Source: Phyto melanocephala (lineage: Eukaryota > Arthropoda > Insecta > Diptera > Rhinophoridae). Taken from it: DNA of 64,000 bases. The DNA is taken from positions 71,203,578-71,267,577 of the forward strand of contig OW799233.1 in NCBI GenBank assembly GCA_941918925.1. The letters run 5' to 3'. A program made the translations under genes and the position numbers. Below are positions 1-64,000 of this stretch, one piece after another. How positions within the stretch are numbered: position 1 is the stretch's first letter; each line of letters starts with the position of its first letter. The notes below the pieces were generated by a model. That model had not been told where the DNA came from. It made no database searches and saw only the letters and a list, made by a program, of their open reading frames with translations.

Positions 1-129
1 GAAAAGATGAACAGTTTTTTTTTCTCTCATGAAAAATTTTATTTTTTAAGATACGGGGTTGAGGAAGTAAGGCATCGATATACAATTTAATAAAAGCATT
101 TTTTCATCAACATAACATCTCATTTTGCA

Positions 130-1107
130 ACATGATTGGATTGGCCACGTACGGAGCATCTGTGATGGCAGGAAATGTTGGAGGACTTAAAACTTTATTG
201 CAGGCAGAGAGAAATTTATTCTTTTTGAAGTGCACCACTGCATTTATGTTTCAGGTATGCTTTCAATAAGATTTCGAACAGTTTGGAGACCCTTTGCAGG
301 AATATATATTCATACTTCTCACATAGCCCGAAAATAATAACAGAGCTGCATGAGTTTCAAAAATACTGTGCCGTTGAGCCCCATACGATTTTAGGGATTA
401 GCAATACGAGGTGGTTATCATTGGAAACAGTAATTGCTAGAATTGTTGAACAATGGGATTGTCTAAGACTTTAATTTTCATGTACGTTAGAAGTAAATGG
501 TATACGCGCGACTGATGTAGTTGAAAAAATTAATGAATCAAGTAAGATTTACTTTTTATTTTTATCTTAAATACATTTTGCCTATAATAAATAATCTCAA
601 CAAAGAGTTCCAAAGCGAAAAAAGCAGATTGCCATATTTATACAGCAGTATAAAAACAACTTTTATTTTTATTTTGTGTAACTTTGTCCAAAAGAAATAT
701 ATTGACAAAAATTTTAATATCGATTATGAAAATAAAAATCCACATTTAGAAACTGGGAGGGTGATAGCGATAAAATTGTATCGCAGTGGAATTTACTAAG
801 AGTTAGTGACCACAACTTGAATGATGAAATGGAGATTAATGTTTTTTGGGAAAAGGTTGGCAAAATTAAAAATGGACTTAATGAAAATATGTTTAGCGAT
901 CTAGTTAATTTTGTCTTCAATTTATTGTCTTTATAACATAGTTCAGCAGCTGCAGAAAGAATATTTTCAACACTTGCGTTAGTAAAAACCAAACTTCGAA
1001 ATAGACTCGAACTATATTCCTTAAATAATATTATGATGTGCAAGGAAATGATAAATAAGACTGATTCGCACTATATATGGTCAGCAAAAAGAGACTTTAA
1101 AAAATAA
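130..1107 (+). pseudogene. hAT-like transposase (ZBED5/SCAND3-type), degraded
   Basis: Three frames join into one hAT transposase relic. Frame 1 from about 130 reads NMIGLATYGASVMAGN, then 283-474 carries FQKYCAVEPH and TRWLSLETVIARIVEQWD, a hallmark of vertebrate and insect ZBED/SCAND3-like hAT proteins. A stop at 472-474 follows, reading resumes in the same frame, and a frameshift near 550-570 moves it to frame 2 (521-799, with YILPIINNLNKEFQSEKSR). A second shift near 795 returns to frame 1. A stop at 934-936 sits just before the C-terminal dimerisation motif HSSAAAERIFSTLALVKTKL (from 937), and the natural end is 1105-1107. At least two stops and two frameshifts make it non-functional. 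The N-terminus lies outside the window or is lost. Confidence 0.85.
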
Positions 1108-1202
1108 ACCTTTTTCCAAATAAACACTATTTATACTTACTTTTACAAATAAAGTCTTATTTATTTTTTACCTAAGATTTTGTTTCTTTTACAAATGAAT
1201 TC

Positions 1203-2149
1203 CCAGCCTGCACAAAAGTACGACAATGTCTGAATCAGACAAGTCTTACAAATATCAGACTTTTTTACAAACATTTCGAACAGATTTCTGTAAGACATGT
1301 CTGGGAAATTTAATGTACGACACGTCTGATAGATTTCTGACTGATTTCGTACCGATATGTCGAAGGGATTTTATTCTTTTTTGTTTACCGACAAATAGAT
1401 AATAGATAGATAGATATCTGACTGGTTTCGTACAGAAATATCTAAATTGTTTTTATTCCTTTTGTTTTCTTTTTCTTTACAAATTAAAACGCATTTTTTT
1501 GCCTTTACTAATTTTGTAATTTTGATTTTGTTTGTTTTACAAATTGTTTATTTAAGTCATAAAGTGCAACAAAATAGGTGATATTAAAAAATTTAATTTA
1601 TTGGTGTGTTAAAAAAGTTTAAAAGTAATATAGAAAGTGATTGTTTTGTGATTAATAAACAATATATATGATAAGAGTGTCACGTCAGGCTTTTCGACAA
1701 AATGTTCAAAAAGATGCGTATTTGGTTTTTGAAGTTAGCTTAAAATATTTAAAAGAATTGTTTTAACTATTATATGTGGCATATAAACAATGTATATGAA
1801 TATATGTAATTAAGTAATAATTTAAATGAATAAAAAAATATAACATAAAACTGAGTTTTATTTTATTAAATATTTCAGACAAACATCCGACAAACTTTCA
1901 GAAATCCATACGAATGTCGTATAATAAATCAGAATTTCCCTGCTTTTTCTTTCAGATTTCTGTTAGATTTCTATCAGACACGTCGGTAAAAAACTCAGAA
2001 TTTCCCACGACATGTCTGTCAGAATTCGTGTCAACCACTTCATATGTTTGGCGGTCAGAAGTCTGACAGAATTCGTATAGAATTCTTACTTGTTTGTCGA
2101 CATTTCTTAGAGACATCTGACAGATGTCGGGAAATTTTGCAGGCTGGGA
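1203..2149. mobile_element. Non-autonomous inverted-repeat DNA element, 947 bp
   Basis: The element starts CCCAGCCTGC and ends GCAGGCTGGG; the left end continues ACAAAAGTACGAC and the right end (reverse complement) AAAATTTCCCGAC. AATT lies outside both ends, but being palindromic it may be either target duplication or part of the repeat. The interior is full of scattered TCTGAYAGA, GACATGTCTG and TTTCTG motifs in both orientations, as in MITE subterminal repeats. It has no coding capacity. It sits in the 3' flank of the hAT relic. The superfamily is unresolved. Confidence 0.65.
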
Positions 2150-2208
2150 ATTGTTATTTATTTTTAAAAGATACAAATTAACATTGTTATGTATAAACTT
2201 GTTTTGTT

Positions 2209-3236
2209 TTTATACCCTTCACACAGTGAAAAAGGGTATATATAGGTTTGTCATTCCGTGTAAAATTTCTACAATTTTCATTTCCGACCTCATAAAGTAT
2301 ATATTTTCTGAAAGCTTATGAATAGGGGAGTCGATTAAGCCCTGTCAGTCTGTCCGTCTGACCGTCTGTCCGTGTGTATGTTGAAATCAACTTTTTGAAG
2401 CCCCCCGACATCGCTTGGACTCGAGTGAGGTATTAAAATATCGGAAATATTCGGGAGTAGATCGGTATTGAAAATCAGAAACATCGGTACATAAACAACT
2501 GAGATATGAGCAAAAACCCACGACCACCTCGATTTTTTTTCACAAAAACAACATTACAACAACAACATACATACAAACGTGTATACTGGTTAGAGAAAAC
2601 GTGGCATTGAATTCCAGCTGAGCCAAAAAAAATTTTTTTTTATTTTTTTTTAAATTTTTTTTTTAATTTTTTTTTTATTTTTTTTTATTTTTTATTTAAT
2701 ATATTATTTATATTTTTATTATTATTTTTTTTTTAATTTTTTTTTTTAAATATTTTTTTTTTATTTTTATACCCTTCACACAGTGTAAAAGGGTATATAT
2801 AGGTTTGTCATTCCGTGTGAAATTTCTACAATTTTCATTTCCGACCCCATAAAGTATATATTTCCTGAAAGCTTATGAATAGGGAAGTCGATTAAGCCCT
2901 GTCCGTCTGTCCGTGTGTATGTTGAAATCAACTTTTTGAAGCCCCCCGACATCGCCCGGACCCGCATGAGGTATTAAAATGTTGGAAATATTCGGGAGTA
3001 GATCGCTATTGAAATTCAGAAAAATCGGTACATAAATAACTGAGATATGAGCAAAAAACCACGACCACCTCGGTTTTTTTTTAACAATAGACACTAGATG
3101 AGCTTATGTTCGAATCCCAGTTGAGACAAAAAAATTTTTTTTTTTTATTTTTTTCATTTTTTTTGTGTTATTTTATTTTTTATACGTACTTACATTCAAA
3201 AACTCAATTTATAATTTTACAATGGTACGTTTTTGA
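2209..3236 (+). repeat. Family A (Helentron/DINE-1-like) repeat, two 5' halves in tandem
   Basis: Two copies start at 2209 and 2767 with TTATACCCTTCACACAGTG, followed by AAAAGGGTATATATAGG (a potential 5' hairpin), GTCATTCCGTGTG, TTTCCGACCCCATAAAGT, GAGTCGATTAAGCCCTGTC and repeated GTCCGTCTGTCC. This block order resembles the INE-1/DINE-1 core of Drosophila (from memory of that family). Both copies run into a long T-rich tract and lack the 3' hairpin end seen in complete copies such as the one at 4193-4991. Confidence 0.75.
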
Positions 3237-3355
3237 GCGGATAAAATACTTTATTATAAAGAATAATAATGAAACATATAGTAGGTATGTATGTACGCAT
3301 TTATTTAAAGAAAAAAAATGTCACCGCGGCTTTCGCTGCCACAAGAGATAACTAT

Positions 3356-4190
3356 CTGCCTAACAACAGCTATAACTTTGATTCAACTTAGTGTGAGTGT
3401 GAGAAATCCCTACGTACGCGTATTCATTCTTAGGTATTGTTATTAATATTTCAAATTTGTTGGTTTCTTATATCCATCAAAATAATTGCTGAAATTTAAG
3501 ATGTTGATGGCATAGAGGGTGCACCACTAGACTATCAGCTTGAAGGTTCGCTGTTCGATGCCACTTTATTTTATGTTTATATTTTTAATTTTCTTAAAAG
3601 TTTTGTTTAACATTTCTGCTTCGAATAGACATAAATACATACAAATGTGCATATAAATCAGATTTATTTATTATGCATTAAGGAATACTCTAAAATGCAA
3701 TACCTAATTACATATAAACTTAAATACATATTTATTTTAATGATTTTTTTTTCCATTTAGTAGTAGGTACCTATACATCCATACATATTATAGGTATATT
3801 CAATTTCAATATTGTTTGCCCTTTACTTTTTCTTTTTTTTTATTAAACTTGCAAACAATCGCAAGAAATTACATGCCATTGGGAGATTAGCGGTTATATC
3901 AATGAACTTCAAAATCGTTGCTTTGTAAAAATTAAATTTTTAATTTTCTTAAAAGTTTTCTTTTATATTCCTGCTTTAAATATAGATAAATACATACAAA
4001 TGTGCATACCAAATCAGATTTATTTACTTTGCATTAAGAAATAATTCAAAATGCAATACCTAATTAAAAATGTAACAACTCTTAAGAAAAAGTATAGGTT
4101 TTTCCAATCTTCCTCTGGCAACACAGCTAATAATATAAGAAAACAAAAACTAGCCTCAGCTTACGTTGACAGAGTTAACTATTTTTTTCT
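3356..4190 (+). repeat. Anonymous duplicated segment
   Basis: Parts of this stretch recur at 5080-5470 and 7193-8160: the CTATAACTTTGATTCAACTT block (3367 and 7551), the block with ATAAATACATACAAATGTGC, and the block with CTTCCTCTGGCAACACAG (about 4115 and 7460). The pieces are shuffled relative to one another and separated by family A copies. No open frame of note. Confidence 0.6.
3500..3564 (+). repeat. tRNA-like (SINE-type) pol III promoter segment
   Basis: TGGCATAGAGG at 3508-3518 resembles an A box and GTTCGATGCC at 3553-3562 fits the B box GWTCRANNC, at tRNA-like spacing. GACTATCAGCTTGAAGG between them resembles an anticodon arm. A near-identical copy lies at 5119-5183 and a truncated one near 7678. 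It could be the head of a tRNA-derived SINE or a tRNA pseudogene; I did not fold it into a full cloverleaf. Confidence 0.4.
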
Positions 4191-4192
4191 TT

Positions 4193-4991
4193 TTATACCC
4201 TTCACCTGTGGTGCACAAGGGTATATATAGCTTTGTCATTCCGTTTGTAATTTCTACAATTTTCATTTCTGACCCCATAAAGTATATATTTTCTGAAAGC
4301 TTATAAATAGAGGAGTCGATTAAGCCCTGACCGTCTGTCCGTCTGTCCGTCTATCCGTCTGTCCGTCTGTCCGTCTGCCCGTCTGTCCGTGTGTTGGTTG
4401 AAATCAACTTTTAGAAGCAACTATATGTTCCTCAGATCTGTATATGGTATCAATCTCTTGGAAATATCCAGGAATGAATCGCTATTGAAATTCAGCACAA
4501 TCGCCCCATAACTTTCTGAGATATGAGCAAAAAACCACGACCACCTCGTTTTTTTTCACAATTACAACAACAACATACATACATACATACATGTAAAAAA
4601 CATACCAAACAAAAAAAAATTACAAAAAAAAAAATATTAAAAATAAGAAAAAAATAATAAAAAAAAACTACAAAAAAAAAATTTTAAAAAAATTTTAAAA
4701 AAAATTTTAAAAAATTTTTTAAACATTTTTCTAAAAAAATTTTTTAAAAAAATTTAAAAAAAATTTAAAAAAAATATAGAAAAAATAATAAAATATAAAT
4801 AATATATTAAATAAAATAAAATAAAATTTTTTTGGCTCAGCTGGGATTCGATGCCACATTTATTCTAACGTGTACGTATGCACGTATTTTATATGGGATG
4901 AATGGTGATACAAACAATTGTTATTGCATGACTACACGTTGTGAAGGGTATATAAGATTCGGCACGGCCGAATATAGCACTGTTACTTGTT
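4193..4991 (+). mobile_element. Family A Helentron-like element, complete copy
   Basis: The copy runs from TTATACCCTTCACCTGTGGTG through the GTCCGTCTGTCC tract and a long A-rich tract to the 3' end, where GTGAAGGGTATATAAGA is followed by the hairpin TTCGGC-ACG-GCCGAA and ATATAGCACTGTTACTTGT. Subterminal inverted repeats (TATACCCTTCAC / GTGAAGGGTATA), a 3' hairpin about 20 nt from the end, and insertion at T-rich sites fit Helentrons (established features of that group). There is no coding capacity. This 5' variant (CACCTGTGGTGCACAAGG) also occurs at 23.48 kb and 63.7 kb. Confidence 0.7.
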
Positions 4992-5079
4992 ATCTTTTGT
5001 ATGTGTTTACTTGCGCCATGGTGAAAAACTTTATTACCACCAACCATGCTACATATGCATATGTATAGGTAACAGTTGT

Positions 5080-5515
5080 TGGTTTTTTATATCCATCAAA
5101 ATAATTGCTGAAATTTAAGATGTTGATGGCATAGAGGGTGCACCACTAGACTATCAACTTGAAGGTTCGCTGTTCGATGCCACTTTATTTTATGTTTATT
5201 GCAATTTTTATTTTCTTTTATTAACTTCAAAATCAATGCTTTGCAAAAATTAAATTTTTAATTTTCTTAAAAGTTTTGTTTAACATTTCTGCTTCGACTA
5301 GACATAAATACATACAAATGTGCATATAAATCAGATTTATTTATTATGCATTAAGAAATACTCTAAAATGCAATACCTAATTACATATAAACTTAAATAC
5401 ATATTTATTTTAATGATTTTTTTTTTCCATTGAGTAGTAGGTACCTATATATCCATACATATTATGGGTATATTAAATTTCAATAATGTTTGCCCTTTAC
5501 TTTTTCTTTTTTTTT
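5080..5515 (+). repeat. Second copy of anonymous duplicated segment with tRNA-like head
   Basis: It matches 3467-3770 closely, including the tRNA-like segment (A-box-like motif 5127-5137, B box 5172-5181) and the ATAAATACATACAAATGTGC block. It ends at a T-run into which a family A copy is inserted. Confidence 0.55.
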
Positions 5516-7192
5516 TATACCCTTCACACAGTGAACAAGTAAGAGCGCTATATTCGGCCGTGCCGAATCTTATATACCCTTCACAACGTGTAGTCATGAA
5601 ATAACAGTAGTTTGTGTCACCATTCATCCCATATGAAATACGTACATACATATATAAAAACATCCCATTGTAAAATTCACGTATGTATGTTAAAAAAACG
5701 AAAAAAAAAAAATTAAAAAAAAAAAATTAAAAAAAAAAAATTAAAAAAAAATAAAAAATAAAAATTTAAAAAAAAATTTAAAAAAAATTTAAAAAAAAAA
5801 ATTTATATATAATTATAATTATTATATTTAAAACAAAAAAATAAAAAAAAAAATAAAAAAAAAATTAAAAAAAAAATAATAATAAAAATATAAATAATAT
5901 ATTAAATAAAAAATAAAAAAAAAATAAAAAAAAAATTTTTTTTGGCTCAGCTGGGATTTGATGCCACGTTTTCTCTAACCAGTATACACGTTTGTATGTA
6001 TGTATGTTGTTGTTGTAATGTTGTTTTTTTGAAAAAAAAATCGAGGTGGTCGTGGGTTTTTGCTCATATCTCAGTTGTTTATGTACCGATGTTTCTGATT
6101 TTCAATACCGATCTACTCCCGAATATTTCTGATATTTTAATACCTTACCCGGGTCCAACCTATGTCGGGGGGCTTCAAAAAGTTGATTTCAACATACACA
6201 CGGACAGACGGACAGACTGACAGACTGACAGACTGACAGGGCTTAATCGACTCCCCTATTCATAAGCTTTCAGAAAATATATACTTTATGGGGTCGGAAA
6301 TCAAAATTGTAGAAATTTCACACGGAATGACAAACCTATATATACCCTTTTTCACTGTGTGAAGGGTATATATAGGTTTGTCATTCCGTGTGAAATTTCT
6401 ACAATTTTGATTTCCGACCCCATAAAGTATATATTTTCTGAAAGCTTATGAATAGGGGAGTCGATTAAGCGCTGTCAGTCTGTCCGTCTGTCCGTCTGAC
6501 CGTCTGTCCGTGTGTATGTTGAAATCAACTTTTTGAAGCCCCCCGACATCGCTTGGACTCGGGTGAGGTATTAAAATATCAGAAATATTCGGGAGTAGAT
6601 CGCTATTGAAAATCAGAAACATCGGTACATAAACAACTGAGATATGAGCAAAAACCCACGACCACCTCGATTTTTTTTTTCACAAAAGCAACATTACAAC
6701 AACAACATACATACATACAAACGTGTATACTGGTTAGAGAAAACGTGGCATCGAATCCCAGCTGAGTCAAAAAAATTTTTTTTTTAATTTTTATTTTTTT
6801 TTTTTTTTATTTTTTTTTTTTTTTATTTTTTATTTAATATATTATTTATATTTTTATTATTTTTTTTTAATTTTTTTTTTTTAATTTTTTTTTATTTTTT
6901 TTTGTTTTGTATATATTATATACATAATAATTTTTTAAAAAATTTTTTTTTTTAAAAATTTTTTTTTTTTTAAATTTTTTTTTTAATTTTTTTTTTTTTT
7001 TTGTTTTTTTTTAACATTCATACGTGAATTTATAATTTTACTATGGGACGTTTTTATATATGTATGTTTTTATATGTATGTACGTATTTCATATGGGATG
7101 AATGGTGACACAAACCACTGTTATTGCATGAATTCACGTTGTGAAGGGTATATAAGATTCGGCACGGCCGAATATAGCGCTCTTACTTGTTT
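5516..7192. mobile_element. Two family A copies in head-to-head inversion, inside a third 5' stub
   Basis: 5516-5533 is the 5' terminus of a plus-strand copy (TTATACCCTTCACACAGTG). From 5534 a minus-strand copy begins at its 3' end (ACAAGTAAGAGCGC, hairpin TTCGGCCGTGCCGAA) and runs to its 5' end near 6357. A plus-strand copy then continues from AAGGGTATATATAGG to its 3' end at about 7192. The arms are each about 0.8 kb and meet at CACTGTGTG. The simplest reading is that the minus copy inserted into the 5' hairpin loop of the plus copy. Confidence 0.7.
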
Positions 7193-8160
7193 TTAGTTAA
7201 ACTTGCAAACAATCGCAAGAAATTACATGCCATTGGGAGATTAGCGGTTATATCAATGAACTTCAAAATCGTTGCTTTGTAAAAATTAAATTTTTAATTT
7301 TCTTAAAAGTTTTCTTTTATATTTCTGCTTTAAATACAGATAAATACATACAAATGTGCATACAAATCAGATTTATTAACTTTGCATTAAGAAATAATTC
7401 AAAATGCAATACCTAATTAAAAATGTAACAACTCTTAAGAAAAAGTATAGGTTTTTCCAATCTTCCTCTGGCCAACACAGCTAATAATATAAGAAAACAA
7501 AAACTAGCCTCAGCTTACGTTGACAGAGTTAACTAAAAGCATAACAACAGCTATAACTTTGATTCAACTTAGTGTGAGTGTGAGAAATCCCTACGTACGC
7601 GTATTCATTCTTAGGTATTGTTAATATTTTAATTATGTTGGTTTTTTATATCCATCAAAATAATTACTAAAATTTAAGATGTTGATAGCATAGTGGGTAC
7701 ACCACTATATATTAAATTTCAATATTGTATGCCCTTTACTTTTTCTCTTTTTTTTTAAATTAAACTTGCAAACAAACGCAAGAAATTAATTTGCCATTGG
7801 GAGATTAGCGGTTATATCAATTAACTTCAAAATCAATGCTTTGCAAAAATTAAATTTTTAATTTTCTTAAAAGTTTTGTTTAACATTTCTGCTTCGAATA
7901 TACATAAATACATACAAATGTGCATATAAATCAGATTTATTTATTATGCATTAAGGAATACTCTAAAATGCAATACCTAATTACATATAAACTTAAATAC
8001 ATATTTATTTTAATGATTTTAAATATTGAGTAGTAGCTACCTATACATCCATACATATTATAGGTATATTAAATTTCAATATTGTATGCCCTTTACTTTT
8101 TCTCTTTTTTTTAAATTAAACTTGCAAACAAACGCAAGAAATTAATTTGCCATTGGGAGA
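7193..8160 (+). repeat. Third set of anonymous duplicated segments
   Basis: 7200-7540 matches 3840-4182, 7541-7705 matches 3356-3520 (the tRNA-like part is truncated), and 7740-8160 holds two partial repeats of the AAACTTGCAAACAAACGCAAG and ACAAATGTGC blocks. Order differs from the first set. No gene seen. Confidence 0.55.
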
Positions 8161-8337
8161 TTAGTAGCAAAATACGATGCACTATGAAAAAAAAAACTAA
8201 ACTAAATACATATCTATTTTTATGTATTTTTCCCATTGAGTACGTAGTATACGTTAATACATATTATATATTTTAAATTTCAATAATGTATGCTCTATTA
8301 CTCTTTACTTTTTCCTTTTTTTAATTATTTTAATTAA

Positions 8338-9525
8338 ACTATATATGTACGTAAATTTATTTTTTTACAATGGGATGTTATTTTCATATATGTATGTTTT
8401 TTAAGTATGTACGTATTTTATATGAGATGAATGGTGATACAAACTATTGTTATTGCATGACTACACCTTTACTTCTTCTTAATTTTTTTAATTAAACTTG
8501 TAAACAAGTGCAAGAAATTACATGCCGTTGGGAGAATAGCGGTTACATCAATGAACTTCAACTTCGTTGTTGTGTAAAAATTAATTTTTTTCACATAAAT
8601 ACCTAGATACATTCATACAAATGTCCATATAAATTACATTTATTTATTTCCATTAAGAAATAATTTTATATGCAATACCTTATGCTGAATGTAACAACTC
8701 TTAAGGAAAATAACAGCTTTTTTCAATCTTCCTCTGGTAACTCTGCTCACAATAGTTTTCCAATATTTTTCAATCTTCCTCTGGTAACTCTTGCGGAAAC
8801 CTATACTTTTATTTAATTTAATAAAATAAATCTTAGTTAAGGTAGTTATTAGTCAATTCTACTTTCAGATATTATTGACAGGCGAAAAACAAATTGTGAT
8901 AATTTTTATTTATAAGCTCCTAAATAACTTGCAGACATGTTTGTGGCACTGCCTCTGGTTTTTTGTTTTTCTCATTAGAAGCAAATTTATCTCACATTTA
9001 TAAACATTAGATATATAACAGAAGTAATTTCTAAATAAAAAAAATATTTAAAAGGGTCTTAATTTTTTTTTTATTTTTTTATTTTATTTTTTTAACATAC
9101 ATACGTAAATTTACAATTTTACAATGGGATGTTTTTATATATGCATGTTTTTTAAATGTATGTACTTATTTCATATGGGACTACACGTTGTGAAGGGTAT
9201 ATAAGATTCGGCATGGCCGAATATAGCACTCTTACTTGTTTTTGTTTCATATTTATTATATATATTTTAATTATTTTTTAAAATTTTTTTTTTTTAATTT
9301 TTTTTTAAAATTTTTTTTTTTAATTTTTTTTAAATTTTTTTTTTTAACATACATACGTAAATTTATAATTTTACAATGTGGATGTTTTTATATATGTATG
9401 GTTTTTATATGTATGTACGTATATCATATGGAATTGTGATACAAACTACTGTTATTGCATGACTACACGGTGTGAAGGGTATATAAGATTCGGCACGGCC
9501 GAATATAGCGCTCTTACTTGTTTTT
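8338..9525 (+). repeat. Three 3' fragments of family A with intervening AT-rich DNA
   Basis: 8338-8466 holds a copy truncated just before its terminal hairpin (ends ATTGCATGACTACACC). 9062-9240 and 9252-9525 are 3' halves ending in TTCGGCATGGCCGAA and TTCGGCACGGCCGAA followed by CTCTTACTTGTT. Between 8467 and 9061 is AT-rich sequence with a repeated CAATCTTCCTCTGGTAACTC motif (about 8728 and 8769); no gene is visible. Confidence 0.65.
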
Positions 9526-10059
9526 TAATCAATCTAATTTTTTTTATAACAGCTTTTTTTATTTTTTGGTAGGTTAACATGCCATTTGGTAGTTTTTGAA
9601 ATTAAATTTGGTAGGAAAAAAAATTTTGAGTTGCAACCCTGGTTGTGAAATTAGACACTATATAACAGTTGTGTCGAAGTAGTGACCAGAGAATGACAAC
9701 GATTACAACTTCGGATATACATTGAGTATTATTAGCAAAACATGTATTAGTGCGTACGTTTACAGCTAAAAATAATACTCTATCCGTACATACTCGTTTG
9801 ATGTTCGGCATAAGTAAATTTATACAAGTAACCGAAATGTAAGTATTTTTCGCATAAATACTCTATATTGTACACAGTACAACTAATTGGACTTAAGTAC
9901 TTAAGTGTTATCGATTATCCGTAAAAAAAGCGAGTAAAATGAGTAACCGTTTTTACAATTCAAGCGAGAGCATCAAGCACACATACATAAATGTTATTGT
10001 AATACATTTATTTGTTGTTTTTTATGATCGTTTGTGTGTATACGGCTTAAGCAGCCGTA
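9526..10059. other. No gene seen, AT-rich
   Basis: Short frames on both strands have no recognisable motif. CAACCCTGG near 9638 resembles a hAT terminus but no partner was found. Confidence 0.5.
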
Positions 10060-10067
10060 GTTGCTAG

Positions 10068-10786
10068 CAGGGATGCCACAAAAAATATTATTCCTAACAA
10101 ATTTGTCAAAAAATGCACTAAAATCTACCAAAAACTTCCATTTTTGCACATAATTTTTCTAAATACTAACATTTATATTTAAAAAATATAAAGAATAATC
10201 AAATGGTAGTAAATTTATATAACTTATCAATTAATATATTAAATACATTTTTTTATATATTAATTGATATTTATTATTTAATTAGTGTTTGAAAATATCC
10301 AAAATACAGTTTTGTTTACATCAATATTTAAAGAAAAGTGTTACTAAGTCAAATTATATGCCACTACTTTGGTAATTTATTTGAATCATAATTAATTTCC
10401 TATATATGTATTGACATAATAAATAATATATGTCCTGACCTAACTTTTATTTAGAATATATGGCTTTAGATATCAAAATTGAAGGCATTTCTACATATTT
10501 CCTTACAGCGTTTGTTTTCTTTATAATGACATTAAAAGTAATCTTCTATATATTCATGTTTCAAGTTTATATGATAAACTATTTAACATGTAACTTTTAT
10601 AAAAAAATAAGACGCTTAAATGGAAATATGATTTTTAATTAAAATGTTTATTGGCGAATTATTTTAACTTTGTGTTTTACCACTACAAATATTGTTCTAC
10701 AAAAACTTAAACAAAACAAACAAATGCACAAAATTAAAAAAATTTATACCATAAAAATATCCAGTTGAATTAAACTGGCATCCCTG
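10068..10786. mobile_element. hAT-type MITE with 8-bp target duplication
   Basis: The ends are CAGGGATGCCA and the inverse TGGCATCCCTG. Flanks are GTTGCTAG (10060-10067) and GTTGCCAG (10787-10794), an 8-bp target duplication with one mismatch, as expected for hAT insertions. The 719-bp interior is AT-rich; the only frame (10460-10642) is hydrophobic and unrecognised, so it is probably non-autonomous. Confidence 0.8.
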
Positions 10787-10794
10787 GTTGCCAG

Positions 10795-12767
10795 ATGAAT
10801 TATGGAGAGAGACATTTTTTTATGATTTTTAATTTAGGGGTTGATGACACAACGACGAGCGTTATTGTTGTTTTTTCAGCAATACTCAGCGAGCATGTGA
10901 GAATTATTTTAAATTTATAAAAAATAAAAAAATAAATCTTATTTTAAGATATGTATATTTATTAGTTTTAGCAGAAATATTTTGTGTTAATTGTTTTTTT
11001 TATTACTTTTTTTTAGATATTTTAAGTCCCTTAAGAAAAAATTATATGATTTTTGTTTGTTTTTCTTTATTAATTTTCCAAAAAACAAAAACAGTATATC
11101 GTTTTTTTCTTCGGAAAAATATTAATCAGATAATAGCATTATGTTTATCAACTTATAAGTAACTATTTAGTGGTTAATTTAAACCTTTTAAAATTGATTT
11201 GTCTCGTTATACAGCTTATAATATTAGCTAAGAATGTATAACACGGCATAATACTTTAACATTTGTGTTCTTGTTTGCTGGGTATCAAGTATTTTACAGA
11301 AATAATGACACTCTTTGTTGTGTTCCTATCCAGCGTTGCCAACTTTAGCTTTATGCAATATTATGTGTGCTTTTTAAAATTTTTGTCGCGCAAAAAATTT
11401 GAGTCAGTGCTCGATGTGATTTCTCAAATTATTTAGTGCATTCTTTTTCTTATCGAAGTAAAAATACTAAATTCAAATAAAGAACAATTTTTGCAAGGTA
11501 AATTTCTTACGAAACAACGCAACAAAAGTGACAAGAATTAATAATAGGCAATGCTTTTGTTATGAAGATCCTTAGCTTACATTTAAAAAACTGTATAAAT
11601 AGATTATATATTTTATATTATTATTAGTTATTATTTAAATATAGGTATATGTTTCTGATATCTTCTATGGTTTAACAAACATAACTTTTTATATAAGTAA
11701 AGAAAAGAATATTGATATGCATAAAACCAAAGCTGTAATTTTTTTTAAAGTAGCGATTATATGACCAACTGTGAAGTTAAAGTTACTACTTTAACCTAAA
11801 ATATATTATTCTTAATGATATTATATGGAAACTTATAAAACTTAATAACGAAATTTATAATTTTATAAAATAAATAAAATAATAAATAAATAAAAATTCA
11901 AAATTTTGAACTTTACGCATTTTCTTAAAAATCAAAAGTTTTTTCCTGTTTTGATGTTTTTTGAATCTTAAAGTTGACAACACTTTCACTTCACTTTACG
12001 ATGAGAAGTAGATTTTTATACATAAAAAGCAGGGATGGAAAGGTTAATATCTAACTTTGAATACAATTTATGGTAATAATTATTCATACTCTTAAATCTC
12101 ACTGTGTGAACACACATTCGATTTCAAAATAAAGTTTAAAAAATATTTTCAATGAATGTTCCATTATGTGGTCCAGAACATAAAAACATTTACAGGTTTT
12201 TTTTGGCATTAATTTATTTGGGTCAGCTAGGCTGTCATCACAACCTGTAGAGCACCCTTCTTAATGTTGGATTTTCCTTGGAAATTTGTGTTTTTTTTTT
12301 TTAATAATTAAGGTCAACATTCTTATAGATTTTTTCCTAACAAAAAGCAATGTAAATACATATAAAATAAATTATATAAATAGTAAATCAAAATAAAAAA
12401 TACATTGTTAAATATCTATTGCCAGTATCGATTCAACTAAATTTTCACTTTTATTTTCTTTAATTTTTACTTATCTTTTTCTGCTTTTATATCAAAATGA
12501 TTTCTTTTAAGTTGATAAGCCATACAAATTTCAGCTATAACAGTTGGGTTTCTTAATACTAAAAATTAATAATAAATATAAGTAGATTTATTTTTATTAA
12601 AAAAAAACCATTTTATTATTATGTGTTAGCTCATTGCTTGTTTAAATTAATAAACAAAATAAATTATATTGTTATATATATTAACTATAAAAATAGTTCC
12701 AACCCTGTACAATTTTCTTTTTGTTTAATAAAAATTGAAAGAGCAGAATAAAGCACTTTTACTTGTT
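10795..12767. other. No gene seen; AT-rich, probably intronic or intergenic
   Basis: Nearly 2 kb without a frame of note. CAGGGATGGAA at 12033 and TTCCAACCCTG near 12697 are an imperfect inverted pair of hAT type, but the 8-bp flanks do not match, so no element is claimed. Confidence 0.5.
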
Positions 12768-13572
12768 ATACCCTTCACACAGTGAAAAAGGGTATATATA
12801 GGTTTGTCATTCCGTGTGAAATTTCTACAATTTTGATTTCCGACCCCATAAAGTATAAATTTTCTGAAAGCTTATGAATAGGGGAGTCGATTAAGCTCTG
12901 TCAGTCTGTCCGTGACTATGTTGAAATCAACTTTTTGAAGCCCCCCGACATAGCTTGGACTCGGCTGAGGTATTAAAACATCAGAAATATTTGGGAGTAG
13001 ATCGGTATTGAAAATCAGAAACATCGGTACATAAAGAACTGAGATATGAGCAAAAACCCACGACCACCTCGATTTTTTTTCACAAAAACAACATTACAAC
13101 AACAACATACATACATACAAACTTGTATACTGGTTAGAGAAAACGTGGCATCGAATCCCAGCTGAGGCAAAAAAAAATTTTTTTATATTTTTTTTTTTAA
13201 TTTTTATTTAATATATTATTTATATTTTTATTATTTTTTTTTTTAATTTTTTTTTTAAATATTTTTTTTTGTTTTATATTTATTATATATATTTTAATTA
13301 TTTTTAAAAATTTTTTTTTTTTAATTTTTTTTTAAATTTTTTTTTTTAATTTTTTTTTCTATTTTTTTTAAAAATTTTTTTTTTAAATTTTTTTTAACAT
13401 ACATACGTAAATTTATAATTTTTCAATGGGATGTTTTTATATATGTATGTTTTTTATATGTATGTACGTATATAATATGGAATGGTGATACAAACTACTG
13501 TTATTGCATGATTACACGTTGTGAAGGGTATATAAGATTCGGCACGGCCGAATATAGCGCTTTTACTTGTTT
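12768..13572 (+). mobile_element. Family A Helentron-like element, complete copy
   Basis: It starts TTATACCCTTCACACAGTG and ends in the hairpin TTCGGCACGGCCGAA plus ATATAGCGCTTTTACTTGT. About 800 bp, with the same block order and T-rich middle as other full copies. It is the copy nearest to the neverland exon, ending 423 bp before it. Confidence 0.75.
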
Positions 13573-13597
13573 TTTACTTGTTTTTTTTGTTCAAAAG

Positions 13598-13650
13598 TAC
13601 TTATAAGTATGTCGCAATACTTATAAGTATTTTGCCAATACTTATAAGTA
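13598..13650. promoter_or_regulatory. Three phased 12-bp palindromes upstream of the neverland exon
   Basis: TACTTATAAGTA occurs at 13598-13609, 13618-13629 and 13639-13650, spaced 20 and 21 bp. Each is a perfect palindrome, which could suit a dimeric DNA-binding protein on one face of the helix. No known site is asserted; the AT-rich background raises the chance of coincidence. The rest of 13651-13994 shows only a pyrimidine-poor, AT-rich intron-like sequence. Confidence 0.3.
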
Positions 13651-13994
13651 ATTTGTTTTCGCACGTGTATATCCGAATAATACGTATGTATAGAGAGTAT
13701 TTTTAAAAATAAGTAATAAATATACTCGTAACCGTAGCAATTCATGCATGTACGAGTAGCTATTTTCTGTGATAAATGCATGGTTATACTTATGACCGAA
13801 AAAGATAAGAAAATATTCGAGTTATTTTTTTTTTGATAACCGAAGTCAGACTCTGGTAGTGACTATTAATACTCAACTATACAAAATTAAACTTCCATTT
13901 GCGTACGTTTATATGTATGAATATTTAATGTATAATGTTTATATGTATGTATGAATAAATATATTAACACATTTGTGATTTTATTTTATTAAAG

Positions 13995-14388
13995 AACATT
14001 GATGAAGTCGGGTACAATGCCATCCTGCATGATAAGAAAAATGTAAATGCAGTTAGCAAGAAGGATGCGATAAATAGAATCCGTAGATTACGAAAAATTG
14101 GCGTAAAGGATTTGCCGCCGCCATATCCTAATGGATGGTATAGTATAATGGAGTCCGAAAATCTTAAAAAAGGTGAAGCTAAAACTGTGTTTGCACTGGG
14201 TGAACAATTTGTAGTATTTCGGACGTTAGATAATTTAGTCAATGTTTTGGACGCATACTGCCCACATATGGGTGCCAATCTAGGCGTCGGAGGTCGTGTC
14301 GTAGGAGGAGCAATTGAATGTCCATTTCACCAATGGAGTTTTCGTGGCAGTGATGGAAAGTGTGTTAATGTGCCTTATAGTACATGTG
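13995..14388 (+). CDS. nvd: neverland (Rieske-type cholesterol 7,8-dehydrogenase), internal exon
   Basis: One 394-nt exon of the neverland oxygenase, which converts cholesterol to 7-dehydrocholesterol in the insect prothoracic gland, the first step of ecdysteroid synthesis (known for the family). The exon is open in one frame over 131 codons. PYPNGWYSIMESENLKKGE lies at exon residues 43-61, and the Rieske [2Fe-2S] motif C-P-H-x17-C-P-F-H has cysteines at residues 89 and 109 and histidines at 91 and 112. The acceptor is TTATTAAAG at 13986-13994 and the donor GTAAGT at 14389-14394; the exon ends in phase 1. The mononuclear iron domain and the first coding exon were not found, so they lie beyond the window or were missed. 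Identity rests on remembered similarity to fly and moth Neverland proteins. Confidence 0.85.
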
Positions 14389-14394
14389 GTAAGT

Positions 14395-14808
14395 AAAAAA
14401 ATTAATTGAAATGTGCTGATCGAATTACCCTGTTTAGTATCTTGTTTCTGTACTTTTTTGTGAAAGATTTTTTTATCTTAAACTGTTGAACAAATTATTT
14501 CTAAATTAGCGAATATAAAGTATTTCTGTACTTCAACTCTGATTCTGTTCTTATTTGAGTATTTTTTTCAAATTATCAACAAAAAAGGTTAAAGTAAAAA
14601 AAGAACACAACAATAAAACACTGAAAGTAATGCTATTTTTTAAGTCTTGCCTTTTTTGAACTCTTTTTGTACAATTGACTTTTTTGCGCAAAATAGAATT
14701 TCTGTTAGAGAAAATATAAGTTATTTAAAAGACGTATTCAATGGTGAAAAGAGCATTCTCAAAATTGCGCGAGATTTCCGTAAGATTTCTAAGTATTATA
14801 ATATAATA
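14395..14808. other. Intron sequence, no gene seen
   Basis: AT-rich DNA after the neverland donor. The last ~100 bp before the mariner may belong to the Harbinger relic that the mariner interrupts; no motif settles this. Confidence 0.4.
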
Positions 14809-16087
14809 GAGGCTGGGCCAAAATAAACCAAGGGGTGTAAAAGTTTAATAACTTTTTCGTTTATTAATTTTTTTTTTATTTTTTCTTTCAGATTATATAA
14901 TATACAAGGGGGAAATTTTTTTACACTAAGTATGAAAAATGATGTCTCTTAAATGACCACCGTTTTCAGCTTCGCACTGCTGGGCTCTTTAAAGAGCATT
15001 ATCCATAACATCTTTTAAAACTTGTGGCTGTAGCGTTCTAATTTCTGCAACAATGTTTACCTTGAGTTCAAGGATTGTCTCTGGCTTGTTCACATACTCT
15101 CGCTCCTTCAAATAACCCCAAAGAAAATAGTCGGGTGCTGTCAAATCTGGCGATCGCGCTGGCCAAATAATTTCCGAATTTCTGGAAATTATTCGCCCTC
15201 CAAAAATTTGAATTAAGAATGCAATTGTGTCTCGGGCAGTATGGGCAGTGGCTCCAGGTCTGTTTTCAAGAGCAGGGAAAAAAAATTTTCTATCATAAAA
15301 CGATACCGCTCTGCATTTACGGTTACAGCACTTCCATCTCGAAGAAGTAAGGCCCAATGAGATTTTCAGATGTGATCCCACACCATACTGTACACCTGAT
15401 GGAGTGCAATTGGCGTTGATAAATGGCACTTGGAACTTGAGAACCCCAGAACCTACAGTTCTGCTTATTAACAAAGCCATTCAAATGAAAATGAGCTTCA
15501 TCACTCATAATCAAATTTTTAATAAAGTTGATTTCATTTCTGGCCAACTCTTGAAATTTAACTGCAAAATTTAGACGTTTCCGATGATCTGCGGGTTTTA
15601 ATTCTTGCACCAATTGCACCTTATATGGGTATAACTGTAAATCTTTTTTTAAAATGCGCCGTAGTGACGTCCGAGACATTCCTAGCAGAGCAGAACGCCT
15701 TCTGGCAGATGTTTCTGGTGCTTCGTTAACACTTTGCTGTACTCGTTCAATTTTTTCTGCAGTGCGACTTAAACGTGGTCTACCGGTTCGAGGCAAATCT
15801 GTTACACTGCCATGTTGGTGATGACGATCAACTAAGCAACCATTCATTGCTTCAGAGGGCGAAATTCAGACATTAAAATGTCGACGATATGCTCTTTGCG
15901 TTAAAATAATTGATCTCTGGTTTAAATAATAAAATTCTATTGTTCTGGTTCTCTGTTCAGTTGTGAACCTCTCCATTATAATTTCTTCAAGTGTTGTCTA
16001 TATAATCTGAAAGAAAAAATAAAAAAAAAATAATAAACGAAAAAGTTATTAAACTTTACGCCCCTTGGTTTCTTTTGGCTCACCCTG
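14809..16087 (-). mobile_element. Mariner-type transposon, 1,279 bp
   Basis: Inverted ends GAGGCTGGGCCAAAATAAAC and (reverse complement of the right end) CAGGGTGAGCCAAAAGAAAC continue into a shared AAGGGGYGTAAA and further to AACTTTTTCGTTTATT. TA flanks both ends (14807-14808, 16088-16089), the target duplication of the Tc1/mariner superfamily. Length and layout are typical of mariner. Confidence 0.85.
14989..15847 (-). pseudogene. Mariner transposase, frameshifted
   Basis: Two overlapping minus-strand frames make one transposase. 15323-15847 carries the helix-turn-helix region (ETSARRRSALLGMSRTSLRR), then LKPADHRKRLNFAVKF and the first catalytic block IMSDEAHFHLNGFVNKQNCR. 14989-15480 in another frame carries ENRPGATAHTARDTIAFL and ARSPDLTAPDYFLWGYLKE, the second and third catalytic blocks. 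The expected QQDGATAHTA is altered around PGATAHTA, so the second catalytic aspartate appears lost, and a frameshift lies near 15320-15350. The gene is therefore inactive, though decay is mild. Confidence 0.9.
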
Positions 16088-16245
16088 TATTATAATATAT
16101 TTGCTAAATTCACAACCTGTCGTAGGACTCGTAGATTTTAAGAAAATTACCTCTCCATTTTGAAGAAATTTGTCGATAGTACTTACTTTTCTAGCTATGA
16201 TGTATGTGTTTATATGACATTCTATGACAAACAAAAATCTTGTAA

Positions 16246-16367
16246 CAACAGCTGGCAGAAGAAAAGAGGCACAACTACGAAATGAAACAGTTATCAATAA
16301 AAAAATAGCCCTCAAAGAAAGAATTTTGCAACTTGAAATTGAAAAGCTGGACAAAGAGTTGCGGTAG
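16246..16367 (+). pseudogene. Harbinger-type ORF2 (Myb/SANT-like protein) C-terminus
   Basis: A plus-strand frame ending at TAG 16365-16367 reads KIALKERILQLEIEKLDKEL, a charged coiled coil typical of the C-terminus of Myb/SANT-like partner proteins of PIF/Harbinger elements. It converges on the minus-strand transposase relic at 16540-17354, the usual two-gene arrangement. The N-terminal DNA-binding part was not found. Confidence 0.5.
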
Positions 16368-16539
16368 GATCATTTACCTGCACTTATAACACTGGTCTGT
16401 GAAATTTTATTTTTTTTTACTACCTGCATTCCAAAAAATAAATTAATTGTGATATTTTTTTATTTTTATTTACATATAAATATTAGATAAATACAATTTA
16501 ATTACAAATTAAATTCTGTAGTGTTTGATTTCTTATTTA

Positions 16540-17354
16540 ATTTGCTTCCCCACTGAAATCATCTTTAACAGGATAGTTTATTGAATCTTCTTCAGATAAT
16601 GGAAAATCAAGTTCTTCGTCTGTAATATTGTAATGTAGTCTAATCCCCGTTCATTATTAAGGCACCTAAAAGCAGATTTGAGCACTCCAATAATCTTTCT
16701 ACTATAATTCTTCCTTTAGAATGTGCGGTTTTAAATATAATTTTGTTGGGAGAGTTAACTGGCTCTCTGTAAGATGTTAGTAGCCATGGTTATAAACGAT
16801 ACCCCTTATCACCTGCAACAATTTTTAAATTTGTTTACACAACTTTATTGCTGAGAAATTTTTAATTTACTTACCTAAAACGAGATAATTTCTTCTATAG
16901 CTATGTTTTGATTGAAGGAATGTTTTTGCAGCGTTCATTTTCCGAATTTGAGAATCACGGCAACTTCCAGGATATTGTGAAGACACATACCGTATTTTCT
17001 GTTCATGATCAGATATCTGCATTTACAAAATTATAAATAAATAATATATATACAAGCCAAGTTACAATCAAAACATTAATGCTGTAGTATTCTTTACGAT
17101 TAAAAAAAAGGTGTTTATTGCAATTTGAAGCAATAATTTTTACATCGGTACCATCGACAGCCATTACAACATTTGGAATACTACATTTTTCATAGAAAGT
17201 CATTTTTAGAGGAGACCGGTTCACATTTGTTTACATTAACTTAGTCTCTAGCGCTCATCTGGAACACATCTACAGATTTATAGCGTAAAACTCTTCTTTC
17301 AAATCGGATGTCCAAAGAATCACTATCACTACTATCCCCAAAAATTGTATCCAT
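16540..17354 (-). pseudogene. PIF/Harbinger transposase (HARBI1-like), degraded
   Basis: Minus-strand relic of a DDE_Tnp_4 transposase. It starts MDTIFGDSSDSDSLDIRFER at 17354. The frame 17009-17224 has IPNVVMAVDGTDVKIIA, with the first catalytic aspartate (VDGT), and RKEYYSINVLIV. After a stretch with stops, AGDKGY, PWLLTSYREP and KTAHSKGRIIVER appear between about 16830 and 16690, followed by GVLKSAF in a shifted frame. Several stops, at least one frameshift and a deletion between the N-terminus and the DDE core make it non-functional. Terminal repeats were not identified. Confidence 0.8.
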
Positions 17355-17589
17355 ATTTAATTTATAACAAAATATTAAACACACGCATCTATGAACGCAT
17401 CTTAAACTTGTTGATTTTTTTTATCAGCTGACACAGCATTGGCTTATAATTACTTAAAACAGGGATGTTAAATTAAGTTTGCGGATAGAGAATACCGCAG
17501 GAATGAATAATTGCAATTTTCATATCGATCAATATTTCATTCCGTTCAATTCTCCTTTTCGCGCGGAATTTCCACTAATTTAAATATTA

Positions 17590-20056
17590 ATGCCTCGTAG
17601 AAGTGAACGCCTTTTAGAGACGAAAATGTCCGACATCGAAGATAATGTTGCCGAATCATCAAAAAGCTTGAATAATAGTGAAACCACGATGATACAAAAA
17701 CAGACTACAGCAGAATTAATGGAAGAAATCGTACAACTTAGGAAATCGTTAATTTAATCAAGTGCAAACTCCTACTTCGTTATATGTGTTCCCAAATACA
17801 ACAGCTACACCGACTGCCGCAGCAAGCTATCAAACGAACACACCATCTATTTTGCCAGCTTTAACTTCACCGATGCATCAAAAGTTAAATTTATGTGAGT
17901 ATAAAATGCCTTATACATATTATTTTCCAAATACTGTCGCACAACCAGATTTCTCTGGTCAGCCAGTTTAGTATTGCATATATTGAAACAACGAGAAATT
18001 ATTTTTACACGAATTTAGAGAATTTAATCAAAAAGGCTTTAAAAGAAGAAGTCGAGACTTTTTTGATTCACCCTGACAACGTAGGCCAAGTGATGAATAT
18101 GTTGGAGCTTCATTATGTATGTTCACAAGTGTTTATAAGAAGCCAAAATTCCTTTCCTCAAATATCTGGAAGAAAAATGTTTAAAATGGTTATTTTTAAC
18201 ATAACGGTATCTAACCTTACCGCCTTCTTGGAACATATAGGTGCAACCCCTCACTTAACGAATCCTGTGCAAAATCTCGGCCAATATCCCAGCGTACGTC
18301 AGTTCAGCGTATGGTTGTAGGATGTAGCACTTGCTTGCTGCTGAGACTAAAAGAAATTATACGTATCACTGTACCAAGCAAGACAAAGTGAATCCATCAT
18401 TTACAATAACTACGGAAAATCGCCAAACAAAATGCTCTTTGTGTCAATAGAATCACAAGTTGTACCAGTGCAATAGTTTTGAGCAATTAACAGAAATAAA
18501 AGTTCGTTACAGATAATCACCTCTGCTTTTGTTGTTTACGAAATGGTCAAAATTTGAACAAGTGCCAGACGAAGAGGCAATGTGGCTTGTCTAAGTGTAT
18601 AAAGTACCACAACAGATTATTTCACGAAAATATTAAAATCAGTAGCTGCACAATCGTAAACAAAAAGAAAACTGATGTAAATGACAGACAACATTTTATT
18701 AGAGATGATACAGAACAGATAAGGACCCGGACAAGTATCAACCTAAGTCGTTGATATCCATACTTTTTAAGTTTAGCCAACGAAAAATAGGCGTTTGTGC
18801 AGACATAAGGGAAATGTTTCATCGCGTGAAAATTCGAAAGCAGGACCAAGTCGCCCAACGATTCTTATGGCGTAATGGACATCTAGCAAGGCCACCGGAC
18901 GTGTACGTAATGCAGGTAATGAATTTTGGTTCAGCCAGTTCCCCTTGCTCGGCTCAATACGTAAAGAATTCTAAATGAAGGCAATTATACACTCATTATA
19001 TCGACGACTATGTGTGACAGTGTTGACGAGGCAGTTACGGTAAGTAGGGATGTAGTTACAATTCACATGCAGATTTTGAGTTAAGGGGATTTGTATCAAA
19101 TTAAAAGGAATTTTGCGAGGTAATTGGTTTGACAACAAGTAAAAAGAATTGAGAAATATTTTGGTTGCCATCGGAGGATAAATTTTGTTTTGTGCTTAAA
19201 TTTAATAAAATACCAGAGGCTGTTTTGAACGGTAATAGAAAGCCAACAAAGCGGGAAATTTTGAGTCGAACAGTGTCTATATATGATCCGTTTGCATTTT
19301 TGACTAACGTGGGGATTGTATGAAAATTTTTACTGCAAGAGTTGTGGAGGAATAAAAAAGACTGGAGTTAACCATTCCCAAAACGGTGTATGAAAAATGG
19401 TTTAAATGGTACAAGGGACTTAAGAAAACGAAACGCATTACTATTTCTAGATGTTATAACCCATACTTCTGTGAACCTAACTCTATTGCATGTCTTTGAT
19501 GATGCGAGTGAAACGGCCTTTGCAGCAGTTGCTTATTGGCGAAAAACTGATATGAACACTGTATATATTGCATTTGTGGCAGGAAAATCGAGGGGGGCCC
19601 CAATAAAACCACTTTCTATTCCACGCTTTAAGCTTTCAGCCGCTGCACTTGGTGTAAGACTGAGTATGATGATAATGCAAAGCCCCAAGGGAGATGGTTT
19701 TTTGGTCTGACTCCAAGACCGTGATCAAATGGATACGATCAGATTCTAGAGTCTACAAACAGTTTGTGGCTCATCGTATTTCCGAGATATTGGAAGACTC
19801 TGAAGTATAGCAGTGGCGATGAGTCTCTGGTGCACAAAATCCCGCAGATGAAACGACACGTCTAAGGACACCAACAAAATCGTGCTGGCTTAATGGACCA
19901 GAATTCCTGAAATTGAGCAACGAGCAATGGGCGAAATTACCAGATGATGTGCTACAACACGAATGTAAATTAGAGAAACGATTCAACGTTATATCGACGG
20001 CGAATGAAGTTTCAGTTATTCCAATAAACAGGTTTTCAAGTTATAATAAATTAATC
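17590..20056 (+). pseudogene. BEL/Pao LTR retrotransposon, gag to RNase H part, degraded
   Basis: A plus-strand relic in many frames. Gag starts MPRRSERLLETKMSDIED at 17590. 17762-18320 contains gag-type text (HPDNVGQVMNMLELHY, NNTVSNLTAFLEHIG-like). 18751-18978 holds the reverse-transcriptase block [20 protein letters not shown] and [18 protein letters not shown], characteristic of BEL/Pao. 19390-19710 holds the RNase H region with [16 protein letters not shown]. Stops and shifts are numerous. The frame is cut after residues NKLIRV at 20056-20060 by a gypsy element and resumes at 27284. No BEL LTR was recognised at the left. Confidence 0.85.
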
Positions 20057-20060
20057 AGAG

Positions 20061-20098
20061 TGTGAAGGTTGAGACTCTTATAAATAAAAGAAAGTCTA
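20061..20098 (-). repeat. Remnant of gypsy 3' LTR
   Basis: These 38 bp match the first bases of the right LTR (26871-26908) and then diverge directly into integrase-like coding sequence, so a deletion has removed most of the 3' LTR and the end of pol. Confidence 0.75.
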
Positions 20099-21625
20099 TG
20101 TAGCGTTGTTTTAATTTTATTATTGTCTTTTTAATGTCCAAGTGGCCTGCTAGTTTATGTTTTAATATATTTTTTGTAATTCTCCTAGGGGCGTTGTATA
20201 TTAGTATTTTAAGTTGAGGACTTTAATTATTTATTTTTATCTTCTTATATGTATCCTTAAATTCTTCCTTTGTATACAATTCAAATATTTTATCATTACT
20301 CGCGTGCGCTAATTCCTTAATATTCTCCTTATTCATTTTAGATATCAGTTTTCTCAGAATCGAATCTAGTTTCGCTGAGTTATCGCTGAATCTCGCATGC
20401 ATATATTCATTATCATTGCTTTCATTACTATTACTGGTTTCGTTGAATTATCGTCATGTCCTATGTGCACAATGTAATATTTTATTTATATATATTCAAT
20501 ACCAAGTTGTATGTTCTTGATATCATTAAATTTTAAATTCTTCATATTCTTGACGTCATTAATGGAATTGCATTCCCATATTTGAAGTTGATCAGACTTC
20601 TGAGATTTACATTTGTCCATATTGTTTTTTTTCACATGTATTTCATTAATATTATCTTCTTAATTTCTTTTTATTTATTCTTTCATTTTGCGCATTATTA
20701 TTTATACATGTATTTGCCTCCTTTTTTTATTTTTCATAGCCCTTGTTATTACAATCTTTTTGGTATCGTCCTCTAGTATTATTTGTTTTAGTATTTCTGA
20801 ATCTAGTTCTATTCTTGATAATGCATCCGCATTTGTATTCATCTCCCCTTTTTTGTATATTATTGAGAAATCATAATCACATATGTAGATCCAATCTATT
20901 TCTTGTCATTTTTGATGATGGATTATTGTGTGTGAAGAGTGAGACTAAAGGTCTGTGGTCTGTAACCACAACAAATTTTCTGTCGTATAGGTATCGTCTA
21001 AATAAATTTATTTATTTTTTTTAATTATTGGTTTGTTAAGATAATGTTTTTGTAAGGATTTACTTGCATATGAAATTGGTAAGTCTTGGCCTATTTCTCC
21101 TTGTGATAAAATTGCTCCTAATGCAAAATTCGAAGCATCTGTTGTTAGTATGAATGGTTTTTTAAAATCTGATTATTGTAATATTGGTGGGTTTATTAAT
21201 TTTTCCTTTAGTGTATCGAAAGCATGTTGACATTCCTTTGTCTATAAAAATTTTGTCGATTTTCTCAGTAGTGCATTTAGATTTTTGGCTATGTGAAGTT
21301 TGGTATGAACTTCCTCTAATAGTTGCAGAATGCAGCAAATCGTCTAACTTCGCCAGCGTTCTTTGGTATAGGATAATTCTGTATAATTTTATATTTGTTG
21401 GGGTCGGTTTTCACGCCATCTTTTGTTTTTAAGTGTCCTAAATAGACTACTTCTTGTTTTAGGAAACAACATTTCTTCGGATTTAGTTTTAAATTATATT
21501 TTTGTAATCTGTCTAAGACTCTTATTAAATTTTGATTGTGGTGTTTTAAACTGCATCCGTATACTATTATGTCATCTCCGGAAAGTGCTATTGTAAGCAT
21601 TCTTTGAAAAATATTTGATGAGATT

Positions 21626-23208
21626 TTAGTTTTAGTTTAGTTATTTTATCTGTCAATTCCTATACAACAAGATTTAATCTTATATTTAAAGTATAGGAAA
21701 GTAGTTTTTATAAATTAAATTTAGGGATTACACATTAATACAATTACATACACTTAGCTATAATCACTATAAAGAAATTGTACTATAACAAATACATTAC
21801 AATTAATTACAATTCACTGTTGTATAAAAAAAATCAAAAAAAACATTTTTAAAGCTATTTGCGTTGATATTGAGTTGTTGAGTTTGGGGAAGAATATTCT
21901 AAAGACGCGCCGCGTGTATAAAGAAGTGCCTTTCAGATACATGAAGACGGTATAAAGGAATTATAATCTTTCTTCCTCTAAGTGATCTGGCAAGCCTGAT
22001 CTTGTCTGTAAGATATTGAGGAGCTTCTAAATAAATAATCTTATGCAAAAATAATAGAACGCGTATGTTTAGAACGAAACACCGTAAAGTTTAGCGGAAA
22101 AATAAGAAGCATGGTCATATCTTCTCAAACCATAAACATATCTAATTATCTTATTATATAAAACGTTTAATTTCCTTTTACTAATTGAGTCGCAGCTTGC
22201 GAAAAGCTCACAGCCGTAAATTAAATCTGGAAGAAGATAGGATTTTGCAAGAAGTTTCCTTATCCCTAAGGGAGTAAAATATTGTGTCGGCCAAAGGCAC
22301 CTTAGCTTAATATAAATGGCCTACAAGTGTATTAACATGGTTTGTCCAAGTAAGTGTATTGTTAAACATTATTCCAAGGTTTTTTGCAGCATTAACGATG
22401 TTGATCCTTTCCCCATTTATTAGAATGTTAACATCGAGAACAGAATCGAGCGTTCTCTTTCGAATTATTAGGCACTTTGTTTTATGGAGGTTTAAACAAA
22501 GTCTATTTGCTGTTACCCAATGAAAAATTCTATCCAAATCATCATTAACCCTTACAATATTTTCATCAATATATCATACTGGACTGCTCAAATATAACTG
22601 TACATCATCTAAATACATGTGAACTTTGCAATGGAAAAGCTGTTTTGGCAAATCATTGACATAATTGAAAAAAGTAGTGGTCCCAAAAATGGACCCTTGT
22701 GGCACACTTCTTTTTAAAGGTTTTAAAGATGATTGAAAATTATTAGAAGATACAAATTGCTAACGATTCAAAAAATATGAAGACAAAAGACGTGTTGAAT
22801 TGTTAGAGAACTTAAGGAAGTGCCGAAGCTTTTTGCAAAGTGTGCCATGGTGAACAGTGCCTAAGGCTTTTGAGTGGTCAAGAAGAAATAAGAAATTTAA
22901 TTTTCCTTCATCCAGTTCACGTCGTATATTTTCAGAAACATCCAATAAGGCAGATACACAGCTATAGTTAGAGCGAAAACCTGATTGATTTTCAGACAAT
23001 AATTTATTTTCCTTGATATGTCGCGAAATTTGAATTTGTAGAATTTTTTCGAGCACCTTAGACAAATAACACAAGATAGCCATTGGCCTAAATTCTGAAT
23101 TTGTTTTCGGTATAGGAACTACCCTTGCACATTTCCATCTGTTCGGAAAAGTACTGGTCATTATGATGGTGTTGAATAAATGTGTTATAAATGGTAGGAG
23201 TTTAAATT
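21626..23208 (-). pseudogene. Non-LTR retrotransposon (LINE), 5'-truncated
   Basis: Minus-strand reverse transcriptase of the APE-type LINE class. 22760-23161 has ARVVPIPK, FRPMAILCYLSKVLEKILQ and NQSGFRSNYSCVSALLD, the standard RT motifs, but the later FLDHSKAL is a variant of the usual DxSKAFD. 22307-22537 has NLHKTKCLIIRK and NLGIMFNNTLTWTNHVN, the region after the RT core. Further C-terminal text runs to about 21850, and a tail of TAAA-like units ends near 21626. The 5' end is truncated within RT, as is usual for LINEs. It sits inside gypsy RT. Clade (LOA, Jockey or other) unresolved. Confidence 0.8.
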
Positions 23209-23479
23209 GAATGTCCCTTTAGGGTGGAAAAAGCTGTCATAGGTCTTGAAGTTTCTTCAAGTTTAATTTGGTGAAATGAACTTGTCATATCAAGTGTGGA
23301 GAACCATTTTGCTCTGCCTAATTTGTCCAAAAAATATCCTCTAATCTAGTCATTGGAATTTATTGTTACCTATTTTGTTATTTAATTTTTTGAAGTAAAA
23401 AAAAAAAAAATTATTTGTAAAAATAAAGAATATTAAATATGAACTCAAGCCTGATTAAAAATTTAAAAATATTAGTCAA

Positions 23480-24604
23480 CTACTACCTTCACTTGTGGTG
23501 CACAAGGGTATATATAGCTTTGTCATTTTGTTTGTAATTTCTACAATTTTCATTTCCGACCCCATAAAGTACATATATATTTTCAGAAAGCTTATGAATA
23601 GAGGAGTCGTTTAAGCCCTGACCGTCTGTCCGTGTGTTGGTTGAAATCAACTTTTAGAAGCAACCAGATGTTGCTCAGATCTGTGTATGTTATCAATCTT
23701 TTGGAAATATCAGGAATAAATCGCTTTTGAAATTTAGCACAATCGCCCCATAACTTTCTGAAATATATGAGCAAATAAACACGACTTCCTCTGTTTTTTC
23801 CCATAGTTTTACTATTAAAAAAAAACATGTGACATATAAGGCAACTGCACAATTGCAAAAACTGCTTTACTGACATATTAAGCTAAAGGCAAACATTGAA
23901 TAAAACTTGTAGTAATGACGTGCAAAAAAACTATACAGCAAAAACGGTGGTGGGATTCGCTAGCTTTCAACGATCCGAAAATTGTTAAATTTGTCGACAC
24001 AATTCAGTAAATACTGTTTAACCACAATCGGGACTACTGTAACATTAAAGTGGCATCTTTGTCATAAAAGTGTCTAAATAAATTCACCACTAATATTACT
24101 CATACAGGTAGTCGCGCCATAGCCGAGAATTAAACAAGTGGTTTTTAAGTCGGTTATAAAGTTCAACTTTTTGTCGATAAAATAAACAACAACAAAATTA
24201 TTGTCGTTTAGATAACACTGACAACTGCCGTTACTGAATACCGAAATCGATAAAATTGTTGTTAACTGTTTTTAACGATACGATTATCGTTAAAATAAGT
24301 TAGTGAATAACACTACAGATGTTGGTAAATTTCGTACTAACTCAATGATATAGATATATAAACATCTAAAACAAAATGGCGGATAAAATTTTTTTCAACC
24401 CATCAATACGGGTATTAAATTAAAGGGCTTGACTAGTTGAATACAGTTAACTAGGTAAAAATTCAAGATCGAGGATGGCGTCGGAAATAATAAGGAAAAA
24501 TGGCGTATAACATGAAATATAGGTTAAGCTACGATGTGGGATTACACATGATGGTGAAGGGTATTTTCAGATTCGGCACGGCCGAATATAGCACTCTTAC
24601 TTGT
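23480..24604 (+). mobile_element. Family A element with atypical interior, in gypsy pol
   Basis: The 5' block (CTTCACTTGTGGTGCACAAGG, GTCATTTTG, CCGACCCCATAAAGT, GTCCGTGTG) spans 23480-23830 and the 3' end (TTCGGCACGGCCGAA, CACTCTTACTTGT) spans 24530-24604. Between them, 23831-24529 is not the usual T/A tract but mixed unique-looking sequence with no frame of note, possibly another inserted or captured segment. Insertion splits the gypsy RT after KKKWR. Confidence 0.65.
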
Positions 24605-25203
24605 CTCCATTTCTTTTTGTCTTCTACGTTCTTTTTGGGTACTAATAGGAGTGGAGCATTGTAAGGGCTGATAGATGGTTCTATTATGTCTTCATTCAAC
24701 ATTTTCTGAACTTGTTCATTTATTATGTTTGTATGAGTGTGTGGTAGTCTGTAGTTTTTGACATATACTGGTGTATTATCGGAGGTTGTTATGTTTTGAT
24801 TACAAAAATTGTTGACGCTTAATTTTTCGTTGTCTAAATGAAAAATGTTTTGATATTTTTGAAAAATGTTTATCAATTCGTATTTTGCATACTCATCATT
24901 TATGTTTAATTGTAATTCATTTAGTACATATTTGTTGAAAACGTGTGTTATTGTTCATATTATGGTTTTTCTAATTGTAATTTAATATATTGTAGTTTTT
25001 CAGTGGGTCAGTGTGTAGTTCAATGCCCTGTAAAGTTACTGTTTCATTAGTTGTATTTAAAATTTTTATGTGTGTCATGACGCTTTTTGGTGCTATCGAA
25101 TTGCTTAGAAAAATACCATCTTTAAATTCATTATTAAGTATGACACAATCTTCGGTTAGGTTTAGTTCAATGGTTGTATTATTTCTGTTCTAGGTGGTAT
25201 TGT

Positions 25204-26788
25204 TATACCCGCCACCAAAAAAATTGTGGGGTTATATTTATTTTGTCATTCCGTTTGAAACACATCGAAATTTCCACTTTAGACCCAATAAAGTATATAT
25301 ATTCTGAATCGGGGTTTGATTTGATGACGTTCTAGCTATGTCCGTTCGTCTGTTGAAAGCACGATAGAGGTAGCACCGAAAAAACTAGGGGGCTAAAATT
25401 TTGAAAGAATCTTTCTCATACACACGGTTTGTTTGGTATTGAAAATGGGCTAATCGGATTAGTAGCAAGTAGAGAGCGCGTAATGCAAGAGTAGGTCGAA
25501 AAAACAGGGTCCTTCGAACATCGAATAAAATGCAATTGTGTCCAAACGCATAAATGTAGAGTCATGAAACTTCGAATATATATTTCTCGGGTCAAAACAA
25601 TATTTCTTTCCAAAAATTGCTTAAATCTATACATTAGGAAAGGAGTAGCAGATCAAAATGTACGAAAATTTATACCGCGCAGTGTATTTTTCAGTATATT
25701 TATTAATTTAATTTTGCAAACTTTGCTTTTTGGTGAGAGGCTTTATTGTAACGGAAAATCAATGTGACACGCCCACTTTTACGCCCACCTCCCATATAAT
25801 GCTTTATCTCAAATTCATATAATTTCTCTATGAATAAAGATTTTGGAATAATAAAGGACTATATTAAAATATCTAAGTTGTATTCATTAGCAGAAATAAC
25901 TTAGACACGCCTACTATAACGCCGACTTTTCACGTTATCTACTGTCAGTGAAATTTAAAAGCTCATAAAATATAAGAGGTATGATGAAATTTTCTACATA
26001 TATCCTTCTAATCAATGTTATTGTTATGCAAAAAAATGTAGGTGACACGCCCACTTTAACATCTAACTCCCATATAACGGTTTATCTTAAATTCATGTAA
26101 TTTCTCTATTGACAAGGTTTTTTGCAAAATAAAGAAATATATTAAAATATCTAAGTTTCATTTATTATTTATTGACACGCCTACTTTAACGCCTACTTTC
26201 ATTGAAAGACTAAATGTACGAAAACATTTTACTAGCATATCGAAGTTATAAAGGGTGGTTAAATTTTAAGGGCCGATGTTGATTTTAAATAAAACACAAA
26301 TTATTTAGGAAATTAATATTATTTCTTTTTACAATGATAATATTTGTATGGTTCAATTATGTATGGAACAAAATATCGACCAATTCGATTCTCCCGATTG
26401 TGGACGAATTTGAACGATTATGTCGACCAAAATAATCAGGAAGTGCACAAAATGCATTTTGATTTGAACGCTCATTTTAATAAAAAAAACCTGAATAATG
26501 TTAACGCGTTGCTTACTTGCGTACCTTTCTACTGTTCAAATTGAGTTATTCTGAGATTGAGAAATGTCAAATGAAAAAAAAAATTTTTTTGTTGTTAAGA
26601 TGTGGTTCACCTTCAATATGGGCCCTTAAAATTTAACCACCCTCTACAAAGAAAGTGATACATATTTTATTATAAAGAGATTATTCCATAGCGATTAACA
26701 AAATAATAAATATTGTGCTTTAAATGTACACAAAATTGGTGGTGGGTATAAAAGATTCGGCATAGCCGAATATAGTGCTCTTACTTGT
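25204..26788 (+). mobile_element. Family B Helentron-like element (CCACC type)
   Basis: It starts TTATACCCGCCACC and ends GGTGGTGGGTATAAAAGA, hairpin TTCGGCATAGCCGAA and ATATAGTGCTCTTACTTGT. The block GTCATTCCGTTTGAAACACA, CCCAATAAAGTATATATATTC and CTATGTCCGTTCGTCTG parallels family A. The interior carries repeated GACACGCCCACTTT / CGCCTACTTT motifs. A mariner-type MITE occupies 26251-26644. Confidence 0.75.
26251..26644. mobile_element. Mariner-type MITE in family B
   Basis: Inverted ends AAGGGTGGTTAAATTTTAAG and its inverse CTTAAAATTTAACCACCCTC, with TA on both sides (26249-26250, 26645-26646). Longer relatives at 34549-35250 and 42063-42669 keep part of a helix-turn-helix frame. Confidence 0.75.
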
Positions 26789-26870
26789 TATTTTTAAAGT
26801 ATGAAATGGTTTTTGTATGCATTGGGATTGTTACTGTTTTGTTATTAGCAAATAACAGGCAGGATCGCCA

Positions 26871-27279
26871 TGTGAAGGTTGAGACTCTTATAAATAAAAG
26901 AAAGTCTAGCAATAATGCTGTTTTATCTATTATGAATTTAAGTCTGTTTTTATTTAGTAAATGCTGGTTCTTATATACTACTTCAAATCTTACTTATCGT
27001 CTAGTATTGAGTGATTTCAATATCACTCAATATGTCTTAAGTTTCAGTGTTGGTCATGGATTTTGTACTAGCCAAACAAAGGAATATTATTACCTTTAGT
27101 CAAATGGGTCACTTGACATTCTATTTGTTTGCCTGCGATTAGTCAAGTACCACTGTAAGGGTAACTTTACACTTTCATTAAATGTTTATTGCTAATGTCG
27201 CGCTACAAAATTCATAACGGTATGTACTATTGTTGGGTATTATAATGGTATGCAGTGTACACCTGTGTGGTACCCTACA
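26871..27279 (-). repeat. Gypsy 5' LTR, 409 bp
   Basis: On the minus strand it begins TGTAGGG at 27279 and ends CTTCACA at 26871, next to the primer-binding-like TGGCGATCCTGCC. TG...CA ends and the outer AGAG duplication define it. The same TGGCGATCCTGC follows a second LTR-like end at 31780. Confidence 0.75.
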
Positions 27280-27283
27280 AGAG

Positions 27284-27995
27284 TGATAAGTTGGGTATGG
27301 CGTGCAGTAAAGGTCTTAAAGGCACTTGTTAAAGGTGGAAAAAACTCGGTGACGAAATTTAATTAATATTTAAGTGTCTCAGAGTTTAATGAGTCGGAAT
27401 TATTTTTGTGTAAAATGGCTCGGCGTGATTGTTTTTCCTAGAAATATTTACAACTACAGCTTAATAAACCTGTGTCGAAATCAAGTGTTGTTTACAAACT
27501 TATCGCTTATTTGACTGAGGATGATTTAATTAGACTCTTAGAACGTATCAAAAAGACTTATTTTTTAAATAACACAATAGAGCCAATCATTCTACCTAGA
27601 GGACACAAACTAACGAACCTTATTGCAATGCAGTATCATGAGGATTTTAAACATCAAAATCAAGAATCAATATGCGCTGCCATAAACAAAAATATTTGGA
27701 TTCCGATTCTAAGGCAATTGATTAGGTATGCTAAAGCGATATGTCAATTATGCAAAAATCTAGGCGCGGTTCCAAAAACCCCTTTGATGGGTTAGAATCC
27801 GGCTTTTACCTTTTACAAGACCATTTTCTTAAACTGGCGTTGCTTCTATGGGCCCGTTTTTGGTGTCAGTAGGGCGAAAAACCGAGAAAAAATGCGTTGA
27901 TCTCTTTATATATTGAATATGAATTCTATGCCAACCCATAAATAGGCGCTCAAGCGAAAGATCTAAGCATCGTTCGTGAAACATTGTAAACGAGT
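27284..27995 (+). pseudogene. BEL/Pao integrase part, continuation after the gypsy insertion
   Basis: Reading resumes with ISWVWRAVKVLKALVKGG just after the AGAG duplication. 27472-27795 is an open stretch with LPRGHKLTNLIAMQYHEDF and AICQLCKN, the H-H-C-C zinc finger of BEL integrase, then PKTPLMG. Beyond a stop at 27793 degraded catalytic-core text continues to about 27995 (IGAQAKDLSIVRETL). The BEL ends abruptly where the Penelope-like element begins. Confidence 0.8.
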
Positions 27996-28109
27996 GAAGA
28001 TTTTATACTTTAAGTTTATTGAATTGTATTTTAAACTTTTATTTTGTATTAGTTGAGCTTGAGGTCAAACAAATAAGTAAAAAAAAGTCTTTGTTTTTTT
28101 TTTTTTTTT

Positions 28110-28157
28110 CAATTTTCGATATTTCGCCTGCCATCGGTTGGCATCATCAGGAAACTT
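28110..28157 (-). ncRNA. Hammerhead ribozyme motif, Penelope-like element 1
   Basis: Minus strand: CTGATGA core at the start, stem II GCC...GGC, then GAAA, a minimal stem III (AUAU), C at the cleavage position, and stem I formed by AAGTTTC and GAAAATT with one mismatch. This is the layout of minimal type I hammerheads reported in Penelope-like retroelements. One extra base sits between CTGATGA and stem II. Confidence 0.65.
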
Positions 28158-28362
28158 AAATTATACAAAAATATATAAACGAATTGTAATAAAAAACAAC
28201 AAATCAATATAAATTTAACCACTGGATAAATTATTACATAAATATCTAGATACACTTACAATGAGAATAATAGATAAACGTATACTGTCAACATTTAATA
28301 TTAAACTTATTACATATTATTTCCCCTTGTTTATAATTTGTCTATAGTTCTGTGCACGGTTA

Positions 28363-28675
28363 AGGCCATGACTGACTATCCTACAAAGTCGTGCGATTAT
28401 GTCAAATAAAAATCTGATAGTTTTCTGTCCTACATGAAAAAATCGCAACAAAATGTGTTATTGGATGCCACACTGTCATACTTGCTTAGAAAAAGCAACT
28501 CTGATCGCACAGAAACTATTATTTTATGAAAATTTCCAAAAGATTATCAAATCGGACACACTTGTCAAAAAATCTGTCACACATGTGCACTTAGTGTCCA
28601 CACTATCACACTTTCTGAACACACATACAATTTTTGACATATCGAACGACTAAATCTGATAGTCAGTCATGGCCT
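28363..28675. mobile_element. Harbinger-like MITE with TTA target duplication
   Basis: Ends AGGCCATGACTGACTATC and the inverse GATAGTCAGTCATGGCCT; flanks TTA (28360-28362) and TTA (28676-28678). A 3-bp TWA duplication with short GGCC-rich ends fits PIF/Harbinger. 313 bp, non-coding. Its insertion point is exact because the Penelope frame closes across it. Confidence 0.8.
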
Positions 28676-28810
28676 TTATCAATGTCACTCTTAAAGCCAA
28701 TTCTCTTCTCTTGCGGTATATTAATAATATGAAGCATTTCCAATGTGAGTTGTATGTTGTAGTTGTTTTCAGTTTGCAAAATTGTTACATTATTTAAGTC
28801 TGGTGCAGGG

Positions 28811-29774
28811 AAGGAAAGTGGCTTTTATGATTTTGTACCAAAAAAAAAAGGCCATGACGGTACCATTTTTTTAATATTTATTAATAAAAATATAAACTTA
28901 ACAAAAATGTGTATAAAAATCCAGTTTACAATAAAAAATATTAAATATAAGATTTATAGGTACATACGTAGAGATCGGTTATTTAACAAATTTTATTTAT
29001 TAAATACTTTTAGATTAAAAAGTTTCTCTTATTTTAAAATTAAAGCAACAAGTATTTGTTGTTGACTTTAATAAATCTTTCGTTTGTATCAAATTTGAAA
29101 CGTAGAAACGTGTAGTCTATTTCTTTCCATTGTTTTAATTAGGTTTTGAAAAGAAGTTGGCCGAGGAATGTGGAATAGACAGAATTCCTTTTACAATTCT
29201 TCAAATATCTGGGAACATGAACTCATTTAATTCATTTTTCATCTGTAATGCTTTAGACCAAAAACAGGAAATATTTGAATCTTTGTGTGATCTAAATTCA
29301 ATCACATCGGATAGTGCTCTGTATTGCTTCAAAGTTTGTTTGTTCGTGTGGAAACATTTTCACCAGAAGAGGTACTATTGAATTTGTTTCTTCCATAATA
29401 ACTTTTTCTGGAGTAAACTTATCGAACCATTTTAGTACTTCATTATTAAAGTCCACCTTACATGCTTTCGAATCATAAGTAAAATAAAATACATACTTAT
29501 AACAACAACCAAGCCGCATTCATGTACCAGGTGGTGCCAAATTAGCAAGTGATTTTTGTAAGAAGTTTGCAATAGTGTACTAGGCAGATTTTGTTTTTGC
29601 AGACTTGACACCAACTGGTACATGAATTCGCTTTGACAACAGCATTGCAACAAAAACAGAGAAGCTGACAGTATAAAAGAAAACACACAAACAAAATTAA
29701 ATAGAACATGGACAAATTTTTAAATTGTACCAAGTAGCTCGCGGTAGTACCACGGTACCAACAAGTTATTTAAT
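28811..29774. other. Unassigned stretch with two overlapping small frames
   Basis: 29157-29381 (plus, 74 codons) and 29298-29519 (minus, 73 codons) overlap on opposite strands. Neither has a motif I recognise. An inverted pair of CAACTGGTACATGAATTCG-like sequence (about 29610) and TTCATGTACCAGGTGGTG (29518) lies at its right. It may be a decayed transposon interior. No function is proposed. Confidence 0.3.
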
Positions 29775-29831
29775 AGTGACATTGATAACTGTGCACAGAA
29801 CTATAGACAAATTATAAACAAGGGGAAATAA
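29775..29831 (+). pseudogene. Penelope-like element 2, extreme C-terminus
   Basis: Plus strand reads SDIDNCAQNYRQIINKGK and stop at 29829-29831, almost identical to the end of element 1 but in the opposite orientation. Upstream coding and a downstream hammerhead were not recognised, so it is a short fragment. Confidence 0.65.
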
Positions 29832-30230
29832 TATGTAATTAGCAGAGAACTGCAATGAGCACCCGTATTTATGATTTATGATACTCGCCTTAAAACGAGT
29901 TGCGGTGTAGTTAATACAGCCTATTGCTTTTACATGTACTCGCCAGGCTCGTAAGAAATTGTGTTTGCAACATACGAGCCAAAGACTATAAAGATGTTGC
30001 ACTGCCATACAAAGTTGTGCCGGTGCTAATTTCTATGTGCGATTTTTCATAAATCCCAATTTGTGTTATACACATTGAGAGAATTCCAATAAGTGAGAGT
30101 AAGAAAACAAAAAGAGAACAAGTTCTCAACAAAAACAAATTATATGTTATGGACTGTTTATGTATGTGTGTAAATATTACCAAGCGTGTTGCCCAGCAAA
30201 TACGCAGGCTTGATTTCAAATTAATACTAA
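29832..30230. other. No gene seen
   Basis: AT-rich DNA between the Penelope fragment and the Helitron; frames on the minus strand have no motif. Confidence 0.4.
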
Positions 30231-30974
30231 TCTATATATATAAAAGTGAAACTCTGTGTGTGTGTGTGTGTTAGCTATAGACTCCGAAACTGTAAAACCG
30301 ATTGGGCTCAATCTTTGGTAAGTTGTTGTACACATACCAGGGAGTGTTTATGGGTCGAAAAAACTGGGCGGGGCCACGCCCATCAAAATAAGTTATCAGT
30401 TTTAGCTACTTGCACTTGACCGATTTTTCTGAAACTTTGCACACATATCGAGCTATCATGACTTAATAGTTTTGTGATAAGAAAAGTGGGCGGGGCCACG
30501 CCCCTAAAAAAGTTTTAATTTTGAGGTACTTGCACTGGACCGATTTTTCTGAAACTTTGCACACATACTAAGCTGTCATAACCATATAAATTCGCGATTA
30601 GAAAAGTGGGCAGGGCCGCGCCCATAAAAAAAGGTTATAATTTTGATGTACTTGCACCAGACCGATTTTTTTGAAACTATGCACACATATCGAGCTGTCA
30701 TGACTAAATAATCTCGTGATTAGAAAAGTTGGCAGTGCCACGCCCATAAAAAATATGAACCATTTTGAGGTACTTGCACTGGACAGATTATTCTGAAACT
30801 TTGCACACATATCGAGCTGCCATGACTAAATAATTTCGTGATTAGAAAAGTGGACAATGCCACGCCCATAAAAAAAATTATAATTTTTAGGTTTTTGCAC
30901 TTGATATTCAATTAAAATTCAGAATGCATTTCCATTCATTAAGGGGCGTAGCAACGCGCGCCGGGATTGGCTAG
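30231..30974 (+). mobile_element. Non-autonomous Helitron, 744 bp
   Basis: It begins TCTATATATATAAAAGTG after A (30230) and ends GGCGTAGCAACGCGCGCC, GGGATTGG, CTAG, followed by T (30975). TC...CTRR termini, insertion between A and T, and the GC-rich palindrome near the 3' end are Helitron hallmarks. Inside, about five copies of a ~120-bp unit repeat (motifs GTGGGCGGGGCCACGCCC and CTGAAACTTTGCACACATA). A short TG microsatellite follows the 5' end. No Rep/helicase gene. Confidence 0.9.
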
Positions 30975-31360
30975 TTAAATATATAATGTAATCAAGCTCT
31001 CTCCTGGACGATTAACATTTGGAAATCATTTATATGTAACTGCTTTATCAGTAAAAAAAGTCACATTTTATATTAACTTTAGTCTTAGTTAGCAAAAAAA
31101 TGTTTGATATATAGTAAAATATAACCACCTGAATTTAAAAACTTAACGTCATGTTTGCTGGGATATGCAATTCAATACATTGATATGAACAAATGTTGTA
31201 AAAGGAAGAATTTTTGTATTAATATTAACTATATGTACATAATTTGTAGTGCATCTATACTTAGTTAAGGCACTGTAGCAATGTAAGTCTTATGTATATT
31301 TACTCTAAGTTAAATTGACATTGAACTTGAAATTCAATTAATTTCTTGTTTACAATAAGT
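30975..31360. other. No gene seen
   Basis: AT-rich sequence after the Helitron. Nothing recognised. Confidence 0.4.
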
Positions 31361-31361
31361 A

Positions 31362-31510
31362 TTCTTAATGAATTAAAATTATAATTTTGTTTTGTTTGTT
31401 TGGTCAGCATAAATTAATATTAATGCTTTTTGTAATGAACTGTTGGGATAGGAATAATGTAATATAAATGTTTGCGTATTAATTGTTTTCACGTGCAACA
31501 AATATTTGGT
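31362..31510 (+). repeat. Left arm of a ~150-bp inverted repeat (partner 33345-33490)
   Basis: The sequence with TTTGTTTGGTCAGCATAAA and CTGTTGGGATAGGAATAATG recurs inverted at 33345-33490. The arms enclose an LTR-element leader, a Penelope fragment and a family A stub. It may be an LTR segment duplicated in inversion. Confidence 0.6.
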
Positions 31511-31769
31511 AGCTAAAAGAAAAAAATTGTCAATATTGCAAATTCCCGTGGGAACAGCCAATTCAATATTGATTTGTTGCTGTGCCATATTAATACAATA
31601 AATTAGTATATAAGTTGTAAATTTTTAAAAATAAAATTACAATTTATCGAACAGCTAGAAACTAAACAGCTTTTTTTAAATTCTCAATTAAATCGGCACT
31701 GTTGGGTGCTGAAGTAAAACGACTGCAGAGCTTAGTAAATACTGAACCTTTCCTTCCTCCTTATTATAT

Positions 31770-32005
31770 AAACCCATCACATGGCGATCCTGCGAATCTA
31801 AATAGAACTCAAATTTTTTGAGGATCCTGCTAATATAAATAGAGGTCAAATTTTTTGAGGATCCTGCCAATCTTAATAGAACATAAATTTTTTTTGAGGA
31901 TCTTTCCAGTCTAAATATAACTCAAACAGAATTGAAATTTTTTGGAAGATCCTGCCGATCTAAATTCTGATTTGTACAAGGTTTGAATATATTTTAAAAA
32001 TTAAA
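31770..32005 (+). other. LTR end, primer-binding-like site and leader of a second gypsy-type element
   Basis: ...CCCATCACA followed by TGGCGATCCTGC (31780 onward) duplicates the LTR-end/primer-site junction of the gypsy at 26.87 kb. Downstream, GAGGATCCTGCYAATCTAAATAGA-like units repeat about four times (31800-31965), a leader minisatellite. TATATAAA at about 31760 may be the LTR TATA box. The LTR start was not located. Confidence 0.5.
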
Positions 32006-32250
32006 TGACTCAAAAAGAGGTAGATGAAATTTTCGAAAAGTGGAAAAAATTTCTGAATGAGGAATACGTTCCAGAAGGAGAAATAGTTGAGGAAACACCC
32101 ACATATACACCTACACCAAAGTCTGCTGGACCTAATCCAATAACTATGGAGCAATATCAGGCCAGACAGAGGAACCAAAAACAACAATTGCAAGATTTTA
32201 GAAACCAAATAACAGAAATAAAAAAGAAAAAGGAAGGAAAAAAGCTATAA
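32005..32250 (+). CDS. Small gag-like ORF of an LTR element
   Basis: 81 codons from ATG at 32005, following the primer-binding-like leader. The protein is highly charged and lacks cysteine: MTQKEVDEIFEKWKKFL at the start, a Pro/Thr-rich middle (residues about 34-48), then a Gln- and Lys-rich helix. After the stop the same coiled, Lys/Gln-rich character continues in another frame to about 32390 (LIQQLIELRKTGW), suggesting a frameshifted or truncated gag. Position and composition support a retrotransposon gag start, but no capsid or zinc-knuckle motif is visible. It could be an unrelated small ORF. Confidence 0.4.
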   Translation: MTQKEVDEIFEKWKKFLNEEYVPEGEIVEETPTYTPTPKSAGPNPITMEQYQARQRNQKQQLQDFRNQITEIKKKKEGKKL

Positions 32251-32419
32251 CTTCAAAAAGCCTGCAAGGACCTACAGCGCATTATCAGCATCAGTAAGGA
32301 AAAGCAGAAACAAAGATTAATCCAACAACTAATAGAACTTAGAAAGACCGGTTGGAGAAACTATAGATATATACAAAAAAAAAATATATAAAAAATATAA
32401 TATGTAATATAAAATTAAA

Positions 32420-33130
32420 TTGCACTATAAACAGTTGTTTTTTGTATTGAGCTTGAGATCACTTTCTTTTATAAAAAATAGTTTTAATTTTATTTTCCAA
32501 TATTTCGCTACCACATTGGGAAGCTTCTTCAGGGAAAGTTTTAACAATTTTCAACAATTAACAATTAAAATATTAGAATTGTTCAAAAAACAAATTTTTT
32601 TAAAAAAGGCGGGAAAAATTGTTTTTTGTTTACATTTAAAACAACAAACGAAAAGTCAAATACATACATATATCACAAAAAATATTTTTGTCAACAATTT
32701 TACAATTTTTTAAAAAAGGCGGGAAAACTATTTTTGTAAACATATAAAATATTATACAAAACAAAAAATTCATATTAATTCACATATAAAATATTACAAA
32801 TTACAAAAACTGTTTAAATATTATAACAAACAAAAAATACAGATATATAAAATATTACATTAAAACTAACTAACTAAAAAACTAACATAATTCTAGACCT
32901 TATTAACTAATAGCCTATAGTTTTGTGCAACATTAGCTGTGTCTGTTTTATAATTAATTCTTTGTGTATATGGTACTTTTATAATTTGTAACATTTCCAA
33001 TTAATATCTACGTCTGTAATTAATTTCTATATTTAAAATTGTTGTATTTTTAAAATCGGGATAATGATTCGAATCAGTGCAGTGTAATGATAATGCAGTT
33101 TTTTGTGCAGTTGTTGTGTTCCTGTTTTTA
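32420..33130 (-). pseudogene. Penelope-like element 3, endonuclease C-terminus and 3' end
   Basis: Minus strand from about 33130: TALSLHCTDSNHYPDFKNT, then ILNIEINYRRR, a shift, LEMLQIIKVPYTQRINYKTD and ANVAQNYRLLVNKV (about 32900). This is the C-terminal tail of the Penelope GIY-YIG endonuclease domain. About 350 bp of A-rich 3' region follow, then a hammerhead motif at 32492-32538 and the terminal-like GATCTCAAGCTCAA near 32445, as in element 1. The upstream catalytic part is cut off by a family A insertion at 33126-33338. Confidence 0.75.
32492..32538 (-). ncRNA. Hammerhead ribozyme motif, Penelope-like element 3
   Basis: Minus strand: stem I TTTCC / GGAAA, core CTGAAGA, stem II GCTTCC...GGTAGC with one mismatch, GAAA, stem III AUAU, then U at the cleavage position. 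CUGANGA is permitted in natural hammerheads. An extra A precedes stem II. Confidence 0.55.
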
Positions 33131-33338
33131 TACCCTTCACACAGTGAACAAGTAAGAGCGCTATATTTGGCCGTGCCGAATCTTATATACCCTTCACAAC
33201 TTGTAGTCATGCAATAACAGTAGTTTGTATCACCATTCATCCCATATGAAATACGTCCATATATATAAAAAACATACATATATAAAAACATCCCGTTGTA
33301 AAATTATAAATTTACGATGTATGTTAAAAAAAAAAATT
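33126..33338 (-). repeat. Family A minus copy in a 5' stub
   Basis: TTATACCCTTCACACAGTGA (a plus-strand 5' terminus) is followed at once by ACAAGTAAGAGCGC and the minus-strand 3' hairpin region; the copy stops at the A-tract near 33338. Same stub-to-copy junction as at 5533/5534 and 63062. Confidence 0.65.
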
Positions 33339-33344
33339 ATATTT

Positions 33345-33490
33345 GTTGCACGTGAAAACAATTAATACGCAAACGTTCATATTACATTATTCCTATCCCA
33401 ACAGTTCATTACAAAAAGTTTTAATGTTCATTTATGCTGACCAAACAAACAAAACAAAATTATAATTTTAATTCATTAATACTACATTTA
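33345..33490 (-). repeat. Right arm of inverted repeat (partner 31362-31510)
   Basis: Inverse of 31362-31510 with small differences. Confidence 0.6.
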
Positions 33491-34404
33491 CACCTACACA
33501 AAATCTAGTACTTAAGGGATTTTGAGCGAAATCTACCAGATTTCCCATACAAAATGAAATCTACTTCGCCACTAGATTTTGGCAAAATCTACTTAAAATC
33601 TAGTACTACTTCGTGATGCAACTGTGGTTTTTATTAAATTGTACTAAAATATACTACGCTGCACACAGAAAAATTCAATCATAATATATAAGGTGGTTGC
33701 AGTTGCTTGTGCAATTAAGCTTTAAGCACACAATACACCAGCATGGTGGTACAAAATTCAATTTTTACCCAAAATTTGTGTGGAAAAGTGTGTAATGAAT
33801 AACGAAAAAAACGTGTTTGGATGAAGAAATGGCTATAAGTTGGCATTCGTATTTAATATATTGTATTTTTTGATGTTTATGCCTTGACGATTTAACTTTT
33901 ATGAGCTAACTTTACAACACACGGCTAAATCATGCCGGTACAATAAAAAAATATCAAACTATTTTTGATAAAGCACCATCAGCTGGTACAATCTCACCAC
34001 AAACTCATATACGGTCAATCAGCTGGCACAATCACTTGATTACACAATTATTATGGTGTTGTGTATGGGCCCTATAAGTCAGGCCACAAATACACTTTGA
34101 CTCATTGTGGCAAATGGATAATATTGTGATAAAAGTACCGACAGTTTTAACTCTAAGAATGTGCCAATAGAACTTACCTTAGGTCGATATTTCATAGGTT
34201 ACATAGCGCAATATATTGCATAAAATGCCGAATGGATATAATTAAACCTTTCCAAAAATGCTTATCCATACAAAAAACTATGAAAATAAAAAAGATCTCG
34301 GAGGGTGAACATAACCCTCTGACTTGTTTTTCGCAATATGTAAAATTTAAATCAAAATATTCGAAAATCTTTTTTTCAAGAACATATGTATATGAAATTA
34401 TAAA
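33491..34404. other. No gene seen; short AAAATCTAGTAC repeats
   Basis: AAAATCTAGTACT occurs near 33500 and 33594 with an inverted ACTAGATTTTG between. Otherwise AT-rich, no coding signal. Confidence 0.4.
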
Positions 34405-36373
34405 ACAAGTAAGAGCACTATATTCGGCTGTGCCGAATCTTTTATACCCACCACCAATTTTGTGTACATTTAAAGCACAATATTTATTATTTTGTTAATC
34501 GCTATGGAATAATCTCTTTATAATAAAATATGTATCACTTTCCTTGTAAAGGGTGGTTAAATTTTAAGGACCCATGTTGAAGGTGAACTACACCTAGTCT
34601 TTAAATTTGTTTTCTGCATTTCACTTGGCATTTCTCAATCTCAAACTTACTCATGTCCATGTTGAAGGTGAACTACACCTAGTCTTTAAATTTGTTTTCT
34701 GCATTTCACTTGACATTTCTCAATCTCAAACTTACTCAATTTAGTCCGTGGAAAAATACGCAAATGAGCAACGCTTTAAAGTTATTCAGGTTTTTTATAA
34801 AAATGGGCGTGCAAATCAAAATGCATTTTGTGCAGTTCGTAATTCTTTTGATCAACATAATCGTTCAAATTCGTCCATAATCAGGAGAATTGTAAAAATT
34901 ATTTAAATTTCTGCAAAACAGGTCTGTATAAAATGCTAGAAAATCTATGAATGCCTTCTTAGTTCGTTGAATGAGAACCATTGCTGTTTTTTGCGATAGT
35001 GTGGCAAAATAGCAGTCAATCTCGACTCATCATCATGCCCAACAATTGAGCATCAACATTGTCAGTGAAAATTTGGACCATCAGATAGAGGAGTGGTGCC
35101 AAGGATAGGGGGGCTATATGGTCGATATTTTGTTAAATACATAATTGAACCATACAAATATTATAATTACAAAAAGAAATAATGATAATATCCTAAATAA
35201 TTTGTGTTTTATTTAAATTCAACATCGGTCTTTAAAATTTAACCACCCTTTATAACTTCGATATGCTACTAAAATGCTTTTGTAAATGTAGTCTTTCAAT
35301 TAAAGTGGGCGTTAAAGTAGGCGTGTCAATAAAGTTTCTGCTAATAAATACAACTTAGATATTTCAATATAGTCCTTTATTTTTCCAAAATGTTTATTAA
35401 TAGAGAAATTATATGAATTGTAGGTAAAACGTTATATGGGAGGTGGGCGTAAAAGTAGGCGTGGCACCTTAATTTTCTGGCACAGTAATGACATTGCCTA
35501 GGGGGATCTACGTTGTAAATTTTGTCATCATACCTCTAATTTTGGCGGTTTTATGAGCTTTTAAAATTTATTAACGGTAGATAACGTGAAAAGTGGGCGT
35601 TATAGTAGGCGTGTCAAAGTTATTTTTGCGAATGAGTACAACTTAGATCTTTCAATATAGCCCTTTATTATTCCAAAATCTTTATTAATAGAGAAATTAT
35701 ATTAATTTTAGGTAAAACGTTATATGGGAGGTGGGCGTAAAAGTGGGCGTGGCACATTGATTTTCCGTTACAAGAAAGCGTCTTACCAAAAAGCAAAGTG
35801 TGCAAAATTTCAAAGTCGTACATTCAATTTTGTTGCTTTTATGACGTTTTTGTTTTTAAATATACCGAAAAATACACTGTGCGGTATAAATTTTCGTACA
35901 TTTTGATCGATAACTCCTTTCCTAATGCATAGGTTTAGACAATTTTCGGGGAAAAATACTTTTTTTACTCAGCAAATATAATTTCGAAGTTTCATGAGTC
36001 TACGTTAATGCGTTTGGACACAATTCCATTTTATTCGATGTTTGAAGGACACGGTTTTTTCGACCTACTCGTGCTTTTCGAGCTATAACTCTCTTCCTAA
36101 TATTCCGATTTAGCCCATTTTCAATACCAAACAAACCTTGTCTATAGGAAAGATTCTGGCAAAATTTGAACCCCCTAGCTTTTTCGGTGCGACCTCTATC
36201 GTGCTTTCAACAGACGGACAGACGGACTGACGGACATAGCTAGATCGTCATTAAATCAAACCCTGATTCAGAATATATATACTTTATGGGGTCTAAAATG
36301 GATATTTCGATGTGTTACAAACGGAATGACAAAATGAATATACCCCCACCATTTTTTTGGTGGCGGGTATAAA
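34405..36373 (-). mobile_element. Family B element, about 1.97 kb, with a mariner relic
   Basis: Minus orientation: 3' end ACAAGTAAGAGCAC with hairpin TTCGGCTGTGCCGAA at the left, 5' end GGTGGCGGGTATAA at the right, preceded by GTCTGTCCGTC-type tract (inverted CAGACGGACAGACGG). The interior has repeated AGGTGGGCGTAAAAGTGGGCG units. 34549-35250 is a mariner-type insert with TA flanks; within it an ~85-bp unit (TGTTGAAGGTGAACTACACC) is tandemly doubled. Confidence 0.75.
34549..35250 (+). mobile_element. Internally deleted mariner relic in family B
   Basis: Ends AAGGGTGGTTAAATTTTAAG / inverse, TA on both sides (34547-34548, 35251-35252). A short frame resembling the helix-turn-helix of mariner transposases is present but broken; the copy at 42210-42330 reads it cleanly as DFYKNGRSNQNAFCALRDSF and onward. 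Confidence 0.65.
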
Positions 36374-37068
36374 AAGTTGTTGTGGAGCAATGCGTAGGGT
36401 GTATTAATGATACAAAATATTCGTTTTGGGTTGACGAGAGAAATGCGTGTCTCAAACATAGAGTAGAAATACTTAATTTGCTTGTACCTTTATTACTAAG
36501 AAAGCATTCCTCTTAGGAGACTTATAAAAACAAACAATCGATTGCTGAAAAATTAAAAATTTTAAAACATTGGTAGGTATGTACCATCGTTTTAAAAAAA
36601 AAACAACATAAATACCATACAAAAAGTTGTATGTCTTTCATTTTATTGGATTTCTTGCCAAATATTGTTAGTAATTAAGTACCTACTTTAAAAATGGAAT
36701 TAATATTCGGTGCAAATCAATGTAGTTTTACTTTTACAACAATAAAACACATATCCTTACCCTACAATTACTCAATAGGTAACATTTGGTTTTACAATTG
36801 CTATTTACGCATAGACTACATGAAAACATTATTTCTGTTCTTTAATATAATTTTTAATGGCAATTGTTTTCAACGGGAAAAACACACACACAAACACTTA
36901 AGCTAGTAAAAAAACGAACAAATTTGCCAATAACAAGTCACAGAAGTTGTTTCATCTACATATTTACATACATATGTATGTATGTATGTTGTAATTTGCT
37001 CTTTTAATTCTCTCAACATGTGAGAATGAAGTCTTTTCCTCTTCTGTTACTTCCTCTCCCGGCCGCAT
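36374..37068. other. No gene seen
   Basis: A small frame (36694-36906) lacks recognisable motifs. The segment ends at the 8-bp duplication flanking the next element. Confidence 0.4.
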
Positions 37069-37074
37069 CTGTTA

Positions 37075-37198
37075 CACGGCTTTCAGACTAGGCAAGTCAC
37101 TTGCGCAAGTGACTTGCGCAAGTGTTGTGTTTATAGCACGGCTTTCAGACTAGGCAAGTCACTTGCGCAAGTGACTTGCGCAAGTGTTGTGTTTATAG
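37075..37198. repeat. 62-bp direct tandem doublet with 18-bp palindromes
   Basis: Units 37075-37136 and 37137-37198 look identical. Each holds the perfect palindrome GTCACTTGCGCAAGTGAC and a further CTTGCGCAAG. Confidence 0.85.
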
Positions 37199-37817
37199 GC
37201 AAAAGGGGTAAGGTCGGGTTAAGAGGAAGAAACTTGCTCATTTTTGAGTACACACTTGCCTGTACTCGGCAAGTACGAGCAAGTTTTTGTTGAGAAACCA
37301 AAAACAAAAGAGTAATAAAAACAAACAAGAGTGCTATATTCGGCCATGCCGAATCTTATAAACCCTTCACAACGTGTTGTCATGCAACAACAATTGTTTA
37401 TGTCACCATTTATCTCATATGAAATACGTACATACAAAACATACATATATAAAAACATCCCATTGTAATATTATACATTTAGTTTACTTATGTGCTTAAA
37501 AAAAAATAAATTAAAAGAAAAATTAAAAATAAAACAATAAAAATTTGAATAAAATATAAAATAAAAAAATTTTTTGGCTCACTCTAACCAGTATACCACG
37601 TTTGTATGTATGTGTAGATAATTGATAATTGTAGAAATTTCAAACGGAATGACAAACCTATATATACCCTTTTTCACTGTGTGAAGAGTGTAATAAGTAA
37701 AAGAGAACGAAACTTGGGCAAGTCAGTTGCTGAGTCTGAACATGAAAGCAAGTTCAAAGAAAAATAAAAGAAAATAAAAAACTAACTTGAGCAAGTGACT
37801 TGCCTGGTCAGAAAGGG
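37077..37817. mobile_element. 741-bp inverted-repeat element with 8-bp target duplication
   Basis: Left end CGGCTTTCAGACTAGGCAAG continues TCACTT; the inverse right end is CCCCTTTCTGACCAGGCAAG continuing TCACTT. Flanks CTGTTACA (37069-37076) and GTGTTACA (37818-37825) form an 8-bp duplication with one mismatch. The left end holds a 62-bp tandem doublet and the palindrome GTCACTTGCGCAAGTGAC. A minus-strand family A copy lies inside. Superfamily uncertain (8-bp duplication suggests hAT or P). Confidence 0.7.
37323..37688 (-). repeat. Family A, minus, internally short copy
   Basis: 3' end ACAAGAGTGC with hairpin TTCGGCCATGCCGAA at the left and 5' end CCTTTTTCACTGTGTGAAG at the right; the middle is reduced to a short A-rich tract. 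Second copy at 39901-40266 by duplication. Confidence 0.7.
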
Positions 37818-38019
37818 GTGTTACAGCACATTTTTTGATTTTTTTAAATATACTGAGTGCAACATCTTTATAGTCTATAGTCGCTACAAAGCACTTATCC
37901 AGTCGACATGTTTTGATTTTGCAGTTAGAATTGCATTTTCCTAGTTTTTAATTGCTTGATTGAAGATATTAAAAAACTTTGTTGTTTGCTTTATTTTGTT
38001 TTGCTGTTATTTTTGTACA

Positions 38020-39330
38020 TCTATTTATATATATAAAATTCACGTGTCACAGTGTTTGTCACCAAACTCCTCCGAAACGGCTGAACCGATTTCAGTGAAA
38101 TTTTGCATACACATTCTATAGGTCTGAGAATAGATTTATAACTATTTTTAATATTCCTTAATGAAGTGGGCGTGGCACATCGCATACAAAGTGAATTTTA
38201 ACATCATATATCTTGATTACTATGAAAGGGAGAGCTTCAAAAATTCGTGCGACATCATTTGTTGTTACTATTTGTAGCCGTACCGAAAATGGGCAGAATC
38301 GCATAAGTGGGCGTGGTAGCTGCGATACAAAGTGAATTTTTAATATCATATATCTTGAAAACTATCACAGGGAAAGCTTTTTAAATTTATGCGAGGCCTT
38401 CTATTATTGTGAGTAGCCATGCCGCAAATGGGCAGGATCGGATAAGTGGGCGTGGTAGCTCCCATACAAAGTGAATTTTTAACATCATATATCTTGAGTA
38501 CTATCACAGGGAGATCTTTTTGAATTTGCGCGGTACCACCCGTGCAAACTTTGCACACATATTAAGCTGTCATGACTTTATAATTTCCTGATTAGAAAAG
38601 TGGGCGGGACCACGCCCATAAAAAAGTTATAATCTTGAGGTACTTTCACTGGACCGATTTTTCTGAAACTTTGCACACATATTGAGCTGTCATGACTATA
38701 TAATTTGGTGATTAGAAAAGTGGGCAGGGGCACGCCTATAAAAAAAGTTATAATTTTGAGGTTCCTGCACTGTACCAATTTTTCTGAAATTTTGAACACA
38801 TATTGAGCTGTCATGACTTAACACTTTCGTGATAAGAAAGGTGGGCAGTGCCACGCCCTTAAAAAAAAGTTATCATTTTCAGCTACTTGAACTTCACCAA
38901 TTTTTCTGAAACTTTGCGCACATATTGAGCTCTCATGATTATACAATTTCGTGATTAGAAAAGTGGGCAGTGTCACGCCCATGAGAAATATGTTATCATT
39001 TTTAGCTACTTGCACTAGATCGATTTTTCTGAAACTGTGCACACATATTGAGTTGTCATGAGTATACATTTTCTTGATTAGAAAAGTAGCAGTGTCACGC
39101 CCATAAAAAAAGTTATTATTTTCAGCTACTTGAACTTCACCGATTTTTCTGAAACTTTGCACACATATTGAGCTGTCATGAGTATACAGTTTCGTTATTA
39201 GAAAAGCTGGCAGTGCCTCGCCCATTAAAGAAATTATAATTTTTAGCTTTTTGCACTTGATATTCAATTAAAATTCAGAATGCATTTTTCTTCATTAAGG
39301 GGCGTAGCAACGCGCGCCGGGCTTTTCTAG
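38020..39330 (+). mobile_element. Non-autonomous Helitron with two kinds of internal repeat
   Basis: TC start (TCTATTTATATATATAAAA) after A at 38019; CTAG end at 39327-39330 followed by T, with GGCGTAGCAACGCGCGCC just before. The first half (38160-38535) has about three ~130-bp units with GTGGGCGTGG and CATCATATATCTTGA; the second half (38545-39240) has about six ~120-bp units with CTGAAACTTTGCACACATA, like those of the Helitron at 30231. It looks like a fusion of two Helitron lineages. A second copy is at 40598-41908. Confidence 0.88.
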
Positions 39331-39766
39331 TACAAGTATAACAAGTAAGAGCACTATATTCGGCTGTGCCGAATCTTTCATACCCACCACCAATTTTATG
39401 TACATTTAAAGCACAATATTTATTATTTTGTTAATCGCTATAGAATAATCTCTTTATAATAAAATATGTATCACTTTCTTTGTAGAGGGTGGTTAATTTT
39501 TAAGGGCCCATGTTTAAGGTGAACCACATCTAAACTTCAACTTTTTTCTTGTATTTCATTTGACATTTCTCAATCTCAGACTAACTCAATTTGAACCGTG
39601 AAAAGATACGCAATCGAGAAACGCTTTTAAATATTAAAGATTTTTATAAAAATGGGCGTTCAAATCAAAATGCATTTTGTGCACTTCGTGATTCTTTTGG
39701 TCAACATAATCGTTCGAATTCCTCCACAATCGTGAGAATTGTAAAAAATATTTAAATGTCTGCAAA

Positions 39767-42344
39767 GTGTTTATAGGCAAAAGGGGTAAGGTCGGGTTAA
39801 GAGGAAGAAACTTGCTCATTTTTGAGTACACACTTGCCTGTACTCGGCAAGTACGAGCAAGTTTTTGTTGAGAAACCAAAAACAAAAGAGTAATAAAAAC
39901 AAACAAGAGTGCTATATTCGGCCATGCCGAATCTTATAAACCCTTCACAACGTGTTGTCATGCAACAACAATTGTTTATGTCACCATTTATCTCATATGA
40001 AATACGTACATACAAAACATACATATATAAAAACATCCCATTGTAATATTATACATTTAGTTTACTTATGTGCTTAAAAAAAAATAAATTAAAAGAAAAA
40101 TTAAAAATAAAACAATAAAAATTTGAATAAAATATAAAATAAAAAAATTTTTTGGCTCACTCTAACCAGTATACCACGTTTGTATGTATGTGTAGATAAT
40201 TGATAATTGTAGAAATTTCAAACGGAATGACAAACCTATATATACCCTTTTTCACTGTGTGAAGAGTGTAATAAGTAAAAGAGAACGAAACTTGGGCAAG
40301 TCAGTTGCTGAGTCTGAACATGAAAGCAAGTTCAAAGAAAAATAAAAGAAAATAAAAAACTAACTTGAGCAAGTGACTTGCCTGGTCAGAAAGGGGTGTT
40401 ACAGCACATTTTTTGATTTTTTTAAATATACTGAGTGCAACATCTTTATAGTCTATAGTCGCTACAAAGCACTTATCCAGTCGACATGTTTTGATTTTGC
40501 AGTTAGAATTGCATTTTCCTAGTTTTTAATTGCTTGATTGAAGATATTAAAAAACTTTGTTGTTTGCTTTATTTTGTTTTGCTGTTATTTTTGTACATCT
40601 ATTTATATATATAAAATTCACGTGTCACAGTGTTTGTCACCAAACTCCTCCGAAACGGCTGAACCGATTTCAGTGAAATTTTGCATACACATTCTATAGG
40701 TCTGAGAATAGATTTATAACTATTTTTAATATTCCTTAATGAAGTGGGCGTGGCACATCGCATACAAAGTGAATTTTAACATCATATATCTTGATTACTA
40801 TGAAAGGGAGAGCTTCAAAAATTCGTGCGACATCATTTGTTGTTACTATTTGTAGCCGTACCGAAAATGGGCAGAATCGCATAAGTGGGCGTGGTAGCTG
40901 CGATACAAAGTGAATTTTTAATATCATATATCTTGAAAACTATCACAGGGAAAGCTTTTTAAATTTATGCGAGGCCTTCTATTATTGTGAGTAGCCATGC
41001 CGCAAATGGGCAGGATCGGATAAGTGGGCGTGGTAGCTCCCATACAAAGTGAATTTTTAACATCATATATCTTGAGTACTATCACAGGGAGATCTTTTTG
41101 AATTTGCGCGGTACCACCCGTGCAAACTTTGCACACATATTAAGCTGTCATGACTTTATAATTTCCTGATTAGAAAAGTGGGCGGGACCACGCCCATAAA
41201 AAAGTTATAATCTTGAGGTACTTTCACTGGACCGATTTTTCTGAAACTTTGCACACATATTGAGCTGTCATGACTATATAATTTGGTGATTAGAAAAGTG
41301 GGCAGGGGCACGCCTATAAAAAAAGTTATAATTTTGAGGTTCCTGCACTGTACCAATTTTTCTGAAATTTTGAACACATATTGAGCTGTCATGACTTAAC
41401 ACTTTCGTGATAAGAAAGGTGGGCAGTGCCACGCCCTTAAAAAAAAGTTATCATTTTCAGCTACTTGAACTTCACCAATTTTTCTGAAACTTTGCGCACA
41501 TATTGAGCTCTCATGATTATACAATTTCGTGATTAGAAAAGTGGGCAGTGTCACGCCCATGAGAAATATGTTATCATTTTTAGCTACTTGCACTAGATCG
41601 ATTTTTCTGAAACTGTGCACACATATTGAGTTGTCATGAGTATACATTTTCTTGATTAGAAAAGTAGCAGTGTCACGCCCATAAAAAAAGTTATTATTTT
41701 CAGCTACTTGAACTTCACCGATTTTTCTGAAACTTTGCACACATATTGAGCTGTCATGAGTATACAGTTTCGTTATTAGAAAAGCTGGCAGTGCCTCGCC
41801 CATTAAAGAAATTATAATTTTTAGCTTTTTGCACTTGATATTCAATTAAAATTCAGAATGCATTTTTCTTCATTAAGGGGCGTAGCAACGCGCGCCGGGC
41901 TTTTCTAGTACAAGTATAACAAGTAAGAGCACTATATTCGGCTGTGCCGAATCTTTCATACCCACCACCAATTTTATGTACATTTAAAGCACAATATTTA
42001 TTATTTTGTTAATCGCTATAGAATAATCTCTTTATAATAAAATATGTATCACTTTCTTTGTAGAGGGTGGTTAATTTTTAAGGGCCCATGTTTAAGGTGA
42101 ACCACATCTAAACTTCAACTTTTTTCTTGTATTTCATTTGACATTTCTCAATCTCAGACTAACTCAATTTGAACCGTGAAAAGATACGCAATCGAGAAAC
42201 GCTTTTAAATATTAAAGATTTTTATAAAAATGGGCGTTCAAATCAAAATGCATTTTGTGCACTTCGTGATTCTTTTGGTCAACATAATCGTTCGAATTCC
42301 TCCACAATCGTGAGAATTGTAAAAAATATTTAAATGTCTGCAAA
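39767..42344. repeat. Unit 2 of the 2,578-bp tandem duplication
   Basis: Identical by eye to 37189-39766. The junction TGCAAA/GTGTTTAT shares only a single G of homology with the outer breakpoints, so the duplication is not explained by recombination between repeats. It holds Helitron copy 40598-41908 and family A copy 39901-40266. Confidence 0.9.
40598..41908 (+). mobile_element. Second copy of the two-part Helitron
   Basis: Duplicate of 38020-39330 created by the tandem duplication, not by a separate transposition, since flanks are duplicated too. Confidence 0.88.
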
Positions 42345-44589
42345 GCAGGTCTGTATGAAATGTGAAAACATCTGTGAATGCCATCTTAGTTCGTTGAATG
42401 GGAAACATTGCTGTTTTTCACGATAACGTGGCAAAAGAGCAAGCAACCTCGACTCATCATCGTGCCCAACAATCGAGCATCAACAGTGTCATAGAAAATT
42501 TGGACTATCGGATCGTGGTGTGCCGCCTAGGTTGGGGGGCCATTTGGCCGATATTTTGTTCCATACATAATTGAAGCATACAAATATTATCATTACAAAA
42601 ATAAATGATAATAATTTCATAATAATTTTATTCAAAATCAACATAGTCCCTTAAAATTAAACCACCCATTATAACTTCGGTATGCTAGTAAAATATTTTC
42701 GAAAATTTAGTCTTTCAATGAAAGTGGCCGTTAAAATACGCGTGTCAATAAAGTTTCTGCTAATAAACCTAACTTAGATATTTCAATATAATCCTTTAGT
42801 ATTCCAAAATCTTTATTCATAGAGAATTTACATGAATTTAAGAGGAAGAAAGTGAATTTAAGGTTAAATTTTAAGGGTCACAGGGTGATTTAAAATATAC
42901 ATTCTCTGCATTTTTCTAAAACGGGAAATTTATTAGTAAGATTTTGATTTTTAAACTTCTATAACATTTTGCTTTTAAAAGATTTTCAAACGAAATAAGT
43001 TTTGTATAATTTTAAAATTTGTTAGCCATTAGTACATGAAAATGAATTGTTTATAATGTTTAGAGAAAATTTTTTTGACTTAGGTCAAAATTTTCCTAAA
43101 TTCCCATTTTTAATAGAGCATAACTTCAGGAGAACATAAGCATAAGTTGTTAGCATGCCATCTAGTAGTTGCTAGTAGAGTCATCTATCTTATCATCTTT
43201 ATCTTATATTTAGCTACAGTACAATAAATGGTGCAGTGTAAGATGAATAAATGCTAATATATATGACTAATATATTTTTATAAAAATTTAAGGAAAAAAG
43301 TGTGCGTGGCACATCTATTTTCCGTTATAACGAAGACTTTGACCAAAAAGCCATGTTTGCAAAATTTCAGAATCGTACATATATACACTGTGCGGTATAT
43401 ATTTTCGTACATTTTTATCTATAACTCTTTTCCTAATTCATAGATTTAAGCGATTTTCAGGGAAAAATATTCTTTTGACTCGATAAATATATATTCGAAG
43501 TTTCATGACTACGTTTATGCGTCTGGACACAATTCAAAAGTGAAAGTGGGCGTTATAGTAGGCGTGTCAAATTTGTTTTTGCTAATGAGTACAACTTAGG
43601 TGTTTCAATATAGTCCTTTATTATTCCAAAATCTTTATTAATAGAGAAATTATATGAATTTTAGGTAAAACGTTATATGTGAGGTGGGCGTAAAAGTGGG
43701 CGTGGCACCCTAATTTTTTGGCATAGTAATGAAATTGCATAGGGGGATAGACGTAGCAAAATTTATCATCATAACTCTAATTTAAGCGGTTTTATTTAAC
43801 GGTAGATAACGTGAAAAGTGGGCGTTATAGTAGGCGTGTCAAAGTTATTTTTGCGAATGAGTACAACTTAGGTGTTTCAAGATGGGCCTTTATTATTCCA
43901 AAATCTTTATTAATAGAGAAATTATATGAATTTTAGTTAAAACGTTATATGGGAGGTGGGCGTAAAAGTGGGCGTGGCACATTGATTTGCCGTTACAAGA
44001 AAGCGTGTCACCAAAAAGCAAAGTGTGCAAAATTTCAGAGTCGTACATCCAATTTTGTTGCTTTTATGACGTTTTTGTTTTTAAATATACCAAAAAATAC
44101 ACTGTGCGGTATAAATTTTCGTACATTTTGATCGATAACTCCTCTCCTAATGCATAGATTGAGACAATTTTCTGAAGAAAATATTGTCTTTACCCAGGAA
44201 ATATATATTCGAAGTTTCATGAGTCTACGTTAAGGCGTTTGGACACAATTCCATTTTATTCGATGTTCGAAGGACACGGTTTTTTCGACCTACTCTTGCT
44301 TTTCGAGCTATAACTCTCTTCCTAATATTCCGATTTAGCCCATTTTCAATACCAAACAAACCTATAAGAAAGATTCTGGCAAAATTTGAGCCCCCTAGCT
44401 TTTTCGGTGCGACCTCTATCGTGCTTTCAACAGACGGACAGACGGACGGACATAGCTAGATCGTCATAAAATCAAACCCCGGTTCAGAATATATATACTT
44501 TATGGGGTCTAAAATGGATATTTCGATGTGTTACAAACGGAATGACAAAATGAATATACCCCCACCATTTTTTTGGTGGTGGGTATAAA
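41919..44589 (-). mobile_element. Family B element, about 2.7 kb
   Basis: Minus orientation; 3' end ACAAGTAAGAGCAC with hairpin TTCGGCTGTGCCGAA at 41919, 5' end GGTGGTGGGTATAAAA at 44589. 39341-39766 is its truncated duplicate in unit 1. 42063-42669 is a mariner-type insert (AGGGTGGTTAATTTTTAAG / inverse) with an open helix-turn-helix-like stretch at about 42210-42334. The right part repeats GGTGGGCGTAAAAGTGGGCG units, and 43512-44589 closely matches 35590-36373. Confidence 0.75.
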
Positions 44590-44596
44590 AAGAAGC

Positions 44597-44884
44597 GCAA
44601 ATTAATTTAATAAAAAAATTTTTTTAAATTTTTCTAAAAAAATTTTTTAAAAAAATGTAAAAAAAAATATAAAAAAAATAATAAAATATAAATAATATAT
44701 TAAATAAAATAAAATAAAATTTTTTTGGCTCAGCTGGGATTCGATGCTACATTTATTCTAACGTGTACGTATGCACGTATTTTATATGGGATGAATGGTG
44801 ATACAAACAATTGTTATTGCATGACTACACGTTGTGAAGGGTATATAAGATTCGGCACGGCCGAATATAGCACTGTTACTTGTT
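44597..44884 (+). repeat. Family A 3' half
   Basis: A-rich tract, then GGCTCAGCTGGGATTCGATG, the 3' subterminal repeat and hairpin TTCGGCACGGCCGAA, ending CACTGTTACTTGTT. It matches the 3' half of the copy at 4193-4991. It ends exactly at the left terminal repeat of the P-like element. Confidence 0.7.
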
Positions 44885-45160
44885 TGAGATATATAATTTT
44901 AATACAATGAAATTTTTTATAGTTGAAAATGTTTTTTCAAGCATTTGAATTTCACTTGAGGTATTTTAAATAAATAAATAAGAAAGGCGATGTTTTCTAA
45001 TGTATTACAGATACTTTTACAAATTGGAGTTTTCGAAAAAACTTTCGCTTATTGTCAAGTACACTAAATGTTTATACATGTAGCTCTAGTGTGATATTTT
45101 TTATTTTAAAGTGTAATTTATAATTTATTTTAGCTACTTTATTCTTTGTCTTGTTAAAAT
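44885..45160 (+). repeat. Left terminal inverted repeat of the P-like transposon
   Basis: About 275 bp from TGAGATATATAATTTTAATA to CTACTTTATTCT, matching the inverse of 51455-51727 at roughly 90% by eye. The pair brackets the THAP9-like gene. 45161-45558 between this arm and the first MITE is AT-rich with nothing recognised. Confidence 0.75.
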
Positions 45161-45558
45161 TGTAATATTAATATTCTCTTTTCTTTTGTATATTTAAAAA
45201 TTAAAATTATTTTGGTTTAAATTTTTTTTAATCTTAAATATTTTCTTTCAAAAACTTTGAATATTTATACCTACATACATACTAAAGTTTGACAATATAA
45301 GGAAAAATGCATATTATTTCGTTTTAATAAGCGAAACAATTTTGTTGTCAACATTTTTTTAAGAAATTAAAAAAAAAATTTATTTAATTTTTTTCAGTTT
45401 AGTATTTTTATTCATTTAATAATGAAAGGGATTTTATATTAAAATATATATTTTTTTTTTTAATACAAACATATCAGATATATCAGGTACATAGAAAAAA
45501 CATTATATAAAAAACTAGAGCTGAGAATTATGTATTATTTTTTTTAGAACAAACAGAA

Positions 45559-46545
45559 CACAGAAAAAAATAAATATGAATTTCAATTACGAAATTAATA
45601 TTAATAATTAAAAAATTGTTTAGTTTTGCTCCAATCATCAAAATGATACTATTAATTAAATGAAAATTAATAGTTTTAATTGGAAAAATATGGAGAAAAA
45701 TATCAATTAAAACAGTATTAAAAATTAATTAAATTTTTCATAATTTTCAACAATGATTTTAATTAATTTAATCATGTCTACATTTGAGATTTGCGATTTA
45801 TTAAATTAAAGCATTTATTATATCAATAATAAAATTTATTAAACCTGCTTAAAAAAAAAACAAAAAATATTCTCTTTTTATATATATTTATTCTTAATAT
45901 ACATTTTTATTACAAAGGAATCTATATTGTTAATTACATTTCGTTACTTACATATATAATAAAATTAATGATAAGAAATAGGGTTCCACACACATACACA
46001 TAATATACAATATCAAAAGCCGTGTTTCCAAAAAAAATATTTAGGCATCAACGACCTAGATATAAAGGAATATTAATCGATAAAAAGGCTTGATCAGGCA
46101 GAGTGAAGAAATTCAACTAACTTACCTATTGAAATGAGAATTCTGAGGAATATAAGGGAATACATAAATTATGTAATGAATTTTGGCATACCTACAATGA
46201 AACCGAAATAATTTATTATATTTAAAACAGAACATATTTTATATATGTGCACTTACCAGAATTTTCTATTGCAGATTGGCGACTTTTTTTTTATTATTCC
46301 GCTCCTTGAGTAACAATTATATTAAATTTATTCTTCAAATTAAATTTTCAAGAAAATGTCATTTAAAATATTTTTTATTTTTTTTAATTTATTTTTTTTT
46401 TCAACTGACAGAAAAATCTTTGTTTTTTGAAAATATTTAATATAAATTAAAAAATTTAATTAAATTAATAAAAACTATAATTAGAATTCAAAAAAAACCA
46501 AAAATTCAATTGATTAAAGAAATTTAAGTAATATTTTTTTCTGTG
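45559..46545. mobile_element. MITE with CACAGAAAAAA ends, first copy
   Basis: Starts CACAGAAAAAAATAAATATG, ends ATATTTTTTTCTGTG; 987 bp, non-coding. Its interior matches the second copy at 48093-49952, which has a Helitron inserted at the point equivalent to ACATATATAATAAAATT near 45950. Flanks here do not show the TA duplication seen at the second copy. Confidence 0.7.
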
Positions 46546-48092
46546 AATGTTAAAAAGTTTATTCATTTCAAAATAAATTAAATAATAATATTGGTAAAGT
46601 AATAAGTTGTTTTTTTTATAAAACAATTGAAATAAAAACAAACTATGTATGTATTTTTGTTAAGAATAAATAATTTTTTATGTTTTTCCCACTTCATTAA
46701 TTTCTGCCATCAAAAAGTGTTCAATAACAATTAACAATGTTGTTATACTTTAATAAATTACATCATTCGTTTGCTAAATTTTGTATTTTTTTTTCTTGGA
46801 ACTTAATCATCATGTGCTTTCGGAGGAGTAGTAATAGTAGAAAGTCCAAAACTTATATTCTGTGTTGTAAACAAGCGTCGGCAAACCACTGCGGAGTCAA
46901 GTGTTTACATGACTCAATAATAAAAGATTTTATACCAATTTTTTGGGGCTCAGATTTAAAAATTTTATGAAATATTAAAATATGTCTTTTACTATCATCC
47001 ATTAGTTTATCTGATGGAGCAGCTAAGCTTCCAAAATCTGTAAGCGACTGATAATTTTTAAAGTGTATAAAAAGCTCGCTTGGTGCTGTTAGAACTTCAT
47101 CCGTCTTTCTCAATTCGTCACAACATTTTTTGCATTGTAATTTTGGAATGACTTTAAATGCTACATATCCAACAAAGTATCTCATAGAAACTACTTCGAA
47201 ATTTATAACTGCAGAATTTTCAAAAACATCTTCCAGAAAATAATCTGCATATATGTGGCTCTCGAAATCAACATTGTCAATTTCATAGCAACTTGGTTCT
47301 TTATGTTCAATACATAAATCTGCTTGAAAGCCAGCATCAACATTATTCTTGCCCCCTTTCTGCCGCAATACAGAAAACGTGTTTTCTAATTTGTCCTGAT
47401 TAAGGGATTTTGCCATTAAAAAATATACCACCTTCTTTTAAAATATCATCGGTTAACATAAGAACTGATTTAAGAGTGAGCTTCATTCCATTTAAAAAGA
47501 AAACACGCTTCTTTTTATCCAAAAACTCCACATTTTCTAAATATTGCAAAAAAAATTTATAAATTTATATGATTCACTGTTAAGCTGAATTGCAGATCTG
47601 TAGCAGTTATCACCATAAAGGGAGCCACTATTAAGACAATTGAAAATCTTGTCAATTTTTTCCACAAACTGAGCTGTTAATAAGGCCAATTTTGTGGAAT
47701 TTATCTGTAATTTTGTGGTTTAAGAAATAGTTTTGATAGCAGCCGCAACAGTTCTGCTGAAAATTTGTGTTGCAAATTTTACACACATTTTTTCAAAACA
47801 GTTAGGGTAAATGTGTTGCCGTGTCAATTTTGGGCACATTTTTGTTTTTGCACTTGCTTCCATTTCACACAATTCCTTAATTACTTGAAAATTTACCGTT
47901 CCATCCGGTGATTTTATGTCACACTTTAACCAGCCATTCCGCAAAGACTTAATTAAATGGGGGAAATAGTACATGCAAAAAACTTTCTGATCATTAGTTT
48001 CAAAAGACGGCTTTTCCACAGATACTCTAAGGTTGGAAAAACATTTTCTGTTGGTCGAGCCTTGATCACATACAAGGGCACGAACGTTTATA

Positions 48093-48525
48093 CACAGAAA
48101 AAACTAAATATGGATTTTAATTACGAAATTAATATTATTAATTAAAAAATTGTTTAATTTTGCTCCAATCATCAAAATGATACTATTAATTAAATGAAAA
48201 TTTATAGTTTCAATTGAAAAAATATGGAGAAAAATATTTAATTGATATTTTATTATTAGTATTAAAAAATTAATTAAAATTTTCAATAAATTTCAAAAAT
48301 GATTTTAATTAATTTAATCATGTCTTTATTTGAGATTTGGGTTTTATAATATTAAATCATTTATTATATCAATAATATAATTTATTAAACCTGTATAAAA
48401 AAATACAAAAAAAAAATATTTTTTTTTTATATATATTTATTCTTAATATACATTTATATTACAAAGGAATCCATATTTTTAATTATATTTCGTTACTTAT
48501 GTATATCTATATATATAAAAGTGAA

Positions 48526-48570
<45 letters not shown>

Positions 48571-49952
48571 GCTATAGACTCCGAAACTGTAAAACCGATC
48601 GGGCTCAAACTTTGGTAAGTTGTTGTACACATACCAGGGAGTGTTTATGGGTAAAAAAAAGTGGGCGGAGCCACGCCCATAAAAAATTAGTTATCAGTTT
48701 TAGCTACTTGCACTTGACCGATTTTTCTGAAACTTTGCACACATATCGAGCTGTCATGACTAAATAATTTCGTGATAAGAAAAGTGGGCGGGGCCACGCC
48801 CCTAAAAAAGTTTTAATTTTGAGGTACTTTCACTGGACCGATTTTTCTGAAACCTTGCACACATATTGAGTTGTCATGACTTTGTAATTTCGTGATTGAA
48901 AAAGTGGGCGGGGTCACGCCCATAAAAAATTAGTTATCAGTTTTAGCTACTTGCACTAGACCGAATTTTCTGAAACTTTGCAAACATACTGAGCTGTCAT
49001 GACTTTGCACTTTCGTCATTAGAAAAGTGGGCAGTGCCACGCCCATTAAAAAAAGGTATCATTTTGAGGTACTTGCACTAGACCGATTTTTTTGAAACTT
49101 TGCACACTTATTGAGCTGTCATGACTATACAGTTTTGTAATTAGAAAAGTGGGCAGTGCCACGCCCATAAAAAAAGGTATCATTTTGAGGTACTTACACT
49201 TGACCGATTTTTCTGAAACTTTGCACACTTATTGAGTTGTCATGACTATACAGTTTCGTAATTAGAAAAGTGGGCAGTGCCACGCTCATAAAGAAAAAGT
49301 TTTTAGCCTTGCACTTGATATTCGATTAAAATTTAGAACGCGATTAAAATTCATGAAGGGGCGTAGCAACGCGCGCCGGGATTGGCTAGTGTATAATAAA
49401 ATTAATAATAAGAACACACATACACATACTATACCATATCAAAAGCCGGATTTCCAAAAATAATTTTTAGCATCAACGACCTAAAAAGGTCTTGATCAGG
49501 CAGAGTGAAGAAAATCAACTAACTTACCTGTTAAAATGATAATTCTGAGGAATATAAAGGAACACAATAAATATGTAATGAATTTTGGCATACCTACAAT
49601 GAAACCGAAACCATTTATTATATTTAAAGCAGAACATATTGTTATATATGTACGTATGTGCACTTACCAGAGCTTTCTCTTGCAGATTGGCGACAATTTT
49701 TCATTATTTCGCTCCTTGAGTAACAATTATATTAAATTTATTCTTAAAATTAAATTTTCAAGTAAATGTCATTTAAAATAATATATTTTATTTTTTTAAA
49801 TTTTTTTCAACTGACAGAAATCTCTTTGTTTTTTGAAAATATTTAATATCAATTAAAAAATTTAATTAAAGTAATGAAAAATATAATTAGAATTCAAAAA
49901 CAAATTAAAAATTCAATTAATTAAACAAATTTTAGCAATATTTTTTTCTGTG
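48093..49952. mobile_element. MITE with CACAG...CTGTG ends inserted in the P-like transposase
   Basis: Starts CACAGAAAAAACTAAATATG, ends TATTTTTTTCTGTG, with TA on both sides (48091-48092, 49953-49954). Removing it and one TA restores the transposase frame across the junction, which proves the boundaries and a 2-bp TA duplication. TA duplication suggests a Tc1/mariner-type source. It contains the Helitron 48506-49389. Confidence 0.85.
48506..49389 (+). mobile_element. Non-autonomous Helitron inside the MITE
   Basis: TCTATATATATAAAAGTG start after A (48505), CTAG end (49386-49389) before T, with GGCGTAGCAACGCGCGCC upstream of the end. About six ~120-bp internal units (GTGGGCGGGGCCACGCCC; CTGAAACTTTGCACACTTA). 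A (TG)n microsatellite spans about 48529-48568. The empty site is preserved in the paralogous MITE at about 45955. Confidence 0.9.
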
Positions 49953-51000
49953 TACCCATGCTTTTTAAAATATTATAATTTTCTTTAACTATTTCACTTA
50001 AAGTATCCGCAGATAAGCCGTTGTAGGAAATAAAGAATTTAAGAATGATTGAAAAATTAGAAAACATAGATTTAATCATAAAAACAGATACATGAGTGGC
50101 AATTCTATTAGTCCTTTCAAATCCAGTTGTTTCAAATCCATCAACTAAATCTAGACTTCTATTATACATCAACTCTTTTTTATGTTCATTTCATCCATAA
50201 CTAAAATCATATGCTTAGCACATCTGTCATCCAACTGGGAGCATTTTTCCCTCACGAATTTGAAAGCATTATTTTTTAAGCCGGGCTGAACAAATTTATT
50301 CGGCACCCACCGATTCAAGGTGGAAATGTGAGGAAGACTCAAATTTAATTTGTCCCTTAGAAATAAGTATGTGGATTGAGATTTGTAAAAAATGTTCTGA
50401 GCTAAATATTTTACATTTTCAGAATATTCCTTTGGCCGAGAGCTCAACAAAAGCTTACAAAAAATTTCGCTTTCTGCGCTTATATTTTGTAAACAATCAG
50501 TCGATTCAATAAGAGACTTTTTTATATTATTTATTACGATTTAACTTTTTAGTATGTTGTGTGGGTCGCTTTGATTTTAAATTTTTTTCTTTTTTGTATT
50601 TTTTGAGGAGATTACTATATTTTTTCCGGTAGTGATCTGCAAGTAGAGTTTGATTTTCGCAATTTGAGCAGAAAGCGGCTTCGATATTTTCGCAATATAA
50701 ATTTTTTGGGGAGGACCTGAGCTCTGCGTTAAAATCTTCCAATTCTTCCTCCATTTCATCAATATATACAGTTGGAATGGCGTCAGCTTTTAATTTTGTT
50801 CCTCCAACGTATGAACTTGAAAAATGATTTTCGCAAATATAAAGATTTTTATTAAAATTCTTCTCTGGAATTCGACATTTCTCTCGCCAAATTTGACCTA
50901 GTATCATATCCGGCGAAGGAAATTTAAACATTTTTAAGCCCTTAAAATGTCTTCTCGATTTTTGGCATTTTTTTACGCAGCATTTTATGCCCGATGGCGA

Positions 51001-51387
51001 TTTATTTTTCTTTTTGTACTCTAATTCATTGCTTCAGTAGAGTTTTTATTTATTGCGTTATTTTTATTATTTTTTTTATTTACTTTTCTTTCATAATGTG
51101 TTATGAAATGCTTCAAAATAAAATAAAAAGCTGCAGAGCCTTTAAAAAATCACTAAAAAAAATTTCGGGCGAAGTGTCCTTGACGATTTGTGGCTCTTAA
51201 AATACAACAACAATACAAAAATTCTACCTGACTTCGGTTTAGCTAGTTTTTGCACATTTATTGCATGTGGGTTTTTTTTAGGAAATTGCAGTGCAGGGAA
51301 CAGGTACATAAGTATTTTTTATTGAGTTTTGACTTTCTTACATAAAATTGAAATTTCTTTTATCACAAAATACATACATAACTATTT
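51001..51387. other. 5' flank of the P-like gene, no other gene seen
   Basis: AT-rich region between the THAP start and the right terminal repeat, where the transposase promoter would lie. No TATA or initiator can be assigned with confidence. Confidence 0.4.
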
Positions 51388-51430
51388 GTTTCCTGACGAG
51401 CCAACATATTATTGGCGAAACAGTGGCAGC
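51388..51430 (+). ncRNA. Hammerhead-like motif near the P-like right repeat
   Basis: CTGACGA, a perfect 5-bp stem II GCCAA...TTGGC with a 7-nt loop, then GAAA. After this ACAGU-G follows, so the cleavage position would be G, which is not normally allowed, and stem I pairing is weak. It may be a decayed hammerhead or a chance hit. Confidence 0.3.
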
Positions 51431-51454
51431 AATTTTAATAAAAATTGTAATTTT

Positions 51455-51727
51455 AGAGAATAAAGTAGCTAAAATAAATTATAAATTACACTTTAAAATA
51501 AATAAAATCACACTAGAGCTACATGTATAAACATTGAGTGTACTTGACAATAGGCGAAAGTTTTTTCGAAAACTTCAATTTGTAAAAGTGTCTGTAATAC
51601 ATTAGAAAACATCGCCTTTCTTATTTATTTATTTAAAATACCTCAAGTGAAATTCAAATGCTTGAAAACAAAAATTTTCACCTAAGTATAATAAATTTCA
51701 TTGTATTAAAATTACATATCTCAAATC
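51455..51727 (-). repeat. Right terminal inverted repeat of the P-like transposon
   Basis: Inverse of 44885-45160, ending CATATCTCAAAT. The outer 8-bp duplication cannot be checked because a family A copy abuts the left arm. Confidence 0.75.
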
Positions 51728-51891
51728 AATAAAATTGTACACGTACCTACACTAAAATTTTCGCTAAGAAGGGCAAATAAAATTCGATCACAATTGATGC
51801 AATCTCATTCGTACAACAACAATATATATATGCTTTTGCTACTGTAACACAGTCGAGCGTATTTGTTTTTAATATAATATTTGATAATCTA

Positions 51892-51990
51892 TTATTTAAG
51901 CTTATTTTTGCATGTTTTACAAATAGTAAAATCCTCATTCTCACTATTTTCAAAATACTTCCGAACTTCATTTTGCTTATTTCGCGGCAT
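51892..51990 (-). CDS. Isolated BED-type zinc-finger start (hAT-like N-terminus)
   Basis: From ATG at 51990 the minus strand reads MPRNKQNEVRKYFENSENED, then FTICKTCKNKLK and a stop at 51892-51894. A Cys-x2-Cys pair after an aromatic-rich start matches the first half of a BED zinc finger as found at the N-terminus of ZBED/hAT transposases. The His-Cys/His half is absent, so it is a truncated or frameshifted fragment. Just downstream 51747-51890 is AT-rich with stops. It could alternatively be a first exon. Confidence 0.45.
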   Translation of the reverse strand: MPRNKQNEVRKYFENSENEDFTICKTCKNKLK

Positions 51991-52236
51991 TGTTTATCGA
52001 TCTTAAATATTTATAAAACTAAAGAATGCCACTGAACTGAGTAATTTACAATTCATATAATAAAATCAAAAACAAAACACACATACAACATCTCTACTGC
52101 TTTAACTTTGGAATTTTTTTAAAGTTTCAGTCAGTCAAAACAAAAACTGTTCGCACATGTCGACAGCAGAAGTGCTTTGTAGTGAATAACCTTTCGTTTT
52201 TTATTTGTGCTTTAACTGCGACTGATTGCATTTAAA

Positions 52237-52548
52237 ACAAGAGCGCTATATTCGGTTGTGCCGAATCTTATATACCCTTCACAACGTGTAGTCATGCAAT
52301 AACAGTGGTTTGTGTCACCATTCATCCCATATGAAATACGTACATACATATAAAATACATACATATATAAAAACATCCCATTGTAAAATTATAAATTTAC
52401 GTATGTATGTTAAAAAAAAAAAATAAAAAAAATAATTTAAAAAAAAATTTTTAAAAAATAATAAAAATATATATAATAAATATAAAACAAAAAAAAAAAA
52501 TAAAAAAAAAAATATTAAAAAAAAAAATTAAAAAAAATATATAAAAAT
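52237..52548 (-). repeat. Family A 3' half, minus
   Basis: ACAAGAGCGC and hairpin TTCGGTTGTGCCGAA, then the 3' subterminal region and A-rich tract. It abuts a fragment of the 550-bp hammerhead repeat. Confidence 0.7.
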
Positions 52549-52556
52549 TAAATTTT

Positions 52557-52806
52557 TAATGTGAACCATTTTTTATTTTGGCTTAAGTTCATTTGTTTCT
52601 TTATTTAATTTTTTTATAATTCAAATTAAATTAAATTGTAACCATTTTAGGAATATTTTTTCTAAAAATTATTTCCGATATTAGCCGAGTGGAATGCATT
52701 TTCGAAATCAGCTACGATTTCATCATCAGCACTCTTTATCGGTATACTACTATGTAACTTAAAATTCCTATTTATGTTACAATTGAATGAAATTTGAATT
52801 AGTGAA
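52557..52806 (-). repeat. Detached fragment of the 550-bp hammerhead repeat
   Basis: About 250 bp matching 54860-55110 and the inverse of 58612-58865, including a complete hammerhead motif (52675-52742). It lies outside the TTAA palindrome. Confidence 0.85.
52675..52742 (-). ncRNA. Hammerhead ribozyme motif (550-bp repeat family)
   Basis: Same 68-nt sequence as the copies at 54981, 58676, 59226 and 59776: stem I CCGATA/TATCGG and GAGTG/CACTC, core CTGATGA, stem II GAAATC/GATTTC, GAA, palindromic stem III AATGCATT, cleavage after UUC. Confidence 0.75.
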
Positions 52807-52984
52807 AAGTCTAGGCAATATTTATTAAAATAAATAAATAAAATTAAAATAAAAAATTATAAAAATGTTTACTTAATTTTTTTAGTAGTTTATGGCCAGA
52901 AGTCTGGAGTTATTGGGGAAAATTTATAAAAAAGGCGATAAATTACACTTTTTTGAATAAAAACAAATATCAATATTCTTGTCA

Positions 52985-53490
52985 AAATGGGATACCTTCA
53001 CTTAATTGTAAATAAAAGCAGAACGCGTTAATCGATTTCTATGATCTATGTCGCATTTTGTTTATAGGTTATGTGACTTCACATGAAATTAAAAACACTT
53101 GATCCTTTTTTCCATTTTGGATTTTTTATGAATTAAAAAAAAAAAAAATATTTAAATTTTTAGACAAAAAATACTTTTTTCCCTTCATACATTCATTTTT
53201 AACTTCGAAAGTGTTGCACATATAGGAAAACGGTATAGAAACAGATTAGAGAAATTGTAATTCTTAATTTTTCTAAATTTGTGTCATCAAAATCGGACGA
53301 GTGGTTCTCGAGTTATGTTAAACTACGTTTTTGCCAAAATGTTACAACTAAGCGAAAAAACATCAAGATAAGGAAAAAATTTAAAATGTCATAAAAAAAA
53401 GTGACACATATGAACGCCAAACCCTTTGAGGGTTTTACTATACTAACCTAGTACCATCACCCTGACTTGGAATTTCTCACCCCCAGATAT
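52985..53490 (+). repeat. Diverged terminal-repeat-like copy related to the CACAG transposon
   Basis: Matches the right terminal repeat of the 55356-58547 element over CATTTTGGATTTTTTATG, CCCTTCATACATTCATTTTT and ATTGTAATTCTTAATTTTT, then continues with its own end (AAACCCTTTGAGGGTTTTAC, TAGTACCATCACCCTGACTT). A second copy of the end part in the same direction is at 61232-61475. It probably represents a sister transposon family. Confidence 0.6.
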
Positions 53491-54365
53491 AGATAATAAA
53501 TTTTAATGCTTGTGTATTAAGTTGTTTAGATTTTTGCTTCTCAATCACACAAATAACGGCTGAAGGGTACTAACTGAAATTTGGCACACCTAGATTAACA
53601 CCAAGAATAATAAAAACAATATTAAAAAATGTTTCGTTCTGCGTATACACGTCACATCAGCCTTGCACTTAACAAAAGTAATACAAGTACAGTGAGGTTT
53701 ATTTAAATTATTAAAGGTGAATAAAAGCATTATAGTTTATTTTAAAGTATATTATTGAACATATTACTGCTTATAATGTTATTTACCGTTTAAAATTATT
53801 TTTTTTATTATTATTATTTCTTAAATATTTATTTTAGCATTTTATTAACAATCTTGGATTAATATGTGTGCAGACGAAGTCGAGGGCACATGCTGTTATA
53901 TATAAAATTTTTGTAAAAAATTATAATAAATGATTTTTTTTTTGAATTTACATCGAACTCCCCTGCAGGAAATGTCTGTATTAAAAAAGTACTGATTTAG
54001 TATCTACTCTGTCACCAGTACTAATGGCCAATTATACCCTAGATAATGTTATTTGCTATAGATATTCAAAATGCACTTAACATTGAAAATCCACTAGTGA
54101 AGTTAGAACCAGTGTTTGAAAAACTGCAGTCGAAATAGTAAAAGTCGTAAAATTGTGCTATTACTTCGACTTAACAGTTTTTCATTGGGCAAACACAAAC
54201 TGTTGCTTCACTTCTACTTCTTAAACGACTAACAATCGCAGTTAAAGCACAAACAAAAAACACTACAAGAACTTCTGCAATCGACAAGATCGAACAGTTT
54301 TTGGCAGCATTGAAAAACTTCTTATTCGTTTGATTGCTTTTGCTTCTGCTTAGGTTTCTGATTTT

Positions 54366-54810
54366 TATACCCTTCACACAGTGAAAAAGTTTATATATAG
54401 GTTTGTCATTCCGTGTGAAATTTCTACAATTTTGATTTCCGACCCCATAAAGTACATATTTTCTGAAAGCTTATGAATAGGGGAGTCGATTAAGCCCTGT
54501 CAGTCTATCCGTGTGTTTGTTGAAATCAACTTTTTGAAGCCCCCCGACATCGCTTGGACTCGGGTGAGGTATTAAAATATCAGAAATATTCGGGAGTAGA
54601 TCGGTATTGAAAATCAGAAACATCGGTATTGAAAATCAGAAACATCGGTACATAAACAACTGAGATATGAACATAAACCCCCGACCACCTCGATTTTTTT
54701 TTTCACAAAAACAAAATTACTACAACAACATACATACATACAAACGTGTATACTGGTTAGAGAAAACGTGGCATCGAATCCCAGCTGAGCCAAAAAAAAA
54801 GATTTTTTTT
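54366..54810 (+). repeat. Family A 5' half in left palindrome arm
   Basis: TTATACCCTTCACACAGTG through CGAATCCCAGCTGAGCC, with one internal duplication of AATCAGAAACATCGGTA. The mirrored copy at 60025-60468 carries the same duplication, so the arms were copied after this insertion. Confidence 0.75.
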
Positions 54811-54835
54811 ATTATTTTTATATTTATATTTTATT

Positions 54836-55258
54836 CGAACTTTTTTCTATATATTAAATTTTTAATGTGAACCATTTTTTATTTTGGCTTAAGTTCATTT
54901 GTTTCTTTATTTAATTTTTTTATAATTCAAATTAAATTAAATTGTAACCATTTTAGGAATATTTTTTCTAAAAATTATTTCCGATATTAGCCGAGTGGAA
55001 TGCATTTTCGAAATCAGCTACGATTTCATCATCAGCACTCTTTATCGGTATACTACTATGTAACTTAAAATTCCTATTTATGTTACAATTGAATGAAATT
55101 TGAATTAGTGAATCTTAGTATTAATTTTCATATTTTGTTGAATATTTTATTTCACCTATCAAATGACAATTCATAATTCAACATGTTCATATTCTTCTAT
55201 ATTCGTAATACATTTTTTGTTATGCTTTCAATATCCATCCTTTGGCTGGAATTATTGA
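54836..55258 (-). repeat. Hammerhead repeat part-unit in left arm
   Basis: Inverse of the 550-bp unit, meeting the plus-oriented array at a short spacer (55259-55267) so that CCTTTGGCTGGAATTATTG and its inverse face each other. Confidence 0.85.
54981..55048 (-). ncRNA. Hammerhead ribozyme motif (550-bp repeat family)
   Basis: Minus-strand copy of the 68-nt motif with all core residues and both parts of stem I intact. Confidence 0.78.
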
Positions 55259-55355
55259 AAACAATTATTTTCAATAATTCCAGCCAAAGGATGGATATTG
55301 AAAGCATAACAAAAAATGTATTACGAATATAGAAGAATATGAACATGTTGAATTA

Positions 55356-58300
55356 CACAGTACAACATTTTTCAGTTAATTGATTGCCAACTCAATTCTG
55401 TGAACTGTATGTGAAATTAGACCCAAAAAGAAGAATTTCTGCATCATTCGTTTTGTCTTCTTACCTGCGATTTGAAGTTAGTATCGATTTGAAGTTAGTA
55501 CTATCGTAAAGGGGAATTTATCACGTTTTAGGCCCTGTTGTTTGACATAGCTCGACAACCACTAGCCCAATTTAGTTGAAATAAATTTTAAAAAATTAAA
55601 AATTACAATTCCCTTAATCTGTTCATATATTGTTTTCCTATACAAGTAACACTTTCGAAGTTAAAAATGAATGTATGAAGGGGAAAAATTATTTTTTGCC
55701 TAAAAATTTAAATTTTTTTTTTTTAAATACATAAAAAATCCAAAATGGAAAAAAGTTTCAAGTCTAGTTATTCTTTCGCAAAGTCACATAACCTATGAGC
55801 AAAATGAGACAAAGATCATAAAAATCGATGCACGCGTTTCGCTTTTATTCGCAATTGAGTAAATGTATGAATTTCAAAAATCAGTTATAGCCACCACCCT
55901 TAAAATAAAAATATAAATTAAAAAATTATCATGCAAAAAAAAATTTATTTATAAAAACTTAATGAAAATAAAATAATATGCAATTAATACGCAATTATAA
56001 TATGCATAAAAACAAAATTTAGAACATTTTTTCAATTATTGGCAATATCCATCCTTGTAGAAGTTGACGCTTGTGGTTCTGATGATCTTGTTTTCTTCGT
56101 AGGTTGTTCATATTCATGGTCTGAGTCTGTATCGTCATCCGAGATACACATACTATTCAAGGGCGTGTTTCTTTCACTGTGTCCACCAATTTCAATGTCT
56201 TCATCTTCGGTGCTTTCTTCAAACTGCATAATTGTGGAACTCCACCAACAAACCTCCGCAAGCAATGCATCCAATTTTTTGCTTTTGAACCGCTTTTCAA
56301 ATGGCATGGTCACCTGGTGGAACCTCTCTCCTTGTTCGTCTGATTCCTGAGGTGATTGTGCCAAAAAAGTATCGAGGTGGTGGTGCAAGAAATGCAATTT
56401 CAGCGTCATGGATGCACCGATTTTTTCGAAATAAAACAGCAACCTGTCCACTCGTTGCTGTATCTCTTCTCGCTGGACACGGTTCTTTTCTAGAACGCCT
56501 TCTATTACTTCTTTCAATGCGTTCCATGCATGTTGGTGGTCGTGATGCTCTGAAAGCAAATGTGTGAAAGAATCACTTTTGATCAATTTCCGAATATCAG
56601 GTCCATTGAGAATACCTCTTTTAAATACATAAGAAAAACGTAAAATTATTGGTAATGTGAATGTATAGAAATTAACAAATTTAGATATGACAATATTGAA
56701 ATACAGAGTACGATACGTACCGTTTTTAATTTTCTCATCACTGAGTTTCGGAAAGATGGATTTCAAACAGTCAAAGGCGCCGTTAACTTTTTTGACCACC
56801 ACTTCAACGAATTTCCCAGCTATTCCCAGTTTCATGTGGAGCGGTGGCAACAAAATATCATCCAGGTCCTTTATCATAGGTTCAACGGAATAAAATTTCT
56901 GAAAATCAGCTTGGCGTTGTCGGTATGATGTTGCGCTGACATTTTGCTGTGTGAGTTTTCTTCTCTTCAAAAATGATGTCAGCCATTCGGAGTCGTGTTG
57001 TGATAGTCCCAGCTTGGCCACAATGTAATCCATTTCGATTTGTGGTAGCGGTTGTGGTGCACTATTTTCAATATCTGGTATCCAATCAGCATCATCCAAA
57101 TCGGTCGGATTGGTGAAAACGGTTGCGGCTAGCAGGGACACAGTATCCGCACTCGGAGGTTTAGGTGCATCGGTATCAGCAGGGCGTTGCACTGGAAGTG
57201 TGGCAGTAAATGCAGCAGTGTATACTTTTGTTTTCCATTGTTGTCTGTTTAATCCAGGACAAAAATTTATGCATGCATAGCACCTGGATTCATCATGTCC
57301 AGTTGTGTCTTCCACCCAAATTACTGGCTTCATAAAAGATAACTTTCTACTTTTTCCGTGAATCCATTTTAGAAGGGTAGTATAACAACTGTTGCACACT
57401 GTGTTCGGCGTAAAATTTGCACCACTTAAATCTGCTTCATCGAAATAATTACAATACGCGGTTTTGAATTGCTCAGTAAACAAATTTTTTCGATCTTTTT
57501 TCTGTATTTTTTGGACGATATGACCACAAACGTAACAATATTCATCCAAATATGGGCACTTGTTGTTTTCCATATTGATATATTTTATGTTTTGTTGTTA
57601 TTCACTTTTAAAAAACTGGAGAAAAATCACTTTTACTGTTCGCGTTCGTCGGCACTGGCTGAATGCCAAAAATCGATCAATGCACACCTATAAATACTAC
57701 GTATTTTTGAATATTTTACTGCCAGGCATTTATAAATGGGCGCATATTTTAAGGGCGGCTGGCTATATACCTGATTCAGCACTTGTACGTTTCAAACTGT
57801 GCAAAACTTTCAAAATAATGACCACCCTTAAATGTGGGTGCAATTTCTGTAAACAAATCATATAGGTAGCCACCGGAAAAACCAAAATAATAAAAAGGTC
57901 CACTTTCCGTTTAATTGTCCACGTACATTTATTACCGCAATCATAAAAATCAAATAACCTTTTGTTTATTCCTTTTTTTTTAATTCTCAGAATCATGAAA
58001 AAGGTGTCAATGTTTTCTCCAAATAATGTTGTGCATATCTCGAGCAAATTTTTGAAATTCATACATTTACTCAATTGCGAATAAAAGCGAAACGCGTGCA
58101 TCGATTTTTATGATCTTTGTCTCATTTTGCTCACAGGTTATGTGACTTTTTGAAAAAATAACTAGACTTGAAACTTTTTTCCATTTTGGATTTTTTATGT
58201 ATTTTTAAAAAAAAAATTTTAAATTTTTAGGCATAAAATAATTTTTTCCCTTCATACATTCATTTTTAACTTCGAAAGTGTTACTTGTATAGGAAAACAA

Positions 58301-58547
58301 TATATGAACAGATTAAGGGAATTGTAATTCTTAATTTTTTAAAATTTATTTCAACTAAATTGGGCTAGGGGTTGTCGAGCTATGTCAAACAACAAGGCCT
58401 AAAACGTGATAAATTCCCCTATACGATAGTACTAACTTCAAATCGCAGGTAAGAAGACAAAACGAATGATGCAGAAATTCTTCTTTTTGGGTCTAATTTC
58501 ACATACAGTTAACAGAATTGAGTTGGCAAATCATGTGTTGTACTGTG
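55356..58547 (-). mobile_element. 3.19-kb CACAG/CTGTG DNA transposon with long terminal repeats
   Basis: Ends CACAGTACAACA and TGTTGTACTGTG; terminal inverted repeats of about 510-530 bp (55356-55888, 58040-58547), the left one with an 18-bp internal duplication (GATTTGAAGTTAGTATC). TTA flanks both ends (55353-55355, 58548-58550). The uninterrupted target AATTATGAATTG is present in the neighbouring repeat unit at about 59097, which fixes the boundaries. CAC-type ends and a 3-bp duplication suggest the CMC group (EnSpm/Chapaev3-like); TTA alone would also fit Harbinger. Confidence 0.88.
56032..57573 (-). CDS. Transposase-family protein of the CACAG element, central region missing
   Basis: 513 codons, ATG at 57573. 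Cysteine-rich N-terminus (C6, C13, C16, C41, C60, C63, C98, C101, C105; e.g. CYVCGH, CNSCY, CYAC) suggests zinc binding. Residues 178-230 (LGLSQHDSEWLTSFLKRR) and then LLPPLHMKLG (241-250), GPDIRKLI, LKLHFLHHHLD and ESDEQGERFHQ (about 415-425) match a protein family common in arthropod and cnidarian genomes and probably transposon-derived (from memory). The family normally has roughly 150-190 residues between YRQRQADFQKFYS and the LPPLH motif; here they are absent, so the putative catalytic core is deleted in frame. 56616-56720 (GTACGT...AAGAG, 105 nt) is a likely intron without stops; splicing gives KNGILNGPDIRKL and a 478-residue product. The acidic tail (DEDIEIG, DDDTDSDHEYE) is low-complexity. 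Confidence 0.75.
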   Translation of the reverse strand: MENNKCPYLDEYCYVCGHIVQKIQKKDRKNLFTEQFKTAYCNYFDEADLSGANFTPNTVCNSCYTTLLKWIHGKSRKLSFMKPVIWVEDTTGHDESRCYACINFCPGLNRQQWKTKVYTAAFTATLPVQRPADTDAPKPPSADTVSLLAATVFTNPTDLDDADWIPDIENSAPQPLPQIEMDYIVAKLGLSQHDSEWLTSFLKRRKLTQQNVSATSYRQRQADFQKFYSVEPMIKDLDDILLPPLHMKLGIAGKFVEVVVKKVNGAFDCLKSIFPKLSDEKIKNGTYRTLYFNIVISKFVNFYTFTLPIILRFSYVFKRGILNGPDIRKLIKSDSFTHLLSEHHDHQHAWNALKEVIEGVLEKNRVQREEIQQRVDRLLFYFEKIGASMTLKLHFLHHHLDTFLAQSPQESDEQGERFHQVTMPFEKRFKSKKLDALLAEVCWWSSTIMQFEESTEDEDIEIGGHSERNTPLNSMCISDDDTDSDHEYEQPTKKTRSSEPQASTSTRMDIANN

Positions 58548-58675
58548 TTATGAATTGTCATTTGATAGGTGAAATAAAATATTCAACAAAATATGAAAAT
58601 TAATACTAAGATTCACTAATTCAAATTTCATTCAATTGTAACATAAATAGGAATTTTAAGTTACATAGAAGTATA

Positions 58676-58743
58676 CCGATAAAGAGTGCTGATGATGAAA
58701 TCGTAGCTGATTTCGAAAATGCATTCCACTCGGCTAATATCGG
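58676..58743 (+). ncRNA. Hammerhead ribozyme motif, array unit 1
   Basis: Parsed 5' to 3': CCGATA, AA, GAGTG, CTGATGA, T, GAAATC, loop GTAGCT, GATTTC, GAA, AATGCATT, C, CACTC, GGCTAA, TATCGG. Stem I has an internal loop, as needed for the loop-loop contact of fast natural hammerheads. Stem III is a loopless palindrome, so activity would require a dimeric or tandem transcript. The one departure is an extra T between the core and stem II. Confidence 0.8.
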
Positions 58744-59225
58744 AAATAATTTTTAGAAAAAATATTCCTAAAATGGTTACAATTTAATTTAATTTGAATT
58801 ATAAAAAAATTAAATAAAGAAACAAATGAACTTAAGCCAAAATAAAAAATGGTTCACATTAAAAATTTAATATATAGAAAAAAGTTCGAATAAAATATAA
58901 ATATATAATTATAACACACATGGCACGGTGTTAATGACATTCAAGAATTCATTGTTCAGTGTCTATCACCTAGATGGACTTATATATAAATGAAAATGTA
59001 AATACAACCTTGTTTTCAATAATTCCAGCCAAAGGATGGATATTGAAAGCATAACAAAAAATGTATTACGAATATAGAAGAATATGAACATGTTGAATTA
59101 TGAATTGTCATTTGATAGGTGAAATAAAATATTCAACAAAATATGAAAATTAATACTAAGATTCACTAATTCAAATTTCATTCAATTGTAACATAAATAG
59201 GAATTTTAAGTTACATAGTAGTATA

Positions 59226-59293
59226 CCGATAAAGAGTGCTGATGATGAAATCGTAGCTGATTTCGAAAATGCATTCCACTCGGCTAATATCGG
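59226..59293 (+). ncRNA. Hammerhead ribozyme motif, array unit 2
   Basis: Identical to the unit 1 motif, exactly 550 bp downstream. Confidence 0.8.
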
Positions 59294-59775
59294 AAATAAT
59301 TTTTAGAAAAAATATTCCTAAAATGGTTACAATTTAATTTAATTTGAATTATAAAAAAATTAAATAAAGAAACAAATGAACTTAAGCCAAAATAAAAAAT
59401 GGTTCACATTAAAAATTTAATATATAGAAAAAAGTTCGAATAAAATATAAATATATAATTATAACACACATGGCACGGTGTTAATGACATTCAAGAATTC
59501 ATTGTTCAGTGTCTATCACCTAGATGGACTTATATATAAATGAAAATGTAAATACAACCTTGTTTTCAATAATTCCAGCCAAAGGATGGATATTGAAAGC
59601 ATAACAAAAAATGTATTACGAATATAGAAGAATATGAACATGTTGAATTATGAATTGTCATTTGATAGGTGAAATAAAATATTCAACAAAATATGAAAAT
59701 TAATACTAAGATTCACTAATTCAAATTTCATTCAATTGTAACATAAATAGGAATTTTAAGTTACATAGTAGTATA

Positions 59776-59843
59776 CCGATAAAGAGTGCTGATGATGAAA
59801 TCGTAGCTGATTTCGAAAATGCATTCCACTCGGCTAATATCGG
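59776..59843 (+). ncRNA. Hammerhead ribozyme motif, array unit 3
   Basis: Identical to the unit 1 motif, a further 550 bp downstream; mirror partner of 54981-55048 in the palindrome. Confidence 0.8.
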
Positions 59844-60024
59844 AAATAATTTTTAGAAAAAATATTCCTAAAATGGTTACAATTTAATTTAATTTGAATT
59901 ATAAAAAAATCAAATAAAGAAACAAATGAACTTAAGCCAAAATAAAAAATGGTTCACATTAAAAATTTAATATATAGAAAAAAGTTCGAATAAAGTATAA
60001 ATATATAAAATATAAAAATAATAA

Positions 60025-60468
60025 AAAAAATCTTTTTTTTTGGCTCAGCTGGGATTCGATGCCACGTTTTCTCTAACCAGTATACACGTTTGTATGTATG
60101 TATGTTGTTGTAGTAATTTTGTTTTTGTGAAAAAAAAAATCGAGGTGGTCGTGGGTTTATGTTCATATCTCAGTTGTTTATGTACCGATGTTTCTGATTT
60201 TCAATACCGATGTTTCTGATTTTCAATACCGATCTACTCCCGAATATTTCTGATATTTTAATACCTCACCCGAGTCCAAGCGATGTCGGGGGGCTTCAAA
60301 AAGTTGATTTCAACAAACACACGGATAGACTGACAGGGCTTAATCGACTCCCCTATTCATAAGCTTTCAGAAAATATGTACTTTATGGGGTCGGAAATCA
60401 AAATTGTAGAAATTTCACACGGAATGACAAACCTATATATACCCTTTTTCACTGTGTGAAGGGTATAA
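60025..60468 (-). repeat. Family A 5' half in right palindrome arm
   Basis: Mirror of 54366-54810, ending TTTTTCACTGTGTGAAGGG at its 5' terminus. Confidence 0.75.
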
Positions 60469-61231
60469 AAATCAGAAACCTAAGCAGAAGCAAAAGCAAT
60501 CAAACGAATAAGAAGTTTTTCAATGCTGCCAAAAACTGTTCGATCTTGTCGATTGCAGAAGTTCTTGTAGTGTTTTTTGTTTGTGCTTTAACTGCGATTG
60601 TTAGTCGTTTAAGAAGTAGAAGTGAAGCAACAGTTTGTGTTTGCCCAATGAAAAACTGTTAAGTCGAAGTAATAGCACAATTTTACGACTTTTACTATTT
60701 CGACTGCAGTTTTTCAAACACTGGTTCTAACTTCACTAGTGGATTTTCAATGTTAAGTGCATTTTGAATATCTATAGCAAATAACATTATCTAGGGTATA
60801 ATTGGCCATTAGTACTGGTGACAGAGTAGATACTAAATCAGTACTTTTTTAATACAGACATTTCCTGCAGGGGAGTTCGATGTAAATTCAAAAAAAAAAT
60901 CATTTATTATAATTTTTTACAAAAATTTTATATATAACAGCATGTGCCCTCGACTTCGTCTGCACACATATTAATCCAAGATTGTTAATAAAATGCTAAA
61001 ATAAATATTTAAGAAATAATAATAATAAAAAAAATAATTTTAAACGGTAAATAACATTATAAGCAGTAATATGTTCAATAATATACTTTAAAATAAACTA
61101 TAATGCTTTTATTCACCTTTAATAATTTAAATAAACCTCACTGTACTTGTATTACTTTTGTTAAGTGCAAGGCTGATGTGACGTGTATACGCAGAACGAA
61201 ACATTTTTTAATTAATGCGTGAACGCATTAA

Positions 61232-61475
61232 AGAAATTGTAATTCTTAATTTTTCTAAATTTCTTTCATCAAAATCGGACAAGTAGTTCTCGAGTTATGT
61301 TAAACTACGTTTTTGCCAAAATGTTACAACTAAGCGAAAAAACATCAAGATAAGGAAAAAATTTTAAAATGTCATAAAAAAACTAACGCATACGAACGCC
61401 AAACCCTTTGAGGGTTTTATTATACTGACCTAGTACCATCACCCTGACTTGGAATTTCTCACCCCCCAGACAATA
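61232..61475 (+). repeat. Direct-repeat flank of the palindrome (matches 53255-53490)
   Basis: AAATTGTAATTCTTAATTTTT through CCATCACCCTGACTTGG, same orientation as the left copy, with several substitutions. The TTAA element separates the two. It is preceded by the palindrome TTAATGCG-tgaa-CGCATTAA (61210-61231). Confidence 0.65.
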
Positions 61476-61573
61476 ATCCCAAAAATGTTCCACAGTGTAA
61501 TTATTATTATTTATTAATTATGTATAATGTTAAATAATTATTCCAAAATAGGCATATATTAAATATCTATATA

Positions 61574-61857
61574 TTAAATATTAACTAAAATTATTACAGC
61601 TCGAGGTCTTTTAGTACCTTTTTACACAATTTTTTCATATGACAAAATGTTGAAATTTATATGGTATATGTTTTCAAAAGTTTGTTATTTCAAATTTATT
61701 TTTTCACACAAAAAATTTTTACAAAAAATCAAAACAAATATTTCCTGACGATGCTACACAACGAAGTAGCGAAATATTGGAAGAATTAATAAAAACTAAA
61801 GATATTATTTAAATAATTAAAAAACCTCTAGCTGTAATAATTTTAGTTAATATTTAA
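61574..61857 (+). repeat. Inverted-repeat-bounded Penelope-like 3' end with hammerhead
   Basis: Arms 61574-61612 (TTAACTAAAATTATTACAGC, TCGAGGTC) and 61821-61857 (inverse, with CCTCTAGCTG) enclose a hammerhead motif. The right arm contains the CCTCAAGCT-like end found after the hammerheads of the other Penelope-like copies, so this is probably a fourth copy with a partly inverted terminal repeat. Confidence 0.5.
61741..61785 (+). ncRNA. Hammerhead ribozyme motif, Penelope-like end
   Basis: CTGACGA, an extra T, stem II GCTAC...GTAGC (5 bp), GAAA, stem III AUAU, U at the cleavage position; stem I TTTC/GGAA is short with one G-U pair. All core residues fit CUGANGA...GAAA. Confidence 0.6.
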
Positions 61858-62125
61858 ATTAAAAATTAAAAAAAAAAAAAAAAATTAAATAAAATTAAAT
61901 ATAAGTAGTTATAAAATTCTAGTAAAGCCTTGTTTACAAAAATTGTATTTGTAACATTTGTTTGGGTAATCATTTTTAAGACATCACTGTCATAACAAAA
62001 TTTTGAGTTGAATTTTAATAAATCCTTAGATTGAATGAATCATGAAATAGTGTTTACCCGAAGCCGGACTCTAAATTCAAACTGGGGCAGAGACAACCAT
62101 TAATGTACACATTTGGTTGAACTTC
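61858..62125. other. No gene seen
   Basis: A-rich stretch followed by AT-rich unique-looking DNA. Confidence 0.4.
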
Positions 62126-62332
62126 TTAAAGCAGAGCCTGCACACCCATATTCTTTCTCATCATAACCAAACAATCATCTGAACCAAGTCCGATTACATC
62201 TTTTATAGGAATTTTATTAATCTTTAAAACGTTCATTATAAAAATCGATTGATCGGAACCATCAGGTACTTCAACTATGGTCAAAAAACGATCAACACAT
62301 TTTCCAAAATATAAACGTATTAAAATGGCCAA
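62126..62332 (-). pseudogene. hAT-like transposase fragment
   Basis: The minus strand reads LIRLYFGKCVDRFLTIVEVPDGSD and IKDVIGLGSDDCLVMMRKNM. VEVPDG followed by a GLGSDD-type catalytic aspartate region is the central block of hAT-like (DUF4371/ZBED-type) transposases. No other part of the gene is nearby; the frame has an intact start codon only by chance. It belongs to a different lineage from the relic at 130-1107, where the equivalent block reads IGLATYGASVMAG. Confidence 0.6.
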
Positions 62333-63041
62333 ATTTTTTAATACTGTGCAGTTCGTACTTTTGTATTTTAGTATTTATAGAGAGAAAACGAATTTATTTC
62401 TTTTTAATAAAAAATATATTTTTCTTAAAAAGTATGTAAAATTATATTTTTTAATTGTTTGAAAAAGTGCCAAGCATGCCATCGTGCCATTAAACAATTA
62501 ATAGTGCCAAAAATGGCACGATTGTGCCACTTTTCCCAACAGTGGTAGCAGCACAACATTTTTGATTTTTTCAAATTTACTGAGTGCAACATCTTTATAG
62601 TCTATAGTCTTTGTACGAGCCTTTAGCAAACATAATGAAATTTATATGAGTTCTGTATTGTATTGTTTCGTAAATATACTACAACTAATTTACTCTCTTT
62701 TATTCAATGTTCTCTATCTGCCCTTCACTGACCTAGAGTTATAGTTGTCTGAGCGCAGAAGTGTTCACTCGCAGCATTCGTCATTCGTAGTAATATTTAA
62801 AGCAGCGTTGCCAGATGGTCTAGGAAAAAGAAAATGAAAAAAATGAAATGAAAAATATTGAATAATGGCAACGCAGCGCAGTCCGTTATTTCATTGCGCG
62901 ACGTAGACGCAGAACTTACTTTTTATATATTTATACATTTTTGAAAACAAATTTTACAACAAACACACAATTATATTCTATGATGCTAAAGATGCACACA
63001 AGAACATTTTTTTAAATGGCTGAGTGCGCTCTTTATGTATT
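62333..63041. other. No gene; shared repeat at 62550-62612
   Basis: ACTGAGTGCAACATCTTTATAGTCTATAGTC near 62579 recurs at 37852 and 40430, next to AGCACA. 62465-62540 has repeated GTGCCA/TGGCAC motifs (GTGCCATCGTGCCAT, AATGGCACGATTGTGCC), possibly a transposon end. Nothing coding. Confidence 0.45.
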
Positions 63042-64000
63042 TTTATACCCTTCACACAGTGAACAAGTAACAGTGCTATATTCGGCCGTGCCGAATCTTA
63101 TATACCCTTCACAACGTGTAGTCATGCAATAACAATTGTTTGTATCACCATTCATCCCATATAAAATACGTGCATACGTACACGTTAGAATAAATGTGGC
63201 ATCGAATCCCAGCTGAGCCAAAAAAATTTTATTTTATTTTATTTAATATATTATTTATATTTTATTATTTTTTTTTTATATTTTTTTTAAATTTTTTTAA
63301 AAAATTTTTTTTAGAAAAATTTAAAAAAATTTTTTTTTAAATTTTTTTAAAATTTTTTTTTTGTAGTTTTTTTTATTATTTTTTTCTTATTTTTAATATT
63401 TTTTTTTTTTTAATTTTTTTTTGTTTGGTATGTTTTTTACATGTATTTATGTATGTATGTTGTTGTTGTAATTGTGAAAAAAAACGAGGTGGTCGTGGTT
63501 TTTTGCTCATGTCTCAAAAAGTTATGGGGCGATTGTGCTGAATTTCAATAGCGATTCATTCCTGGATATTTCCAAGAGATTGATACCATATACAGATCTG
63601 AGGAACATGTAGTTGCTTCTAAAAGTTGATTTCAACCAACACACGGGCAGACGGATAGACGGACAGACGGTCAGGGCTTAATCGACTCCTCTATTCAGAA
63701 AAATATATACTTTATGGGGTCGGAAATGAAAATTGTAGAAATTACAAACGGAATGACAGAGCTATATATACCCTTGTGCACCACAGGTGAAGGGTATAAA
63801 AAGGGTATATATAGGTTTGTCATTCCGTGTGAAATTTCTACAATTTTCATTTCCGACCCCATAAAGTATAAATTTTTTGAAAGCTTATGAATAGGGAAGT
63901 CGATTAAGCTCTGTCAGTCTGTCCGTCTGTCCGTGTGTATGTTGAAATCAACTTTTTGAAGCCCCCTGACATCGCTTGGACCCGGCTGAGGTATTAAAAT
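63042..64000. mobile_element. Family A minus copy inserted in a family A plus copy that leaves the window
   Basis: 5' stub TTATACCCTTCACACAGTGA (63042-63062), then a complete minus copy from ACAAGTAACAGTGC to CACAGGTGAAGGGTATAAA (about 63797), then the plus copy continues AAGGGTATATATAGG to the window edge. The minus copy is of the CACCTGTGGTG subtype like 4193-4991; the host copy is the CACACAGTG subtype. Confidence 0.75.

Follow-up and report, generated by a model that had tools for sequence, protein, structure and literature searches.

A hammerhead repeat in the fly Phyto melanocephala as a probable retrozyme-like RNA inserted by Penelope-type priming

A 64,000-nt stretch of the genome of the rhinophorid fly Phyto melanocephala (contig OW799233.1, positions 71,203,578 to 71,267,577; hereafter the window) contains a repeat with a hammerhead motif, which raises the question of whether such a unit moves as an RNA and which machinery inserts it. 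For animal retrozymes, Penelope-like or other non-LTR enzymes have been proposed as mobilisers, a proposal made without direct evidence in the sections of that source considered here (PMC7229834). Our sequence comparisons and folding predictions suggest that the fly repeat acts as a mobile, retrozyme-like RNA without coding capacity, which would be cut by its hammerhead, is probably circular and would be copied by an enzyme of the Penelope type, starting from both target strands, a reading to which we assign a probability of roughly 0.7.

The window holds five identical 68-nt copies of the motif, three on the forward and two on the reverse strand (Table 1). As described in an earlier note on this DNA, each copy has the conserved core, a two-part stem I and a stem II that both pair perfectly, a uUC site conforming to NUH and a loopless, palindromic stem III (AATGCATT), which comprises 2 bp inside one copy and 8 bp between copies. 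The extra U between core and stem II is likewise present and follows A9; together with the combination of uUC and GAAAa, it departs from the standard motif and counts against our reading. A descriptor drawn up with knowledge of the motif (CTGANGA, 0-1 extra nt, stem II of at least 4 bp, GAAA, stem III of at least 2 bp with loops allowed down to 2 nt, UH, stem I of at least 4 bp) retrieved the five motifs and no others from both strands of the 64 kb, and gave one hit in 100 dinucleotide shuffles, the five window copies counting as one event. A match at 28106-28150 fails this descriptor and was ruled out as a hammerhead; a stricter pattern (CTGATGA..GAAAC) had no matches. The model search proposed in the earlier note did not recover the motif, with no Rfam hammerhead at gathering score, nor at E ≤ 10 in 52401-60100. 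RF00163 also had no matches in the host genome, a result that is uninformative because 14 control genomes gave no signal either. Rfam microRNA matches at 55224-55304 were discarded, as they represent the palindrome centre. The exact-stem II pattern was absent from viral_contigs and genome_contigs, and the peptide from the HHR reading frame had no match, except for one of 13 residues in viral_contigs that we judged to be due to chance.

The interval 55268..60005 had been described as an array of tandem 550-bp repeats. Three motif copies are indeed in tandem, whereas the copy at 54981 lies in an inverted arm and that at 52675 in a 260-bp fragment, which represents the other outer end of the window insertion. 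Moreover, a 3,192-bp DNA transposon, with TTA duplicated at its borders (55353-55355 and 58548-58550), splits unit 1 and makes up 67% of the 4,738 bp in this interval. We propose that the insertion is an element of the same kind as those found elsewhere in the genome, afterwards disrupted by the transposon and an inverted duplication. There is no long ORF in the unit, and none for RT or GIY-YIG; the single match of a GIY-YIG regular expression in the window crosses stop codons and was rejected, and a tRNA scan returned no hits.

Table 1. Positions of the repeat, its ribozyme motifs and associated features in the window (R, complete 550-bp unit).
Feature	Position	Strand	Remarks
Candidate target duplication AAATATATAAAA	52535..52546	+	12 nt, AT-rich
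Left end of insertion (R153-412, X end)	52547..52806	-	260 bp, 100% identical to R
Hammerhead motif, left end fragment	52675..52742	-	predicted cleavage after 52692
Outer palindrome arm	53621..54825		100% complementary to 60008-61212; secondary, extends beyond element
Inverted partial unit (R1-455, Y end)	54809..55264	-	belongs to secondary inverted duplication
Hammerhead motif, inverted arm	54981..55048	-	predicted cleavage after 54998
Start of unit 1, truncated by transposon	55265..55355	+	
DNA transposon inside unit 1	55356..58547		3,192 bp, outside ribozyme system
Tandem array	58548..60015	+	462 nt of unit 1, unit 2, ~450 nt of unit 3
Hammerhead motif, unit 1	58676..58743	+	predicted cleavage after 58726
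One complete 550-bp unit (R)	59010..59559	+	24% GC, longest stop-free stretch ≤48 codons
Hairpin at unit start	59011..59051	+	approximate position, numbering from 543-nt sister unit
Rod between motif flanks	59167..59351	+	30 pairs, extends stem I
Hammerhead motif, unit 2	59226..59293	+	predicted cleavage after 59276
AC-rich stem-loop TAACAC-ACATGGCACG-GTGTTA	59462..59483	+	just 3′ of Y site (R453)
Hammerhead motif, unit 3	59776..59843	+	predicted cleavage after 59826
Candidate target duplication, second copy	59999..60010	+	at Y end

Further units, as anticipated in the earlier note, occur in the 740-Mb host genome, with at least 249 matches. Among 39 stretches read, 34 consist of a reverse-strand array followed by a forward-strand array, with the sense 3′ ends pointing outward; the other five have a single orientation, and none shows the reversed arrangement. 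In all 17 loci concerned, the outer ends comprise one X end (~U405) and one Y end (~U442), 37 nt apart, with X falling at U397-409 (mean U404.6, 14 loci) and Y at U439-445 (mean U441.6, 16 loci); typing was done by script in 14 of 16 loci and by eye in L048, L049 and L039. The flanks, which are AT-rich, have 12-19 nt in common in 16 of 16 loci as a target duplication, and only 10 of 240 mismatched pairs reach 12 nt. Our reading is weakened by the simple or AT-repeat sequence of five of the 16 duplications (L032, L035, L044, L049 and L050) and by an A run that breaks the X end of L049. Inside the elements, the pair of inner junctions is distinct in 32 of 32 loci. Fifteen of the 64 inner ends cluster at U37-61, just 3′ of the hairpin at the unit start (U2-42), a number reached by none of 2,000 uniform placements; however, the cluster is uneven, with 4/32 ends in the first 16 loci and 11/32 in the second. 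Dispersal with target duplications, the hammerhead in each unit, the outward sense 3′ ends, the X and Y ends and the varied inner junctions can all be read from the sequence.

This layout recalls Penelope-like elements. According to the sections of the two sources considered here, such elements have two adjacent RT start sites with a 30-40-bp tail between them, cut and extend both strands, insert at AT-rich targets and carry an AC-rich stem-loop (PMC11167929), and they form head-to-head copies with a tail on one inverted repeat and 8-10-bp duplications (PMC3846280). The fly repeat matches this description in the spacing of X and Y, the head-to-head arrangement with a "tail" on one arm, the AT-rich targets and short target duplications, and it shares the presence of a hammerhead with PMC11167929; the UAACAC..GUGUUA element just 3′ of Y may be compared to the AC-rich stem-loop. 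It differs in that its unit is free of an RT/endonuclease ORF, its arrays comprise several units, its ribozyme has a possible loop-loop contact and its duplications measure ~13 bp. The back-to-back arrays with marks of Penelope-type reverse transcription thus suggest a self-cut, probably circular RNA copied from both target strands. We infer that transcripts cut themselves, which would occur after the C at 59276 and equivalent sites, probably with two copies sharing the 8-bp stem III, and that a host ligase may close the resulting ~550-nt monomers into circles. A Penelope-type enzyme would cut both strands of AT-rich DNA, ~13 bp apart, and the 3′ ends of both target strands would serve as primers on a shared RNA template, at X in one case and at Y in the other. 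Each cDNA would then run round the circle, often several times and often stopping at the hairpin, and the two cDNAs would finally be joined in the middle.

An alternative that we consider unlikely shares the Penelope-type insertion with this scheme but takes as template a multimeric RNA that arises by read-through of a tandem array and stays uncut, the hammerhead being inactive or irrelevant. Such an RNA could equally yield tandem copies, and an anole element inserted in vitro without the need for hammerhead cleavage, according to the sections considered of PMC11167929. The cleavage site, U266-267, holds only 2 of the 64 inner ends (chance, 0.024). The extra U and the weak stem III fit this alternative, as does a competing fold of the 68-mer that is lower in energy than the hammerhead (-16.9 vs -13.0). 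The previous suggestion that cleavage proceeds via dimeric transcripts agrees with the predicted helix energies (an isolated stem III hairpin is put at +4.4 kcal/mol, the 8-bp helix formed by two copies at -6.5 kcal/mol) and conflicts with the partition function of a trimer, which gives 0.001 for a shared stem III and 0.19-0.26 for stem I and thus also speaks against our reading. Other predictions favour our reading: a possible loop-loop contact (GGCUA:UAGCU) has a 0.8% likelihood by chance, and the rod at the motif flanks was reached by none of 500 shuffles at 60 nt, by 35 of all 1,558 control positions and by one of the 480 control positions with a flank AT of at least 0.74, located at the palindrome centre. 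The self-pairing of the unit circle (z -4.0 vs 30 shuffles) does not exceed that of low-GC window pieces, 8 of 28 of which equal it; this counts against our reading, and whole-circle stability was dropped as an argument.

The uncut-multimer alternative is disfavoured by the preservation of the motif: 107 of 113 copies from 21 loci carry it intact, and no variant of it has spread. None of its 68 columns varies in two or more loci, as opposed to 53/482 elsewhere in the unit (57 full units measure 543-551 nt), in a count that ignores copy relatedness. However, the conserved block (R138-300) is wider than the motif, and 96 of 483 68-column windows likewise have no shared variant. Compensatory stem changes, which the earlier note had looked to other copies for, were not seen among them, motif variants being private and rare. 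In one copy that has decayed (L034:6560-6880), the sequence reads CTGATGG and stem I lacks its outer 5′ strand, while two changes in stem II remain G-U pairs, a single case. Private unit sequences are common to both arms in L034, L049 and L050 and recur inside one arm in L044 and L047, as expected if the template is one small circle, although a single multimeric RNA derived from an array of uniform units would fit as well. The within-arm difference has a median of 2 and a mean of 6.3, which is high because L047 inflates it; the array at this locus is a mixture of two unit types.

It is rather improbable that the repeat is a foldback-type DNA transposon whose inverted arms consist of tandem repeats and which is moved by a transposase, with the hammerhead as a passenger. 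Inverted arms and ~13-bp target duplications would suit such an element, but its termini should be precise and identical, whereas X and Y differ and are ragged over ~7-13 nt; the locus-specific inner junctions and their cluster beside an RNA hairpin argue in the same direction. An ordinary satellite, spread via DNA exchange and duplication, could explain the outer palindrome of the window (1,205 nt, 100%), which is a DNA duplication, and the mixed array of L047, but is very improbable given the dispersed sites, apparently unrelated flanks and target duplications, which already disfavoured it.

The retrozyme-like reading of the earlier note is thus supported by dispersed copies, target duplications in every locus compared and a Penelope-type start-site and inverted layout. 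As in the metazoan non-LTR retrozymes (sections considered of PMC7229834), a type I hammerhead lies in AT-rich, non-coding tandem repeats (here with a GC content below 50% and no long ORF), and target duplications exceed 4 bp. The fly units are longer than the published ~170-400 nt and differ in the extra U and in their arrays, which are arranged head to head and end at X and Y, the words "inverted" and "head-to-head" being absent from the main text of PMC7229834; the circle is predicted in our case. Comparisons with other systems, limited to the relevant sections of each source, reveal further parallels. The pDo500 satellite of cave crickets is also an insect repeat, in which each unit of ~500 bp carries a single hammerhead and for which a double hammerhead has been proposed (PMC2837043), although, by description rather than sequence, its copies share stems I and II instead of stem III. 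The pseudoknotted hammerheads described from HDV-like RNAs and from flies (PMC7936874) agree with the fly motif in the inner part of stem I (5 bp), the internal loop (6-10 nt) and stem II (6 bp), and their loops I and II pair at the place of the possible contact seen here, but they are of type III, whereas the fly motif has a type I layout, an extra U and a loopless stem III. In L1 twin priming, both target strands likewise prime on one RNA and inverted cDNAs are joined internally (PMC12016303), but this process accounts for 18-22% of L1 insertions and uses a linear RNA, compared with 34/39 stretches and multimeric arms here.

On balance, we lean towards viewing these loci as genomic footprints of an animal hammerhead circle moved by Penelope machinery, through twin-primed rolling-circle insertion with cDNAs joined head to head. 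The two-end plan with its 37-nt tail and head-to-head arms, present at many sites, is a type of trace that links an RNA with a hammerhead to priming of the Penelope type. The ribozyme, with a possible pseudoknot, an extra U and a stem III predicted to form chiefly between copies, provides a clear test case for dimer-only cutting. The insertion plan illustrates which marks may remain from a circular template and can be looked for wherever a genome contains hammerhead repeats; if our interpretation is true, twin-primed rolling-circle insertion would provide a signature for testing other retrozymes.

The last fifth of the window contains five identical copies of a 68-nt motif, which reads CCGATA-AA-GAGTG / CTGATGA-T / GAAATC-GTAGCT-GATTTC / GAA / AATGCATT-C / CACTC-GGCTAA-TATCGG on the sense strand. 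The hammerhead core, perfectly paired stems I and II and extra U claimed in the earlier note are all present: a U follows A9 of the core, stem I consists of inner and outer parts flanking an 8-nt internal loop, stem II comprises 6 bp, and the stem III strand AATGCATT is self-complementary. A descriptor search of the window returned exactly these five motifs and nothing else; 100 shuffles yielded one match, with at most 12 helix pairs compared with 15 in the motif. Three of those 15 belong to stem III, where they would close a loop of 2 nt and cannot all form within one copy. Pairing is also possible between GGCUA of the internal loop and UAGCU of loop II, a match reached by 0.8% of random 6-nt loop pairs, and such a pseudoknot is described in a passage of PMC3088659 as likely in ~40% of hammerheads. 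The layout agrees with that of HDV-like RNA hammerheads, and similar motifs occur in flies, according to a section of PMC7936874. The sequences flanking the motif fold on each other into a 30-pair rod (59167-59351), at -27.2 kcal/mol when 60 nt are taken on each side, equalled by 3/500 shuffles with 40-nt flanks and by 0, 0, 1 and 2 with flanks of 60, 80, 100 and 150 nt.

An Rfam search for the hammerhead model match proposed earlier missed the motif. The minimum-energy fold of the 68-mer differs from the hammerhead (-16.9 vs -13.0), and folding of a trimer gave 0.99 for stem II, 0.19-0.26 for stem I and 0.001 for a shared stem III. The energy of stem III is +4.4 kcal/mol as a hairpin vs -6.5 kcal/mol as a helix between copies. 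Compared with 30 shuffles each, the putative circle folds with z-scores of -4.0 (sense) and -2.8 (antisense); it was not more stable than control pieces from the window, with 8/28 low-GC pieces and 30/53 of all pieces performing as well.

The search for further units suggested earlier was productive, returning at least 249 matches in the assembly to which the window belongs (739.75 Mb, nine contigs). The motif is perfect in 107 of the 113 pieces spanning it (21 loci, window included), with 13 variant columns each observed once. Columns variable in at least two loci number 0/68 in the motif vs 53/482 elsewhere (Fisher 0.0014, with loci treated without a relatedness model); at a threshold of three loci, the contrast is not significant (0/68 vs 20/482, p 0.16). 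The quiet block extends past the motif, covering positions 138-300 of the 550-bp reference unit, and the compensatory stem changes sought among genomic copies were not seen.

We examined 20 loci with flanks and 19 array centres. In 18 and 16 of them, respectively, the arrays stand in the order (-) then (+), and both therefore face outward with their sense 3' side; the others (2/20 and 3/19) have a single orientation within the stretch examined, and the reversed order occurs in none of the 39. Full units measure 543-551 nt, most frequently 543 nt (36/57). A long array at L047 (G000:C5:47906000-47915999) mixes 543-544-nt and 546-nt units that differ at 14-19 positions, reflecting either one insertion nested within another or two lineages that have recombined.

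All 17 loci with both ends mapped combine one X end with one Y end, on either side (14/16 typed by script; L048, L049 and L039 judged by eye). Numbered on a 543-nt sister unit from L036 (U), X ends fall after GGTTCACATTAAAATTTAA at U397-409 (mean 404.6, 14 loci) and Y ends after TTCGAATAAAATATAAATATAT at U439-445 (mean 441.6, 16 loci), 37 nt apart. Both flanks share 12-19 nt (mean 14) in 16/16 loci, whereas 240 mismatched flank pairings average 7.3, with 10 reaching at least 12; weaker cases are the duplications at L032, L035, L044, L049 and L050, composed of simple or AT-repeat sequence. Insertion flanks are AT-rich and appear unrelated between loci.

Features of the window insertion and neighbouring DNA
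Feature	Position	Strand	Remark
Insertion, left end	52547		X type
Insertion, right end	near 60000		Y type
Predicted cleavage sites	after 58726, 59276, 59826	+	
Predicted cleavage sites	after 54998, 52692	-	
DNA transposon	55356-58547		~500-bp inverted ends beginning CACAGTACAACA; TTA duplication
Inverted duplication	53621-54825 / 60008-61212		perfect, 1,205 nt
~480-bp repeat	54354-54835, 60007-60479; copies near 2201, 2757, 5905-6805, 12763, 63798		ends in GGCATCGAATCCCAGCTGAGCC + AT-rich tract
Repeat often following it	52239-52480		
THAP-domain region	46853-50931	-	THAP E 1.2e-08
~120-bp repeat arrays	30360-30901, 38546-39261, 41124-41839, 48657-49297		AAAAGTGGGCAG..CACGCCCATAAA
Apparent duplicated block	38164-39261 and 40742-41839		
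62-bp copies x2	37075-37198		perfect; GCAAGTGACTTGC palindromes

The window insertion is bordered on both sides by AAATATATAAAA (12 nt, AT-rich) and lies between two other repeats, in an AT-rich tract of the ~480-bp-repeat type. It was later disrupted by the 3,192-bp DNA transposon and also broken by the inverted duplication, which takes in DNA beyond the ribozyme element and is either a recent rearrangement or an assembly product. The 513-aa ORF of the transposon has 234 relatives (E<=0.001); among the 120 listed, the few named ones are from insects and none has a precomputed Pfam domain. An internal stretch of P0001 is missing from this ORF. The THAP-domain region, where a TNP-like RNase H match lies slightly below the cut-off (domain scan of 8/20 listed ORFs), is the remains of a P-element-type transposon.

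The inner junction is distinct in 32/32 loci, often with a 1-3 nt overlap (16 by script, 16 from centre reads; L047 omitted; L038, L039 and L051 lacking a resolved junction). Adjoining a hairpin at U2-42, the interval U37-61 holds 15/64 inner ends, a number reached by 0/2000 uniform placements; the first set of 16 loci contributes 4 of these ends and the second set 11. Two ends lie at the cleavage site (L041, L044; chance 0.024). Unit sequences private to one locus among those examined are common to both arms at L034, L049 and L050 and repeated inside a single arm at L044 and L047; one common sequence spans 9 loci and 19 units, where this same-template test is blunt. Unit length is uniform in 11 of the 13 arms with at least two full units, and 6 are identical throughout. 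Tandem arms would be expected from a circular template; an uncut multimer could also be their source, which we regard as improbable.

In the anole Penelope element, as described in part of PMC11167929, reverse transcription begins at two adjacent RNA sites, with the start in an AC-rich stem-loop, the 30-40-bp tail representing the interval between them, and both strands of AT-rich targets are cut and extended. Penelope copies in a rotifer mostly lie head to head; only one of the inverted repeats has a tail, and the duplications measure 8-10 bp (PMC3846280). The authors of that study prefer self-priming on an antisense template, an alternative route to this layout. The repeat bears the corresponding marks in its start sites, tail, head-to-head arms and AT-rich targets, and a stem-loop (UAACAC-ACAUGGCACG-GUGUUA) lies directly 3' of the Y site. 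It is built similarly to animal retrozymes, although its unit is longer than published ones and its circle is a deduced form, and inserts similarly to a Penelope element, albeit without an enzyme of its own. We call it retrozyme-like.
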